In this document: positions 1 to 41,065 of the stretch, piece after piece
How the letters are laid out: each line of letters starts with the position of its first letter
Position numbering within the stretch: position 1 is the first letter of the stretch
Source of the DNA: a virus
Reading direction: 5' to 3' (one strand)
Virus record (IMG/VR): IMGVR_UViG_3300021438_000027
Location: 1 to 41,065 of that record
DNA length: 41,065 nucleotides
The notes under the pieces: generated by a model
The model's input: only the letters and a program-made list of their open reading frames with translations
Told to the model about the DNA's origin: nothing
Database searches by the model: none
Position numbers and translations under genes: made by a program

Positions 1-348
1 AACTAGCCAGTCAGTGACATCTTCTTTAGATGGGTGGTTTGTCAGTTCCATAATATGGTCAATCATCTCACCCACCGTTGGTTCATTAACTCTGATGTAC
101 TCGATGCAGTAGTCATAAGATACAGTATCGAGGGTTGAATCACCCATGTACTTTCTACCTGCTTGTGACTTAATTACGTTCTGCTGAAACCTAGTCATGC
201 AGAGCAGATTATCTGCACAACGCTTACACTCAGATGCCCTGTTGTCGTACTCAACACCAAAACAACCTTGTGCCGGCTGCTCTATAACTTGCTTATTAAT
301 AGGCTTCATTATATCGTAATCAGTTTTATGAATTGAAGGTGTTCTCAT
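1..348 (-). CDS. hypothetical protein, 3' end outside window
   Basis: An open frame runs from an ATG at 348 to the window edge without a stop (116 codons), so only the N-terminal part is present. The ATG overlaps the stop of the upstream zinc-ribbon gene as TAATG, which supports the start and translational coupling. Residues about 39-50 contain three cysteines in the pattern ECKRCADNLLC, which may bind metal. The rest is mixed helical sequence with the conserved-looking stretch YCIEYIRVNEPTVGEMI. I do not recognise a family. It lies at the distal end of the replication operon among small phage genes, so an accessory role in DNA metabolism or host takeover is only a guess. Confidence 0.7.
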   Translation of the reverse strand, partial: MRTPSIHKTDYDIMKPINKQVIEQPAQGCFGVEYDNRASECKRCADNLLCMTRFQQNVIKSQAGRKYMGDSTLDTVSYDYCIEYIRVNEPTVGEMIDHIMELTNHPSKEDVTDWLV

Positions 349-545
349 TAGAAGCAAAACCAGTAGTCACATTTAGTATTTGAACAAACAACACCTGACA
401 TTTTTTCTTTCAGTTCACAACCACACTCAGGACACGGGTTTTTGACTACCTTATACCTACGTAGCTGTGCAAAAGCTATCTTTGCTGCGTTAACTTCTTG
501 AATAGGGTAGTTTGCCCCTTGTTTTAGTTGTTTAACTTTTGTCAT
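348..545 (-). CDS. small zinc-ribbon protein
   Basis: This 65-residue protein has a basic N-terminal half (MTKVKQLKQGANYP) and a C-terminal zinc-ribbon pattern: CPECGCELK, then VVCSNTKCDYWFC. Two CxxC-type knuckles separated by about 14 residues fit a rubredoxin or zinc-ribbon fold that binds one zinc ion. Proteins of this size in phages often bind nucleic acid or act as adaptors to host polymerase, but nothing here fixes the target. It follows the Cys-repeat gene by 15 bases and is overlapped by the next gene, so it belongs to the same operon. The zinc-ribbon call is seen in the sequence; the function is unknown. Confidence 0.7.
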   Translation of the reverse strand: MTKVKQLKQGANYPIQEVNAAKIAFAQLRRYKVVKNPCPECGCELKEKMSGVVCSNTKCDYWFCF

Positions 546-560
546 CTTGTTTATTGGTTT

Positions 561-1244
561 TTAGTTTTCTTGTTTTTCAAGTTCAGCACACCTTTTCATA
601 TCAGACAAAGCAACTTCATTAGACTCAAAAAACCTAGTAGGAGAAACTTTGATGTTCGGGCTAGATTTTTTATAAATCTGTAAAGCTGCAAAAAGTGTAG
701 ATGTTTTAGATTCAAGCAATTTACCCTCTTCACCAGCTAAGGTAACTACCCAACCTGCTCTACAATGGGTGGTTTCACAAGTATGCCAACTACTCATGTC
801 TAATGCGTTAGCAGTGGAACTCGCTTCTAACACTTTTTGATGTATATTACTGACTATAGGTACTTCAAATGTTCCGCTGAATGTTTTGGACGTATCATCA
901 GAGCAATCAGAGCAACCAGAGCAATCAGAGCAATCAGAGCAATCAGAGCAATCAGAGCAATCAGAGCAATCAGAGCAATCAGAGCAATCAGAGCAATCAG
1001 AGCAATCAGAGCAATCAGAGCAATCAGAGCAACCAGAGCAATCAGAGCAATCAGAGCAATCAGAGCAATCAGAGCAATCAGAGCAACGAAAGCAATCAGA
1101 GCAATTCCAGCAACCTGTATTCATTGTATTATCTGCTAGATATTGTGGGTGTGATTGTGCAAATAATTCACTAACACCGTTTTCCGTTTTATCCTCTCTG
1201 CGATAAAACTCTAAATAGTTTGCGTAAATTTTAGTTGTAGCCAT
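561..1244 (-). CDS. Cys-Ser-Asp tandem-repeat phage protein
   Basis: This 227-residue protein has three parts. Residues 1-44 are a short N-terminal region. Residues 45-116 are 24 tandem three-residue units, mostly CSD, with variants CWN, CFR and CSG. Residues 117-227 are a non-repetitive domain containing HTCETTHCRAGWVV and ending in an ADMKR-like helix (SDMKRCAELE). The last domain resembles a conserved phage protein I have seen in other tailed phages, but its function is not known. I chose the ATG at 1244 because the frame upstream overlaps the helicase gene and begins only with a TTG, while the ATG is preceded by an A-rich leader. A cysteine every third residue could bind metal or form disulfides; this is inference. 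The repeat is slippage-prone, so length probably varies between relatives. Confidence 0.8.
   Translation of the reverse strand: MATTKIYANYLEFYRREDKTENGVSELFAQSHPQYLADNTMNTGCWNCSDCFRCSDCSDCSDCSDCSDCSGCSDCSDCSDCSDCSDCSDCSDCSDCSDCSDCSDCSDCSGCSDCSDDTSKTFSGTFEVPIVSNIHQKVLEASSTANALDMSSWHTCETTHCRAGWVVTLAGEEGKLLESKTSTLFAALQIYKKSSPNIKVSPTRFFESNEVALSDMKRCAELEKQEN
897..1112 (-). repeat. 9-bp tandem repeat, 24 units, inside a coding gene
   Basis: On the plus strand the unit is tcagagcaa, present as 24 contiguous nine-base units (216 bases) with a few variants at the edges and two CSG units inside. It encodes Cys-Ser-Asp on the minus strand. The unit is a multiple of three, so copy-number changes keep the frame. 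Confidence 0.95.
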
Positions 1245-1245
1245 T

Positions 1246-1270
1246 GTTTTGTTTTGTTTTGTTTTGTTTT
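1246..1270 (-). repeat. AAAAC pentamer array upstream of a start codon
   Basis: Five perfect GTTTT units on the plus strand (AAAAC in the mRNA sense) end one base before the ATG at 1244. There is no purine-rich Shine-Dalgarno motif. Bacteroidota ribosomes respond to A-rich sequence just upstream of the start, so this array is probably the translation-initiation region of the Cys-repeat gene. It sits between the helicase stop (1279) and this start. Confidence 0.75.
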
Positions 1271-1278
1271 TTAGTTGA

Positions 1279-2772
1279 TTATAAATTAGTTTTCTTGTTT
1301 TGTAAAATAGGTTTCCCTTTGTTGTCACAAAGATATTTGAACTTGATAGGGTTTGTGAATTGTTCTTTCCTATATGCAGATAGGCGTTCCCTAAAGTGCT
1401 TCTGACTGTAATAACCACCATGCCAAAAGTCAACCCAAATATACTCAGTGCTCACACCATCAATACGTTCAGCCCTAGCCATGAATTGGGATAGTCTAAT
1501 ATCACTCTTACCACCAATAGTGTAGATGATAACACTGATGTCCGGAACTGACCAACCTTCTTGTACAATTGTAGAAGCCACTAAGATATTAGTAACCCCA
1601 TCTGTGAAATCACTGATTGCCTTAATCCTATCCTTAGTAGGAATCTTGCCGTCAGCATAAGAATAATCATCATAATACTGAGATAGTGCATCACAGATGT
1701 TACGTCCGTGGTCTATTATGTCAAATACTACCAAAACTCTATGACCTTTAATCATATAGTCCAAAGCAAGTTCAGCAACTAAGGTGTTGAATTTTAAGCT
1801 GTTATGAACTAACATTGTGAGTTCGTCTTTGTAGTCCCTAGATGGCTGAAATAACACAGTAGGATTACGGTGAATCAATATTTGCGGTTCGAGGGAAAAT
1901 CCGATGTCCATTAGATATTTTTTAGAAACTTTGTGAATAGTGTCTCCGAATAGTGCCATAAGTGTGGCTCTCTGAGTCTTTTCAGGTTGGTTGAAAGGTG
2001 TGCCTGACATGCCGATTTTGATGTAAGCATCTACATACCTTATTATTGATGCCCGACCTACTGAAGCAGCGAAGTTGTGAACTTCGTCCACAATCAATAC
2101 ATTGACTCTTTTGAGCCAAGCCTTTACATTTACGTCCTTGTTTACTGTAGCGGAGAGTGTCTGCACCATCGCCAGTACAACCCTCTTATTCTTGTAGTGA
2201 CTGTTCTTTTTAGTAAACACCCCAAAGTAATCACCGAAGATTCTACCATAGTCTTTAGCGTGTTGGCTAAATATTGTACGGCTATCCACCAAAATAAGCA
2301 CCACAGGATTATCCAGTGATGCTATTAACGCAGCAGATGTGAGGGTCTTACCGGAGTTAGGAGCCAAATCCCATATTCCACGTATGTATGATACGCCATC
2401 AACCACCTGATTAAATGTTTTCTCTAAAGTTTCAAGCTGATGTGCTGCTAGTGTTTTGCCATCTAATTTTTTAACAGTCCTAACGCGATTAACAGTTACT
2501 ACACGTTCATCTACAATATTGTATGTTACACCAAGACTATCCAATGTTTTGAGTACTCTAGGTAACAAACCAGTACCAAATTCACCTTTTTTAGAAACAA
2601 AGTATCTGTACGGGTCGTAGTTAGTTACCCCTTTAGAGTACATCAACCGGGTAACTCTGAAAGCATTAAGGGGTTTCAATCGCATGAGACCCCTTAGTGT
2701 AGGTATAACGTCTTGATTATCCATAATGCCTATAGATATTCGGCAAACGGCATTATTTAGGTAGATGGTCAT
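1279..2772 (-). CDS. SF2 DNA helicase (UvsW-like)
   Basis: This 497-residue superfamily 2 helicase has all the main motifs visible. Walker A is APNSGKT at residues 137-143, motif II is VDEVH around 228-232 and motif III is MSGTP near 255. Motif V is ASTIVQEGWSVP and motif VI is QFMARAERIDG in the second RecA-like domain. The N-terminal 100 residues form a separate domain, as in T4 UvsW. Such enzymes unwind branched DNA and promote branch migration and replication restart in phages. The start is fixed by a 4-base ATGA overlap with the upstream gene. It follows the primase in the replication operon. SF2 assignment is very secure; the UvsW-like role is inferred from architecture and context. Confidence 0.9.
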   Translation of the reverse strand: MTIYLNNAVCRISIGIMDNQDVIPTLRGLMRLKPLNAFRVTRLMYSKGVTNYDPYRYFVSKKGEFGTGLLPRVLKTLDSLGVTYNIVDERVVTVNRVRTVKKLDGKTLAAHQLETLEKTFNQVVDGVSYIRGIWDLAPNSGKTLTSAALIASLDNPVVLILVDSRTIFSQHAKDYGRIFGDYFGVFTKKNSHYKNKRVVLAMVQTLSATVNKDVNVKAWLKRVNVLIVDEVHNFAASVGRASIIRYVDAYIKIGMSGTPFNQPEKTQRATLMALFGDTIHKVSKKYLMDIGFSLEPQILIHRNPTVLFQPSRDYKDELTMLVHNSLKFNTLVAELALDYMIKGHRVLVVFDIIDHGRNICDALSQYYDDYSYADGKIPTKDRIKAISDFTDGVTNILVASTIVQEGWSVPDISVIIYTIGGKSDIRLSQFMARAERIDGVSTEYIWVDFWHGGYYSQKHFRERLSAYRKEQFTNPIKFKYLCDNKGKPILQNKKTNL

Positions 2773-3620
2773 TTCTTAACTTTTTTGTTGTATTCAGCCA
2801 TTATTGAGCCTTGTTGGGGCTTACTTCTTTCCTCGCTAGGTAATTTCTTGAACATCTTGAAAGTCCTATAGCGTTTACTGGCATTATCTCCATACAACTG
2901 GTTTGGACTTGGCAAGGTATCGTAATCATTAAACATAACAGCAAATTGAGCAGTTACCCACTCATCTATGTCTGCATTATTTTTCTGAATATCGTTTTTA
3001 GCATAAAAGAAGTTGATACGCTCTTCCAGTTTATTGTAGTCCTGAGAGAAATCAGCTTGTGTCAAGTCTTTAATCGCCTGAACATAAACTTGCTGAACTT
3101 CTTCTGTCAGTTCCGGTGTAGGGTCATTAGCTAACGTGGAATAGAACTCATAGAGGTTATAAATCTTATCCCTGAAAGTCTTGAATTTATTGAGTGCGTA
3201 TTTATTACGCATCATTTCTATTCCTAGGTTCAGAAACATACGACAACCTGAAGCTAAATCCTGTGTTTCAGCAGCTTTGGCGAAATCACAGGCTATCAAG
3301 CACACATCTTTGAGCAGCAAGTAATCTTTATCTGTAGCAGTTATCCGGCTAATCATTTTGTGATTATGTTTCTGCCTGACATCAATAAGGAGTAACTGAA
3401 ACTGGTCAACGGACATAGGAGCCTTGTTCAACTTTTTGAGCCTCTCCATGTTCTCATTGACCTTCTTACTTGTAATGTTTGTAATGAACCTATCACGTAT
3501 TTGATAACCCTCACCCAATCGAAATATATTATCCGCGAGTGCTTTAGGGTGCTTATAACCAATCAGTTCTAAGACGGTTATGAGCGAACTTCGGGTCATG
3601 TGTATTGCAGGGTCTCTCAT
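2769..3620 (-). CDS. unknown replication-operon protein
   Basis: This 283-residue, mostly helical and highly charged protein has no motif I recognise. It is joined by ATGA overlaps to the primase on one side (3617-3620) and to the SF2 helicase on the other (2769-2772), so the three are translationally coupled. The C-terminus is basic (KPQQGSIMAEYNKKVKK), compatible with DNA or protein binding. Its position suggests a replication accessory role such as a helicase loader, single-strand DNA-binding factor or primase partner, but the sequence does not show which. No P-loop, zinc motif or transmembrane segment is visible. Confidence 0.8.
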   Translation of the reverse strand: MRDPAIHMTRSSLITVLELIGYKHPKALADNIFRLGEGYQIRDRFITNITSKKVNENMERLKKLNKAPMSVDQFQLLLIDVRQKHNHKMISRITATDKDYLLLKDVCLIACDFAKAAETQDLASGCRMFLNLGIEMMRNKYALNKFKTFRDKIYNLYEFYSTLANDPTPELTEEVQQVYVQAIKDLTQADFSQDYNKLEERINFFYAKNDIQKNNADIDEWVTAQFAVMFNDYDTLPSPNQLYGDNASKRYRTFKMFKKLPSEERSKPQQGSIMAEYNKKVKK

Positions 3621-4645
3621 GCTGATAATTGCTCTATAATAGTTGCGTAATCTAAAAATGGGGTATGTTTTTCGATATGACGGACATTCTTATAACCAAT
3701 CTCGTTAGCATCTTTGCCCAATTCAGAATAGGTACTCAAATCGAGCACCTTTACTTTTTTACCTACTGACATGAACCTGTCAGCCATAATCAACGCATGT
3801 TTGAAGTAGGTAAGTCCTTGATTGTCGTAACCAATATCCGGGATTAGCACGAACTTACTGGCTGACGATTTTACGTACTTTTTAAATTGGATAGTGTCCA
3901 AGTTCCAACCAAGTGTGGCAGTTCCTTGTTCACCCATAGTTTCAGCATCAGCCCAACCCTCGGTTATGTACAACTTATCCTGAGTTAGTAGAGCATCTTC
4001 ATTGTAGATGATTCCAGTCTTACCAACACCTAAACTGCTAGGTGGATTCTTGTATCGTAGTTCATTGCCTACAAAATCTCTACCAATGTAATAAACCGTA
4101 GAACCTAAAGCGGTGAACGGAACAATTATGTAACCAGTGAAGTTATTGTCGAAAAATTCTTTGTAGTCTTTAAACGAGGACTTATCAGGCGATTTGAAGC
4201 AATAACCGAAGCCTTTGGCATGTAGCTTAGCTACATCGAATCCACGCGATTCTAGGCGGTGTATGGCTTGTTCTCCGAGACTTTTACCTCTGCCGTCTAA
4301 TAGGGGTCTGAATGAGTAGGGCATAGACAGTTCGTGTGTGGAACTAATGTCAATCAGTTCGTAATCAACATCACTAGCTTTTATCTCAATCTCAGTTTCT
4401 TCATAGTTTTGAAGCAGTTTTCTTGCTTCCCACTCATTGATACCTTCCATCTCGACAACAAAGTCAGAGATAAGCCCCGAAGCACCACATGACCAACAAC
4501 TGAATTTAAACCAAAAAGGGTTAAATGTCATTTTCTTATCCTTACCACAAAAGGGGCACTCCATAGAGTACCACCCTTTAGGTGACGGATTGCTTAGGTC
4601 ATACCTATCCGCAAAATAACTATATATGCGTTTAGGTGAAATCAC
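3617..4645 (-). CDS. DNA primase, DnaG-type (zinc finger plus TOPRIM)
   Basis: This 342-residue protein starts with a CHC2-like zinc finger, with cysteines at about 30, 33, 50 and 53 (ECPFCGKDKK then CWSCG). A TOPRIM catalytic core follows, with the acidic motif YITEGWADA (Glu near 229) and the metal-binding stretch PDIGYDNQG (about 269-277). It makes RNA primers on the lagging strand for the replicative helicase encoded just upstream. It is shorter than bacterial DnaG and lacks a separate helicase-interaction domain, which is common in phage primases. Start and stop overlap the neighbouring genes by four bases on both sides. Confidence 0.88.
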   Translation of the reverse strand: MISPKRIYSYFADRYDLSNPSPKGWYSMECPFCGKDKKMTFNPFWFKFSCWSCGASGLISDFVVEMEGINEWEARKLLQNYEETEIEIKASDVDYELIDISSTHELSMPYSFRPLLDGRGKSLGEQAIHRLESRGFDVAKLHAKGFGYCFKSPDKSSFKDYKEFFDNNFTGYIIVPFTALGSTVYYIGRDFVGNELRYKNPPSSLGVGKTGIIYNEDALLTQDKLYITEGWADAETMGEQGTATLGWNLDTIQFKKYVKSSASKFVLIPDIGYDNQGLTYFKHALIMADRFMSVGKKVKVLDLSTYSELGKDANEIGYKNVRHIEKHTPFLDYATIIEQLSA

Positions 4646-4911
4646 TTTCCGTTGTTTTTTCTTTGATACTGCCTATTCAATAATATTGCTACTATCTGAA
4701 CTAACACACCTACCCAACTCATCATTGTTAGAATAAGGAGTAACAGCACGTCTCTGTCAAATAATATAGGGGTAGATTTGTCCGAATAAGCATATTCATT
4801 ATCGTCAGAGGTAATACTCATGTACAAAAAAGGAATACCTAACGAAACTAACATTCCGGCTAAGTAAACACATGCACCCCATTGGTGCAGAAATGTCGAT
4901 AATTGACTCAT
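4642..4911 (-). CDS. small two-TM membrane protein
   Basis: This 89-residue protein has two hydrophobic segments, about residues 12-31 (CVYLAGMLVSLGIPFLYM) and 55-77 (LLLLILTMMSWVGVLVQIVAI). They are joined by an acidic loop and followed by a basic tail RQYQRKNNGK. By the positive-inside rule the C-terminus is probably cytoplasmic. It is embedded in the replication operon between the DnaB-like helicase and the primase, overlapping the latter by ATGA. Possible roles include anchoring replication at the membrane, superinfection exclusion or a holin-like function. The two-segment layout alone does not separate these, and no endolysin gene is next to it. Confidence 0.7.
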   Translation of the reverse strand: MSQLSTFLHQWGACVYLAGMLVSLGIPFLYMSITSDDNEYAYSDKSTPILFDRDVLLLLILTMMSWVGVLVQIVAILLNRQYQRKNNGK

Positions 4912-4929
4912 ATAATTTAGTTTTAATGA

Positions 4930-6375
4930 TTATTCGTCTCGTAATTTTTTCTTGGAGTTAAGGTCGTATTTGTGCTTTTTACTGTCGTTAGCGTACATAG
5001 CATCAAATGACTCTAAATACGCATCAGGTTCAAGTTCTTTTATTATGTGCCTATCAGCATCAATGTTCAAGCAGATAGTAGTGGCGGCAGTAGTATCGTA
5101 AGCCTTACCTGAGCGTTGGAAAGCCGAAACTATTCTGCCAGTTTTATCACGTTTCTCTTCGGCAGTACGGCATAATATCCAACTAGAATGGCAGTTGAAT
5201 GCCTGACTAAAGTCATTGGCAAACGCTGATTTAATGTTCACTACTTTGGCTTCTACTGCTTCTTTGGCAACAGGTATCGGGGTGAATGCAAATGTCCCAT
5301 ACTTCCTATTAAGTGCAATAGCGTGATGATAAACATCTTTGTTTTTCTCGATGAAGTTTCCACGATTCTTAGGATTAACTGATTCAAACAATTGAAGGTA
5401 ATCATACAGGATTACCTTTGGAGCAAATTCGGGGTGTGTCTTCATTGTGAGTGCCAATTCTGCATCAACATCTGCGAGGGTCGATTTCCTACCTTCAAAC
5501 ATTCGAACAACAATATCGCCTGCACCTTTACCAGTCTGTGAATGATTCAGGTATGGGCTAGAATTGAACTGTCTGATGGATTCGTATATTTTACTCAGCA
5601 AGGCTGAATTAGCACCGATTTGATGGAAGTAACAACCCAATAGCATCTGCTTAATCCTATCACGAAGTTCACCTTCACCGTTTTCAGCATCAGCAATAAA
5701 CACATCAATTCCGCGCTTTATGTACCCTACGCAAATATGGAGTAGAATACCGGTCTTGAAGTCTTTAGGTGCTCCACACAATCCAACTAATTCAGGTGAC
5801 AGATAACCCCTCTTATTAAGTTGAGCATTAAGCCCCTGAATATTGGTCTCATACCCGGTAACTACTTTGCTTGAATAACCAACATCGTTAGATGCTAACA
5901 TCGGACCGGTGCGGCTGTGCATATATCCTGAATCATTTACAGCACTCATGAGTTCTTGGTCAGCCAAAAACCATTTAGTGAAATCTTCATCAGAGGCTTC
6001 GTTCAGTTGCTTGGCACGTTCAATGTACCGCTTCTTAAACGCCACTTTAAGTACATACTCCTTGATAGTGTCCTTCACAAAGTTAGAAGGTTTCTCAAAG
6101 GGCATGTACAAAGTCTTTATCGTAATAGTCAGTTCCGATATAGTGTCTTGCGCAATTACCTGTCGCTGTTTTGATAAAATACGTTGCAGATATTGAAGCA
6201 TTTCAGCCTTGGTAGGCTGCTGCCCATACTTTCTGCGATACTTTACCAACAGTTCATGGATAGTCGAAAAAATAGGATTCTCGAATATAGCAGAATCGCT
6301 AAGTCTTAGTAAGTCACTGTCGTCATGATAATGGATAAAGTATTTCAGTATTAATTCCTGAAATTGTAAATCCAT
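4930..6375 (-). CDS. DnaB-like replicative helicase
   Basis: This 481-residue protein combines an N-terminal helical domain (about 1-150) with a RecA-type motor domain. The motor shows a P-loop-like element GAPKDFKTG at about 201-209 and a Walker B-like strand VILYDYLQLFESVN. These two match the order and surroundings of the DnaB family, in which the second reads IDYLQL. The usual glycine before the catalytic lysine is replaced by phenylalanine, yet Lys and Thr are kept. A later stretch FNCHSSWILCRTAEEKRDKTG could correspond to the DnaB arginine-finger region. It unwinds the fork ahead of replication and would partner the primase encoded downstream. The ATG overlaps the stop of the preceding gene by one base. 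Confidence 0.82.
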   Translation of the reverse strand: MDLQFQELILKYFIHYHDDSDLLRLSDSAIFENPIFSTIHELLVKYRRKYGQQPTKAEMLQYLQRILSKQRQVIAQDTISELTITIKTLYMPFEKPSNFVKDTIKEYVLKVAFKKRYIERAKQLNEASDEDFTKWFLADQELMSAVNDSGYMHSRTGPMLASNDVGYSSKVVTGYETNIQGLNAQLNKRGYLSPELVGLCGAPKDFKTGILLHICVGYIKRGIDVFIADAENGEGELRDRIKQMLLGCYFHQIGANSALLSKIYESIRQFNSSPYLNHSQTGKGAGDIVVRMFEGRKSTLADVDAELALTMKTHPEFAPKVILYDYLQLFESVNPKNRGNFIEKNKDVYHHAIALNRKYGTFAFTPIPVAKEAVEAKVVNIKSAFANDFSQAFNCHSSWILCRTAEEKRDKTGRIVSAFQRSGKAYDTTAATTICLNIDADRHIIKELEPDAYLESFDAMYANDSKKHKYDLNSKKKLRDE

Positions 6376-7064
6376 TATTGCGGATTATTTAGTTTTTCAA
6401 AATCTCTGTAGAAGTCGTTGTATTTCTGCTTCATGCTATCAGGCAAAGCATCAAACCTCTCTTTTTTGAGTTTGCGTACAAAGCCACCATTCTTAGTAGG
6501 CTCTAGGTAAGTATCATCAATGCTACCATCGTAAGGACGGTTGTTTATCTTTTCGAATGCAGGGAATATTCCGGTAGGCTTTGATTCGATGACAGTCTTA
6601 TCGACCACAACCATTGTATTGGGGTCTTGACCGAAATCGAAGAAATCCAAACAGTAATTTTTGAAGTCAGTTGTTTCCGGTTTGGCTTCAAACACATCTT
6701 CGTAAAATTCGCGGAGTTTGAACATCATATCAAAGTCACCCTCCGGGCACTTAGACAATACGCAGGCATAAAAAGTGAGATACAACATCTCTACCTCTTC
6801 CTCACTCAGAACAATCTTACCAGTTTCGTCTGCAACCCAAGTGAGCATCATTTTGGCTGTACTTGCCGGAGCCTCTCCTGTATAACCCCAACGTAAATAG
6901 TTGATATTATCAGGGGTAGGTAGTTTGATTGTCTGTTTTGCGTGCTTATACTCGATGTCGGCAGCATCTCTGAAGAAACTCCAAGTAGCTATTTCAGGCA
7001 AATTGCTAATTATGCTAGGGAGTAAATCCGACAGTTCATCTATTCTTTCTTGTGTTAGCTTCAT
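6375..7064 (-). CDS. unknown, first gene of replication operon
   Basis: This 229-residue acidic protein has no recognised domain. The chosen start is the ATG at 7064 (MKLTQERIDELSDLLP). The longer frame begins with a GTG inside the terminator stem, and the 7064 ATG follows a promoter-type TATTTTTG by four bases. The sequence looks globular and mainly helical, with a Lys-rich C-terminus (KLKKERFDALPDSMKQKY). It is directly followed by the DnaB-like helicase with a TAATG junction. As the leading gene of the replication transcript it could be a helicase loader or replication initiator, but that is position-based inference only. Confidence 0.8.
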   Translation of the reverse strand: MKLTQERIDELSDLLPSIISNLPEIATWSFFRDAADIEYKHAKQTIKLPTPDNINYLRWGYTGEAPASTAKMMLTWVADETGKIVLSEEEVEMLYLTFYACVLSKCPEGDFDMMFKLREFYEDVFEAKPETTDFKNYCLDFFDFGQDPNTMVVVDKTVIESKPTGIFPAFEKINNRPYDGSIDDTYLEPTKNGGFVRKLKKERFDALPDSMKQKYNDFYRDFEKLNNPQ

Positions 7065-7068
7065 GCAA

Positions 7069-7076
7069 CAAAAATA
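7069..7076 (-). promoter_or_regulatory. -7 promoter element TATTTTTG for replication operon
   Basis: TATTTTTG matches the Bacteroidota consensus TAnnTTTG and lies four bases before the ATG at 7064. Initiation would fall at or next to the start codon, giving an almost leaderless mRNA. It overlaps the T-rich flank of the preceding terminator. No clear -33 TTTG element is visible. Confidence 0.55.
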
Positions 7077-7108
7077 AACCACAGACTATACAGTGCTGTG
7101 GTTTATTT
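7072..7108 (-). terminator. Rho-independent terminator of the tail operon
   Basis: A perfect 13-bp inverted repeat (arms 7072-7084 and 7096-7108, core AAACCACAG/CTGTGGTTT) with an 11-base loop lies 22 bases past the fibre stop. It has T-rich flanks on both strands, so it could work in both directions. It separates the late tail genes from the replication genes. Confidence 0.85.
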
Positions 7109-7130
7109 CAAATAGAGGTATTAACCGTTT

Positions 7131-9344
7131 CTATATGCCGAATGATATGTTCATCCAGTAGTCGTGTGAGGTAGCTACGTCACCTGCATAATTGACTGTA
7201 CCATCGGAGTCTACACGTACATAAGCGGTGTAATATGTACCCGATTCTATGTACGTTATGGGGGTGTAAATTGACCTAGCAGGTCTAAGTCCAACCGGTA
7301 GCGTAAATATTGCAGTACCACCAATACCTGATGTTCTAGCGAAATTACCCTCGATGTACACTACTTTATTTGTAGTGCCCACTGACCTGTATCTCAATGA
7401 AGTTGACCCTGCTGCCCAATGTGAGCCGAATACTGTGACAGTAGTCCAACTAGAGAAGGTGGTATTGGTAGTGACCGTATCCAAATTAACCTCGGCTGTA
7501 GTAAGTCTGAATAGTGAGCCGTAATCATAATTGACTTCAGTAATAAACCACGTGGTTGAAGTTTTAATCATCTTGAATACCGTATAGGTATTGTCTCCGT
7601 AGACCTTACTGATAATACTCAAATAATCCGCAACAGATGAAGTATATGGGAAAGCGGAGATGCTATCATTTACAGCGGCATCAATATAACCTGATACAAG
7701 ACTGAATCTGCTACAAGTGTCAGTGAGGGTCGAGAAACTACTCTGACTGATTATAAGAGTTATCTCTGTACCGGTAGGGTATGTAACCGGAGAACCTGTA
7801 CCTCTTACCAGTTTTATGTTATCTATCGTACCGTTAGGTGCGACATTGAGCATAAATGTATTACCGGTATCAGGTAATAACAGTATGCCTGACGATATGT
7901 CAACAGTACCCAAATTAGCAATACCGTAGGCTTGTACTTTGGTGAACTTGTGTTCAGAGTTGGTCATTATAGTGTTGGTTCCTGTAACAGCCTTATACAG
8001 AGCGTAATTGGCTGTGGTAGAGTCTATAACTTCAAGGACTTTATAGACTGTCTCTGTTTCGAGCAGAACAAGTACAGCACCATCACGTACAGTATAATCA
8101 ACACCATCAGCAAATTGTAAGGGTTTGGTTCCTGAAGTAATGCTGCCACCATAGTTGCTGTAAACATTCAAGTTGGCTCCTACACCACTATTGTTGAGTT
8201 CTAGGAATATCCTAGTTCCACCCTTAGTAGGCGAATCGACCCCATTCCATAGATAGTCATGTGAAGATATACTCCTGATACCACCTGAAGCTGCTTGTAC
8301 AGTCGTGAAATCTATACTTAAAGTGCAGTAATTAGCAAAAGGTAAAGACACTGCCCCGGTATCTATTGTTGCTGCATCCTTAGCCTCTGAAAATGCTGTG
8401 AACATCTTAGCTAATCCAGTATTACCTAAACTACCTGAACGACACATTACGTAAGACGGTACTGAATGTCCCAAGTAGCCTTTAACATTCACGAACTCAA
8501 TAAATTCACCTACCCTCAAAAGTTGTGTAGATGCTCCATCGTGTAGGTCAATATTACCACCTATTTGGAAAATAAGTGGCTGCATTGTGTAGATACGAAC
8601 AGGTGACATTCCATTTGATACAGGAATATCAATCTGACTTATCTTTCTAGGTGTAGTGTCTACGTTGGCAACGTAATAGTAGTTACTTATAACCGTTGAC
8701 TTTAACTTATAAACACCACCACCTAAAGAAATTAGGCTGAGTGGTGCTGCTGAACTAAGTATATGGTCGGCGGTGTAACTGGCAGTAATGTGAGCATCTT
8801 CATCAGAATGTAGTACGGTAGTATCGTTACCAAAATTAGGGATATGTGCCTTTCTGTAGGTCATATCCTCGATACCTGTAGCATTACCATCTACATACAG
8901 AAATCCTACCGTAGTATCTGTTACGAACATTACATCAGGCGGTACTGGTGTTGATGTCGGAGTGCCTGTAATAATAATAAACCCTGAATCAGCACCACCC
9001 GAAATAGGAGTATTAACGTGTTGACATACAATCCTATCAATTCTAGGTGAAGCAGAGCCGTTAGGGATAACTTCTAAATCCAAGTTATTGGCATAACGGA
9101 TTTTAACTCCCTGTGGAGTTACTATAAGCCCAAACGGTCCTACTTCTACCGGACTACCACCCGTGTCCATCACTACATCGTAAAATCCTGATGTAACGTG
9201 TTCCAGTGTGAGCGTAGTTCCGGTTGAACTGGAATCAAAGTCAAAACCGGCATATACTCCCGAAGGTATAATGCCGGAATTAAGTCTATTGAGTAAGTCA
9301 CTCTTTCTGAACTCCTGATAATTTAAAAGCCTTGCTTCTGACAT
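7131..9344 (-). CDS. tail fibre / receptor-binding protein
   Basis: This 737-residue protein is rich in Gly, Ser, Thr and Val, and almost entirely beta-strand-like. The N-terminal segment (about 1-60, LLNYQEFRKSDLLNRLNSG then GVYAGFDF) probably attaches to the baseplate. The C-terminal 100 residues contain FTLPVGLRPARSIYTP, a pattern typical of the globular beta-sandwich tips of tail fibres. It is the last gene of the baseplate cluster, just after the gpI-like gene, which is where fibres are usually encoded. It most likely contacts the host surface. No enzymatic motif, such as a glycosidase or peptidase, is evident. The transcript ends at the strong hairpin just downstream. Confidence 0.8.
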   Translation of the reverse strand: MSEARLLNYQEFRKSDLLNRLNSGIIPSGVYAGFDFDSSSTGTTLTLEHVTSGFYDVVMDTGGSPVEVGPFGLIVTPQGVKIRYANNLDLEVIPNGSASPRIDRIVCQHVNTPISGGADSGFIIITGTPTSTPVPPDVMFVTDTTVGFLYVDGNATGIEDMTYRKAHIPNFGNDTTVLHSDEDAHITASYTADHILSSAAPLSLISLGGGVYKLKSTVISNYYYVANVDTTPRKISQIDIPVSNGMSPVRIYTMQPLIFQIGGNIDLHDGASTQLLRVGEFIEFVNVKGYLGHSVPSYVMCRSGSLGNTGLAKMFTAFSEAKDAATIDTGAVSLPFANYCTLSIDFTTVQAASGGIRSISSHDYLWNGVDSPTKGGTRIFLELNNSGVGANLNVYSNYGGSITSGTKPLQFADGVDYTVRDGAVLVLLETETVYKVLEVIDSTTANYALYKAVTGTNTIMTNSEHKFTKVQAYGIANLGTVDISSGILLLPDTGNTFMLNVAPNGTIDNIKLVRGTGSPVTYPTGTEITLIISQSSFSTLTDTCSRFSLVSGYIDAAVNDSISAFPYTSSVADYLSIISKVYGDNTYTVFKMIKTSTTWFITEVNYDYGSLFRLTTAEVNLDTVTTNTTFSSWTTVTVFGSHWAAGSTSLRYRSVGTTNKVVYIEGNFARTSGIGGTAIFTLPVGLRPARSIYTPITYIESGTYYTAYVRVDSDGTVNYAGDVATSHDYWMNISFGI

Positions 9345-9348
9345 AGTG

Positions 9349-10005
9349 TTATATTAAAAAATCGTAACTAAAATCACTGCTAAAATCACCTAGCAGCGAT
9401 GCTGTATTGTAATAAAGACCTGCCAATTTCATATCGTCAGGCTGATTGTACTGAATTATTTTGACTATTATAGGTCGATATAACGAGATAATATCTGAGT
9501 GAGATATTGTACCGGTAAGGTATATTGAATACGGCATACAACCGGGGCAGTTATCGTCAAAAGTACCACCATCGTCAAATGTTCCCCCATCATCAAATCT
9601 ACCACCATCAGGATAAGTGATGTCTAACTCACAATCAATACCTAACCATTTAAACATAGTCAGATACCCTACACTGGTTCCACGTCTGTCAGCCACCAAA
9701 TTATAATACCGACATAACCTCTTTCTTAGAAGTTCTGTCGGTGTGGTAGTGAAGGAGTTGATGAACTCGTCAAATCCACGATACTGTTCGATGTAAGGAA
9801 TGAATTTGAGTAAGCATGTTTCGAAGTACTTAACGTTGTCGTAAATCCCTTTTGTCTTTTCGTATATTTCGTCTGTTTGGTAGGCTTCAAGTACATCTAC
9901 AAGTCGTTCCATGAATCCAGTATCGGTGGTAGCATCTCTATAACCATCGTTTTCTCGTTCGAACAACGTGAAAAATTCTTCGAATATCTTTTTCTCAAAC
10001 AGCAT
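9349..10005 (-). CDS. baseplate protein, P2 gpI-like
   Basis: This 218-residue protein follows the gpJ-like gene with a one-base overlap, exactly where P2-type phages encode gpI. Features consistent with the gpI family are the N-terminal helical region, the central stretch ADRRGTSVGYLTMFKWLGID, and a beta-strand C-terminal part. Between them is a small internal repeat, RFDDGG/TFDDGG/TFDDN at about residues 136-153, followed by CPGC. The protein probably joins the baseplate wedge to the fibre encoded next. The family call rests on order and on one motif region, not on strong similarity. Confidence 0.65.
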   Translation of the reverse strand: MLFEKKIFEEFFTLFERENDGYRDATTDTGFMERLVDVLEAYQTDEIYEKTKGIYDNVKYFETCLLKFIPYIEQYRGFDEFINSFTTTPTELLRKRLCRYYNLVADRRGTSVGYLTMFKWLGIDCELDITYPDGGRFDDGGTFDDGGTFDDNCPGCMPYSIYLTGTISHSDIISLYRPIIVKIIQYNQPDDMKLAGLYYNTASLLGDFSSDFSYDFLI

Positions 10006-11651
10006 TATATACCTCCTTTCACTGTTAAGGTTAAGTTACCTGAAAGTAGGTTGAAGGTATTCGGCTCTACCAGTGTGTAGGTGCTTTGACCTTTAGGGTA
10101 GTTGACAAATGTGTAGGTATCGTTGTTATTGAATGAACCACCCGTGTGTCCGGTAATGCTGAAACTTATTTCAGGGTGAGAAAATACTCCACCTACTGTA
10201 GAAGTTCCTTGTAAGACACCTTGTCTGTACACACTGTAAGCTGTACTGCTACTGAATAATATAGTCCAACTTACGTTTGAAGGACTATTCGTACTAATTA
10301 CAGTCCATACAACGTAAGGTGTTGTGGTATCGGACTTTCTAGGATAAGGTAGTACATGAAAGTCATTCACATTGCTGTAATCAACTCCGACAGTATTCTC
10401 AATAGCCTGATAGATGTCTGATAAGTGAAAAGAACCGAAAATACTATTGTGTTGAGGTGTGAACATATCAAGCAACATTGCCATGAGTGTGTTAGTCACC
10501 GTAGTATTTGAGTGTCCGGGTTTAAGGTTAACAGATATGTTAAGTATCACCTGATTTATACCGGCAGGTTTAGCAGATACTCTCCTTCCGACTATTACTT
10601 TGTCAGCCATGAAATCTTCCACATCGCTCAATAACGCAGAATCCACTACTGCACCACCGTCAGTAGGGATTACGTAAATTGATGAAAGCCTTAAATCGCA
10701 ATTGTATATTGATTTGGCTTTGAGTACTCCGGGAACCATTTCAGCAATTCTGTCATAGTCGGAAGGAGTGACTGCACGCATCTTAGTGCGGTTCTGATAC
10801 ATGATATGTCGCTTGATTAGTTCAAGCGATTCCACTTCTGAACCGCCATAAGACGGTAAATCATTTGTTACGGTGAGCGTATAACCTACTAGAGTAGGTG
10901 GGTTAATTATTGTCGTTAATTGGTCGGCATCTACAAATCCTGCAAGACCTAGAGTTTGTCGGTAGTTAGCCGTAAGGACTGAACCGTATGCAGGTATTGC
11001 TCCGGCGGTAGTGGCATCACCTGTGTACACTAGACAAGCACCCGATGTACTTACTGTTTGTACGAAATCAGTAGCATCTATAGCACTGAAAGCAAGCGTA
11101 TCTACTGAGTTCCACGCAACACCATCAACAAGCAAAACAAGACTGTTATGTACTATTTTGTTGTTGAAAATAATGGTTTGATTCGCTATTCCGGCTGATG
11201 TGCCGATAGCAGCATCAGTAACGTTGACGTACTGAAATGCCTGCCCTATTGCAAATGTTGTACCTGTTTCGATTACTATATCTGCCTCAGTGATGTATTG
11301 AATACTGCCTGATGCTATTATAGTTCCGGCAGGTATGGTTAGATTCGTTGCAGCCGTAGTATTAACCATAAATCGGACATCTACTTTGTAAGGTAGTGTC
11401 CCGATTACTTTATAGTCTGCCGCGTATGCTTCTTGTATTGCTCGTCTGTAAGTTTGTAATGTGACTAGATGGGTTTCATCAGCCATATTGTCGATGTAGT
11501 AACTCTCCAACTCCGCGATACCTGCATAGGTATCAATAATGTGCATGTACTCATTTGAATCAGACAAATCAGTTCCATTAGGATTAGCAGTGCGTAACTG
11601 CTCAATCAATGTAGCACGTATTTGCGCTCTTGTTCTATCTAAGTAGCTCAT
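10005..11651 (-). CDS. baseplate J-like wedge protein
   Basis: This 548-residue protein has the layout of the P2 gpJ / T4 gp6 baseplate wedge family. There is an N-terminal helical segment with AELESYYIDNMADE, a beta-rich middle, and the family-typical VTPSDYDRIAEMVPGVLKA around residues 284-302. It is followed by VILNISVNLKPGHSNTTV and FGSFHLSDIYQAIENTVGVDY. Such proteins form the ring of the baseplate around the spike complex. The last about 110 residues (NSPSNVSWTILFSSST onwards) form an extra beta domain that may be an addition to the core. It sits between the gp25-like and gpI-like genes, the usual order. Confidence 0.88.
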   Translation of the reverse strand: MSYLDRTRAQIRATLIEQLRTANPNGTDLSDSNEYMHIIDTYAGIAELESYYIDNMADETHLVTLQTYRRAIQEAYAADYKVIGTLPYKVDVRFMVNTTAATNLTIPAGTIIASGSIQYITEADIVIETGTTFAIGQAFQYVNVTDAAIGTSAGIANQTIIFNNKIVHNSLVLLVDGVAWNSVDTLAFSAIDATDFVQTVSTSGACLVYTGDATTAGAIPAYGSVLTANYRQTLGLAGFVDADQLTTIINPPTLVGYTLTVTNDLPSYGGSEVESLELIKRHIMYQNRTKMRAVTPSDYDRIAEMVPGVLKAKSIYNCDLRLSSIYVIPTDGGAVVDSALLSDVEDFMADKVIVGRRVSAKPAGINQVILNISVNLKPGHSNTTVTNTLMAMLLDMFTPQHNSIFGSFHLSDIYQAIENTVGVDYSNVNDFHVLPYPRKSDTTTPYVVWTVISTNSPSNVSWTILFSSSTAYSVYRQGVLQGTSTVGGVFSHPEISFSITGHTGGSFNNNDTYTFVNYPKGQSTYTLVEPNTFNLLSGNLTLTVKGGI

Positions 11652-11653
11652 TA

Positions 11654-12013
11654 TTAGGACTGTAGTTGAAAAGGTACACCTATTTGGTCAACGATACCAT
11701 TGTACTCATAGGTAATTATTGCAACAATGGTGTTCATAACGATGAACATAGTTACATCGTCAAGCGTGACACTTGGTTCAAACTTGTTGATTGCATCTAT
11801 GACTTTAGTTTTAATCAAAAAAGCTGTTACTTCATCGGCAGGGTCAAACAATAGTTTATCCAAATCACAACCATATTCGTAATTGAAAAACCTTGTACCT
11901 GTCGGTGTAGTAAGCAGTGTAAGTATTCTTTGCTGAACAGCATCAATGCCGGAAACAGTGGCTAACTTTCCGTTGACCACTGTTATAGGTAATTTTATTA
12001 GTTGCGACAGCAT
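11654..12013 (-). CDS. baseplate wedge protein, gp25/W-like
   Basis: This 119-residue protein matches the T4 gp25 / P2 gpW-like family in size and pattern. It has VQQRILTLLTTPTGTRFFNYEYGCDL in two adjacent parts (VQQRILTLLTTPTG; RFFNYEYGCDL), then LLFDPADE and a C-terminal beta-hairpin. The family clamps the wedge to the sheath and starts sheath assembly. It lies between the spike and gpJ genes, as expected. The start codon is preceded by two copies of TAAATTTG, the nearer one four bases before the ATG, so a separate promoter may exist here inside the tail cluster. Confidence 0.88.
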   Translation of the reverse strand: MLSQLIKLPITVVNGKLATVSGIDAVQQRILTLLTTPTGTRFFNYEYGCDLDKLLFDPADEVTAFLIKTKVIDAINKFEPSVTLDDVTMFIVMNTIVAIITYEYNGIVDQIGVPFQLQS

Positions 12014-12017
12014 ATCG

Positions 12018-12035
12018 CAAATTTACTCAAATTTA
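12018..12035 (-). promoter_or_regulatory. two TAAATTTG promoter-type boxes before gp25 gene
   Basis: TAAATTTG occurs at 12018-12025 and 12028-12035, both matching TAnnTTTG. The nearer copy is four bases upstream of the ATG at 12013. The farther copy overlaps the stop of the spike gene. They may give an internal start for the baseplate genes. Confidence 0.5.
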
Positions 12036-12632
12036 GCCGATTGTAACCTTATTGGATAAAATCTTATTTAAGTCGGAGACTAATTGCCCAATCTGTACAC
12101 TATTGGAACCGGGTGCTCCTAACTCCGCGTAAGTATTTGTGGCAGCATACTGAATGAATTTAGTAAGTACATCAACTATTTGATTACCTAAAACGGCAGG
12201 TTCAGTAGTCCCGGCAATCTGCACTAAATTATCTTTTATAGTAACCTTGGTGTCTTTGTAGTCAAGCTCCAAAGAGTCATTACTCACTATTATCTTACTA
12301 TCACCATATAGAATAAGACCCTTATCCGGTGCGCCTGAATCTCCGTAAATAGATGACAAATCAACTGATAGACCTCTATCACCACCCACATACTTATGCT
12401 CCCAAACAGGAAATCTAGGGTCATTGTTTTCGAACCACACCCAAACATCGTCACCCTCTTTCGGTATGAAGAATACACCTCCACCACTCAATGCTTGTAC
12501 GTTTGAATAAACACACCAGTGGTCATGCTCGGTGGGAAATAGCAATGGCACACGTACTTTAACTCTGCCACGCTTATCCGGGTCTTTATTATCCGTAACC
12601 TTTCCGTGATGTCTAATTCCCAATAAGTCCAT
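12033..12632 (-). CDS. baseplate spike / gpV-like OB-fold protein
   Basis: This 199-residue protein contains the gp5/gpV OB-fold signature: HHGKVTDNKDPDKRGRVKVRVP near the N-terminus, then GDDVWVWFENNDPRFPVW around residues 69-86. The C-terminal half is shorter beta-strand sequence that would build the trimeric spike stem. It punctures the outer membrane at the tip of the tail tube. I use the ATG at 12632; the frame could open at a TTG three codons earlier. It overlaps the hub gene by 20 bases. No lysozyme domain is fused, unlike T4 gp5. Confidence 0.88.
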   Translation of the reverse strand: MDLLGIRHHGKVTDNKDPDKRGRVKVRVPLLFPTEHDHWCVYSNVQALSGGGVFFIPKEGDDVWVWFENNDPRFPVWEHKYVGGDRGLSVDLSSIYGDSGAPDKGLILYGDSKIIVSNDSLELDYKDTKVTIKDNLVQIAGTTEPAVLGNQIVDVLTKFIQYAATNTYAELGAPGSNSVQIGQLVSDLNKILSNKVTIG

Positions 12633-14169
12633 TTGTTCCAATTTCTACACCCTGCTTAGGAGCCGGTGTTTGTTCTAAATTATTGTCGTTCTGTACCTGA
12701 CTTTGATTCTGTGCCTGAATAGGCGTGTGACCTTCCACATGGAGGGGAAACCTGAATACTTCATAACCACCGGTATCGTTCGGCTGACTGTTATTAGCAG
12801 ATTCAGTTTTCTTCTCACCTTCAACACCGGCATCTTTATACCCCGTTATTGTAGTGAAAAAACCTGCATCGTTGAACGTATCAACCACTTCATATATGAG
12901 ATAATTGCCTGTGTACCTAGATGCTACGTTCTTAATAGTTATAACGGTATTTATATCCCGTTTAAGATTACCCTCTTCTTCGACTGTGAGTGTCAGTACA
13001 TCTAACGATGAATCAGACAGAATACTCAAAGCCGTAGCAACTATTTCACTCTCTAACTGGTCAGATGCCCGGTAGAGAGTGGTTCCATTGATTAGTAGGT
13101 TCTGAATATCATTGACCGTTATTTTTGGGTCGGGAACTGGCAGATTGAGAGATAAAGCCGTTGTATTCTTGGGCAACTGGTCAATAGCTACTTGAATATC
13201 CGAATCACTCCTAACAGGTGTAGCAGTATTATTGGGATTAATTCGCCATACAGACCCGGCTATTTGCGTAAATGTGTAATCACCCAATGCAACAGTAGAC
13301 TGATAAAGCAGGTCTTTATTGACTATTTTGGTTTCATCTACTTTAATCTCTTGCGGTAAACTTTTTAAGTCTGTGTACTCAAACGATAGCTTTTTGAGGG
13401 TGTCATCTCCGCGACTAACTGTACCTACAGATTCACCATTGGTTTGTTTGCGAGCATAAACAAGCGTACCCTTATTGTAGTAAGTAATAAAGCCGGGAGT
13501 AAGTCTACAAAGTCTATCTAAAAATGACTTATTGCTCAATCCGGCTTGGGGTATCGACTGGAATATGTTGAAGGTTATCGGTATAGGTGCAGACTGGAAT
13601 ACTGGTTGTTTTTCAGTACCTACGGCATTCTTGTTTAATTCTACAGTCTTTCTGTTAGTCTCATAAGCAGACATAAGCCCACTATAGTAACCACTCCCTG
13701 ACTGTACGTAGTCTTTAGCTACATTATCTGCCAATGACTTGTTGATTTTATTCTCAACCTGAATCATGCAGTTTATTTGGTGCATTTCCGCGATAGTTTT
13801 AACTATCTGTGGAATTGTCTTGTTTTTCCATGTTATGTTTGAATAGACCTTATTCATAGCCACTGTAGGGTCTGCGGAACTGATTACCGCAGAGAAAGTG
13901 GGTTCGTATTCAGGCTCTATGATACCAATGTTGAGCACGATAGGTTCACACATACCAGTTTCAGCAAAACCGTACTGGAATGTAATAGGCATACCTGAAC
14001 GCATAAACTTGTGCTCCATAACCCACTCAGCATCACCACCTTCTATAGTTATCTCTAAGTTGTCAGCTTTTTTTATGCTTCTAGTGTACTCGAAAGCACT
14101 AACATAATTGCTTATGTCAATAGCATCTTTACCGAACCCTATAACTATACTTTTTATCGGTCTTTTCAT
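12613..14169 (-). CDS. tail hub protein, gpD-like
   Basis: This 518-residue protein corresponds to the hub (P2 gpD / T4 gp27 type) that adapts the six-fold tube to the three-fold spike. Evidence: the N-terminus MKRPIKSIVIGFGK then DISNYVSAFEYTRSI, a domain ending in IEPEYEPTFSAVISSADPT, and the family-like WKNKTIPQIVKTIAEMH around residues 112-128. A later domain starts with FLDRLCRLTPGFITYYNKG. Its neighbours are a LysM-like protein upstream and the OB-fold spike downstream, the standard order. The C-terminal 60 residues are Gln/Asn-rich and probably flexible. Confidence 0.82.
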   Translation of the reverse strand: MKRPIKSIVIGFGKDAIDISNYVSAFEYTRSIKKADNLEITIEGGDAEWVMEHKFMRSGMPITFQYGFAETGMCEPIVLNIGIIEPEYEPTFSAVISSADPTVAMNKVYSNITWKNKTIPQIVKTIAEMHQINCMIQVENKINKSLADNVAKDYVQSGSGYYSGLMSAYETNRKTVELNKNAVGTEKQPVFQSAPIPITFNIFQSIPQAGLSNKSFLDRLCRLTPGFITYYNKGTLVYARKQTNGESVGTVSRGDDTLKKLSFEYTDLKSLPQEIKVDETKIVNKDLLYQSTVALGDYTFTQIAGSVWRINPNNTATPVRSDSDIQVAIDQLPKNTTALSLNLPVPDPKITVNDIQNLLINGTTLYRASDQLESEIVATALSILSDSSLDVLTLTVEEEGNLKRDINTVITIKNVASRYTGNYLIYEVVDTFNDAGFFTTITGYKDAGVEGEKKTESANNSQPNDTGGYEVFRFPLHVEGHTPIQAQNQSQVQNDNNLEQTPAPKQGVEIGTNGLIGN

Positions 14170-14170
14170 A

Positions 14171-14491
14171 CTACTGCAATTTCGGTACTCTTAGGTAAGT
14201 TTGGTAATAGTTGCTGAGGTCAAATGGGTCAAAAATGCTATTAGCCTCGGCAAGCACATGCCAAGACCTTTGAGCAGCATCAGCCCCAATAGCATCTTTA
14301 TATACCCGGTAAGCGAATGCAGGTAGTGTTTCACCTGAACGGATTAACACATACTTATCAGTATCGGCAACAGGGTATTGAAGCCTATTTCTAAGCAAAA
14401 TGTTATTACCGTTTGCATCAGTAATAACATAACCATTTGCGTATAAACTATATTGGTCAACACCGTTGACTGTTACTGTATTTGTAGCCAT
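14171..14491 (-). CDS. LysM-like baseplate protein (gpX / gp53-like)
   Basis: This 106-residue protein has a C-terminal LysM-like half with YVLIRSGETLPAFAYRVYKD, RSWHVLAEANSIFDPF and a final strand TYLRVPKL. Small LysM-type proteins of contractile tails (P2 gpX, T4 gp53 region) sit in the baseplate and hold the hub or wedge together. It shares one base with the upstream gene and is followed within two bases by the hub gene. The N-terminal 40 residues form a short beta region with NGVDQYSLYANGYVITDANG. No peptidoglycan-cutting motif is present, so a structural role is most likely. Confidence 0.78.
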   Translation of the reverse strand: MATNTVTVNGVDQYSLYANGYVITDANGNNILLRNRLQYPVADTDKYVLIRSGETLPAFAYRVYKDAIGADAAQRSWHVLAEANSIFDPFDLSNYYQTYLRVPKLQ

Positions 14492-15300
14492 TATCCAACA
14501 GGTATATATCTTATTGCGTTACTTATATTGGTTGCATCAGTATTAGATTTGGCTAACATTGCTGCTAGTGCATCAAACCTGAATCTACTCACCATTCGGA
14601 GCATAATTGCCCTGAAACTATTAGGATTAGGGTTGTATATCTCAACGGTACGTGTACCGGTTATTGGTGGAGTATTAGTTATGTAATTAACCGCCTGCCT
14701 TGGGTCGCCAATAACAGGTGGTTGTGTACTAATCAAATTGGTTGCACTTCTAGGTCGTTCTGAACTACCTATGCCAAGATTAACCGGACTTGAACCATCA
14801 GGGCGACCTTTGACATATTTACGTTGAAGTGCTTTATGGCTTCTGTTATATGAAGGGTCGCCTGATAATGTAATACTAACATTTGCCTGACGGGGCATGA
14901 AGTTATTCGGCTTAGAGTGGTTAGAATAATCAGCATCAACCGATTCAACTATGTACTTGTCATTTTTAAACATGTTGCCTACAAATAGTCCAACTCTAGG
15001 TGCAACACCGTTCACACCATTAGAAGCTATCAGTGATTTAAGCCAACCAACCCTTGCATAAACTGTTTCGCATTTGTCGTCCTCCGCGTAGAAGTCTAGG
15101 TCAAGCCTTATGGTGTCTTTACCATTGATGAATTGGTACTTTGGGTCGTTCCTACCTATAATAGCATAGTCGGAGATGTTTCCATTCCGACTTTCTGTTA
15201 TGCTCGGCATGAACTGAATCTCCATGCGTTCGTTAGTATCAAACCGTAGTAAATAGATTTTACTACCAGTTGTATTGAGTCCTGTGTTTTTTATATCCAT
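14491..15300 (-). CDS. contractile-tail tube-like adaptor (CIS tube N-terminal family)
   Basis: This 269-residue protein carries features of the inner tube initiator/adaptor of contractile injection systems. These are YLLRFDTNERMEIQFMPSITE near the N-terminus, the strand LDLDFYAEDD around residue 67, and a second beta region ending in VSITLSGDPSYN. The C-terminal 100 residues look disordered and proline-rich, ending in a helix. It lies between the tape measure and the LysM-like gene, as in related phages and in Afp/PVC-type clusters. It probably links the tube to the hub. The name rests on pattern and position. Confidence 0.72.
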   Translation of the reverse strand: MDIKNTGLNTTGSKIYLLRFDTNERMEIQFMPSITESRNGNISDYAIIGRNDPKYQFINGKDTIRLDLDFYAEDDKCETVYARVGWLKSLIASNGVNGVAPRVGLFVGNMFKNDKYIVESVDADYSNHSKPNNFMPRQANVSITLSGDPSYNRSHKALQRKYVKGRPDGSSPVNLGIGSSERPRSATNLISTQPPVIGDPRQAVNYITNTPPITGTRTVEIYNPNPNSFRAIMLRMVSRFRFDALAAMLAKSNTDATNISNAIRYIPVG

Positions 15301-17933
15301 TATGGGGTCATGATTTTATCTCTAGCCGACAACTTATTAATTGCAGGCATGAGTTGTTTAGCCATTACTTTACCATCTACCACTAAGTTAGCTTCTACTA
15401 CAATTGTCTGCTGCCCAGAAGATGAAGAAGTTTCACCTGTAAGTGCCCTATTGAGGTCATTACCTGTTTTCTCCTTGTAATTGCGCATATACTCTTCGTA
15501 TATCTTGCGTTGAGCTTCATTCTTAGGTGCAATATCGGAAGACGTTAAGTTAGACGGATTGCTGAGGGTAGTTCGTATAGACTTAAACCATTGACCATTC
15601 TCCATCTGTATTTCAGATAGTGAGCTAATCTGTGCCTGCTTAACTGCATCGTCCAAAGTTTGCCTATAACTATTGAGAGCCAAATCAGCATCACTGAGAG
15701 CGTTCATCTGCCGCTTAATCTTGCCAGTAGTCTTGTCAATGGAGTCACCTAAATTATCATAGGAATCAGCAGCATCGTTAGAAGTACTCGCTGTGAATAT
15801 ACAACCCAACGCAAGAGCACCAAGTCCTAGAGTGAGTCCGGCTATAGATGCTGCAAGTAAACTATTTACACCCACAGCAGTTAGTGAGAAAGCAATCCAG
15901 TTAAATAGTTTAACCACACCCGTAACCAACAGATTCTCGGTAACAAGCAACCTCAATGCTACTAGTGCCAGTGACCTTGCCCAATACAAAGTAGCCGTAG
16001 CAGCTAGGAATCCAACGGTCTTCCACAACCAAGCTGCATCAAAGAGTGGGCTAATTATTCTACCAAAAACACCCATCTTTTCAATCGCCCAACTAACCAT
16101 TGAACCAAGACCTTGAAAAGTGTGTGCTATCGCAGTGAAAACATAGGTAAAACCCTCAACGAGGTCCATAACTGCTTCAACATATGTGAATAGGTTTTTA
16201 GCACTCTGTTGTGAACCTATTTTACCTAAAGCATCCCATAATTCAGTAGATATTTTGGCACTGTGAGTCTCTCTATTGTAATTAGCGAAAGCCTCTGACA
16301 CAAACATCAGCATACCACCCAAATGTTGTAACCAACCAGTAAATCCTTGTTGCTGCTGTTCGTTACCTGCCATCACAGACTTAAAGTGCTGAATAGCCTT
16401 ACCTGCCAAAGTAGCCACTTGTGCTATGAGTAGGAACCACTTGAACATTGAACTACTAACCAACGCAGTACCTAAACTGGCAAAGTTGGTAGCCAACCCT
16501 GCAATACCACCTTCGAGTTTGACTATTCTAACCAAAGCAGCACCCACGTGTGAGCCTATAAGTCCGAAACCTTTGGCGAGCATTTTAGCACCCAATAGGT
16601 TAACGGCAATAGCCCCTGCCAAAGCAGAAAGCATTGTTACAACACTCCAAAATACATGACCGAAAGTAGTGGCTGAAAACACTTTTATCACTTTTATACC
16701 AACGCTAACTAGATTGAGGAAAGCTGTAACAACCGGTCCTATTGAATTACCTATTTCAGCAAATAAACTAGGTAAATCCATCTGCGTGATAGCTGCCCAA
16801 GTAAACGCTGTTGAGGTGCGTATCTTATCCAATGTACGACTATACCTAGTACCCGGAGACATTGCTTTCTCGAAAGCCTTGGATATATCTCCGATGCCTA
16901 TTTTAAGTTCTTTAAGACTTTCAGGTAATTTCTGACCCATTGAGTCTTCTAACAACTTACGTAGCGGAATACCGGCTGCGGCAGCTTGATACAACTCCCT
17001 AGATGTAATCTTACCGTTCGCAGCAATTTTCTCCAACTCCCTACTGAATCTATTCAATTCTGCCGGACCTCTACCTACAACAGTAAGGAAGTCTGACACA
17101 TTTTTAGTCAAGGGTAAAGCTACATCAGCACCAATACCTTGTGACAACATCAAGTCCGCAGCTTTTAGTTCATTCTCAAAACCCATCATAGGGTTATCGG
17201 TAGATGCCTTACGCAAAAAAGCAAAGGCTTCTTCTGCTTTCGCAGCCGAGCCTAAGAAACCGTCCAACGTTAATTTAGCCTTTTCAAATCGCATTTCAAT
17301 CTGAGCACCTTTCAGAGCGAGTCCTAAGCCTACAACAGATGCAACAAGCATATTGACACCCACAACAGCGTTTCTAGTCATTTCTGCTTCCCACGCCTCC
17401 ATAGCCACCTTAGCTTCACGCATTGCCTCTGCACTAGCATCAATAGCTTTATTGAGTTCCATTTGGGCTTTAAATTGAGTAAGATAGTTTTGAGCGTTTA
17501 TCTTATTCAATTCAGCCATTGCTGCATCAATTTCCATCTTAGTAGACATCTCTTCTACGTAAGCCTTTTCTCGAAGCCCGGCTAATTCTATCTGTTGTTC
17601 AGTCTCTAATTGAGCTATTTGCAGTTTACGAATACTGGCGGCTTCAAATTCAGCAGCGGAAGCCATCTGTGCTTCACGCTCAACGTCAATCATTGATATG
17701 TACCGCCTAGCATCAGTCATGCCGTCATAGGCAGGGTTTTTCATAGACATCATGTAACGTCCATTTTCAACCCACCTACGAACGGAATCAGTTGAAGCAG
17801 TTTCCAAAGAAGTAGAAGCGGATGCAAGTTTAGCCATCTGCGACTGTATCTGTTTAGACGTAGCAGAAAAGTCGTCTACAAGGTAAAATTGTAAACCGAA
17901 CCCTTCATCGTATGACCCAACTTGTACACCCAT
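15300..17933 (-). CDS. tape measure protein
   Basis: This 877-residue protein is the longest here and sits directly after the tail chaperone gene, the standard place. Residues about 30-190 are charged coiled coil (AQLETEQQIELAGLREK and similar). Around residues 220-300 is the conserved tape-measure domain with AEEAFAFLRKASTDNPMMGF and then LMLSQGIGADVA. Several hydrophobic segments follow, such as VGVNMLVASVVGLGLAL and ASIAGLTLGLGALALG, which could insert into the host membrane. At roughly 0.15 nm per residue the tail would be about 130 nm long. It sets tail length and is ejected on infection. No transglycosylase or peptidase domain was seen. Confidence 0.92.
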   Translation of the reverse strand: MGVQVGSYDEGFGLQFYLVDDFSATSKQIQSQMAKLASASTSLETASTDSVRRWVENGRYMMSMKNPAYDGMTDARRYISMIDVEREAQMASAAEFEAASIRKLQIAQLETEQQIELAGLREKAYVEEMSTKMEIDAAMAELNKINAQNYLTQFKAQMELNKAIDASAEAMREAKVAMEAWEAEMTRNAVVGVNMLVASVVGLGLALKGAQIEMRFEKAKLTLDGFLGSAAKAEEAFAFLRKASTDNPMMGFENELKAADLMLSQGIGADVALPLTKNVSDFLTVVGRGPAELNRFSRELEKIAANGKITSRELYQAAAAGIPLRKLLEDSMGQKLPESLKELKIGIGDISKAFEKAMSPGTRYSRTLDKIRTSTAFTWAAITQMDLPSLFAEIGNSIGPVVTAFLNLVSVGIKVIKVFSATTFGHVFWSVVTMLSALAGAIAVNLLGAKMLAKGFGLIGSHVGAALVRIVKLEGGIAGLATNFASLGTALVSSSMFKWFLLIAQVATLAGKAIQHFKSVMAGNEQQQQGFTGWLQHLGGMLMFVSEAFANYNRETHSAKISTELWDALGKIGSQQSAKNLFTYVEAVMDLVEGFTYVFTAIAHTFQGLGSMVSWAIEKMGVFGRIISPLFDAAWLWKTVGFLAATATLYWARSLALVALRLLVTENLLVTGVVKLFNWIAFSLTAVGVNSLLAASIAGLTLGLGALALGCIFTASTSNDAADSYDNLGDSIDKTTGKIKRQMNALSDADLALNSYRQTLDDAVKQAQISSLSEIQMENGQWFKSIRTTLSNPSNLTSSDIAPKNEAQRKIYEEYMRNYKEKTGNDLNRALTGETSSSSGQQTIVVEANLVVDGKVMAKQLMPAINKLSARDKIMTP

Positions 17934-17940
17934 TATCTAC

Positions 17941-18108
17941 TTATTTCTTTTTAAACTGCTTGTTGTACTCTTCAATATCTTTTGTTATCCACTCTAAGTA
18001 TTTACCGTACTGCTTAGGGGTAAGTTCCATAAATTCAGTGTAGGTAAAATTCAAATCATTCTGACAGAATATGTAATAAAGTCGGTCTAAATCCTGCCAG
18101 CCGGGAAG
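17941..18108 (-). CDS. -1 frameshift extension of tail assembly chaperone
   Basis: This frame has no start codon of its own near the beginning. It is open from the slippery site to a TAA at 17941-17943. Read after a -1 shift at 18108-18114 it adds 55 residues (LPGWQDLDRLYYIFCQNDLN, then FTYTEFMELTPKQYGKYLEW and a Lys-rich end). This replaces the six residues FPAGRI that the unshifted frame would add. The predicted fusion is 331 residues, against 282 for the short form. The extended protein ends seven bases before the tape-measure ATG. This is the gpG/gpGT arrangement of lambda and E/E' of P2. The fold of the extension (aromatic and helical) is compatible with a domain that binds the tape measure. 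Confidence 0.82.
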   Translation of the reverse strand, partial: LPGWQDLDRLYYIFCQNDLNFTYTEFMELTPKQYGKYLEWITKDIEEYNKQFKKK

Positions 18109-18935
18109 AAAAAAGATAAGTCAGTTGTCAAGTCCACAACTACTTTTCTTTCCGCAGGTGGTAACAAAATAGCCTCCGGGTGTTCAAACCTGATAGTAGT
18201 ATTCGCATCACCTTCTGCAAGACGGATAGTTGCCCTTAGACGGTCTAAATTCTTGGCAGACATTTCTTCCAAATCGTGCATTTGAACTGCTACAAAGGTC
18301 ACGTCTTGCGGACGTTTCCAAGCCAGTTTACGGCACATGAGTAAGGTGTTTGTATTCCTCTTATCACTTGATAGTAAAATAGCTTCTGATTGACCGTTCA
18401 TGCGAACAAACCTGAACTCTGTATCACCCAATTTGTAGAAGCACGGCTCCGATAAGTTTGAGGTATCGGCATTATACTGGCTCAAACTAGTGGCAGCTTT
18501 ATCATAGTCAGCAGGCTTCAACAAATCAAGACCTTCGAGTTTGTCAGCTTCCAGTAATTTAGGTGCTACAGAATCGAAGAACTTACCATTCACGTCCACT
18601 AAAATCTCCTTGCTTAGTTCAGTGCCTTTAGTCCCTTCCGCAATGGACTCATATCGGAAGAAATAAGAAATCTGCTCAGGCATTTCCTCGGAGTGTACTT
18701 TAATAGCACCAAGTATGTATCTTTTGTCAACTACCGGAATCTGCTTTACAAATTCCAATGACTCTTTAGTTTCACTCACCTGAATATTGCCGTAAGACAA
18801 AAGTAGGTAAGCAAATACCTTGTTCATGCCGCCTATAGTATCAGTCATATCCGACACTAAGCCTTGTACTTTACCGTTAATACCTCTCGCTGTGAAAGAT
18901 ACGCCGGATGGGGTTGTTCCTTGAAACGTGTTCAT
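18087..18935 (-). CDS. tail assembly chaperone, short form
   Basis: This 282-residue protein is encoded between the tube gene and the tape measure, the place of tail assembly chaperones. I take the ATG at 18935 (MNTFQGTTPSGVSFTARG); the longer frame begins only with a TTG that overlaps the promoter. It is mixed alpha/beta, with a C-terminal helical stretch DLEEMSAKNLDRLRATIRLA. It stops at a TAG just after a slippery T_TTT_TTC, where a -1 shift would extend it. It is longer than most chaperones of this kind (often about 100-200 residues), so an additional domain is possible. Chaperones of this kind coat the tape measure during tail assembly and are usually absent from mature virions. Confidence 0.75.
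   Translation of the reverse strand: MNTFQGTTPSGVSFTARGINGKVQGLVSDMTDTIGGMNKVFAYLLLSYGNIQVSETKESLEFVKQIPVVDKRYILGAIKVHSEEMPEQISYFFRYESIAEGTKGTELSKEILVDVNGKFFDSVAPKLLEADKLEGLDLLKPADYDKAATSLSQYNADTSNLSEPCFYKLGDTEFRFVRMNGQSEAILLSSDKRNTNTLLMCRKLAWKRPQDVTFVAVQMHDLEEMSAKNLDRLRATIRLAEGDANTTIRFEHPEAILLPPAERKVVVDLTTDLSFFFPAGRI
18108..18114 (-). promoter_or_regulatory. -1 ribosomal frameshift slippery heptamer T_TTT_TTC
   Basis: In the chaperone frame the codons are TCT TTT TTC, giving the canonical X_XXY_YYZ heptamer T TTT TTC. It lies six codons before the zero-frame stop. A -1 shift here enters a frame open for 55 codons. I could not confirm a strong downstream stem or pseudoknot by eye. Confidence 0.82.
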
Positions 18936-18954
18936 GTAATTAATTTTTAGTACA

Positions 18955-18962
18955 CAAATATA
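18955..18962 (-). promoter_or_regulatory. -7 promoter element TATATTTG before chaperone gene
   Basis: TATATTTG matches TAnnTTTG exactly. It lies 19 bases upstream of the ATG at 18935 and starts just after the terminator T-tract. It would start the chaperone/tape-measure/baseplate transcript with a short leader. Confidence 0.6.
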
Positions 18963-18963
18963 C

Positions 18964-18996
18964 AAATAAAAATGGCGATTCCTTACGAAACCGCCA
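18964..18996 (-). terminator. Rho-independent terminator after tail tube gene
   Basis: On the minus strand a 10-bp stem (TGGCGGTTTC/GGAATCGCCA, with two G-U pairs) closes a GTAA tetraloop and is followed by TTTTTATTT. It lies 55 bases past the tube stop and ends the sheath/tube transcript, limiting expression of the chaperone and baseplate genes relative to sheath and tube. Confidence 0.85.
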
Positions 18997-19050
18997 CTTG
19001 AACACCATGCACGAAGATTACCCCTACCTATCGTACAGTATTTTTAAATG

Positions 19051-19506
19051 TTATTTAGGTTGAACCAAATCCACCGCGATAGTCACTTTGCGAGCAATGT
19101 TTTCAGATGCAGCCCTGTCGAGTTCACCGGGGTCAACCCCACATACCCAACAGCCAATGTAGGTATCTGTGCGAAGAACTACAGTACCGGTATTATCAAG
19201 TTCATGAATCCTGATAGTCTTCTTAACGTCTAAAGCATTAAGACCGCCACCAGTTACAGGGTTTTGAGCACTTAGAAGCCATTGTTCTGCCCATAAATCA
19301 GTACCTACGGTAGATGATATATTTTCGAGAACCATGTCTGACACTTTGTACCTACCCGGAGTCTTTATATCGTAGTTGGTATCTGCGTGAGTCACTTGGT
19401 CGATAGTCACTTCAGGTCTTGTAACCTTCTGACAAACGAACTGATTGAAGCCATCAATCTCTATGGAGAACCCGAACTTTTTACGGGTGTTGTTTACATT
19501 AGCCAT
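19051..19506 (-). CDS. tail tube protein
   Basis: This 151-residue protein has the size and pattern of the T4 gp19-type tube subunit. It shows FGFSIEIDGFNQFVCQKVTRP near the N-terminus, in two parts (FGFSIEIDG; FVCQKVTRPEV), TPGRYKVSDMVLENIS, and a C-terminal strand ARKVTIAVDLVQPK. The hexameric rings stack into the rigid inner tube through which DNA passes. It immediately follows the sheath gene, as in nearly all contractile phages. The transcript ends at the hairpin just downstream, so sheath and tube can be made in high amounts. Confidence 0.9.
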   Translation of the reverse strand: MANVNNTRKKFGFSIEIDGFNQFVCQKVTRPEVTIDQVTHADTNYDIKTPGRYKVSDMVLENISSTVGTDLWAEQWLLSAQNPVTGGGLNALDVKKTIRIHELDNTGTVVLRTDTYIGCWVCGVDPGELDRAASENIARKVTIAVDLVQPK

Positions 19507-19528
19507 GTCTGTGTATAGTATTTAGTGG

Positions 19529-21418
19529 TTAAACAACTTTGAATGAGATACCGGAATTAGTTACACCCAATTCTATGTTGATGTATTTCAACTGAACAGT
19601 AGGTGAAACCTGAATAGCTACTTTGTAAGCACCTGCTGAGATAGTCTGTGAGGTATTCAGACTAGCCTGTGAAGCATTTACAACGTCTTGGTCGCCAACA
19701 ATAATATAGTCACCTAATGCCCTGTTGTCTTTCGCGTACTTCAAGCCTGCTTCAAGTACGTTAACGACATTTTTCCAAGTGATTGGGTCGTTAGGCTCGA
19801 AATAGAACTTAGGAGTCATTGCAAAAATATAGCGATACAACCAAATAAGGAACTCAGCTACACCTGCTTCAGACAGCAACGATGTTTGGTCGCGATATAA
19901 ACTACGGTTGTTAAAGATAACGAGATTCTTGTCGGTGTCTTTCTTAATCCAGTTAACACCTGCATTATCGGCTCTGAGTGCCCAAGATGCTCTCGAAGGT
20001 GTTGAAATGTCAACAATCAGGTCTTTTGCGTTGTCAATAAGACCTCTCGTGTAACCTGCGAATGAGTACCAAGGGTAGTAGTTATTGTCCCTTTTAGACA
20101 TTGCAGCAGCAACCGCAGATGTTTCACTATAGTTACCCCAAGTATTCGTCTGACTATTGAGCAATTGTAAACCACTCATTGACATGAATCCTCTGTAGCT
20201 ATTAACAGGAGAATGGCTATAAGAGCCTGTACCGTTGCGGTAATCTTCCACTGTTTGAATAGTCGCACCTACCGGAGTACCGACAATAAAGCCCATATCT
20301 TGACGACTATCACAATAGTTTGCAAGCGCAATATCCATTGTAGGGTCAATGATATTTGGAACCCAAATCTTGTTACAATCCAAGTCAGCATCAAGGGCAT
20401 ACATGTTAGTTGCAGCAAGTGAACCACCTACGTAATCAGAAGCAGACATCGCGTTAGAATCAGCACCACTGCTTAGAGTTAGTGTTGTACCCGGAACGAA
20501 CACGTAGCTAGACGTGAGCGTGATAGCACCCAAAAACTGACTATTAGCCAGTATCTTATTGATTGCGGTAGTTCTGTCTGAACCACTTGCCGGAACGTCT
20601 GCGAATATCTCACTAGGGAATCCCGGAAGTGATACTGTAATATCGTAGCAGTTGTACTTTTTAGATGCTGCTAATGAGATGGCAACTGTCATACTGTTAC
20701 CTAATGCACCGATGTACTTAGCGGTAAATACACCACTCGCGGTATTCACGGTAGCGTTTACACCACCTGAGAATGCTCTTACGTTAGGATTAACCACGCA
20801 GTTACCTACAAGTGCTTCAAGTGTATAAGCATTCGCAGCAGCCCCTAAAGAACTTGGGGCAGTAACCGTGAATGAACTACCTGATGCAGTACCAGTCCAG
20901 CCATTAGATAAAGCATTAAGTGCAGCAACTAGTGCTGTCACGTTAGTACTCAAACTATCTGTATGGGTTACAGTGAAACTATCAAGAATCACAATGTCCG
21001 CTTGTCCGGGGCGGTGTACTACCAAAGTAATAGTCCCGTCTGTTGTAGCAGAACGAGAATACAACGTAGCGGTAGCAGTAGCACCTACAGCAGATACGGA
21101 AGACTGTGTGTTGGTTACAGTAGCCTTAGCACCTGTGAATGTGCTAGGTTGGTTAGGGTCAACGTACTTGACGCATCTAACGACTTTACCAACGCCACCT
21201 CTTTGGAAGAAGTCGTTGGCTAGGAATGTAGAGTCACTGAAAAACTGACTACCAAAAGTTGCCTGAAACTCCTGTGGCGAACTGATTAAAGTAGGCACAC
21301 CTACCGGTCCCCAAGCAGTATTTACAAGCATCGCAACCAACCCTTGTGACGAAGTGTTGAGGATTTTGCTGTAATCAATGAGCGTAATTTCTGTCCGAGC
21401 AGAACCTTTATAGTCCAT
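19529..21418 (-). CDS. tail sheath protein
   Basis: This 629-residue protein is the contractile sheath. The N-terminus (MDYKGSARTEITLIDYSK, then VAMLVNTAWGPVGVPTLISS and FGSQF) and the C-terminus (QVSPTVQLKYINIELGV) match the conserved sheath ends that interlock between subunits. The region ITWKNVVNVLEAGLKYAKDNRA near residue 540 is also typical. Residues about 100-230 are Ser/Thr/Ala-rich beta sequence and probably an inserted surface domain, so the protein is longer than minimal sheaths (about 380-480 residues). It contracts on host contact to drive the tube through the envelope. It pairs with the tube gene 22 bases downstream. Confidence 0.92.
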   Translation of the reverse strand: MDYKGSARTEITLIDYSKILNTSSQGLVAMLVNTAWGPVGVPTLISSPQEFQATFGSQFFSDSTFLANDFFQRGGVGKVVRCVKYVDPNQPSTFTGAKATVTNTQSSVSAVGATATATLYSRSATTDGTITLVVHRPGQADIVILDSFTVTHTDSLSTNVTALVAALNALSNGWTGTASGSSFTVTAPSSLGAAANAYTLEALVGNCVVNPNVRAFSGGVNATVNTASGVFTAKYIGALGNSMTVAISLAASKKYNCYDITVSLPGFPSEIFADVPASGSDRTTAINKILANSQFLGAITLTSSYVFVPGTTLTLSSGADSNAMSASDYVGGSLAATNMYALDADLDCNKIWVPNIIDPTMDIALANYCDSRQDMGFIVGTPVGATIQTVEDYRNGTGSYSHSPVNSYRGFMSMSGLQLLNSQTNTWGNYSETSAVAAAMSKRDNNYYPWYSFAGYTRGLIDNAKDLIVDISTPSRASWALRADNAGVNWIKKDTDKNLVIFNNRSLYRDQTSLLSEAGVAEFLIWLYRYIFAMTPKFYFEPNDPITWKNVVNVLEAGLKYAKDNRALGDYIIVGDQDVVNASQASLNTSQTISAGAYKVAIQVSPTVQLKYINIELGVTNSGISFKVV

Positions 21419-21431
21419 TTATTATCAAATT

Positions 21432-21677
21432 TTATACGGTTATTAAATCGAGTTTTCTGTTTGCACCTTCCGCAATACCCTTCAATGACCAAAGAATATT
21501 AATTATTTCGGAAGGTCTAGCCTGTAGACCAGTAGTTGCCGGAATAGTTATCGTACCGGCAATTCTAGTAGGTGTACCCTCTAAATCGCACTGCACTTCG
21601 GTTATGGTATGTGCGTAACCTCCCGAAGTTTTAGCATTTTGGAGTGCAGATACTACTTCTTCTTTAGTTTTCAGCAT
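21432..21677 (-). CDS. small virion or sheath-linked protein
   Basis: This 81-residue protein is compact and probably alpha/beta, with no family I recognise. It begins MLKTKEEVVSALQNAKTSGG and ends ANRKLDLITV. It lies just upstream of the sheath gene with a 13-base gap, and a TATATTTG promoter element stands before it, so it heads the sheath/tube transcript. It could be a small head-tail joining or sheath assembly factor. That is inferred from position only. Confidence 0.75.
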   Translation of the reverse strand: MLKTKEEVVSALQNAKTSGGYAHTITEVQCDLEGTPTRIAGTITIPATTGLQARPSEIINILWSLKGIAEGANRKLDLITV

Positions 21678-21695
21678 AAAAAGTTATTTATTCCA

Positions 21696-21703
21696 CAAAT
21701 ATA
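21696..21703 (-). promoter_or_regulatory. -7 promoter element TATATTTG before sheath operon
   Basis: TATATTTG matches TAnnTTTG and lies 18 bases before the ATG at 21677, in the short gap after the repeat-protein gene. It probably drives the 81-residue gene, the sheath and the tube. Confidence 0.55.
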
Positions 21704-21723
21704 GCAATAATTCGTTTCTATCG

Positions 21724-22518
21724 CTAATAAAATGGAACATATCTAGCCACACCACCAGAATCGTGGAATTTGAAATATCCTACAGGCGCACCCATCACGT
21801 AACCAGTACCACCAACCATTGATGCAGGCAAAGAATGTGATGCAGCGGGTCTATCGGTAGTGCCTACATTCGAATAGAACGTAGGATATGCAGTTGCCCA
21901 ACTAAATATGCTATCACCACTCACATTAAGGACAACACGTTCCCCATAGTCTAAAGAAGCGTGTACCCCAAAAAATGAAGAATATAATATCCTATTATAG
22001 AAATCAACGGAAGTACCATCACCTGACGAATTAAGTACACCTGTTTGGAAATCAGCAACAATAAATTCCGAACTGTCTGAAACCTGCCTATTTGGTAAAT
22101 CAAACACCAAAACACCGGCATCATCAAATAAATGACCATTGCCCCAATCATAGGCAGGTGTCACTCCCGTACTATAAGCAACTTGGTCTTGATAACTAAG
22201 AACGTTAGTACCTGCACTATTGTACAGATAACCACTCTGAAAGTCTATGGAAGTATTACCTAAACCGTCTAATAAGACCCTATTAGCGAAGTCCATTACC
22301 TGAACCTCGCTACCATCATATAGACCCCTGTTTACAAAGTCAGCAGACAATGCTCCCTCATTAGGTGAGTTGGGACCATCTGTTATCGTACCGGTAGTCC
22401 TAATATCCATATCCAACATATCCGTAAGTATGCCGTTCAGAATACTACCAGTAATGCCACCACTACCGTTGGTTGTGATGTCAGCATCTATTGCAATTTT
22501 TATGTCCTCGCTATTCAT
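21724..22518 (-). CDS. beta-repeat structural protein
   Basis: This 264-residue protein is built mainly from about eight imperfect repeats of 16 residues. Examples are VMDFANRVLLDGLGNT, SIDFQSGYLYNSAGTN, AYDWGNGHLFDDAGVL and SVDFYNRILYSSFFGV. The pattern is roughly xxDFxNRxLYDSSGxx, with regular Asp/Phe, Leu and Gly positions, which suggests a beta-solenoid or triple-stranded fibre shaft. N-terminal residues 1-50 would anchor it and the last 50 form a separate cap. It lies between the terminator-like protein and the sheath operon. It could be a neck whisker, collar fibre or minor tail fibre. Repeat structure is visible; the role is inferred. Confidence 0.78.
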   Translation of the reverse strand: MNSEDIKIAIDADITTNGSGGITGSILNGILTDMLDMDIRTTGTITDGPNSPNEGALSADFVNRGLYDGSEVQVMDFANRVLLDGLGNTSIDFQSGYLYNSAGTNVLSYQDQVAYSTGVTPAYDWGNGHLFDDAGVLVFDLPNRQVSDSSEFIVADFQTGVLNSSGDGTSVDFYNRILYSSFFGVHASLDYGERVVLNVSGDSIFSWATAYPTFYSNVGTTDRPAASHSLPASMVGGTGYVMGAPVGYFKFHDSGGVARYVPFY

Positions 22519-22519
22519 A

Positions 22520-23392
22520 TTAAATAAACGTTACAGGGTGGTCAATAGATAGTATTGCAGGTACATCTCCGACAAGCCTGTCAGGTATTACTCTTGCATC
22601 TACTACCATAAATTTATAAATACGTTCAGTTATACTGAACGCTGAAACATCGCTTGTACCTCTCTCTTCTATCAAAAACTTATCTGACACCGAATCACCA
22701 TTATCGTCAACAGCATCTAAGTATTTGAAACCGTACAGTAAATCAAGAATAAGTTGATTGAGGTAGCTATCATCAGCAGGGCTCTGGCATACAGTTCTTA
22801 CTTCATACTCCAAGTTAACAGATGCAGCATTCTCAAATTTCTGATAAACAGTAGTTTCATCAGGCGTTGGTGTACTGCTGACAAACCTATAAGTATATTT
22901 ACCATGTACTGAGCCTTTAGATATACCGCGATGAATAACTGCTATGCTTGATATTTCCTTTCTACCCTTATTCTCAGGTATTGAGGTGCTCTTAATAACT
23001 ATAGGGTTGTTGATGGCTGCAAGTGCCTCATTGTAAGCTGTAAGAGCTTGTACATCGGTATAGACTGTCAGTATGTTCAGGTAAAATCCTGAGCCGCTAC
23101 CACCGGTGCATGATACTTCATTCTGAACAGTATAACCAGTACCCACATCACTAATAGTGAATCCGGTAACTACACCTGATACGTTTACAGTGGTAATGAG
23201 TAGTCTAGCCGGATTAACGCCACCAGTTACAGTAAGTATGTCCCCAACTTCGTAAGACACACCGCCTGAATCCACAGTATAGCTACTTATACCGCCACCC
23301 CTGAAAAGCTGAATATCAGGACACTTGTCATCTAAGACAAGTTGTTTCCTGATTACTTCAAAAATGCCATTATTTACGTTAGCTACTGTCAT
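22520..23392 (-). CDS. tail terminator-like protein with inserted beta domain
   Basis: This 290-residue protein looks like a neck or tail-terminator protein. The N-terminal segment (VNNGIFEVIRKQLVLDDKCP) and the C-terminal half (NLEYEVRTVCQSPADDSYLN, later SITERIYKFMVVDARVIP) fit that call. It has a Gly-rich domain inserted at about residues 32-110. That insert contains two related halves, TVDSGGVSYEVGDILTVTGG and TISDVGTGYTVQNEVSCTGG, matching a GxGYxxGDxLTVTGG-type module often seen as an add-on in phage structural proteins. It would cap the tail and contact the head connector. The neck assignment comes from gene order. Confidence 0.65.
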   Translation of the reverse strand: MTVANVNNGIFEVIRKQLVLDDKCPDIQLFRGGGISSYTVDSGGVSYEVGDILTVTGGVNPARLLITTVNVSGVVTGFTISDVGTGYTVQNEVSCTGGSGSGFYLNILTVYTDVQALTAYNEALAAINNPIVIKSTSIPENKGRKEISSIAVIHRGISKGSVHGKYTYRFVSSTPTPDETTVYQKFENAASVNLEYEVRTVCQSPADDSYLNQLILDLLYGFKYLDAVDDNGDSVSDKFLIEERGTSDVSAFSITERIYKFMVVDARVIPDRLVGDVPAILSIDHPVTFI

Positions 23393-23880
23393 AAACTTTT
23401 CAGCCGGGCTTTGATTATTTGAGAGTGCTTGATGGCAAGCATGTAGTGTATTGACTGCTCACCTGCCGGGGTAAATAATGGTCTAGCAGGTATTCCTAAA
23501 CTTTCGGAGCCAAATTCAAGTATAGGTGCAACATCTGCAACAGGTATTGACCTACTGTGCCCCGACATCGCTGAAGCATCTTTAGACACGCCTGCAAATG
23601 CCGAATATCTATTTTTATTCACCGCGTAATAAATGTTCTTCAAGAACGTACCAGTTTCCATGTAAGGCTCAACCTCGTAGCCCAACTTTTGTTTTCTACG
23701 CTTAGTGTAAGGTGCTAAATCTGCCCAATCCCACCCATGAATAATCATAGTCTGCAACCGGGCTTTAGCAAATATCGCCCAATCTTTAAGGGTATCATGA
23801 GCATAGGTTTTAAACACCGAATTTAGTTCGGCTACTTGTTTAGTCACCTTAGTCCACTCACCTATTTTTCTTACAGACAT
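23389..23880 (-). CDS. phage virion morphogenesis protein (gpG/gp10-like)
   Basis: This 163-residue protein shows the C-terminal signature IPARPLFTPAGEQ found in Mu gpG and HK97 gp10-like neck proteins. The central WADLAPYTKRRKQKLG and ETGTFLKNIYYAV correspond to the family pattern WxPLxxxTxxRK and a following strand. Such proteins join the head connector to the tail. It overlaps the upstream end of the terminator-like gene by four bases and is preceded by two connector-like genes. Confidence 0.8.
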   Translation of the reverse strand: MSVRKIGEWTKVTKQVAELNSVFKTYAHDTLKDWAIFAKARLQTMIIHGWDWADLAPYTKRRKQKLGYEVEPYMETGTFLKNIYYAVNKNRYSAFAGVSKDASAMSGHSRSIPVADVAPILEFGSESLGIPARPLFTPAGEQSIHYMLAIKHSQIIKARLKSL

Positions 23881-23882
23881 TA

Positions 23883-24326
23883 TTAAACCCGTCTAGGTCG
23901 TTTTGAACAAGTTAAAGTATAATTTAATGGTATATTAGCCAAATCCAAGAATCCTGAAATAGTATCGACTTCCATTCTGTACTCTTCACCATCAATAGTC
24001 ACTGTGGACGTTTCTGTGTCGAATATAGGACGGTAATTCTCGTTCAATAGTTCGGCTGCCAATAGTCTCTGCGTATTGGCATATACTGTAGCACCTTGCC
24101 TACTTAAAGTGCCTGATTCAGTTACTAAATTGCTGTCTGAAGATGCATCACTGTAAACAACTAGGCAATTAACTGTAGTACTTACAAGCGATTTAGTTCC
24201 ATGACCCATACGGTCAATGGAACCTTGATAAATATTGAAAGTCACCGGGGTATTATGAAAAGTATCAGCAATATCCCCTATGGCAGACCTTACTTCTAAT
24301 CGATCTGTATCACTTAATAGATTCAT
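23883..24326 (-). CDS. head-tail connector/neck protein (probable)
   Basis: This 147-residue protein is mostly beta-strand in its second half, with a helix at the start (LSDTDRLEVRSAIGDIADTF). It contains TFNIYQGSIDR and a strand pair TVTIDGEEYRMEVDTISGF. In size and position it matches the stopper or head-completion protein of HK97-like heads. Two bases separate it from the gpG-like gene and three from the upstream connector gene. The specific family is not identified. Confidence 0.6.
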   Translation of the reverse strand: MNLLSDTDRLEVRSAIGDIADTFHNTPVTFNIYQGSIDRMGHGTKSLVSTTVNCLVVYSDASSDSNLVTESGTLSRQGATVYANTQRLLAAELLNENYRPIFDTETSTVTIDGEEYRMEVDTISGFLDLANIPLNYTLTCSKRPRRV

Positions 24327-24329
24327 TTA

Positions 24330-24848
24330 CTAGCAGTGTGCATCTTGAACAATAACAAAAGGAACTTTAGTGTATTTGAGTGCTTCAGTACAAGTTTCGC
24401 AGATGTCGAGAATACAACCATAGGTTCTACCTTTCCTGAATGCACTCTTCTTGTACATAGTAATTAACGAATCAGCAGTCGAATACAACCCCACATTTTC
24501 ATTTACGTTGATTACACCCCATTCTACATCAGATACGTCTGCCTTAGCTTTTTTGAGGTACTTAACAGACGGCAGTATCGGAGCACCACCAGTCTGATTA
24601 TCTCCACCGAGACCTACACCGATAAGCGTAACTAGCATCATGACTGTAACCATGTCTGCCAATATACTCTTCTGTTCAGTATCGTAGTTAACTTCTATAG
24701 CAACGTCTTCAGGTGATTTACCGAAGCACTTGTTAAGTTCATAACAAGCCTCTTCAAAGAAATCTTGAATAGCATCATTATTTCTATCAGACACTTCAAG
24801 CATTCTAAGTCGGTTGTAAACCATGCTCTGTATAGTGAGTGTACTCAT
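24330..24848 (-). CDS. head-tail adaptor protein (probable)
   Basis: This 172-residue protein starts with helices, as adaptors of the HK97 gp6 / SPP1 gp15 type do (MVYNRLRMLEVSDRNNDAIQ; FFEEACYELNKCFGK). A hydrophobic helix follows (SILADMVTVMMLVTLIGVGLG). The C-terminal 50 residues are less typical and contain four cysteines (CILDICETC and a final C). It is the first gene after a terminator and lies four bases past a TAAATTTG promoter-type box, so it heads the neck/tail transcript. Function is inferred from order and helical pattern. Confidence 0.58.
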   Translation of the reverse strand: MSTLTIQSMVYNRLRMLEVSDRNNDAIQDFFEEACYELNKCFGKSPEDVAIEVNYDTEQKSILADMVTVMMLVTLIGVGLGGDNQTGGAPILPSVKYLKKAKADVSDVEWGVINVNENVGLYSTADSLITMYKKSAFRKGRTYGCILDICETCTEALKYTKVPFVIVQDAHC

Positions 24849-24852
24849 ATCA

Positions 24853-24860
24853 CAAATTTA
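24853..24860 (-). promoter_or_regulatory. -7 promoter element TAAATTTG for neck operon
   Basis: TAAATTTG lies four bases before the ATG at 24848 and directly after the terminator T-tract. It predicts a leaderless or nearly leaderless mRNA for the connector genes. Confidence 0.55.
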
Positions 24861-24863
24861 CTA

Positions 24864-24900
24864 AAAAACGCCCATATCATTTTAAGACATGAGCGTTTTT
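24864..24900 (-). terminator. Rho-independent terminator after capsid genes
   Basis: A 15-bp inverted repeat (arms 24864-24878 and 24886-24900, two G-U pairs, 7-base loop) carries AAAAACGC/GCGTTTTT at its ends, so T-tracts follow on both strands. It lies 22 bases past the stop of the gene at 24923. Confidence 0.85.
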
Positions 24901-24922
24901 ATTGTTTAGCGTAAAGGGAAGC

Positions 24923-25225
24923 CTATGTAGTAGGTAATTGTTTGCCTTTCTTAACCGCAGGTTCAGGAGTTTCTTCCGGAGCAGGGTCTTGAACTACCTC
25001 TTTAGTGGTAGGCGTAGCTGCTTTTTTGGTTGTTTTCAACGACTCCACGTAAGCGTTATACTCGTCCTCAGAGGCAACTGTGATGGTAGAGTTCAGGTAG
25101 TCTTTGATGATACGTGTCTCTGATTCAACTTTTGCCACCTTGTTGCCGAGTAACCTTATACCGCTGATTGGGTCGTGAAATCCTGTTTGCAGTTTTTTCG
25201 CTTGTTCTGTTAGCTTAATGTACAT
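24923..25225 (-). CDS. small capsid-operon protein
   Basis: This 100-residue protein begins MYIKLTEQAKKLQTGFHDP, with a helical middle. The end is a low-complexity tail rich in Lys, Pro, Glu and Thr (VVQDPAPEETPEPAVKKG). It comes directly after the major capsid gene and just before a strong terminator. A Pro/Glu-rich tail is common in small head-associated or connector proteins. No homologue is recognised, so the role is unknown. Confidence 0.72.
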   Translation of the reverse strand: MYIKLTEQAKKLQTGFHDPISGIRLLGNKVAKVESETRIIKDYLNSTITVASEDEYNAYVESLKTTKKAATPTTKEVVQDPAPEETPEPAVKKGKQLPTT

Positions 25226-25255
25226 TGTAATTTATAAGTTTAGGGGTTAAAACTA

Positions 25256-26551
25256 TTAAGGACGTGTACGGAAAGTTTGAGCAGCTTGGTAAGCAAATGG
25301 ATTCATCCAATCAGGGTAGCCGTAGTCGTCAATTGAAACCGACTGGTCGAGGATGAATGAAGCATCAACCATCACTTTAGCGAAGCCTGTTTCCATACGT
25401 GCATAAGTACCGGTGACACCTTTATCCGCAATACGGTCAGATTCTACTGTGAGTGCCTGACTATTGAACTTAATCAACGATGCCGTGTTGTCGATAATCA
25501 TCACTTGGTCAGCAGCAGGCATCGCACCGTGAATATCATAAGAAGAGCGTGTAGGAATCGGAGTACGTACATTCACCATCTTACCGTCAATACCTGCCAA
25601 CAACATCAAAGCATTGGTAAATTCAGGTAATTGTAGAACCTTCATTGCCGGCTCAACGTTTGAAAGCATTGATTGAGGTGTACGACCTAATGTAGCCTGA
25701 CTAACCCAAGCGCGAAGGAAGTCTTCGTATTGGAAGCCTGCAACCACGTCTTTAACACCGATAACAGCCGCAGCGTTGTTGTTACCAACCTCACCGTTTG
25801 TCAATACATTGATAGCTTCGTTATCAAGAGCCATGTTGACTTTAACACCAACGTCTTGTAAGAAGTACTGCAATACGTTAAGGTTAACATAGCGTTGAAC
25901 CTCGTCAGTAATCTGAATACCGATACCAAGTTTCTTGGTAGATACCATTTTCTGACCGAATGCTACGTGACCGAGTGGAGCAGATTCACCTTCGCCAATG
26001 TATGTCGGCATAGCATCTGACATCTTAACGTAAGGCATTTTGATTTGCGGTTGAGCGATGAACTCTTCGGCACTGATTAGATTAGGATAAATCGGTGCTC
26101 TACGCATACCCAAACGGATAGCTTCACGGAAAAGTTCAGGAATCAGCCAACGGAAGTCAGTGTTGAAGTCACCCATGCTTTCAAAAGACTGGATAGTATT
26201 AACACTACCATTGTAGCCGAGAGACAACAAAAATGAGTCGAATCCACCTGATTCACTCATAGCAAATTGGTACTTATCCTGAACATACTGTCCGAGCGAA
26301 ATGTCGATACAAGGTGTCATGCTTGAAGCACTACCCTTGCGAAGACTGTTAAGCTCCTTACCCATGCTTTCGAGCGATTTGCTCACAGCAGTTAAATACT
26401 GTTCGTAGCCTGCTCTTGGGTTGTCGAATGACTTTTCAGCACCTCCGTCAGCGTATTTGATGAACTCAAAATCAGTCGGAGTGATGATTTTGCTTTTGTC
26501 TGCTGAAAATTGACCAACAGAACGGATTAAAGTGTCGTTAACGAGTGTCAT
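25256..26551 (-). CDS. major capsid protein
   Basis: This 431-residue protein follows the protease/scaffold and decoration genes, the usual place of the major head subunit. The N-terminal 90 residues are charged and helical (YLTAVSKSLESMGKELNSLR), consistent with an arm or scaffold-like segment. The rest fits the HK97 fold, with strands around PQIKMPYVKMSD and SAPLGHVAFGQKMV and a long helix VLQYFLQDVGVKVNMALDNE. The C-terminal part includes GTYARMETGFAKVMVD. The gene is long, well punctuated and probably strongly expressed. Confidence 0.88.
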   Translation of the reverse strand: MTLVNDTLIRSVGQFSADKSKIITPTDFEFIKYADGGAEKSFDNPRAGYEQYLTAVSKSLESMGKELNSLRKGSASSMTPCIDISLGQYVQDKYQFAMSESGGFDSFLLSLGYNGSVNTIQSFESMGDFNTDFRWLIPELFREAIRLGMRRAPIYPNLISAEEFIAQPQIKMPYVKMSDAMPTYIGEGESAPLGHVAFGQKMVSTKKLGIGIQITDEVQRYVNLNVLQYFLQDVGVKVNMALDNEAINVLTNGEVGNNNAAAVIGVKDVVAGFQYEDFLRAWVSQATLGRTPQSMLSNVEPAMKVLQLPEFTNALMLLAGIDGKMVNVRTPIPTRSSYDIHGAMPAADQVMIIDNTASLIKFNSQALTVESDRIADKGVTGTYARMETGFAKVMVDASFILDQSVSIDDYGYPDWMNPFAYQAAQTFRTRP

Positions 26552-26574
26552 ATTTTTACGTTATGTGGTTAATT

Positions 26575-27045
26575 TTATGCTTTTTTGTATGGAGTCCTCA
26601 AATAGCCTACATTGGTAACTTCTGAAGCACCTGATGTAGTCTTAATCATAATAGCCGTAACCCAGTCACCTGAACTTGCAGCAGCGTAAGTTGTCAGCAC
26701 TGTACCATCGGCAGCCGTAGCATGTCCTGTAGCAGCGAGGTGAGTGCCTGCATTAATCGCACCGGCAATATTGGCGCGAATAACTGCTTGGAATGGTGTA
26801 GCTACTGTAACACGGTTAACGGCATTGCGTTGAACTTTAGGCACTACAACTATACCGATAGGATAGTCAGTAGATGCTGCAACAAGCGATACCGTACCGT
26901 CAGTACCAAGTTTAACTATATCACCCGGATTTGAACCTGCACTGATATATGAAGAACTTGCAGTGAACCCGAAGTCAATGCCCATTTCTTCCCTAGATTC
27001 GAAAACTCGTTGTGCAGCCGAGTTTAACGCGTACAAATCTTGCAT
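26575..27045 (-). CDS. capsid decoration / stabilisation protein (DUF2190-like)
   Basis: This 156-residue protein has the pattern of small head-stabilising proteins (DUF2190/gpD-like). It has SNPGDIVKLGTDGTVSLVA, then YPIGIVVVP, and alternating strands with AINAGTHLAATGHATAADGT and a C-terminal hydrophobic strand. Such proteins sit on the outer capsid surface at three-fold positions and protect the full head. It precedes the major capsid gene by 23 bases. An N-terminal 25-residue helical stretch (ALNSAAQRVFESREEMG) is an addition seen in some relatives. Confidence 0.72.
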   Translation of the reverse strand: MQDLYALNSAAQRVFESREEMGIDFGFTASSSYISAGSNPGDIVKLGTDGTVSLVAASTDYPIGIVVVPKVQRNAVNRVTVATPFQAVIRANIAGAINAGTHLAATGHATAADGTVLTTYAAASSGDWVTAIMIKTTSGASEVTNVGYLRTPYKKA

Positions 27046-27071
27046 TTTTAAACAGATTTAATTGTTATTGA

Positions 27072-28703
27072 TTAGATTTTCTTTGTGTACTTGTTTCTGA
27101 TGTCAGCAGCACTCGGAACTGAGGCAGCTTTCTGTGTTGAATTTTTGTCAACATCTTCAGAGTTGTCAGCACTAGAACGCATACTAATGTGCTCCTTGCT
27201 CTTACATTTAGTACAGAATGCACCAAACTTGTGAACCTCTTTCAGATTACCAGTCAGAGTATTGATTTGTTCAGCAGTAGAATTAGCCAAAATACCTTTG
27301 TAGTTAGCCAATTCTGTTTCACTTTTATCTCCGGCAACGTTGAATTGTTTAAGAGCTTCTTCCCTCAACGCAGCCAAAGACTGATTCTCACGATTCATAG
27401 CCGCAAAAGCCGCTTGTACCTTACTAAGACTATCAGCCTTAACAATGATAAACGAATCTGCATCGTTAGTAGTCACCTCAACAGAGGCATCTGTAACAAC
27501 AGGTTCGTCATTCAATTCAAGTGACTTAAACGATAATTTAGCCGGCTCAGGGGTTGGGATATTTTCAGGTCTTTTGAGTAAATCTCCTACAAAAGCCAAG
27601 AAAGATGCCTCATCTTTTACGTCCGAAGGCAACTGTGAACCATACTGTGATTGGATAGTTTTAAACATCTGATTAGATTTATTAACACTAGTATTGAGCA
27701 AATTTATATTATTTTCTCCAAATTCCACAATAGAAAACTTTTTATTTTCTGAATACTGTGAAAAATTAGGGTCTGCTGTGTATGAAAGTACGTTTTCAGC
27801 ACTATAATTAACTATTGATGGCTTGTAAGGATTACTTACATTACCACTCGCATCTAGTGTCTTAGCGTAAGGGTCAGCACCGTTGTAAACTATAGAAAGT
27901 TCGGCATAACCGTTGATTTTAGTTACTATACGCCTAACCATTTTACCGTCCGATGCAATAGAACCTACAGCCTTGTAGAAATCGTCCGCTTTCTTGAACT
28001 CATGTGAAGGTTTCCAGTCAAAATTAACTGTAACCGACATTGAATTAAGTTGACCTGTAGCCATACCTCTAGCTATCTTAGGATTAGCTACCGTGTCGAT
28101 GTAAGCCATCACGTTAATACCACCCGGAATACGTCTGTCACCCACAACAGTATCACCTTGGTAATAAGCCTCAGCAGTCCTACCTAAAAAGTTCTCAACA
28201 CTGGCATTGTGGTCAGGGTAAATGGTCAAACCATTTGCCATATCCACAGTATTTTCCATGTCAACAGAACCGAAGTCTGAGGCTTTCCATGTATAAGCAC
28301 CTACTATTGTCTTAGTTAGTGCCCTAACTGGTACGCGTATAAAATCTTCAGGTTTAGCTGATAGACTATCAGAAACAGAATTGATAGTCTTAACCATAGG
28401 CATATCGAACGGGAGACTTTCACAACGTTCAATAGAGTTTGATAAGATATTGTTACTTATAAGCGAAACAGATTCGGCAGCGATTAGGCTACTCAAATCT
28501 GCACTCATATCCAAGTTAAAACTCATTGTGGTATTGAACATCTTCTTGTTACCACCCTTTATAGCATACCTACCGGAATCAGTCATTGCTACTTTTTTGA
28601 ATTTCTTAGTAGCACCTTCGTCCCTAGTAGGTTCATACTTATTAAATGCTTCGGCAGCTATTTCGCCTTGCGGCATTTCTTTTATGTCAAATAAACTTAC
28701 CAT
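27072..28703 (-). CDS. prohead protease-scaffold fusion
   Basis: This 543-residue protein begins at the ATG at 28703; a TTG precedes it. Residues about 120-235 look like an HK97-type prohead serine protease. The putative catalytic histidine is in IYPDHNASVENFLG (His near 165) and the serine in LNSMSVTVNF (Ser 223, with Ser 221 next to it). The remaining 300 residues, including the helical AFAAMNRENQSLAALREE, resemble a scaffold domain. Near the C-terminus is FCTKCKSKEH, a possible metal site. The fused scaffold would guide capsid assembly and be cut by its own protease. Confident on the fusion architecture by position; the catalytic residues are inferred from pattern. Confidence 0.75.
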   Translation of the reverse strand: MVSLFDIKEMPQGEIAAEAFNKYEPTRDEGATKKFKKVAMTDSGRYAIKGGNKKMFNTTMSFNLDMSADLSSLIAAESVSLISNNILSNSIERCESLPFDMPMVKTINSVSDSLSAKPEDFIRVPVRALTKTIVGAYTWKASDFGSVDMENTVDMANGLTIYPDHNASVENFLGRTAEAYYQGDTVVGDRRIPGGINVMAYIDTVANPKIARGMATGQLNSMSVTVNFDWKPSHEFKKADDFYKAVGSIASDGKMVRRIVTKINGYAELSIVYNGADPYAKTLDASGNVSNPYKPSIVNYSAENVLSYTADPNFSQYSENKKFSIVEFGENNINLLNTSVNKSNQMFKTIQSQYGSQLPSDVKDEASFLAFVGDLLKRPENIPTPEPAKLSFKSLELNDEPVVTDASVEVTTNDADSFIIVKADSLSKVQAAFAAMNRENQSLAALREEALKQFNVAGDKSETELANYKGILANSTAEQINTLTGNLKEVHKFGAFCTKCKSKEHISMRSSADNSEDVDKNSTQKAASVPSAADIRNKYTKKI

Positions 28704-28708
28704 CAATT

Positions 28709-30157
28709 CTAATTTACAGGTTTGTAATCGTTTGCCGGATTTTGTGGAGTAGTGCCGCTATTGGCTTGAACATCACCCGGTTTAGCAGCTTTATTGAGGT
28801 GCAATCTCTGTGCGGCTTCATCTTGCTCGATAAATCCGGCATTACGCATAAGAATAGCATTATCAATTTCAGCCCTAGTAGCTTGTTCATCGCGGAGCCT
28901 GTCAGCAATCATAGGTGGTTCAAACTCTACTTTAACGCGACCTATTTCGTAGCCATTCAGTTGTAAGCACATTTTGATAACATATTCCATGAATGAGGCT
29001 AATACTCGTTGGTATGCACTTATTTGCGTAGTCAGCTTAGTCATTATGACTTTAGCCATTGTTTCAGCTACGTTGAAGTTCCTACCAAGCATTAATGGGT
29101 CTTGTTTAAGACCTGCCATTTTCAATTCGAGGATAACACCGAAAATATCTTTAACACCTGCCAAGTTAGCCGGTGCTGCTTCAAGTTTATTTTCTTGCAT
29201 ACCCTTGAAACCAATCTGAATACCACTGGCGTAACCTTGCTCAACCATTGGTGTAATGTCATTCAAGTATTGTTGGCAGCGTGCGAAGAAAGCATCTTCA
29301 GATTCGCCCTGCTTACGAATAGGTGGGTTGACCATAACGGACAAAAATCCGAAAACACCTAGTTTTCGAACAATGTGCCTAACGTTATCAAGCATCTCCC
29401 TTTCTATTTCAATACCCTCAAAAGATGCTAAAATAGGTGGTATTCCGTAAGGGTTATCCGCGAATCTCCTGAGTGCGATATAGTGGTATTGAAGTGGGTT
29501 CAGTTTAACTAACCCCAAAGAACCTTCGGTAAAATTAATATTAAGTCCGACACCATTTGCAATGCGTTGATAAGCATCGTACTTAGTGGTTTCAGGGTTG
29601 TAGATGAATCTGATATAATAAGGGTCAACCAGTACTACGTTCTCCAAGAAACTTAAAGTAGTGTCAGGTACGAGTTCTGCCGATAGTGCGCCAGTTGTGT
29701 ACATCTGTGCAGCCAAGTCAGATATTAATGCTCTATCGCCCCCTGCATACACATACCTAGATTGCTCGTCCCAAAGGTCGAGCATCTCTTTTACTTGTGT
29801 TTCAGGTATGTCATTCTCGAAAGTTATTTTGTAAGATGTGTTACATAACTGACAGATATTCTCAACCGCATAACTAACGTCAGCATTCCAAATAGCTAAG
29901 TTCTTACAAGCCCTCAGCATCTCAATCTGATAGCCGGGAGATATTTGCGCAAACTCATTTAGTAGTATGCCAACTAAGTTAGAGTTTTGAGGTACTGAAC
30001 TCCGTCCCCCGGCTGTAGGCATCATTGAATTACCTTGCGGAGTGTTGATGTCCGGTGTACCTTTTGGGGTAGGTACAGCAACTTGTACAACTTTAGGATA
30101 AGTTGTACTCGAAGAGTCTGCCTTATTGCTGTAATATTTACTGTAGTCTACTGACAT
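28709..30157 (-). CDS. portal protein
   Basis: This 482-residue protein is encoded between the terminase large subunit and the protease, the standard portal position. Residues 1-60 are Pro/Ser/Thr-rich and likely flexible. The core includes AIWNADVSYAVENICQLCN, VDPYYIRFIYNPETTKYDAY and LQYHYIALRRFADNPYGIPP, followed by helices typical of the wing and crown. The C-terminal region has RLRDEQATRAEIDNAILMRN and AAQRLHLN, as in portals of this class. Twelve copies form the DNA entry ring. The ATG at 30157 follows a TATCTTTG box by six bases; a TTG stands one codon earlier. Confidence 0.88.
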   Translation of the reverse strand: MSVDYSKYYSNKADSSSTTYPKVVQVAVPTPKGTPDINTPQGNSMMPTAGGRSSVPQNSNLVGILLNEFAQISPGYQIEMLRACKNLAIWNADVSYAVENICQLCNTSYKITFENDIPETQVKEMLDLWDEQSRYVYAGGDRALISDLAAQMYTTGALSAELVPDTTLSFLENVVLVDPYYIRFIYNPETTKYDAYQRIANGVGLNINFTEGSLGLVKLNPLQYHYIALRRFADNPYGIPPILASFEGIEIEREMLDNVRHIVRKLGVFGFLSVMVNPPIRKQGESEDAFFARCQQYLNDITPMVEQGYASGIQIGFKGMQENKLEAAPANLAGVKDIFGVILELKMAGLKQDPLMLGRNFNVAETMAKVIMTKLTTQISAYQRVLASFMEYVIKMCLQLNGYEIGRVKVEFEPPMIADRLRDEQATRAEIDNAILMRNAGFIEQDEAAQRLHLNKAAKPGDVQANSGTTPQNPANDYKPVN

Positions 30158-30163
30158 CAATCA

Positions 30164-30171
30164 CAAAGATA
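30164..30171 (-). promoter_or_regulatory. -7 promoter element TATCTTTG before portal gene
   Basis: TATCTTTG ends six bases before the portal ATG, in the short gap after terL. If used, the mRNA would start within two or three bases of the start codon. It would serve the portal-to-capsid genes. Confidence 0.5.
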
Positions 30172-30178
30172 ATGATAT

Positions 30179-31870
30179 TTATTTTGTCAATACACTAGTG
30201 CCAAAGCCAATAGGCATAATTCCGGTAAATACTCTATACCCTTTGCGCGACCAGTTAGCGTACATAAACGCATCAAACAAGTTGGGTGATTTACCACCAA
30301 GCCTCTTCTTAATTGCATCTTTAGGTTCAACAACTATAGCGTTACCGCTTTCTTTGTATCTGATAATGGTACACTCTTCACACAATTGGTCAAATAAACT
30401 TTCATCTTCAAGGTCAATAACAATATTGCCATCTTCCAAGTCTTTGGCTAGTTCATAAGCCATCTGAGAGCGTAAATTCTGAAACTTGTACAAAGGTTTA
30501 CCATAATTAGGGTTCTGAGTACCGTTACCCAAATATTCGTTGTTGTCTGTAGGCAGGGCTTCTTCCCATTGACCACCTATAATAGAAATAGGGTCTACTC
30601 CTAGACCACGCAATTCATTATATGTAGCCACACCTACGCCCACTGTATCAACACCGACAAATCCGGGCATTATATCGTACTTATCCAAAGTTTCTACCTC
30701 ATAGTCGTTCTTGCCGTTCATCTCTAGTTGGTTGTTATCCCAAACTAGATTGTAAGCCAAGTCATTCGCATTCCTACAGTGGAACTGCTTGATATACTTC
30801 AATATGTTTCCACGCATGTAGCACACTGCTGCTTTGTCACCATCTTCACTATTACTTACGTCAACACCGGCAGAGTGGTAACTATAATCGTAAGGTTTTT
30901 TAGATTCTTTAGCCGCTTTAAGCCATTCAGTCCGTATTAAGGACATATTACTCTGTGAAGGGCTTATACCTCTGACCCTAGATTGGAACATCGGGTGCTC
31001 AACAGACTTATACTTATCCAAACGCTGCTCAATACTACCCCTCGTAACGGCTCCGGGGAATATCTCTCTACCCAATACAACATTCGGGTAGTCGTAGGCA
31101 CTTACTCTGAAAGGTTTAACTCTTTTTAGCTGACAAAACTGATGTAAGGAGTCTGTTTGGCTATCAGGATTACCTACTGCTAAAATCAAATTGTGCTCGG
31201 CAGTACAGGTATTCTGAAAAGCAGTCATTACTTGCTGCGATATACCGGGAGTTTCTTCAAGGATAATAAGCATATGCTTCCTGTGGAAACCTTGTGCTTT
31301 TGTTGCAGACTCTTCCTCTGAAGTAGAACCCGTTACAAAACCAATAGCGTGCCACGACTTGCTGTAGTTAGCACCCTCTTGGTTTCGAGCATTAATATCC
31401 ACATCTTCGACTACAAGACGTAAATCATAATAACTAGATAGTGGTCTTATTTTCTTGAATTTGTGCTTTATCTTGGCTAGTTCACCCCAAAGATTCTTAC
31501 GTAACTGGTCTTGCTTAGGTGCAGATGTGATTACGAGTGAATCTTCAAAAACGTCCAAAAACCACATAACTAGTCGAGATAGCATATAGGTTTTAGACGT
31601 ACCTGTAGCGGCTTCTACTGCTGCCCAATGACCTTCGGAAATAGCTTTCCAAGCATTATATAATGGGTCAGGTGAGCCGTCCCATTTATGGTCAATACCT
31701 TCTTTTTTATAAAGGTCTGACCAACGGAAGTCGGATATATCCTCACCTAATTTTTCTTTAAGCCAAATATCGAAGCGTACCTGATAAAGTTCTTGTTGAG
31801 CTTTTTTGAGTAGAGCTATATGGGCTTTTTTGGTTTCACTACTTTCCTTATTGCGTCTGCCAAACTCCAT
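30179..31870 (-). CDS. terminase large subunit
   Basis: This 563-residue protein has the two terminase domains. The ATPase part shows a P-loop-like AATGTSKTY at residues 87-95, where Ser replaces the glycine before Lys. Walker B is HMLIILEETPG, with Glu 205-206. The C-terminal RNase H-like nuclease contains YHSAGVDVSNSEDGDKAAV, then PGFVGVDTVGVGVATYN and LFDAFMYANW, in which acidic residues bind metal. It packages DNA into the prohead at the portal and cuts the concatemer. It lies downstream of the small subunit, overlapping by 23 bases, and upstream of the portal gene. Confidence 0.9.
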   Translation of the reverse strand: MEFGRRNKESSETKKAHIALLKKAQQELYQVRFDIWLKEKLGEDISDFRWSDLYKKEGIDHKWDGSPDPLYNAWKAISEGHWAAVEAATGTSKTYMLSRLVMWFLDVFEDSLVITSAPKQDQLRKNLWGELAKIKHKFKKIRPLSSYYDLRLVVEDVDINARNQEGANYSKSWHAIGFVTGSTSEEESATKAQGFHRKHMLIILEETPGISQQVMTAFQNTCTAEHNLILAVGNPDSQTDSLHQFCQLKRVKPFRVSAYDYPNVVLGREIFPGAVTRGSIEQRLDKYKSVEHPMFQSRVRGISPSQSNMSLIRTEWLKAAKESKKPYDYSYHSAGVDVSNSEDGDKAAVCYMRGNILKYIKQFHCRNANDLAYNLVWDNNQLEMNGKNDYEVETLDKYDIMPGFVGVDTVGVGVATYNELRGLGVDPISIIGGQWEEALPTDNNEYLGNGTQNPNYGKPLYKFQNLRSQMAYELAKDLEDGNIVIDLEDESLFDQLCEECTIIRYKESGNAIVVEPKDAIKKRLGGKSPNLFDAFMYANWSRKGYRVFTGIMPIGFGTSVLTK

Positions 31871-32498
31871 CTGCCCCTTGTTTTAGAACGTCCAACTCCA
31901 TTATTTTACGCTTCAATTCATCAATAGACATCTCTTCATATTCATTGACATCTGCATCCATCGCCTTTTGTAGTGATTCAGCTTCGGCAAGTCGTTTCCG
32001 AGTATCTTTATCGTACTCGGTAGCTGCTTTAGCTTCAAGAACCATTCTAACAGCCTCCATATTAGGTGCAATCTGCTTGGTTGTGGTAGTCACTTCATCG
32101 TAGAATGCTTCAGGCTTATCAATCGGAATATCTTTATCCCTCACCCTCTTGACTTTAACTTCTACGGTAGTATAGCCCCTAACTAATTTAGCCAAGCCTT
32201 CTTGCGCTGAGTCGGTTATGTTCGCTTCCCAATTAGATGCAGCAAGTATTTTGGCTTCGCGGTAAAGAGGTATTAATTCCGGGTAAGCATTGCTTGGAAG
32301 ACTGTTCCCGGCAGCTAGATAACGCTCGATGTCATTCACATCAGCCATTACCCAATTTCGGAATGTAGCAGGTTTTATACCTGCCTCTAAACAACAATTG
32401 CTAAGAGTCGTTTGACCCTTAGCAAATCGTGTAAGTATTCTTTTACCAAGTTCTAATTTGTCGACTCTAGTAAGCCGCCTGTTAGATTGACTATCCAT
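31848..32498 (-). CDS. terminase small subunit
   Basis: This 216-residue protein starts at the ATG at 32498 (MDSQSNRRLTRVDKLELG); the longer frame begins with a TTG. An N-terminal helix-turn-helix-like region spans about residues 15-50 (FAKGQTTLSNCCLEAGIKPA followed by TFRNWVMAD). A central part and a long acidic helical end follow (EAESLQKAMDADVNEYEEMS). The first part would recognise the packaging site and the rest assemble and contact TerL. It overlaps TerL and is preceded by a TATCTTTG box 22 bases upstream. Confidence 0.82.
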   Translation of the reverse strand: MDSQSNRRLTRVDKLELGKRILTRFAKGQTTLSNCCLEAGIKPATFRNWVMADVNDIERYLAAGNSLPSNAYPELIPLYREAKILAASNWEANITDSAQEGLAKLVRGYTTVEVKVKRVRDKDIPIDKPEAFYDEVTTTTKQIAPNMEAVRMVLEAKAATEYDKDTRKRLAEAESLQKAMDADVNEYEEMSIDELKRKIMELDVLKQGADGVWQTQ

Positions 32499-32520
32499 CT
32501 TTGAGGTATTGTGTTCCCTA

Positions 32521-32528
32521 CAAAGATA
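32521..32528 (-). promoter_or_regulatory. -7 promoter element TATCTTTG before terS
   Basis: TATCTTTG matches TAnnTTTG and lies 22 bases upstream of the terS ATG at 32498. It would drive the packaging genes with a short leader. Confidence 0.55.
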
Positions 32529-32538
32529 CAACAGAATC

Positions 32539-33294
32539 TTATGTAGTTACAGCCCTTGACAATTCCAACAAGTTAGTACCGTCGAAAATGAAAGATACCG
32601 TAGCGTACTTATTGGCAGTCACCGTAATAGTTCCGGCAGATTTCATGTTGGTTCCGAAGGTAACAATCCGGTTAGTACCGTCAGCGGCAAATGTGAAAAT
32701 AACCCGGTCATTAGCTGCCAAGTTAGTGACAGTTGCGTTGATAGTAGCAGCACCGGTGAGTTGAGCCACATTCATATAGTTCATACGCGCAACTGACGGC
32801 GTAACTGCGATGGTAGGTACATAGGCAACAGAAGTAGCTTTCTCAGCAGCACGTAAATCGGTTCTGTACATTTCCACCCAAGTACTGCCGTCAAATACAA
32901 ATGCAATAAGTGATGGTAACGCAACAGTTACAGCTATAGTAGCCAGTGTAGGCGTTGTAGTAACAGTATCAAATGTTACAGTACGAGTAGCACCCGTAGC
33001 AGTTAGTTCGAAAATAACAGTATCACCCATGTTGATACCTTCTACACCCATAGTTATCGTAGTAGGTCCTGTTAAACCGTACTGAATAGTGGTATGACGC
33101 TGTGTGGTCGTCACGGTGAGGGCAGTAGCATAGTTAGGGGACTGAACATCGGGGATAGATGCCTGACTCGTCACCAAATCAATAAGACCAAGAAATGCTT
33201 CTTGGTTCTTACCCTTAAATTCAGGGAACGCTGCTTTAGGTTTGAGGAAGGCTACCGCCCACTCCCTTAATTGACTGAAAGTAGTGAAACTCAT
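32539..33294 (-). CDS. duplicated beta-domain structural protein
   Basis: This 251-residue protein has an N-terminal helical segment (FSQLREWAVAFLKPKAAFPE), then two related beta-rich domains. The first runs about residues 65-145 (GDTVIFELTATGATRTVTFD, ending IAFVFDGSTWVEMYR). The second runs about 172-248 (NDRVIFTFAADGTNRIVTFG, ending VSFIFDGTNLLELSR). The paired motifs xVIFxxxAxGxxRxVTF and FxFDGxxxxE show an internal duplication. The pattern suits a virion surface or fibre-tip protein. It is translated with the 67-residue gene upstream, which it overlaps by ATGA, and comes just before terS. The role is inferred. Confidence 0.78.
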   Translation of the reverse strand: MSFTTFSQLREWAVAFLKPKAAFPEFKGKNQEAFLGLIDLVTSQASIPDVQSPNYATALTVTTTQRHTTIQYGLTGPTTITMGVEGINMGDTVIFELTATGATRTVTFDTVTTTPTLATIAVTVALPSLIAFVFDGSTWVEMYRTDLRAAEKATSVAYVPTIAVTPSVARMNYMNVAQLTGAATINATVTNLAANDRVIFTFAADGTNRIVTFGTNMKSAGTITVTANKYATVSFIFDGTNLLELSRAVTT

Positions 33295-33494
33295 TTCGTA
33301 GATATTTTTAAAGTTTTATCAGACATTACCTCAACTTTTATAGGATTACCCTTAAAAGCGAAAGTATCACCATTAGGAAAAGCTACCACATCGTAAGAAT
33401 CTTCTTTCGACAAGGTAACTTGCACACCAGTAACAGACTCGACTAGTTTAGCATCTTCAACCGAATTTAGAGCGAACTCGATAATTGATTCCAT
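33291..33494 (-). CDS. small beta-rich protein
   Basis: This 67-residue protein (MESIIEFALNSVEDAKLVES, then VTLSKEDSYDVVAFPNGDTF) appears to start with a helix and continue as beta strands, with no family recognised. It heads the operon that runs into the duplicated-domain protein, overlapping it by ATGA. A TATTTTTG box lies four bases before its ATG. Coupling to a structural gene suggests a virion or assembly role, but this is a guess. Confidence 0.68.
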   Translation of the reverse strand: MESIIEFALNSVEDAKLVESVTGVQVTLSKEDSYDVVAFPNGDTFAFKGNPIKVEVMSDKTLKISTK

Positions 33495-33498
33495 AAGA

Positions 33499-33506
33499 CA
33501 AAAATA
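33499..33506 (-). promoter_or_regulatory. -7 promoter element TATTTTTG before 67-residue gene
   Basis: TATTTTTG lies four bases upstream of the ATG at 33494, matching TAnnTTTG. It predicts a leaderless mRNA for the late genes that follow. Confidence 0.55.
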
Positions 33507-33527
33507 GTAAAAATATCAATAGCAGTA

Positions 33528-34181
33528 TTATTTTCGCAAATATATTCTCTGAACAGACATTGGACTGAACTGTTTACCGGTAGATGTCGTAAATCCTGTG
33601 TTATTGAGTTGTTCGGCAGCGGCTTTGTAACTCATACCCGGAATCAGGGTATCAATCATGGCTTTTGCCCTCTTATTATTCAGATTTTCAGCCGCTTTAC
33701 GCCTGTTTGATTCGTAAGCCTTCTCTCTAGCAGACTCGGTAAGGTTCTGTGGATTACCTAGTTTGATACCTTGCTTTTTCTTTTCTGCCAAAGCCGCTTT
33801 TGTGCGCGAACTAATCAGTTCTCGCTCTTCTTGTGCGATTATAGCCAAGATACCTATGGTCAGATTGTTTGCATTGGGGGTCTCGCAACAGACAAATTTG
33901 ACATCACTATCCTTCAACTGGTAGATAAACGACACGTTGCGACTTAACCGGTCTAATTTGGCTATAATAAGCGTTGCATCGTTCTTTTTGGCATCAGCTA
34001 TGGCTAAAGTGAGTTGAGGTCTGTTGTTATTTGCACCTGATTCTATGTCTGTATAAGACGAAATAACTTCGCCCCCTGATTTAGAGACGAAGTTATTTAT
34101 TACTGACTTTTGTGCTTCAAGTCCTAAGCCTGATTCACCTTGTTCTTTGGTTGATACCCTACAGTATGTTACGTATTTCAT
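33528..34181 (-). CDS. small serine recombinase (resolvase/invertase type)
   Basis: This 217-residue protein has the resolvase catalytic domain. The nucleophile is Ser10 in YCRVSTKEQGESGLGLEAQ, and arginines lie in AKLDRLSRN (about 75-82). A long helix with AIIAQEERELISSRTKAALA follows. The C-terminal 60 residues form a helix-turn-helix-like DNA-binding part (MSYKAAAEQLNNTGFTTSTG, SPMSVQRIYLRK). It lacks the large C-terminal recombinase domain of integrase-type serine recombinases, so it is the small invertase/resolvase class. It sits at the boundary of structural genes and the accessory zone. It may invert a segment, resolve multimers or integrate the phage. No crossover sites were found for certain. 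Confidence 0.88.
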   Translation of the reverse strand: MKYVTYCRVSTKEQGESGLGLEAQKSVINNFVSKSGGEVISSYTDIESGANNNRPQLTLAIADAKKNDATLIIAKLDRLSRNVSFIYQLKDSDVKFVCCETPNANNLTIGILAIIAQEERELISSRTKAALAEKKKQGIKLGNPQNLTESAREKAYESNRRKAAENLNNKRAKAMIDTLIPGMSYKAAAEQLNNTGFTTSTGKQFSPMSVQRIYLRK

Positions 34182-34185
34182 ACCA

Positions 34186-34193
34186 CAAATGTA
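34186..34193 (-). promoter_or_regulatory. -7 promoter element TACATTTG before recombinase
   Basis: TACATTTG matches TAnnTTTG and lies four bases before the recombinase ATG at 34181, again implying a leaderless transcript. Confidence 0.55.
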
Positions 34194-34211
34194 GGCGTAA
34201 CACTATTTAAA

Positions 34212-34234
34212 CGGTATAAGTTATGCCTATACCG
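34212..34234 (-). promoter_or_regulatory. inverted repeat between recombinase and small gene
   Basis: CGGTATA (34212-34218) and TATACCG (34228-34234) form a perfect 7-bp inverted repeat with a 9-base loop. On the minus strand it is followed by TTTAAATAG, so it could be a weak terminator for the 103-residue gene. It also lies 18 bases upstream of the recombinase -7 box and could be an operator. Confidence 0.5.
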
Positions 34235-34243
34235 ATATTTTAC

Positions 34244-34555
34244 CTAGAAAAGACCGAATGATTCAAAATAGTTGACCACATCAGCCACAAATAAGTAGTG
34301 CGTGACATTTTTTACCTCATAACCGAAGTCACCGATACAGGAAACAGACTTATCATCAGCTAGATGAAGCGAACCTTGCAGAATAGTCCTGACCGGAGTA
34401 GTGGCATCTACCACAAAAACCAGACAATTGGGCAAATTATCAGGGTCAACTGCCCTCAGAGGTGTCATTGATGGAACACCCATACCTAAAAGCATAGAAG
34501 CCCTAACCCAAGCAGAGTCCGCATCGGTGAAACCACCGCCGCCTGAACCTGACAT
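34244..34555 (-). CDS. small unknown protein, Gly-rich start
   Basis: This 103-residue protein begins with MSGSGGGGFTDADSAWVRAS and ends in THYLFVADVVNYFESFGLF. The middle contains VDPDNLPNCLVFVVDATTPV, which could be a beta strand followed by a loop. I do not recognise the family. It lies between the glycosylase and the recombinase in the accessory zone, with 17 bases to the upstream stop. A Gly-rich N-terminus followed by FTDADSAWVRAS may suit a small virion component, but evidence is thin. Confidence 0.65.
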   Translation of the reverse strand: MSGSGGGGFTDADSAWVRASMLLGMGVPSMTPLRAVDPDNLPNCLVFVVDATTPVRTILQGSLHLADDKSVSCIGDFGYEVKNVTHYLFVADVVNYFESFGLF

Positions 34556-34572
34556 AGTGTTGGATTTGATTG

Positions 34573-35409
34573 TTAAGGATATAAAGTTTTCAGTGCCAAT
34601 TTAGTGTTTTTTTTCATGAAATTCCAAATAATTGCGTCCATGTTTGCCGCCTGTACGTCAATTGCTTTACAAAACTCAAGGTATTGTTTTTCTAACTTGA
34701 GATAATCCGATAAAATATCACTCTCAAAGAAACCAGTCAATTTACCAGCTCTGAGGATATGAATATCCAGAATTGCAACATTATTGCTGTGAAGCCAATT
34801 CCTTGTCACCCAGGACGCTGTTTTCAACCCAATACCATCCACGGATAATAGCCAGTTTCTCAGAAGTATGTCGTTGAATTCAGGAATACAATCAAGATCA
34901 TTTCTGCAAAGGAACCTGTGTATGTATTTGCTTTTCTGATTATAAAATCTATAACTTACTTTCTTGCCCCCTTCAAACTCAAATGGAGAAGAAAGTGCAT
35001 CTAAAATATCCTGAAAATTAGCTTTGGTAGAGATTATTCCCCTTTCTTTGAGTCTATCAAAAGCTATTATGCCCATCTCAGATGGAATACCATAACCGCC
35101 TAGAATACACATAATAATTTCCTCTATAATATTGGAGGCAAGTTTGTGAGACGTTTCCTGTGATGCGCATTCCGATAATTTATATTGTAGCTTCCAAAAA
35201 GCAGGAGTGTATAGTTGCGTAAAGTGCCCCCATTTTATGCCAGGTAGCGCATCCTCATTAACATTCGGGAAATCGTCAATAATTAGCTCTATCGTCCGCC
35301 AAAATTCGGCCTCTTCCCGGTCTGGTACACAAGCATTGTCATTCTCTCTATCTGTGCTGAATAAAGGTAATTGACCTTTCGGCGTTTTCTTAATTATTGC
35401 TTTACCCAT
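34573..35409 (-). CDS. OGG-type DNA glycosylase (HhH-GPD)
   Basis: This 278-residue protein has a helix-hairpin-helix plus Asp signature near the C-terminus. SVDGIGLKTASW (about 189-200) carries the presumed catalytic lysine K196, and NVAILDIHILRAG (210-222) the catalytic aspartate D215. Lys in GIGxK together with the Asp is the pattern of bifunctional OGG-type glycosylase/AP lyases, and the hairpin resembles archaeal Ogg proteins. Such enzymes flip out a modified base, cut the glycosidic bond and nick the strand. The substrate here is unknown; a role against modified phage or host DNA is a possibility only. The start overlaps the upstream RHH-like gene by 16 bases, so the two are coupled. 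Confidence 0.78.
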   Translation of the reverse strand: MGKAIIKKTPKGQLPLFSTDRENDNACVPDREEAEFWRTIELIIDDFPNVNEDALPGIKWGHFTQLYTPAFWKLQYKLSECASQETSHKLASNIIEEIIMCILGGYGIPSEMGIIAFDRLKERGIISTKANFQDILDALSSPFEFEGGKKVSYRFYNQKSKYIHRFLCRNDLDCIPEFNDILLRNWLLSVDGIGLKTASWVTRNWLHSNNVAILDIHILRAGKLTGFFESDILSDYLKLEKQYLEFCKAIDVQAANMDAIIWNFMKKNTKLALKTLYP

Positions 35410-35639
35410 TTCGGTATCTTTTTATTAGGATTTCTTTTCTTCCATTCAGTGATATAGACCTCCAACGCTTCATTGACCAAATCTTTCAGAAATGCACGGT
35501 CAAACGATGATATGCAGTCTAGCTCATAAATTGTTTCATCTTTAACTATGAACGTCACTCGATTGTATCCTTCTTTCAACCCTCTTTTTGTAGACGGTAC
35601 GCTTTCAGATACACCTGCGTTTCGGGATGACTTAGCCAT
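35394..35639 (-). CDS. ribbon-helix-helix-like DNA-binding protein
   Basis: This 81-residue protein has a basic, probably flexible N-terminus (MAKSSRNAGVSESVPSTKRG). Residues about 25-68 then resemble a ribbon-helix-helix fold: a strand NRVTFIVKD, a helix ETIYELDCISSFD, and a helix FLKDLVNEALEVYITEWKKR. RHH proteins bind operators as dimers and include antitoxins and autoregulators. It overlaps the glycosylase gene start, and upstream is a 14-bp inverted repeat spanning its promoter region. An autoregulated two-gene operon is therefore likely. RHH is inferred from the pattern, not from a database match. Confidence 0.65.
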   Translation of the reverse strand: MAKSSRNAGVSESVPSTKRGLKEGYNRVTFIVKDETIYELDCISSFDRAFLKDLVNEALEVYITEWKKRNPNKKIPKWVKQ

Positions 35640-35645
35640 GCGTTG

Positions 35646-35653
35646 CGAAAATA
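35646..35653 (-). promoter_or_regulatory. -7-like element TATTTTCG before RHH-like gene
   Basis: TATTTTCG has one mismatch to TAnnTTTG and lies six bases upstream of the ATG at 35639. It is four bases from the nearer arm of the 14-bp inverted repeat, so a protein bound there would block this promoter. Confidence 0.45.
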
Positions 35654-35656
35654 GTG

Positions 35657-35720
35657 TGTAAACATTATTAAAACAAATAAAGACACACCTAAATCTTTAT
35701 GTTTAGTAATAATGTTTACA
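35657..35720. repeat. perfect 14-bp inverted repeat (possible operator)
   Basis: TGTAAACATTATTA at 35657-35670 is exactly repeated in inverse at 35707-35720, with a 36-base spacer. It lies directly upstream of the RHH-like/glycosylase operon. A regulator binding both arms and looping is plausible; a recombination site is the alternative. The remaining stretch to 35789 shows nothing else I can name. Confidence 0.75.
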
Positions 35721-35789
35721 ATTTTGAAATTGCATTTGTCCCTTGAGTTGGCGAACGAACCTGCAAATAATTCTGATAATAATTGGCAT

Positions 35790-35815
35790 AAAAAAACCAG
35801 CCGTTACACGACTGG
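35790..35815 (-). terminator. terminator upstream of the glycosylase unit
   Basis: On the minus strand CCAGTCG, a 5-base loop, then CGGCTGG (one G-U pair) is followed by seven T. It lies 21 bases past the stop of the gene remnant at 35836 and insulates the glycosylase unit from upstream transcription. Confidence 0.7.
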
Positions 35816-35835
35816 CCTTTCAAACGAATTAATTG

Positions 35836-35965
35836 TTATGCACTTTTCTTTTTCAAGTAATCGTAAAAAGTATCGACTATACTATCGTAGTTATCTATAT
35901 AACCATTACGAACATAGTTCACAGCCACTGGTGAATCATAGATGCTTAAGTGGAGCGCAAGTAAT
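35836..35965 (-). pseudogene. 3' remnant of a phage gene at the IS left end
   Basis: A frame that continues out of the IS end encodes about 42 residues (LLALHLSIYDSPVAVNYVRN, then GYIDNYDSIVDTFYDYLKKK) and stops at TAA 35836-35838. Within the phage DNA there is no start codon. The frame can open only at a GTG at 36018 inside the IS. The sequence looks like a genuine acidic helical C-terminus, not a random frame, and is unlike the DUF3310-type fragment at the other IS end. It is most easily read as the tail end of a gene whose beginning was removed by the insertion or an associated deletion. Confidence 0.6.
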
Positions 35966-35966
35966 T

Positions 35967-35989
35967 GGTAACTATCGGTAAGTTGGGAT
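35967..35989 (+). repeat. left terminal inverted repeat of IS
   Basis: Reads GGTAACTATCGG then TAAGTTGGGAT inward. About 19-20 of 23 positions match the right end; the first twelve are identical. Confidence 0.82.
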
Positions 35990-36014
35990 AATAAAAAAGA
36001 TAAATATTTGCAAG

Positions 36015-36035
36015 CCACCTGAACGGGTGGTTTTT
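36015..36035 (+). terminator. small hairpin near IS left end
   Basis: CCACC, a 6-base loop, GGTGG and then TTTTT on the plus strand. It would stop plus-strand transcription entering the element and lies at the stop of the last passenger gene. The orientation is opposite to the element's genes, so its use is uncertain. Confidence 0.5.
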
Positions 36036-36216
36036 ACATTTGCTCAGGTTCGGATATTACAGGCTCGTTTATAGTAGGTTCGTTAACTGAATCATTCACA
36101 ACCCTATTAGCTTTATCAGCTAAAAAACGAATTGCCTGCTCAAAATCCATATTAATTGCCACCTTTCCAGCGTATTTGCTGGGGCGGGGCTTTTTATCTT
36201 TTTTTGGCTTTGACAT
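36034..36216 (-). CDS. IS passenger, 60-residue basic/acidic protein
   Basis: This 60-residue protein has a strongly basic start (MSKPKKDKKPRPSKYAGKVA), a short amphipathic helix INMDFEQAIRFLADKAN, and an acidic Pro/Glu-rich end. It is the last of the four passenger genes and ends almost at the left end of the element. Small proteins of this shape occur near transposases in Bacteroidota, but I know of no proven role. It might be a DNA-binding accessory of transposition or an antitoxin-like protein. Confidence 0.6.
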   Translation of the reverse strand: MSKPKKDKKPRPSKYAGKVAINMDFEQAIRFLADKANRVVNDSVNEPTINEPVISEPEQM

Positions 36217-36225
36217 AATGTAAAG

Positions 36226-36522
36226 TTATTTTTCATTATCCTTACCCGGTAGGGCTTCCCAATCAACTAGGGGTAAGATAATTAAACGAATTAATTCTAT
36301 ATTCGTTTCACTAGGGCTTTCAGTGAATTTGTTAAAAGTATTTAGAAATGCTTGTTTGGCTGATTTAGGGTCGCTATCTACAACTAAAACACTATTTCTA
36401 GGCAAATAATAAGCTATACCTTCATTATTCCACCCTCTGAAATACCCTTCTCTTTTTAAAAATGCCCTAAAATTATCTAATTCTGTTTCAGGGGAAATGT
36501 CAAAAACTGCCACTACATGCAT
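36226..36522 (-). CDS. IS passenger, 98-residue alpha/beta protein
   Basis: This 98-residue protein begins with MHVVAVFDISPETELDNFRA, a beta strand with an acidic residue followed by a helix. It continues with GIAYYLPRNSVLVVD, a helix KSAKQAFLNTFNKF, and a final strand region RLIILPLVDWEALPG. The start resembles the first strand of ferredoxin-like proteins such as Cas2 or VapD, but the rest does not clearly match, so no such function is claimed. Spacing to the neighbours is 3 and 9 bases, so the passenger genes form one operon. Confidence 0.62.
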   Translation of the reverse strand: MHVVAVFDISPETELDNFRAFLKREGYFRGWNNEGIAYYLPRNSVLVVDSDPKSAKQAFLNTFNKFTESPSETNIELIRLIILPLVDWEALPGKDNEK

Positions 36523-36525
36523 AAA

Positions 36526-36846
36526 TTATATTTTAGTACCTACTAATTTTATAGCCCCCAAGACGAGACCTAATAACCTACCTTCAAATTGATTTACTGT
36601 ACCCATTCTTTTAACACGCTCTTCAATATAGCCTTGATAATTGAGTACGCCTACTTCCTTCAAAGAATTTAAAAAAAAATCTTTTATCCCTATCTTAGAT
36701 TGGATAATATCATCAATAAATTTATAATCTTCAGCAGAAGCCATGTTATTTAAAACCCTTGATTCTAATTTTTCAAGTGTTTCCTTATTTACCTTGGTTA
36801 TATTTGGTAACATTGGTTTGTTTTTATTGAATAAGGTCTTCACCAT
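36526..36846 (-). CDS. IS passenger, 106-residue helical protein
   Basis: This 106-residue protein is largely helical: LEKLESRVLNNMASAEDYKF, then IDDIIQSKIGIKDFFLNSLK. It ends in a hydrophobic stretch GRLLGLVLGAIKLVG that may associate with the membrane. The start overlaps the upstream gene by 23 bases; an internal ATG at 36813 (MLPNITKV) is also possible. No family is recognised. Together with the upstream membrane protein it could form a small membrane complex. Confidence 0.6.
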   Translation of the reverse strand: MVKTLFNKNKPMLPNITKVNKETLEKLESRVLNNMASAEDYKFIDDIIQSKIGIKDFFLNSLKEVGVLNYQGYIEERVKRMGTVNQFEGRLLGLVLGAIKLVGTKI

Positions 36847-37282
36847 TATTTTTAATATTTATATCGTTTCTTAACAAAGATTCGTACGCCTGAATTGTCC
36901 CTAACGATTCTTCGGCTTTATTTTTTATTCCAACAATTTGTTTTTCCAGTTCATAGAAATTAGTTTTAAAATGCTTCGCAACTTCAACCTCGGTTTTCAA
37001 ATAAACGCTCACAGTAATCGTCAACAATAAAGTAATTATCACCCCACCAAAAACTAAAAAATCGTCTAGCCTTTTATTTATCGAAGAAAATTTTTCTTCG
37101 TAATTGCCGTGTAAACTCTTAATCTGATAAACGCATGAAGCCATAGAAGATTTAGAAGTATCTATCTTTTCAATTGAGTTTGAACTACAAACATAGTCCC
37201 TTAACCAATAAGTTTTATATAGGAAGCTTAAAGTAAATGCCAAAAAGAAACCTATAATAACACCCGAAAGAATTTTATTCAT
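36824..37282 (-). CDS. IS passenger, two-TM coiled-coil membrane protein
   Basis: This 152-residue protein has a first membrane segment at about residues 5-23 (LSGVIIGFFLAFTLSFLY). An extracytoplasmic loop with two cysteines and coiled-coil character follows (HGNYEEKFSSINKRLDDFLV), then a second segment at about 75-93 (VFGGVIITLLLTITVSVYL). The cytoplasmic tail of about 60 residues is a predicted coiled coil (ELEKQIVGIKNKAEESLGTI). It is the first passenger gene after the transposase. Its function is unknown; two-TM coiled-coil proteins occur in many sensor or exclusion systems. Confidence 0.65.
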   Translation of the reverse strand: MNKILSGVIIGFFLAFTLSFLYKTYWLRDYVCSSNSIEKIDTSKSSMASCVYQIKSLHGNYEEKFSSINKRLDDFLVFGGVIITLLLTITVSVYLKTEVEVAKHFKTNFYELEKQIVGIKNKAEESLGTIQAYESLLRNDINIKNNGEDLIQ

Positions 37283-37328
37283 AGTTAGTGAATTGGTTCT
37301 GCTGCAATATACATAAAAATCAACGCTA

Positions 37329-38261
37329 CTACCTAGTAATTAAATTGCCATATTTTAACCTCACCCCGCCAAACATTTTCATAGTATCTTCAAATCTATG
37401 TGCTTGTTGTGCTTTACGTGTATTATAACGGTGTGCGCATTCGTTCGCATAGGATTGCATGTGCTTTCTGCTGATATTATGATAAACGCCAATTACCATA
37501 CGGTCAAAGTGGCTAAATGCACCCTCAACAGTATTAGTGTGTGCAATACCTCTAACATATTCGTTTATGCGATGGTCAACAGTAAGGTGGTCAGCATATT
37601 CTCTACCAACTCTTTCATAAGTAGCAGCCGTGTCAGTCATTAAAACACTTTCAGTATCAACGTGCATTCTCACTAAATCAGGTTCGTTTTCTGTACTGTC
37701 TTTTACATCAAAACGAATATCGCCACCACGTTCAACATAAGCTGTAACTGTAGTTTTATTAGCCATTGCAGCGTTTCTATCCCCTTTGAATGATTTACGT
37801 TTTTTGTTGCTCATTCCTTTTACTTTACCACCTACAATTGTAGTATCAGTTTCAACTATTACACCATTACCACCTAATTGTTCTGTAAATTGAATATTGA
37901 ATGCTTCTCTAATCCTATGCAATAAAAACCAAGCACTTGATTGGTGTATCCCGAGGTCACGACTTAACTGTAAAGAACTAACACCCTTTTTATGATTAAC
38001 ACAAAGGAATATAGCTGCAAACCATGTACGTAATGGCATTTTTGTATTTTCAAAAATAGACCCTGTAATTGCGCTAAATTTCTTTTGGCACTCAATATTG
38101 CGGCACTTATAACCCCTGTTTGTTTTATATGGATTTTCAGCCTTACAATGAGGACATGCAACATTACCATTCCATCTAACCTGCTCCCAATAGGCAACAC
38201 AAGTAGGTTCGTCTTTAAAAACGTCAAATAACTGCGGTAATGTTTTAAACTGTGCGAACAT
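37329..38261 (-). CDS. IS1595-family (ISXO2-like) transposase
   Basis: This 310-residue protein has an N-terminal zinc ribbon with cysteines 36, 39, 53 and 58 (ACPHCKAEN and YKCRNIECQKKFS). A conserved IS1595 stretch SSLQLSRDLGIHQSSAWFLL follows, which includes a helix-turn-helix. The catalytic domain shows VIVETDTTIVGGK (Asp 139), VLMTDTAATYE (Asp 210) and HTNTVEGAFSHFDR (acidic Glu 256 with Asn 253). It cuts and joins the element ends. Length and motifs indicate an intact enzyme. It has its own TATCTTTG box 20 bases upstream. Confidence 0.92.
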   Translation of the reverse strand: MFAQFKTLPQLFDVFKDEPTCVAYWEQVRWNGNVACPHCKAENPYKTNRGYKCRNIECQKKFSAITGSIFENTKMPLRTWFAAIFLCVNHKKGVSSLQLSRDLGIHQSSAWFLLHRIREAFNIQFTEQLGGNGVIVETDTTIVGGKVKGMSNKKRKSFKGDRNAAMANKTTVTAYVERGGDIRFDVKDSTENEPDLVRMHVDTESVLMTDTAATYERVGREYADHLTVDHRINEYVRGIAHTNTVEGAFSHFDRMVIGVYHNISRKHMQSYANECAHRYNTRKAQQAHRFEDTMKMFGGVRLKYGNLITR

Positions 38262-38281
38262 AAATTAGTATGTTAATGGGA

Positions 38282-38289
38282 CAAAGATA
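38282..38289 (-). promoter_or_regulatory. -7 promoter element TATCTTTG before transposase
   Basis: TATCTTTG, matching TAnnTTTG, lies 20 bases upstream of the transposase ATG inside the element. This shows the element uses Bacteroidota promoters. Confidence 0.55.
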
Positions 38290-38330
38290 AAGCGAAATAT
38301 GATAGCTTGCTAGTTCTTTAACATATATTT

Positions 38331-38432
38331 TTATTTAAATCCCAAATACCCGATAGTTACCATAACTTTGATGGCTTCGTAAGTATTATCCTTGCCACCG
38401 TAATGTTTAGGATTATTTACTTGGTCGGACAT
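38331..38432 (-). pseudogene. DUF3310-type gene truncated by the IS
   Basis: From an ATG at 38432, inside the 3' end of thyX, the frame reads MSDQVNNPKHYGGKDNTYEA followed by IKVM, the classic start of DUF3310 phage proteins (consensus VNxPKHYGG...YExIKVIEAW). At 38361 it crosses into the IS right end and continues through nine residues of IS sequence to a TAA at 38331-38333, giving only 33 residues. The remaining DUF3310 core (often LGNAVKYISRAGKK) is missing on the other side of the element. The product is almost certainly non-functional. Confidence 0.82.
38339..38361 (-). repeat. right terminal inverted repeat of IS
   Basis: Read inward on the minus strand: GGTAACTATCGG then GTATTTGGGAT. 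It matches the left end in the first twelve bases and in TTGGGAT. Confidence 0.82.
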
Positions 38433-39457
38433 GTGGCAAGGGCTTTATGGTCACTCAAATAACGGTCACTTGCAAATCCGCGTAGGTTGTAGCAGAAATC
38501 ACCGTTGTCAGTACATTCAGCAGCGTGTTCTCTAGGAGATGCGTGCTTATCAGCAACAAGGCGGTCATACAATCCATAATCTTTCGGGTAATCATCGCCA
38601 CCTTCGAAGTTGTTGTAAGAAGTACGAGCACACCTAGCACCGCATATTTTGAGTACAAGCTGCTGATATGTTGTAGATAGGTCATCAAACGTATCACCAG
38701 TTAATCGTGGTGCCATAGTTGCCACTAATGCATCTCTGTCGATATTGTCACCAAAAGGTAAATGCCATTCACCCGGTTGCAGTACTTTAGGAGTAGACTC
38801 ATTACGAGCGTCCCACATTGCTTCAGCAAGTGCCATCATGTGAATCTCCGCTTTTCCTTTGTTAATGTTGAGCCAGTCAAGTTCAGACATGCTATCGTAA
38901 GACGATTTAAATTCGTCACTTTCTACTTTAGCAACGAAAGACAGTAAATCCTTCCTAGACTTAAAAGTAACCGGAACTTGCTCATAAAATATTCCGTACT
39001 GAGGACATCTCAAATCGAAGAAGTTATCGAACTCAGTAGCAGTAACCAGTACTTTATGCCACATAAACGGTTCAAGCAGACGGTTGCAGATTTGTTTGGT
39101 AACATCGCAGGTATGGTTCAGGTATTTGGCAGAAGCAACAGCATTAGATGCTGCGTATCCCCATTCACTCTCTAAAGCCTCAATATCTTTAGCGTTAGTT
39201 ACATACTCAGTTCCCTGCATACCGGAATGGTCTTTCTGCCAAGCAATAGGAATGAATGGGTCTGTTTCAACCATTTTAACCATCTTGTCAAATGGAATAG
39301 CCCTTGAACTGGCTGAGTTCCGGGAAAACATCCTGTGAGTTAAAAACTCAGGTAAAATAAATCTAGGCATTGTTATTACCATTGATGTAATCCTACTACC
39401 ACAGATAGGATTGACTGAATCGGCAACTACCTGTGCCGATATTTTGTTTTTACTCAT
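38417..39457 (-). CDS. thyX: flavin-dependent thymidylate synthase
   Basis: This 346-residue protein has the ThyX signature in the form THRMFSRNSASSRAIPFDKM (His 41 to Arg 52), a phage-type variant in which Thr replaces the first Arg of RHRxxSxNxxSxR. C-terminal parts ARTSYNNFEGGDDYPKD, DKHASPREHAAECTDN and LRGFASDRYLSD complete the substrate and FAD site. It methylates dUMP to dTMP using FAD, NADPH and methylene-tetrahydrofolate, supplying thymidylate during infection. It is longer than typical bacterial ThyX (about 210-250), which is usual for phage versions. Its 3' end contains the start of the truncated DUF3310-type gene. Confidence 0.92.
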   Translation of the reverse strand: MSKNKISAQVVADSVNPICGSRITSMVITMPRFILPEFLTHRMFSRNSASSRAIPFDKMVKMVETDPFIPIAWQKDHSGMQGTEYVTNAKDIEALESEWGYAASNAVASAKYLNHTCDVTKQICNRLLEPFMWHKVLVTATEFDNFFDLRCPQYGIFYEQVPVTFKSRKDLLSFVAKVESDEFKSSYDSMSELDWLNINKGKAEIHMMALAEAMWDARNESTPKVLQPGEWHLPFGDNIDRDALVATMAPRLTGDTFDDLSTTYQQLVLKICGARCARTSYNNFEGGDDYPKDYGLYDRLVADKHASPREHAAECTDNGDFCYNLRGFASDRYLSDHKALATCPTK

Positions 39458-39466
39458 TTTTATCAG

Positions 39467-39673
39467 TTATTTTTTATCAAAAAATTCTTGTTCGTTGTCC
39501 CAATAAGTCTGTTTCCAGTCTTGTAATTCAGCACCTTTCTCTAGTTCATCGCGCTTGTGTCTGTTTTTGATGAACACCCGGAGCAGTAGGGTCAAACACA
39601 CTATCATGCCACCGAAAACAATAAAACCGACTATAACGTTAGTCCAGTTTGGAGTTAAATCTGCCTGAGTCAT
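39467..39673 (-). CDS. single-TM small protein
   Basis: This 68-residue protein has one hydrophobic segment (about residues 12-32, NVIVGFIVFGGMIVCLTLLL). It is followed by a basic cluster FIKNRHKRDELEKG and an acidic C-terminal tail. The basic residues after the segment suggest the C-terminus is inside the cell. It overlaps the upstream gene by four bases. No function is assigned; a spanin-like or inhibitor role cannot be tested by eye. Confidence 0.68.
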   Translation of the reverse strand: MTQADLTPNWTNVIVGFIVFGGMIVCLTLLLRVFIKNRHKRDELEKGAELQDWKQTYWDNEQEFFDKK

Positions 39674-40050
39674 AAAGACTGTTTTTGTTGGTTAATAAAT
39701 GAAATTACTTCTTGGAATTTATCTTCAGGCATTTGAACTAAGTCCATGAAAACCTCGTCAATGTCTTTGTAGCGTTCACTCGTCATTTCACCCTTCATAT
39801 CAGTAAAGGTCTGTAAATGTCCTTTATCTTTAACTACCATGTGGATATTATTCAGCATAACTTGGATAGACCTTTCAATGCCGATTATATCCACCCTGAT
39901 ATCGTAGAACTTCTTTACCTTTTCTTGTTTTGCTGCTGCCGCAACTCTCTTAACTGAATCAGATGTTCTTACATCTAAGAGGGTGTATCTGTATAACCCT
40001 GTGAGCAACATAAGTCTTTGTAGTGCCCCTGCGAAATTATCTGAAATCAT
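39670..40050 (-). CDS. unknown 126-residue helical protein
   Basis: The start at 40050 is chosen because ATGA there overlaps the upstream stop (40047-40049); the longer frame opens nine codons earlier. The product is helical and charged, beginning MISDNFAGALQRLMLLTGLY. It contains a coiled-coil-like central part (IGIERSIQVMLNNIHMVVKD) and a C-terminal helix EDKFQEVISFINQQKQ. I recognise no family. It lies in a cluster of small early genes next to thyX. Confidence 0.7.
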   Translation of the reverse strand: MISDNFAGALQRLMLLTGLYRYTLLDVRTSDSVKRVAAAAKQEKVKKFYDIRVDIIGIERSIQVMLNNIHMVVKDKGHLQTFTDMKGEMTSERYKDIDEVFMDLVQMPEDKFQEVISFINQQKQSL

Positions 40051-40481
40051 ACGTCTAGGAATTGAATGTCCAAACATTGGAAAAAACCTGGTGTACCGTC
40101 TAAATTTTCTATGATAGCGTACGGAATACCGTCAGTAAGCATAAATTGGTGAAAAAAGCAAATTTCTCCCGTATTTGAAGCCTTACAAGGTCTTAAACCT
40201 TTTGGGTGTACAGGAATTGTAGGCTTTTGTAGTTCAAGCGTATAGAACTTGGACTCCTTGTTATTGACCATTATATTCCTTACAAACGGGTCTAGGTCAG
40301 TAGGTTTATCTAGGTTGCCACTGAATGACTTATTTCTCTCATCCTTGACAATACCGTCCGAATCTAAGTAGAGATATTCACTGCTTCCCCAACCAGTGCT
40401 ATACAATTTCCTACCGTCTTTAAGGGCTTTTAGCACCTCTTCTTTAGTTGTTAGTACAAATCCTTTTGGTTCTGTGTCCAT
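40047..40481 (-). CDS. unknown 144-residue phage protein
   Basis: The N-terminus TTKEEVLKALKDGRKLYSTG and the strand pair SSEYLYLDSDGIVKDE suggest an alpha/beta protein of a type often found in phage early regions. A second motif, FFHQFMLTDGIPYAIIEN, occurs near the C-terminus. No catalytic residues are evident. It is followed by the next gene through an ATGA overlap and preceded by 21 bases from the 135-residue gene. Confidence 0.7.
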   Translation of the reverse strand: MDTEPKGFVLTTKEEVLKALKDGRKLYSTGWGSSEYLYLDSDGIVKDERNKSFSGNLDKPTDLDPFVRNIMVNNKESKFYTLELQKPTIPVHPKGLRPCKASNTGEICFFHQFMLTDGIPYAIIENLDGTPGFFQCLDIQFLDV

Positions 40482-40502
40482 CTTTGTAGTTGATTTGATT
40501 GA

Positions 40503-40910
40503 TTATAAAGATTGTTCAGGTTTAGCCGGGAATTTGATTGCGTAGAAAGGAATAGGCTCATGACTGATGTAAGAGAAGTAAGAATGACCGTAGAAGTCAC
40601 CTTCATGGATAAAAGCTGATTTTTCTGAGTCGTATAAAAGTATAGCATCATTTTTAAGACCTCTCCAAGTAACGCAATACCAACCGGACTGTAAATTAAG
40701 TGGATTAGGGAATACAGGATTCAATACGAGGGGATTTGGGTCTAACTGGTATCTACGTAAGAAATCGTTATACATGTGATTACCTAAGCCGGTAATGTGA
40801 AACACATCATTTTCTGCATCATACCTGACTACTTCTAAAGGTCGTTCTGCTTCATTAGCAGTTTGAGGTAGTCTTTGGGCTACATAGAACCCTGATTTTA
40901 GTTGTTCCAT
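40503..40910 (-). CDS. unknown 135-residue phage protein
   Basis: The protein consists mainly of short strands: LKSGFYVAQRLPQT, NLQSGWYCVTWRGLKNDAIL and IHEGDFYGHSYFSY. The repeated SGFY/SGWY motif hints at two related beta units of 60-70 residues. It is the first gene of its operon, preceded by a TATCTTTG box 26 bases upstream. Its role is unknown. Confidence 0.7.
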   Translation of the reverse strand: MEQLKSGFYVAQRLPQTANEAERPLEVVRYDAENDVFHITGLGNHMYNDFLRRYQLDPNPLVLNPVFPNPLNLQSGWYCVTWRGLKNDAILLYDSEKSAFIHEGDFYGHSYFSYISHEPIPFYAIKFPAKPEQSL

Positions 40911-41065
40911 AATTGTCTTTTTAGTTGTTAATAGGACAAAGATATGGTGGGTGGTAGTTTGGAGTATATCGAAAGTTGCTATAGGAGTATTGATTGGGTA
41001 GTTGGGAATAATTTTTCTGAAAAAAAATTAGAAAAAAAAATTGGATAACCCTATCTAGCAGATTC
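40911..41065 (-). promoter_or_regulatory. promoter region with TATCTTTG element
   Basis: The 155-base stretch holds no gene. TATCTTTG at 40937-40944 is the likely -7 element for the 135-residue gene at 40503-40910. Above it lie two long A/T tracts around 41017-41040, which may be UP-like or a weak terminator of whatever lies beyond the window. Confidence 0.5.

Follow-up and report, generated by a model that had tools for sequence, protein, structure and literature searches.

The closest described counterparts of the locus reported here are the tail assembly chaperones (TACs) of tailed phages. The lambda G/GT model has been reviewed (PMC5009743), and for phage T4 both gp26 and gp51 are listed as hub assembly chaperones (review PMC3004832). 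According to the passage of the PRFect paper (PMC10885494) that cites Vladimirov et al. 2022, some T4-like phages possess two TAC genes, one short and one long, in place of a frameshift. PolyT -1 signals in the TAC-N genes of T4-like phages are mentioned in PMC12846349 with reference to Vladimirov, Gautam and Davidson 2022 (Virology 566:9-15). In connection with Pseudomonas phage Adele, PMC12846349 also describes -1 frameshifting at GTTTTT as conserved in the TAC genes of Vandenendeviridae and Andersonviridae. Frameshifting by -1 in T4-type TACs is therefore an already reported kind, to which the locus analyzed here adds another, diverged case. New are its assignment to the T4-type family by way of relatives, a diverged clade with an invariant slip site, and evidence for a conserved downstream stem in most of that clade.

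The chaperone gene and its -1 frame

The window, i.e. the whole analyzed stretch of 41,065 bases from a virus record, carries genes for tail sheath, tail tube, portal, head protein, and terminase on the minus strand, a set pointing to a contractile-tailed phage (myophage). The tail sheath protein of the contractile tail is encoded at 19529-21418 (minus strand; phrog_23, 1.3e-26; PF22671, 2.6e-6) and the tail tube protein at 19051-19506 (minus strand; PF06841, 4.9e-11; phrog_4542, 1.6e-19), directly upstream of the chaperone. The zero-frame chaperone, TAC-N, spans 18087-18935 on the minus strand, with its ATG at 18935 and its TAG at 18089-18087. Directly downstream follows the gene for a protein of 877 residues (15300-17933, minus strand), which was assigned as the tape measure protein by its length and its place between the chaperone and baseplate genes and matched no family in Pfam and PHROG profile comparison. 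The chaperone gene is thus flanked on its own (minus) strand by the tail tube and tape measure genes, the arrangement characteristic of a tailed-phage TAC. Bacteroidota-type promoters were searched for and occurred at chance level only.

On the minus strand the chaperone gene ends with GAC TTA TCT TTT TTC TTC CCG GCT GGC AGG ATT TAG. The heptamer T_TTT_TTC is located at 18114-18108 in the X_XXY_YYZ phase, with six sense codons between it and the TAG, just as a sequence-only reading of the window had described without stating the strand. After a slip at this site, the -1 frame would read LPGWQDLDRLYYIFCQNDLNFTYTEFMELTPKQYGKYLEWITKDIEEYNKQFKKK and stop at 17943-17941, seven bases ahead of the tape-measure ATG at 17933. 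The resulting extension (TAC-C; 17941-18107, minus strand, 55 residues and stop) has the sequence LPGWQDLDRLYY...QFKKK; its first codon, CTT, begins with the final heptamer base (18108). The length of 55 codons and the seven-base distance claimed in the earlier reading were thus reproduced from the reading frames. It had also noted that the extension lacks a start codon near its beginning; in the -1 frame of the window, the earliest possible starts lie 20 codons (a TTG) and 28 codons (an ATG) beyond the heptamer. The frame itself opens two codons ahead of the heptamer. The predicted products are TAC-N with 282 residues and TAC-NC with 331 residues, the latter with the predicted junction ...DLSFF-LPGWQDLDR and a junction peptide ending in ...SFFLPGWQDLDR.

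The Adele group resembles this locus in the parts of PMC12846349 that describe it: both are contractile-tailed, and in both a T-rich -1 site lies close to the 3' end of TAC-N and a continuous -1 frame leads up to the tape measure. The invariant motif given there for Vandenendeviridae and Andersonviridae is GTTTTT, whereas it is T_TTT_TTC here, and the passages on the TAC frameshift mention no RNA structure.

In the window taken alone, the heptamer is weak evidence against chance. TTTTTTC occurred 12 times versus 11.8 expected, three copies of T_TTT_TTC lie in phase within genes of the window, and synonymous resampling that kept the Phe-Phe-Phe end of the protein and the codon usage yielded a heptamer among the final 20 codons at a rate of 25%. 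Because the heptamer is unremarkable in the window alone, relatives were needed for a test.

A second in-phase T_TTT_TTC is found at 40086-40080 (minus strand), 40 bases ahead of the end of gene 40481-40047. From there, the -1 frame runs into the next gene, 40077-39670, which has its own ATG at 40077. This heptamer is probably a chance overlap.

Relatives and conservation of the slip site

The chaperone as query retrieved nothing in DNA or protein searches of phage databases. Likewise, single-sequence searches of viral contigs with chaperone, sheath, head protein, and tube gave no match, nor did a search of genome contigs with the terminase. The tail tube protein retrieved three phage records from human faeces by tblastn, and tail tube alignments used as queries led to more viral contigs and to one contig in a Dysosmobacter genome bin. 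The comparison set comprised 33 loci spanning the slip site, window included, which fell into 17 groups at 70% protein identity. Identity between the window chaperone and any relative found was only about 20-30%. Against a profile of the relatives, TAC-N of the window scored 40.6 bits (best of 5000 shuffles, 8.4). In a separate profile comparison, the fused protein scored 45.9 bits (zero-frame part alone, 32.4; best shuffle, 8.4); the extension on its own reached a weak score of 13.9 bits (best of 5000 shuffles, 9.8).

T_TTT_TTC was present in phase in all 33 loci, 4-7 codons ahead of the zero-frame stop, and was followed in each by a -1 extension of 52-90 residues reaching near the tape-measure ATG. 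The codon preceding the heptamer differs (ACT, GAT, AAT, GGT, TCT, CAT, GCT, CGT, or TTT) and always ends in T, and Phe-Phe at the slip site is encoded by TTT TTC without exception. Multiplied over the 17 groups, the codon-usage probabilities give ~10^-14.5, a value that treats the groups as independent and is hence overstated given their shared ancestry. The extensions are homologous across the relatives. Past the zero-frame stop, changes at the three -1 codon positions numbered 274, 181, and 730 (summed over overlapping pairs), and pN of the extension was well under pS between close pairs. This substitution pattern indicates that the -1 frame is under purifying selection between close pairs of relatives.

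It is this conservation that lifts the heptamer above chance. The programmed -1 frameshift proposed in the sequence-only reading, which would append a C-terminal extension to the chaperone, is strongly supported by the comparison because heptamer, phase, and -1 coding frame are kept in 33 of 33 loci; the alignment of relatives named there as a check thus turned out in favor of the proposal. We consider it highly probable that one T4-type chaperone gene yields TAC-N and, by a -1 slip at T_TTT_TTC, TAC-NC.

The same fused frame could also arise from slippage of RNA polymerase, not of the ribosome, on the T6 run at the site. Six T residues are short for transcriptional slippage, however, and the run is always terminated by C and kept in the X_XXY_YYZ phase. 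In addition, the downstream RNA appears to be selected for a stem (see below), and its spacing suits ribosomal frameshifting. Slippage during transcription is therefore regarded as very improbable. We ascribe a slightly smaller probability to the -1 frame being a separate small gene with its own start, next to which the heptamer would be incidental. The in-frame TTG and ATG of the window would permit such a gene, and the heptamer is not rare there, but the -1 frames of five relatives (L012, L004, L034, L028, and L020) do not contain any ATG, GTG, or TTG, which excludes a separate gene in those relatives. The frame opens exactly at the heptamer in four (L012, L002, L004, and L034), and the conserved sequence starts at the invariant heptamer. 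The least probable explanation, a chance heptamer together with a decayed or spurious open frame, would be compatible with the resampling result for the window and is dismissed in view of the conservation over 17 divergent groups, the purifying selection, and the homologous extensions.

In many relatives (L013-L026), the -1 stop and the tape-measure start share four bases (ATGA type), and frameshifted ribosomes could thus couple to translation of the tape measure. The window has the seven-base gap in this place instead.

Family of the chaperone and proposed roles of its two products

PF12322 (T4_baseplate) was matched by 12 of the 17 aligned proteins when matches were counted at E <= 0.1 (best 1.4e-8; the Pfam matches inspected singly lay under the curated cut-off), and phrog_150 (baseplate hub) by 13 of the 17 (best 1.6e-8). 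The window chaperone itself matched neither PF12322 nor phrog_150 and is too diverged for a direct match to the T4-type family profiles. T4 gp26, with 208 residues, matched PF12322 from end to end, and T4 gp51 over residues 1-201. In direct profile comparison, the single gp26 and gp51 sequences did not give significant matches. As the relatives match the same family as gp26 and gp51, a T4-type tail assembly chaperone with TAC-N and TAC-NC forms is deduced, and the window chaperone is placed with the T4-type chaperones by way of its relatives' Pfam and PHROG profiles. This placement connects the T4-type tail chaperones with a diverged group of contractile-tailed phages that is known mostly from metagenomes. 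It also permits correct annotation of both protein forms and of the boundary to the tape measure.

The likeness to T4-type TACs extends from the family, as judged by the relatives' profile match, to the place before the tape measure and the occurrence of a short form and a long form with a C-terminal domain (282 and 331 residues predicted). The 48 residues by which gp51 continues beyond its PF12322 domain are comparable with the 55-residue extension of the window. T4 encodes the two forms in separate genes (26 and 51), which lie on opposite strands, whereas the window has one gene and a putative frameshift. The earlier comparison with lambda G/GT and P2 E/E' held for mechanism and layout, i.e. 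gene position and the likely role with an abundant short and a rare long form, but not for the sequence family, which, judged through the relatives, is the T4 type represented by PF12322. Similarly, the 282 residues of TAC-N, called unusually long in that reading, are long beside lambda G or P2 E, which are much shorter proteins, and near normal for the T4-type family: the zero-frame chaperones of the relatives measured 251-276 residues, and T4 gp26 has 208.

In the proposed mechanism, most ribosomes would read the zero frame and produce TAC-N. A minority would slip back by one base with the paired tRNAs at TTT TTC and continue into TAC-NC, the presumed minor product, in which the 55-residue C-terminal domain would take the place of the last zero-frame residues. 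If the lambda G/GT model applies, coating of the tape measure protein would fall to the N part, and the C domain would bring in subunits of the tail tube. With the N part on the tape measure and the C domain on tube subunits, the ratio of TAC-N to TAC-NC would matter. The AlphaFold model of TAC-N was poor (pLDDT 58), and the only good match from a fold search with it was an uncharacterised phage protein, next to a weak one annotated as tail assembly chaperone; matches from such a model carry little weight. The extension was modelled as three helices (pLDDT 78), suggesting that the C-terminal domain is probably helical.

RNA past the slip site and repeats elsewhere in the window

In the relatives, the RNA past the heptamer formed more stable folds than its dinucleotide shuffles did (mean z about -2 at +6, p 0.0013), compared with a mean z of about -0.6 upstream. 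It also folded better than recodings that kept the -1 protein (mean z -2.2), and the proximal stem, which opens at about the usual spacing from the slip site, exceeded the protein-preserving null with a Fisher p of about 1e-10 over the 17 groups. From about 5 to 200 bases past the slip site, the relatives (L006-L058) share a conserved long stem, located within the -1 coding region and folded around at least one hairpin. In L006 and L042, which carry insertions of about 35 and 16 residues, the stem arms ACGGAAGCG and CGTCTTCCGT still pair, and in L047 the arms differ in all letters yet pair. Two helices in the 17-sequence alignment had 76% of cells paired versus 70% in shuffled and 38-46% in slid alignments. 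They contained 20 compensatory cells versus 8.5 after shuffling, a covariation count that leans toward these helices, since a scan of this very alignment had served to select them after single-sequence folds had pointed to them. RNAalifold run on the whole alignment gave weak structure. The folding comparisons point to selection for a stem beyond protein coding in most relatives, and this conserved stem offers a concrete, testable candidate for what stimulates frameshifting in a tail gene.

A 10-bp stem is predicted for the window at 18061-18100 (minus strand; arms 18100-18091, CTGGCAGGAT, and 18070-18061, ATTCTGTCAG). It begins seven bases past the heptamer (-11.3 kcal/mol, z -1.7) and may act as a stimulator. 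Against the protein-preserving null, this stem was no better (p 0.48), and the loci found include no close relative of the window. A similarly placed local stem in L058 yielded p 0.012 against the same null. Pairing of the loop of the window's stem with downstream sequence was no better than chance (P 0.54). The pseudoknot for which the sequence-only reading had proposed a folding check is consequently not supported; the relatives show the long stem with internal hairpins, and the window the predicted 10-bp stem. We lean toward the view that a conserved long-range RNA element drives frameshifting in the clade, in the form of a stem opening a few bases past the slip site and closing roughly 75-200 bases later in the -1 coding region around one or more hairpins. 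This element would have survived the insertions of ~35 and ~16 residues as well as complete sequence change, and the lineage of the window may have swapped in the local 10-bp stem.

Elsewhere in the window, a serine-recombinase-like gene is located at 33528-34181 on the minus strand (phrog_125, DNA invertase, 2.2e-35). Near it lies a perfect 14-base inverted repeat, GTTTCACTACTTTC, at 31833-31846 and 33277-33290 with arms 1430 bases apart, and it is possible that the flanked segment is invertible. A further inverted repeat of 27 bases (85%), with arms 10 bases apart, is found at 35657-35720.

Follow-up and report, generated by a model that had tools for sequence, protein, structure and literature searches.

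In type IV CBASS, the QueC homologue Cap9 couples a deazaguanine to the glycine at the N-terminus of a partner protein that begins MGGS, according to excerpts of two reports (PMC11996544, PMC13279940), and in Qat the partner protein, QatB, has an essential MGTS start (PMC13279940, same excerpt). A further group, QueC family cluster 4, is defined in the available portion of PMC13329287 by the zinc signature CHx5CxxCxGCxK and a PfkB-deoxyribosyltransferase neighbour, with a role in purine salvage being proposed; the main text of that paper mentions neither OGG nor DNA glycosylase nor 8-oxoguanine. Among DNA glycosylases, Ogg2 enzymes discriminate 8-oxoG from G via a strictly conserved C-terminal lysine, and a C-terminally truncated Ogg2 shows no 8-oxoG cleavage and keeps its lyase activity (extracts of PMC3397491), while the structural homologues of the Brig1 protein are uracil-DNA glycosylases, and a mainly monofunctional activity has been proposed (extract of PMC11078745). 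Here we describe a unit in a viral stretch of 41,065 nucleotides (IMG/VR record IMGVR_UViG_3300021438_000027, analysed at full length and called the window below) that links an orphan glycosylase of a phage with a widespread cassette whose QueC was recently assigned to purine salvage.

The features of the unit are collected in Table 1. Its 81-aa and 278-aa ORFs, both on the minus strand, overlap by 16 bases, as a previous sequence-only reading of this DNA had stated, and before the pair stands the perfect 14-bp inverted repeat that had also been pointed out, with arms at 35657-35670 and 35707-35720. These arms sit within a 27-nt pair that is 85% complementary, and the gapped operator pattern (nine bases per arm) has one match in the window and none in 100 shuffles; another match, in the contig L114, fell inside a gene and was judged to be chance. 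The terminator described as insulating the unit was recovered as a terminator-like hairpin. The hairpin, at about 35818-35790 (-), was absent from the output of a simple terminator scan, and the 61-nt stretch 35770-35830 folds with a z-score of -3.6, with 0/200 shuffles as stable.

Table 1 Features of the phage unit, with positions in the window
Feature	Position	Strand	Basis
Intrinsic-terminator-like hairpin and T run, between upstream gene and operator	35790..35818	-	Fold test
Operator, inverted repeat with perfect 14-bp arms TGTAAACATTATTA / TAATAATGTTTACA	35657..35720	.	Repeat search
RHH-like putative autoregulator, 81 aa	35394..35639	-	ORF; 64% identity to L020 counterpart
HhH-GPD (Ogg2-like) DNA glycosylase/lyase, 278 aa	34573..35409	-	PF22175 match; predicted structure
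QLPLF, glycosylase residues 13-17, sliding-clamp-binding-like motif	35359..35373	-	Motif scan
Catalytic Lys196 codon (HhH hairpin)	34822..34824	-	Residue present, family alignments
Catalytic Asp215 codon	34765..34767	-	Residue present, family alignments
103-aa ORF, MSGSGGGG start on unrelated body	34244..34555	-	Next gene after glycosylase
Codons 1-8 (MSGSGGGG) of 103-aa ORF	34532..34555	-	23/24 bases identical to start of L020 HIRAN gene

The first protein of the unit had been called RHH-like. This assignment is plausible but weak on sequence grounds: the 81-aa protein has no Pfam, NCBIfam or PHROG match above cut-off, its RHH alignment retrieved only unrelated molecules at E 0.07 or worse from PDB sequences, and a 30% match (E 7e-4) was found to a protein adjoining a ParA-like gene. 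For neither this protein nor the 103-aa protein did the viral contigs and phages searched hold a credible relative, and no near-identical phage DNA was found for window positions 17500-41065. The codon log-odds of the glycosylase and regulator genes, about -0.007, lie below those of five of the six other nearby minus-strand ORFs tested (range -0.04 to 0.31), and these low values may mean recent acquisition. An IS1595-family transposase gene lies near the module in an accessory region (37329-38261 (-), 160.6 bits against a cut-off of 75). The phage further carries a gene for a ThyX-like protein (38417-39457 (-)) that scores just below the Pfam cut-off (24.3 against 24.8 bits) and also below that of NCBIfam, and a weak Tad2-like domain (40047-40481 (-); PF11195, 21.6 bits against a cut-off of 25, E 3.3e-4), making this last protein of the same phage a possible Thoeris anti-defence protein.

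The nearest relative of the unit lies on the contig of a Bacteroidota MAG (L020) and carries a whole cassette, in the order operator, regulator, glycosylase, HIRAN gene with an MSGSGGGG start, PfkB, QueC and nitroreductase. The glycosylases of the two loci are 58% identical, and 27 of the 28 positions in the operator arms are the same, compared with 19 of 36 between the arms. Against their L020 counterparts the glycosylase has pN 0.25 and pS 0.86 and the regulator pN 0.21 and pS 0.86, values that are averaged over both lineages and have pS near saturation. With arms, regulator and glycosylase all conserved between the two loci, the claim that the regulator and glycosylase form a real unit with its own operator, and with a defence-like ancestry, is supported. 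In 395 genomes from the phylum of L020 the small regulator occurs twice (one strong match, one at E 7e-4) and the glycosylase four times, the two genes being found together only in L020's own genome. The host of the phage is probably a member of the Bacteroidota.

We then compared the window with 98 further loci: nine plasmid loci, chosen from the 23 records matched in a tblastn search of plasmids with the glycosylase; nine viral loci; and the best 80 of 211 bacterial glycosylase relatives returned by an alignment scan of bacterial genomes. Around these homologues lies a cassette of five genes, encoding the glycosylase, an MSG-tagged HIRAN-fold protein (the small gene of the cassette), a PfkB-nucleoside deoxyribosyltransferase, a QueC-like ligase and a nitroreductase-like protein. 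The QueC-like and PfkB genes adjoin the glycosylase gene in eight of the nine plasmid loci, in seven of which tblastn also detected the small gene. In the bacterial set (best 80 of 211), both genes are present at 76 loci, the contigs of the other four breaking off after about 0.4-1.6 kb; the nitroreductase-like gene is present at 77 of the 80, the small gene at 73 and a gene for a D12-class methylase at 40. Wherever they were found across the 98 loci and the window, PfkB and QueC lie downstream of the glycosylase, and 87 of 89 QueC frames contain the zinc signature CHx5CxxCxGCxK. The cassette genes tested, from L002, L020 and L025, match QueC, PfkB with nucleoside deoxyribosyltransferase (NDT), D12 methylase and nitroreductase, the last with a Pfam match just under cut-off in L020 and weaker in L002, and none of them matches a CD-NTase or TGT; the one PfkB protein tested for fusion, that of L002, is joined to a nucleoside 2-deoxyribosyltransferase. 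In L022 a separate cyclase gene lies about 2.9 kb past the cassette. A VUT-family gene annotated with queuosine salvage near the QueC gene of one plasmid locus (L008:9657-10232) fits 7-deazaguanine chemistry.

The 278-aa protein itself matches Pfam PF22175 (Ogg-HhH) with 53.7 bits, against a cut-off of 27, and misses the curated cut-off of NCBIfam PRK01229 (70.8 bits vs 183). Both catalytic residues named in the sequence-only reading, K196 and D215, are present and do not vary in either of two family alignments, of 10 and 29 rows, and all 99 family members (the window protein and those of the 98 loci, with the bacterial part limited to the best 80 of 211 relatives) have the catalytic K and D motifs. 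An AF2 model of the window glycosylase (pLDDT 90.4) has as its best PDB match MjOgg (3knt_D, Z 14.4, rmsd 3.3 over 185 residues) and matches Thermotoga Ogg2 (3n0u_A) with Z 13.9; endonuclease III comes within 1 Z unit of Ogg2, and the fold match does not separate the two. The protein has the HhH-GPD fold and the catalytic Lys and Asp that mark members of Ogg2 / PF22175. The comparison with archaeal Ogg and Brig1 that had been suggested came out for one of its two partners, since the archaeal enzyme was matched and a Brig1-type fold was not: we rejected homology to Brig1, which is uracil-DNA-glycosylase-like, because the window model belongs with HhH-GPD, Ogg2-like enzymes, at Z up to 14.4. A weak relative (32.7%, covering 33% of the query; E 0.03) was seen at LR756508.1:95178-95483, in a 484-kb uncultured phage.

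Two features set the family apart. The C-terminal sensor lysine, sought nine residues after the pocket tryptophan, a spacing that we take to be that of MjOgg numbering, was found in 0/99 family proteins, all 99 of which extend at least 11 residues beyond that tryptophan. Judged from these sequences, ordinary 8-oxoG repair would be rejected as the sole function of the glycosylase, the sensor being absent across the family, and the predicted substrate of the glycosylase/lyase is a modified purine other than 8-oxoG; the base is probably of 7-deazaguanine type or another product of the base chemistry encoded in the cassette. The other feature is a short motif of the class that binds the beta clamp. 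The window protein carries it as QLPLF in its N-terminal tail, a low-confidence region of the model, and the L020 glycosylase has QLDLF, likewise in the N-terminal tail. In a set of 93 of the 99 members, made non-redundant on the last 60 residues, a clamp-like motif lies within the last 25 residues of 39 proteins (0.9 expected by shuffling), and a strict form of it in 26 (0.07 expected); 54 of the 93 are without even the broad C-terminal motif. The QLPLF motif may tether the phage glycosylase to the replication clamp.

A third gene of the unit had been overlooked in the earlier reading. This ORF (34555..34244 (-)) follows the glycosylase after 17 intergenic bases, compared with 16 before the HIRAN gene in L020, with six aligned positions matching between the two spacers. 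An HMM of the HIRAN family matched residues 1-11 of the 103-aa protein only, and no similarity was found beyond the tag. Among 272 ATG frames of at least 80 aa in the window it alone starts with M[STAG]G[SGT]3, and only in this frame does its codon use resemble that of the long genes of the phage. A search of the 395 genomes with the protein gave four weak hits (E 2e-4 to 7e-3); they lay in frames that were long or broken and were judged to be chance. The window thus keeps the cassette order of a glycosylase followed by an MSG-tagged gene, and we infer that the tagged protein may act as a decoy for a QueC-like enzyme of the host. Directly after the tagged ORF lies a gene for a small serine recombinase (33528-34181 (-); PF00239, PHROG DNA invertase), which occupies the place where relatives have PfkB and QueC and may mark a recombination edge.

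In the cassettes themselves, the small gene was recovered as 85 frames. All 59 frames that have a single candidate ATG ahead of the domain start with M[STAG]G (54 MSG, 3 MTG, 1 MGG and 1 MAG). When the ATG nearest the domain is taken in all 85, the starts are MSG in 73, MTG in 3, MGG in 1, MAG in 1 and other in 5, with no ATG in two; a separate count, made with a search rule that favoured MSG, gave 78/85 MSG. The two frames that have no ATG are those of L030 and of L020, which is partly masked and by eye reads MSGSGGGG. Two viral contigs have a small gene starting MGGSGG (L018 and, by eye, L104). The one family member modelled, from L025 (mean pLDDT 87.5), consists of a low-confidence glycine-rich tail followed by a beta domain with a HIRAN fold (3k2y_C, Z 12.4; also by Foldseek), and it superimposes on the HIRAN domain of HLTF (4xzg_H) with Z 9.7 and rmsd 2.5 over 86 residues; an alignment of the HIRAN proteins had no match up to E 5 among PDB sequences. 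HIRAN domains bind DNA ends. By analogy with the QueC partners described above, the MSG-tagged HIRAN protein would be the target of the cassette's QueC enzyme, and its M[STAG]G start points to a possible third QueC tagging system beside CBASS IV and Qat.

Genes of biological conflict occur near the cassette. Conflict-type genes (restriction endonuclease, anti-phage dGTPase, TIR, toxin, multiubiquitin/ThiF) are annotated near it in seven of the nine plasmid loci, L005 and L008 being the exceptions, and an Mrr-type endonuclease gene is present in 8/98 loci. Of ten flanking proteins selected by eye at five loci of Bacteroidota or Balneolota, six matched PADLOC models (CapP, CBASS cyclase, type II REase-like, CapP-like, type I specificity and DrmD-like helicase) and four did not. 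This is an association, observed with no control set, and not proof. Among the open-licence PMC papers listed in our literature search, no title or opening of an abstract described a cassette of OGG, QueC and PfkB-deoxyribosyltransferase or HIRAN, and as a unit the cassette is apparently undescribed.

The viral records hold the cassette genes both together and in parts. The IMG/VR loci L012, L015, L018, L019 and L104 have the glycosylase, PfkB, QueC and the small gene, and PfkB and QueC were found neither in L013, L016 and L017 nor in the window record, which gave no PF06508 match and no tblastn match with three proteins of each kind; this record, a linear one, may represent just a fragment, and QueC genes could lie beyond it. 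In L013, which has only 101 bases upstream, the glycosylase is followed by genes that look by eye like those for terminase and portal, and in L017, with 1.7 kb upstream, it is accompanied by a nitroreductase-like gene. Thus PfkB and QueC are missing from 4/9 assessable viral loci, compared with 0/76 bacterial loci (best 80 of 211; Fisher p 6e-5), or from 3/8 if the window is set aside (p 6e-4), in a comparison that leaves out L011 and L014, each on a contig that stops no more than 0.5 kb from the glycosylase gene, as well as four bacterial loci cut in a like manner, to which L104 was added later on the viral side, and which rests on a viral search with the glycosylase as query that favours glycosylase-only cases. 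One plasmid locus, L005, is likewise without PfkB and QueC on both sides. Its plasmid (NZ_CP047313, 389 kb, from P. putida; L005/L101) has the glycosylase outside any cassette, together with genes for a uracil-DNA glycosylase and a helicase, and might be a phage-plasmid. The five copies that lack PfkB and QueC do not form one clade: the glycosylase tree needs three changes, at least two of them forced by well-supported branches, and 130 of 500 label shuffles are as low as three, so that the tree supports nothing further. A reverse search with QueC gave seven loci, four of them already known with the glycosylase. In another, L116, no glycosylase was detected in the 4 kb upstream or the 7 kb downstream of a HIRAN-PfkB-QueC unit (4136-6258); L115 and L117 are similar, with their upstream sides cut. 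The L116 contig is provirus-like, and by eye the unit adjoins repressor-like and replication-like genes. Because viral records hold both the glycosylase part and the QueC part, the cassette is separable into the two.

Taken as a whole, our preferred reading is a tentative one, to which we give slightly less than an even chance: the window unit is a promoter-proximal piece of the cassette, carried by a phage for counter-defence. The phage would have taken a regulator, an operator, the glycosylase and an MSG-tagged protein from a mobile cassette. The RHH-like protein would repress its own operon at the 14-bp repeat, and QLPLF would tether the glycosylase/lyase to the replication clamp, so that a modified purine other than 8-oxoG could be excised at forks. 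In this way, in a host with the full cassette, the phage would rid its own DNA of that base, and the third, tagged protein might decoy the QueC-like enzyme of the host. Since it is the DNA-processing gene that the phage has retained, without the chemistry genes, we favour counter-defence over an attack on rivals, with low confidence, as the most likely role of its glycosylase. Such an attack, in which the glycosylase of a phage or prophage would act as an offensive moron that excises modified bases from the DNA of competing phages and so excludes superinfection, seems rather unlikely to us. It would agree with the presence of the machinery in viruses (glycosylase, PfkB, QueC and small gene in L012, L015, L018, L019 and L104; HIRAN-PfkB-QueC in L116) and with the defence genes near bacterial copies; against it, the search of the window found none of the genes that would produce or label a target, and surrounding phage genes, assessed by eye only, are few near the cassette in L018 and L019.

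A captured glycosylase put to plain base excision repair, or decay that has left only part of a former cassette, could likewise be imagined, given the PF22175 annotation, the truncation of the cassette in the window and the low codon log-odds of glycosylase and regulator that may indicate recent acquisition. The ORFs are intact, however, the catalytic residues are kept and the operator arms conserved; pN is well below pS against L020, in values averaged over both lineages and with pS near saturation; and the whole family examined lacks the 8-oxoG sensor lysine, and we therefore hold this account to be unlikely. Least probable by a long way is the toxin-antitoxin pair put forward in the sequence-only reading, with the glycosylase as a DNA-damaging toxin and the RHH-like protein as its antitoxin and repressor. 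Overlapping genes, a small DNA-binding-like first gene and an operator do give the locus this appearance, but the neighbourhood search found the pair in just one of the 98 other loci, L020; elsewhere the places near the regulator position are taken by HTH or DUF6088/AbiEi-like regulators, or by a DAM-type methylase, and the glycosylase usually sits in a QueC cassette that has no RHH-like partner. What had been read as a new two-gene combination is instead the front of a larger cassette, together with a third gene.

A bolder reading, which goes beyond counter-defence and which we think improbable at present, would make the cassette a third QueC-based immune system, which phages would counter by carrying only the glycosylase and, in the window, a decoy protein as well. 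The QueC-like enzyme would attach a deazaguanine to the N-terminus of the MSG-tagged HIRAN protein, which would sense DNA ends at forks; the PfkB-NDT would make a modified deoxynucleotide, and the clamp-tethered glycosylase would process the resulting base. The phage decoy would then display the same N-terminal tag on a foreign body. The grounds for seeing a conflict system in the cassette are the conserved N-terminal tag on a HIRAN-fold protein, glycosylases that have no sensor and often have clamp-like motifs, and the split viral copies. Were this right, the deazaguanylation of proteins would extend to one more kind of system, the third, and the conjugation of a nucleobase to a protein would be linked to DNA base excision.

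The unit and its cassette can be compared with several known systems. Like the Ogg2 enzymes MjOgg, SsOgg and TmOgg, the window glycosylase has the HhH-GPD fold and the catalytic Lys and Asp, and the base-pocket Asp and Trp (D258 and W262 in the window protein) are also common to both; unlike Ogg2, its family has no C-terminal Lys sensor (0/99) and has an extra N-terminal region, and the clamp-like motif of many members sets them further apart. With Brig1 it shares being a DNA glycosylase in phage conflict, although Brig1, as portrayed in the extract of PMC11078745, is uracil-DNA-glycosylase-like and does not have the HhH-GPD fold. The cassette's QueC resembles cluster 4 in the printed zinc signature (87/89) and the PfkB-NDT neighbour, and differs from it in reading YGQ(x)5E in our alignment where the available portion of PMC13329287 gives YGQ(x)6E; in the window itself no QueC was found. 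Measured against CBASS IV and Qat, as far as the excerpts describe them, the cassette genes tested include no CD-NTase, TGT or Qat gene, and the partner is HIRAN-fold; its start is MSG, rarely MGG, in place of MGGS or MGTS, and its exposed first residue would usually be Ser rather than Gly. What the cassette has in common with Cap9 of CBASS IV and QatC of Qat is a QueC-family enzyme and a partner with a conserved, flexible, glycine-bearing N-terminus.
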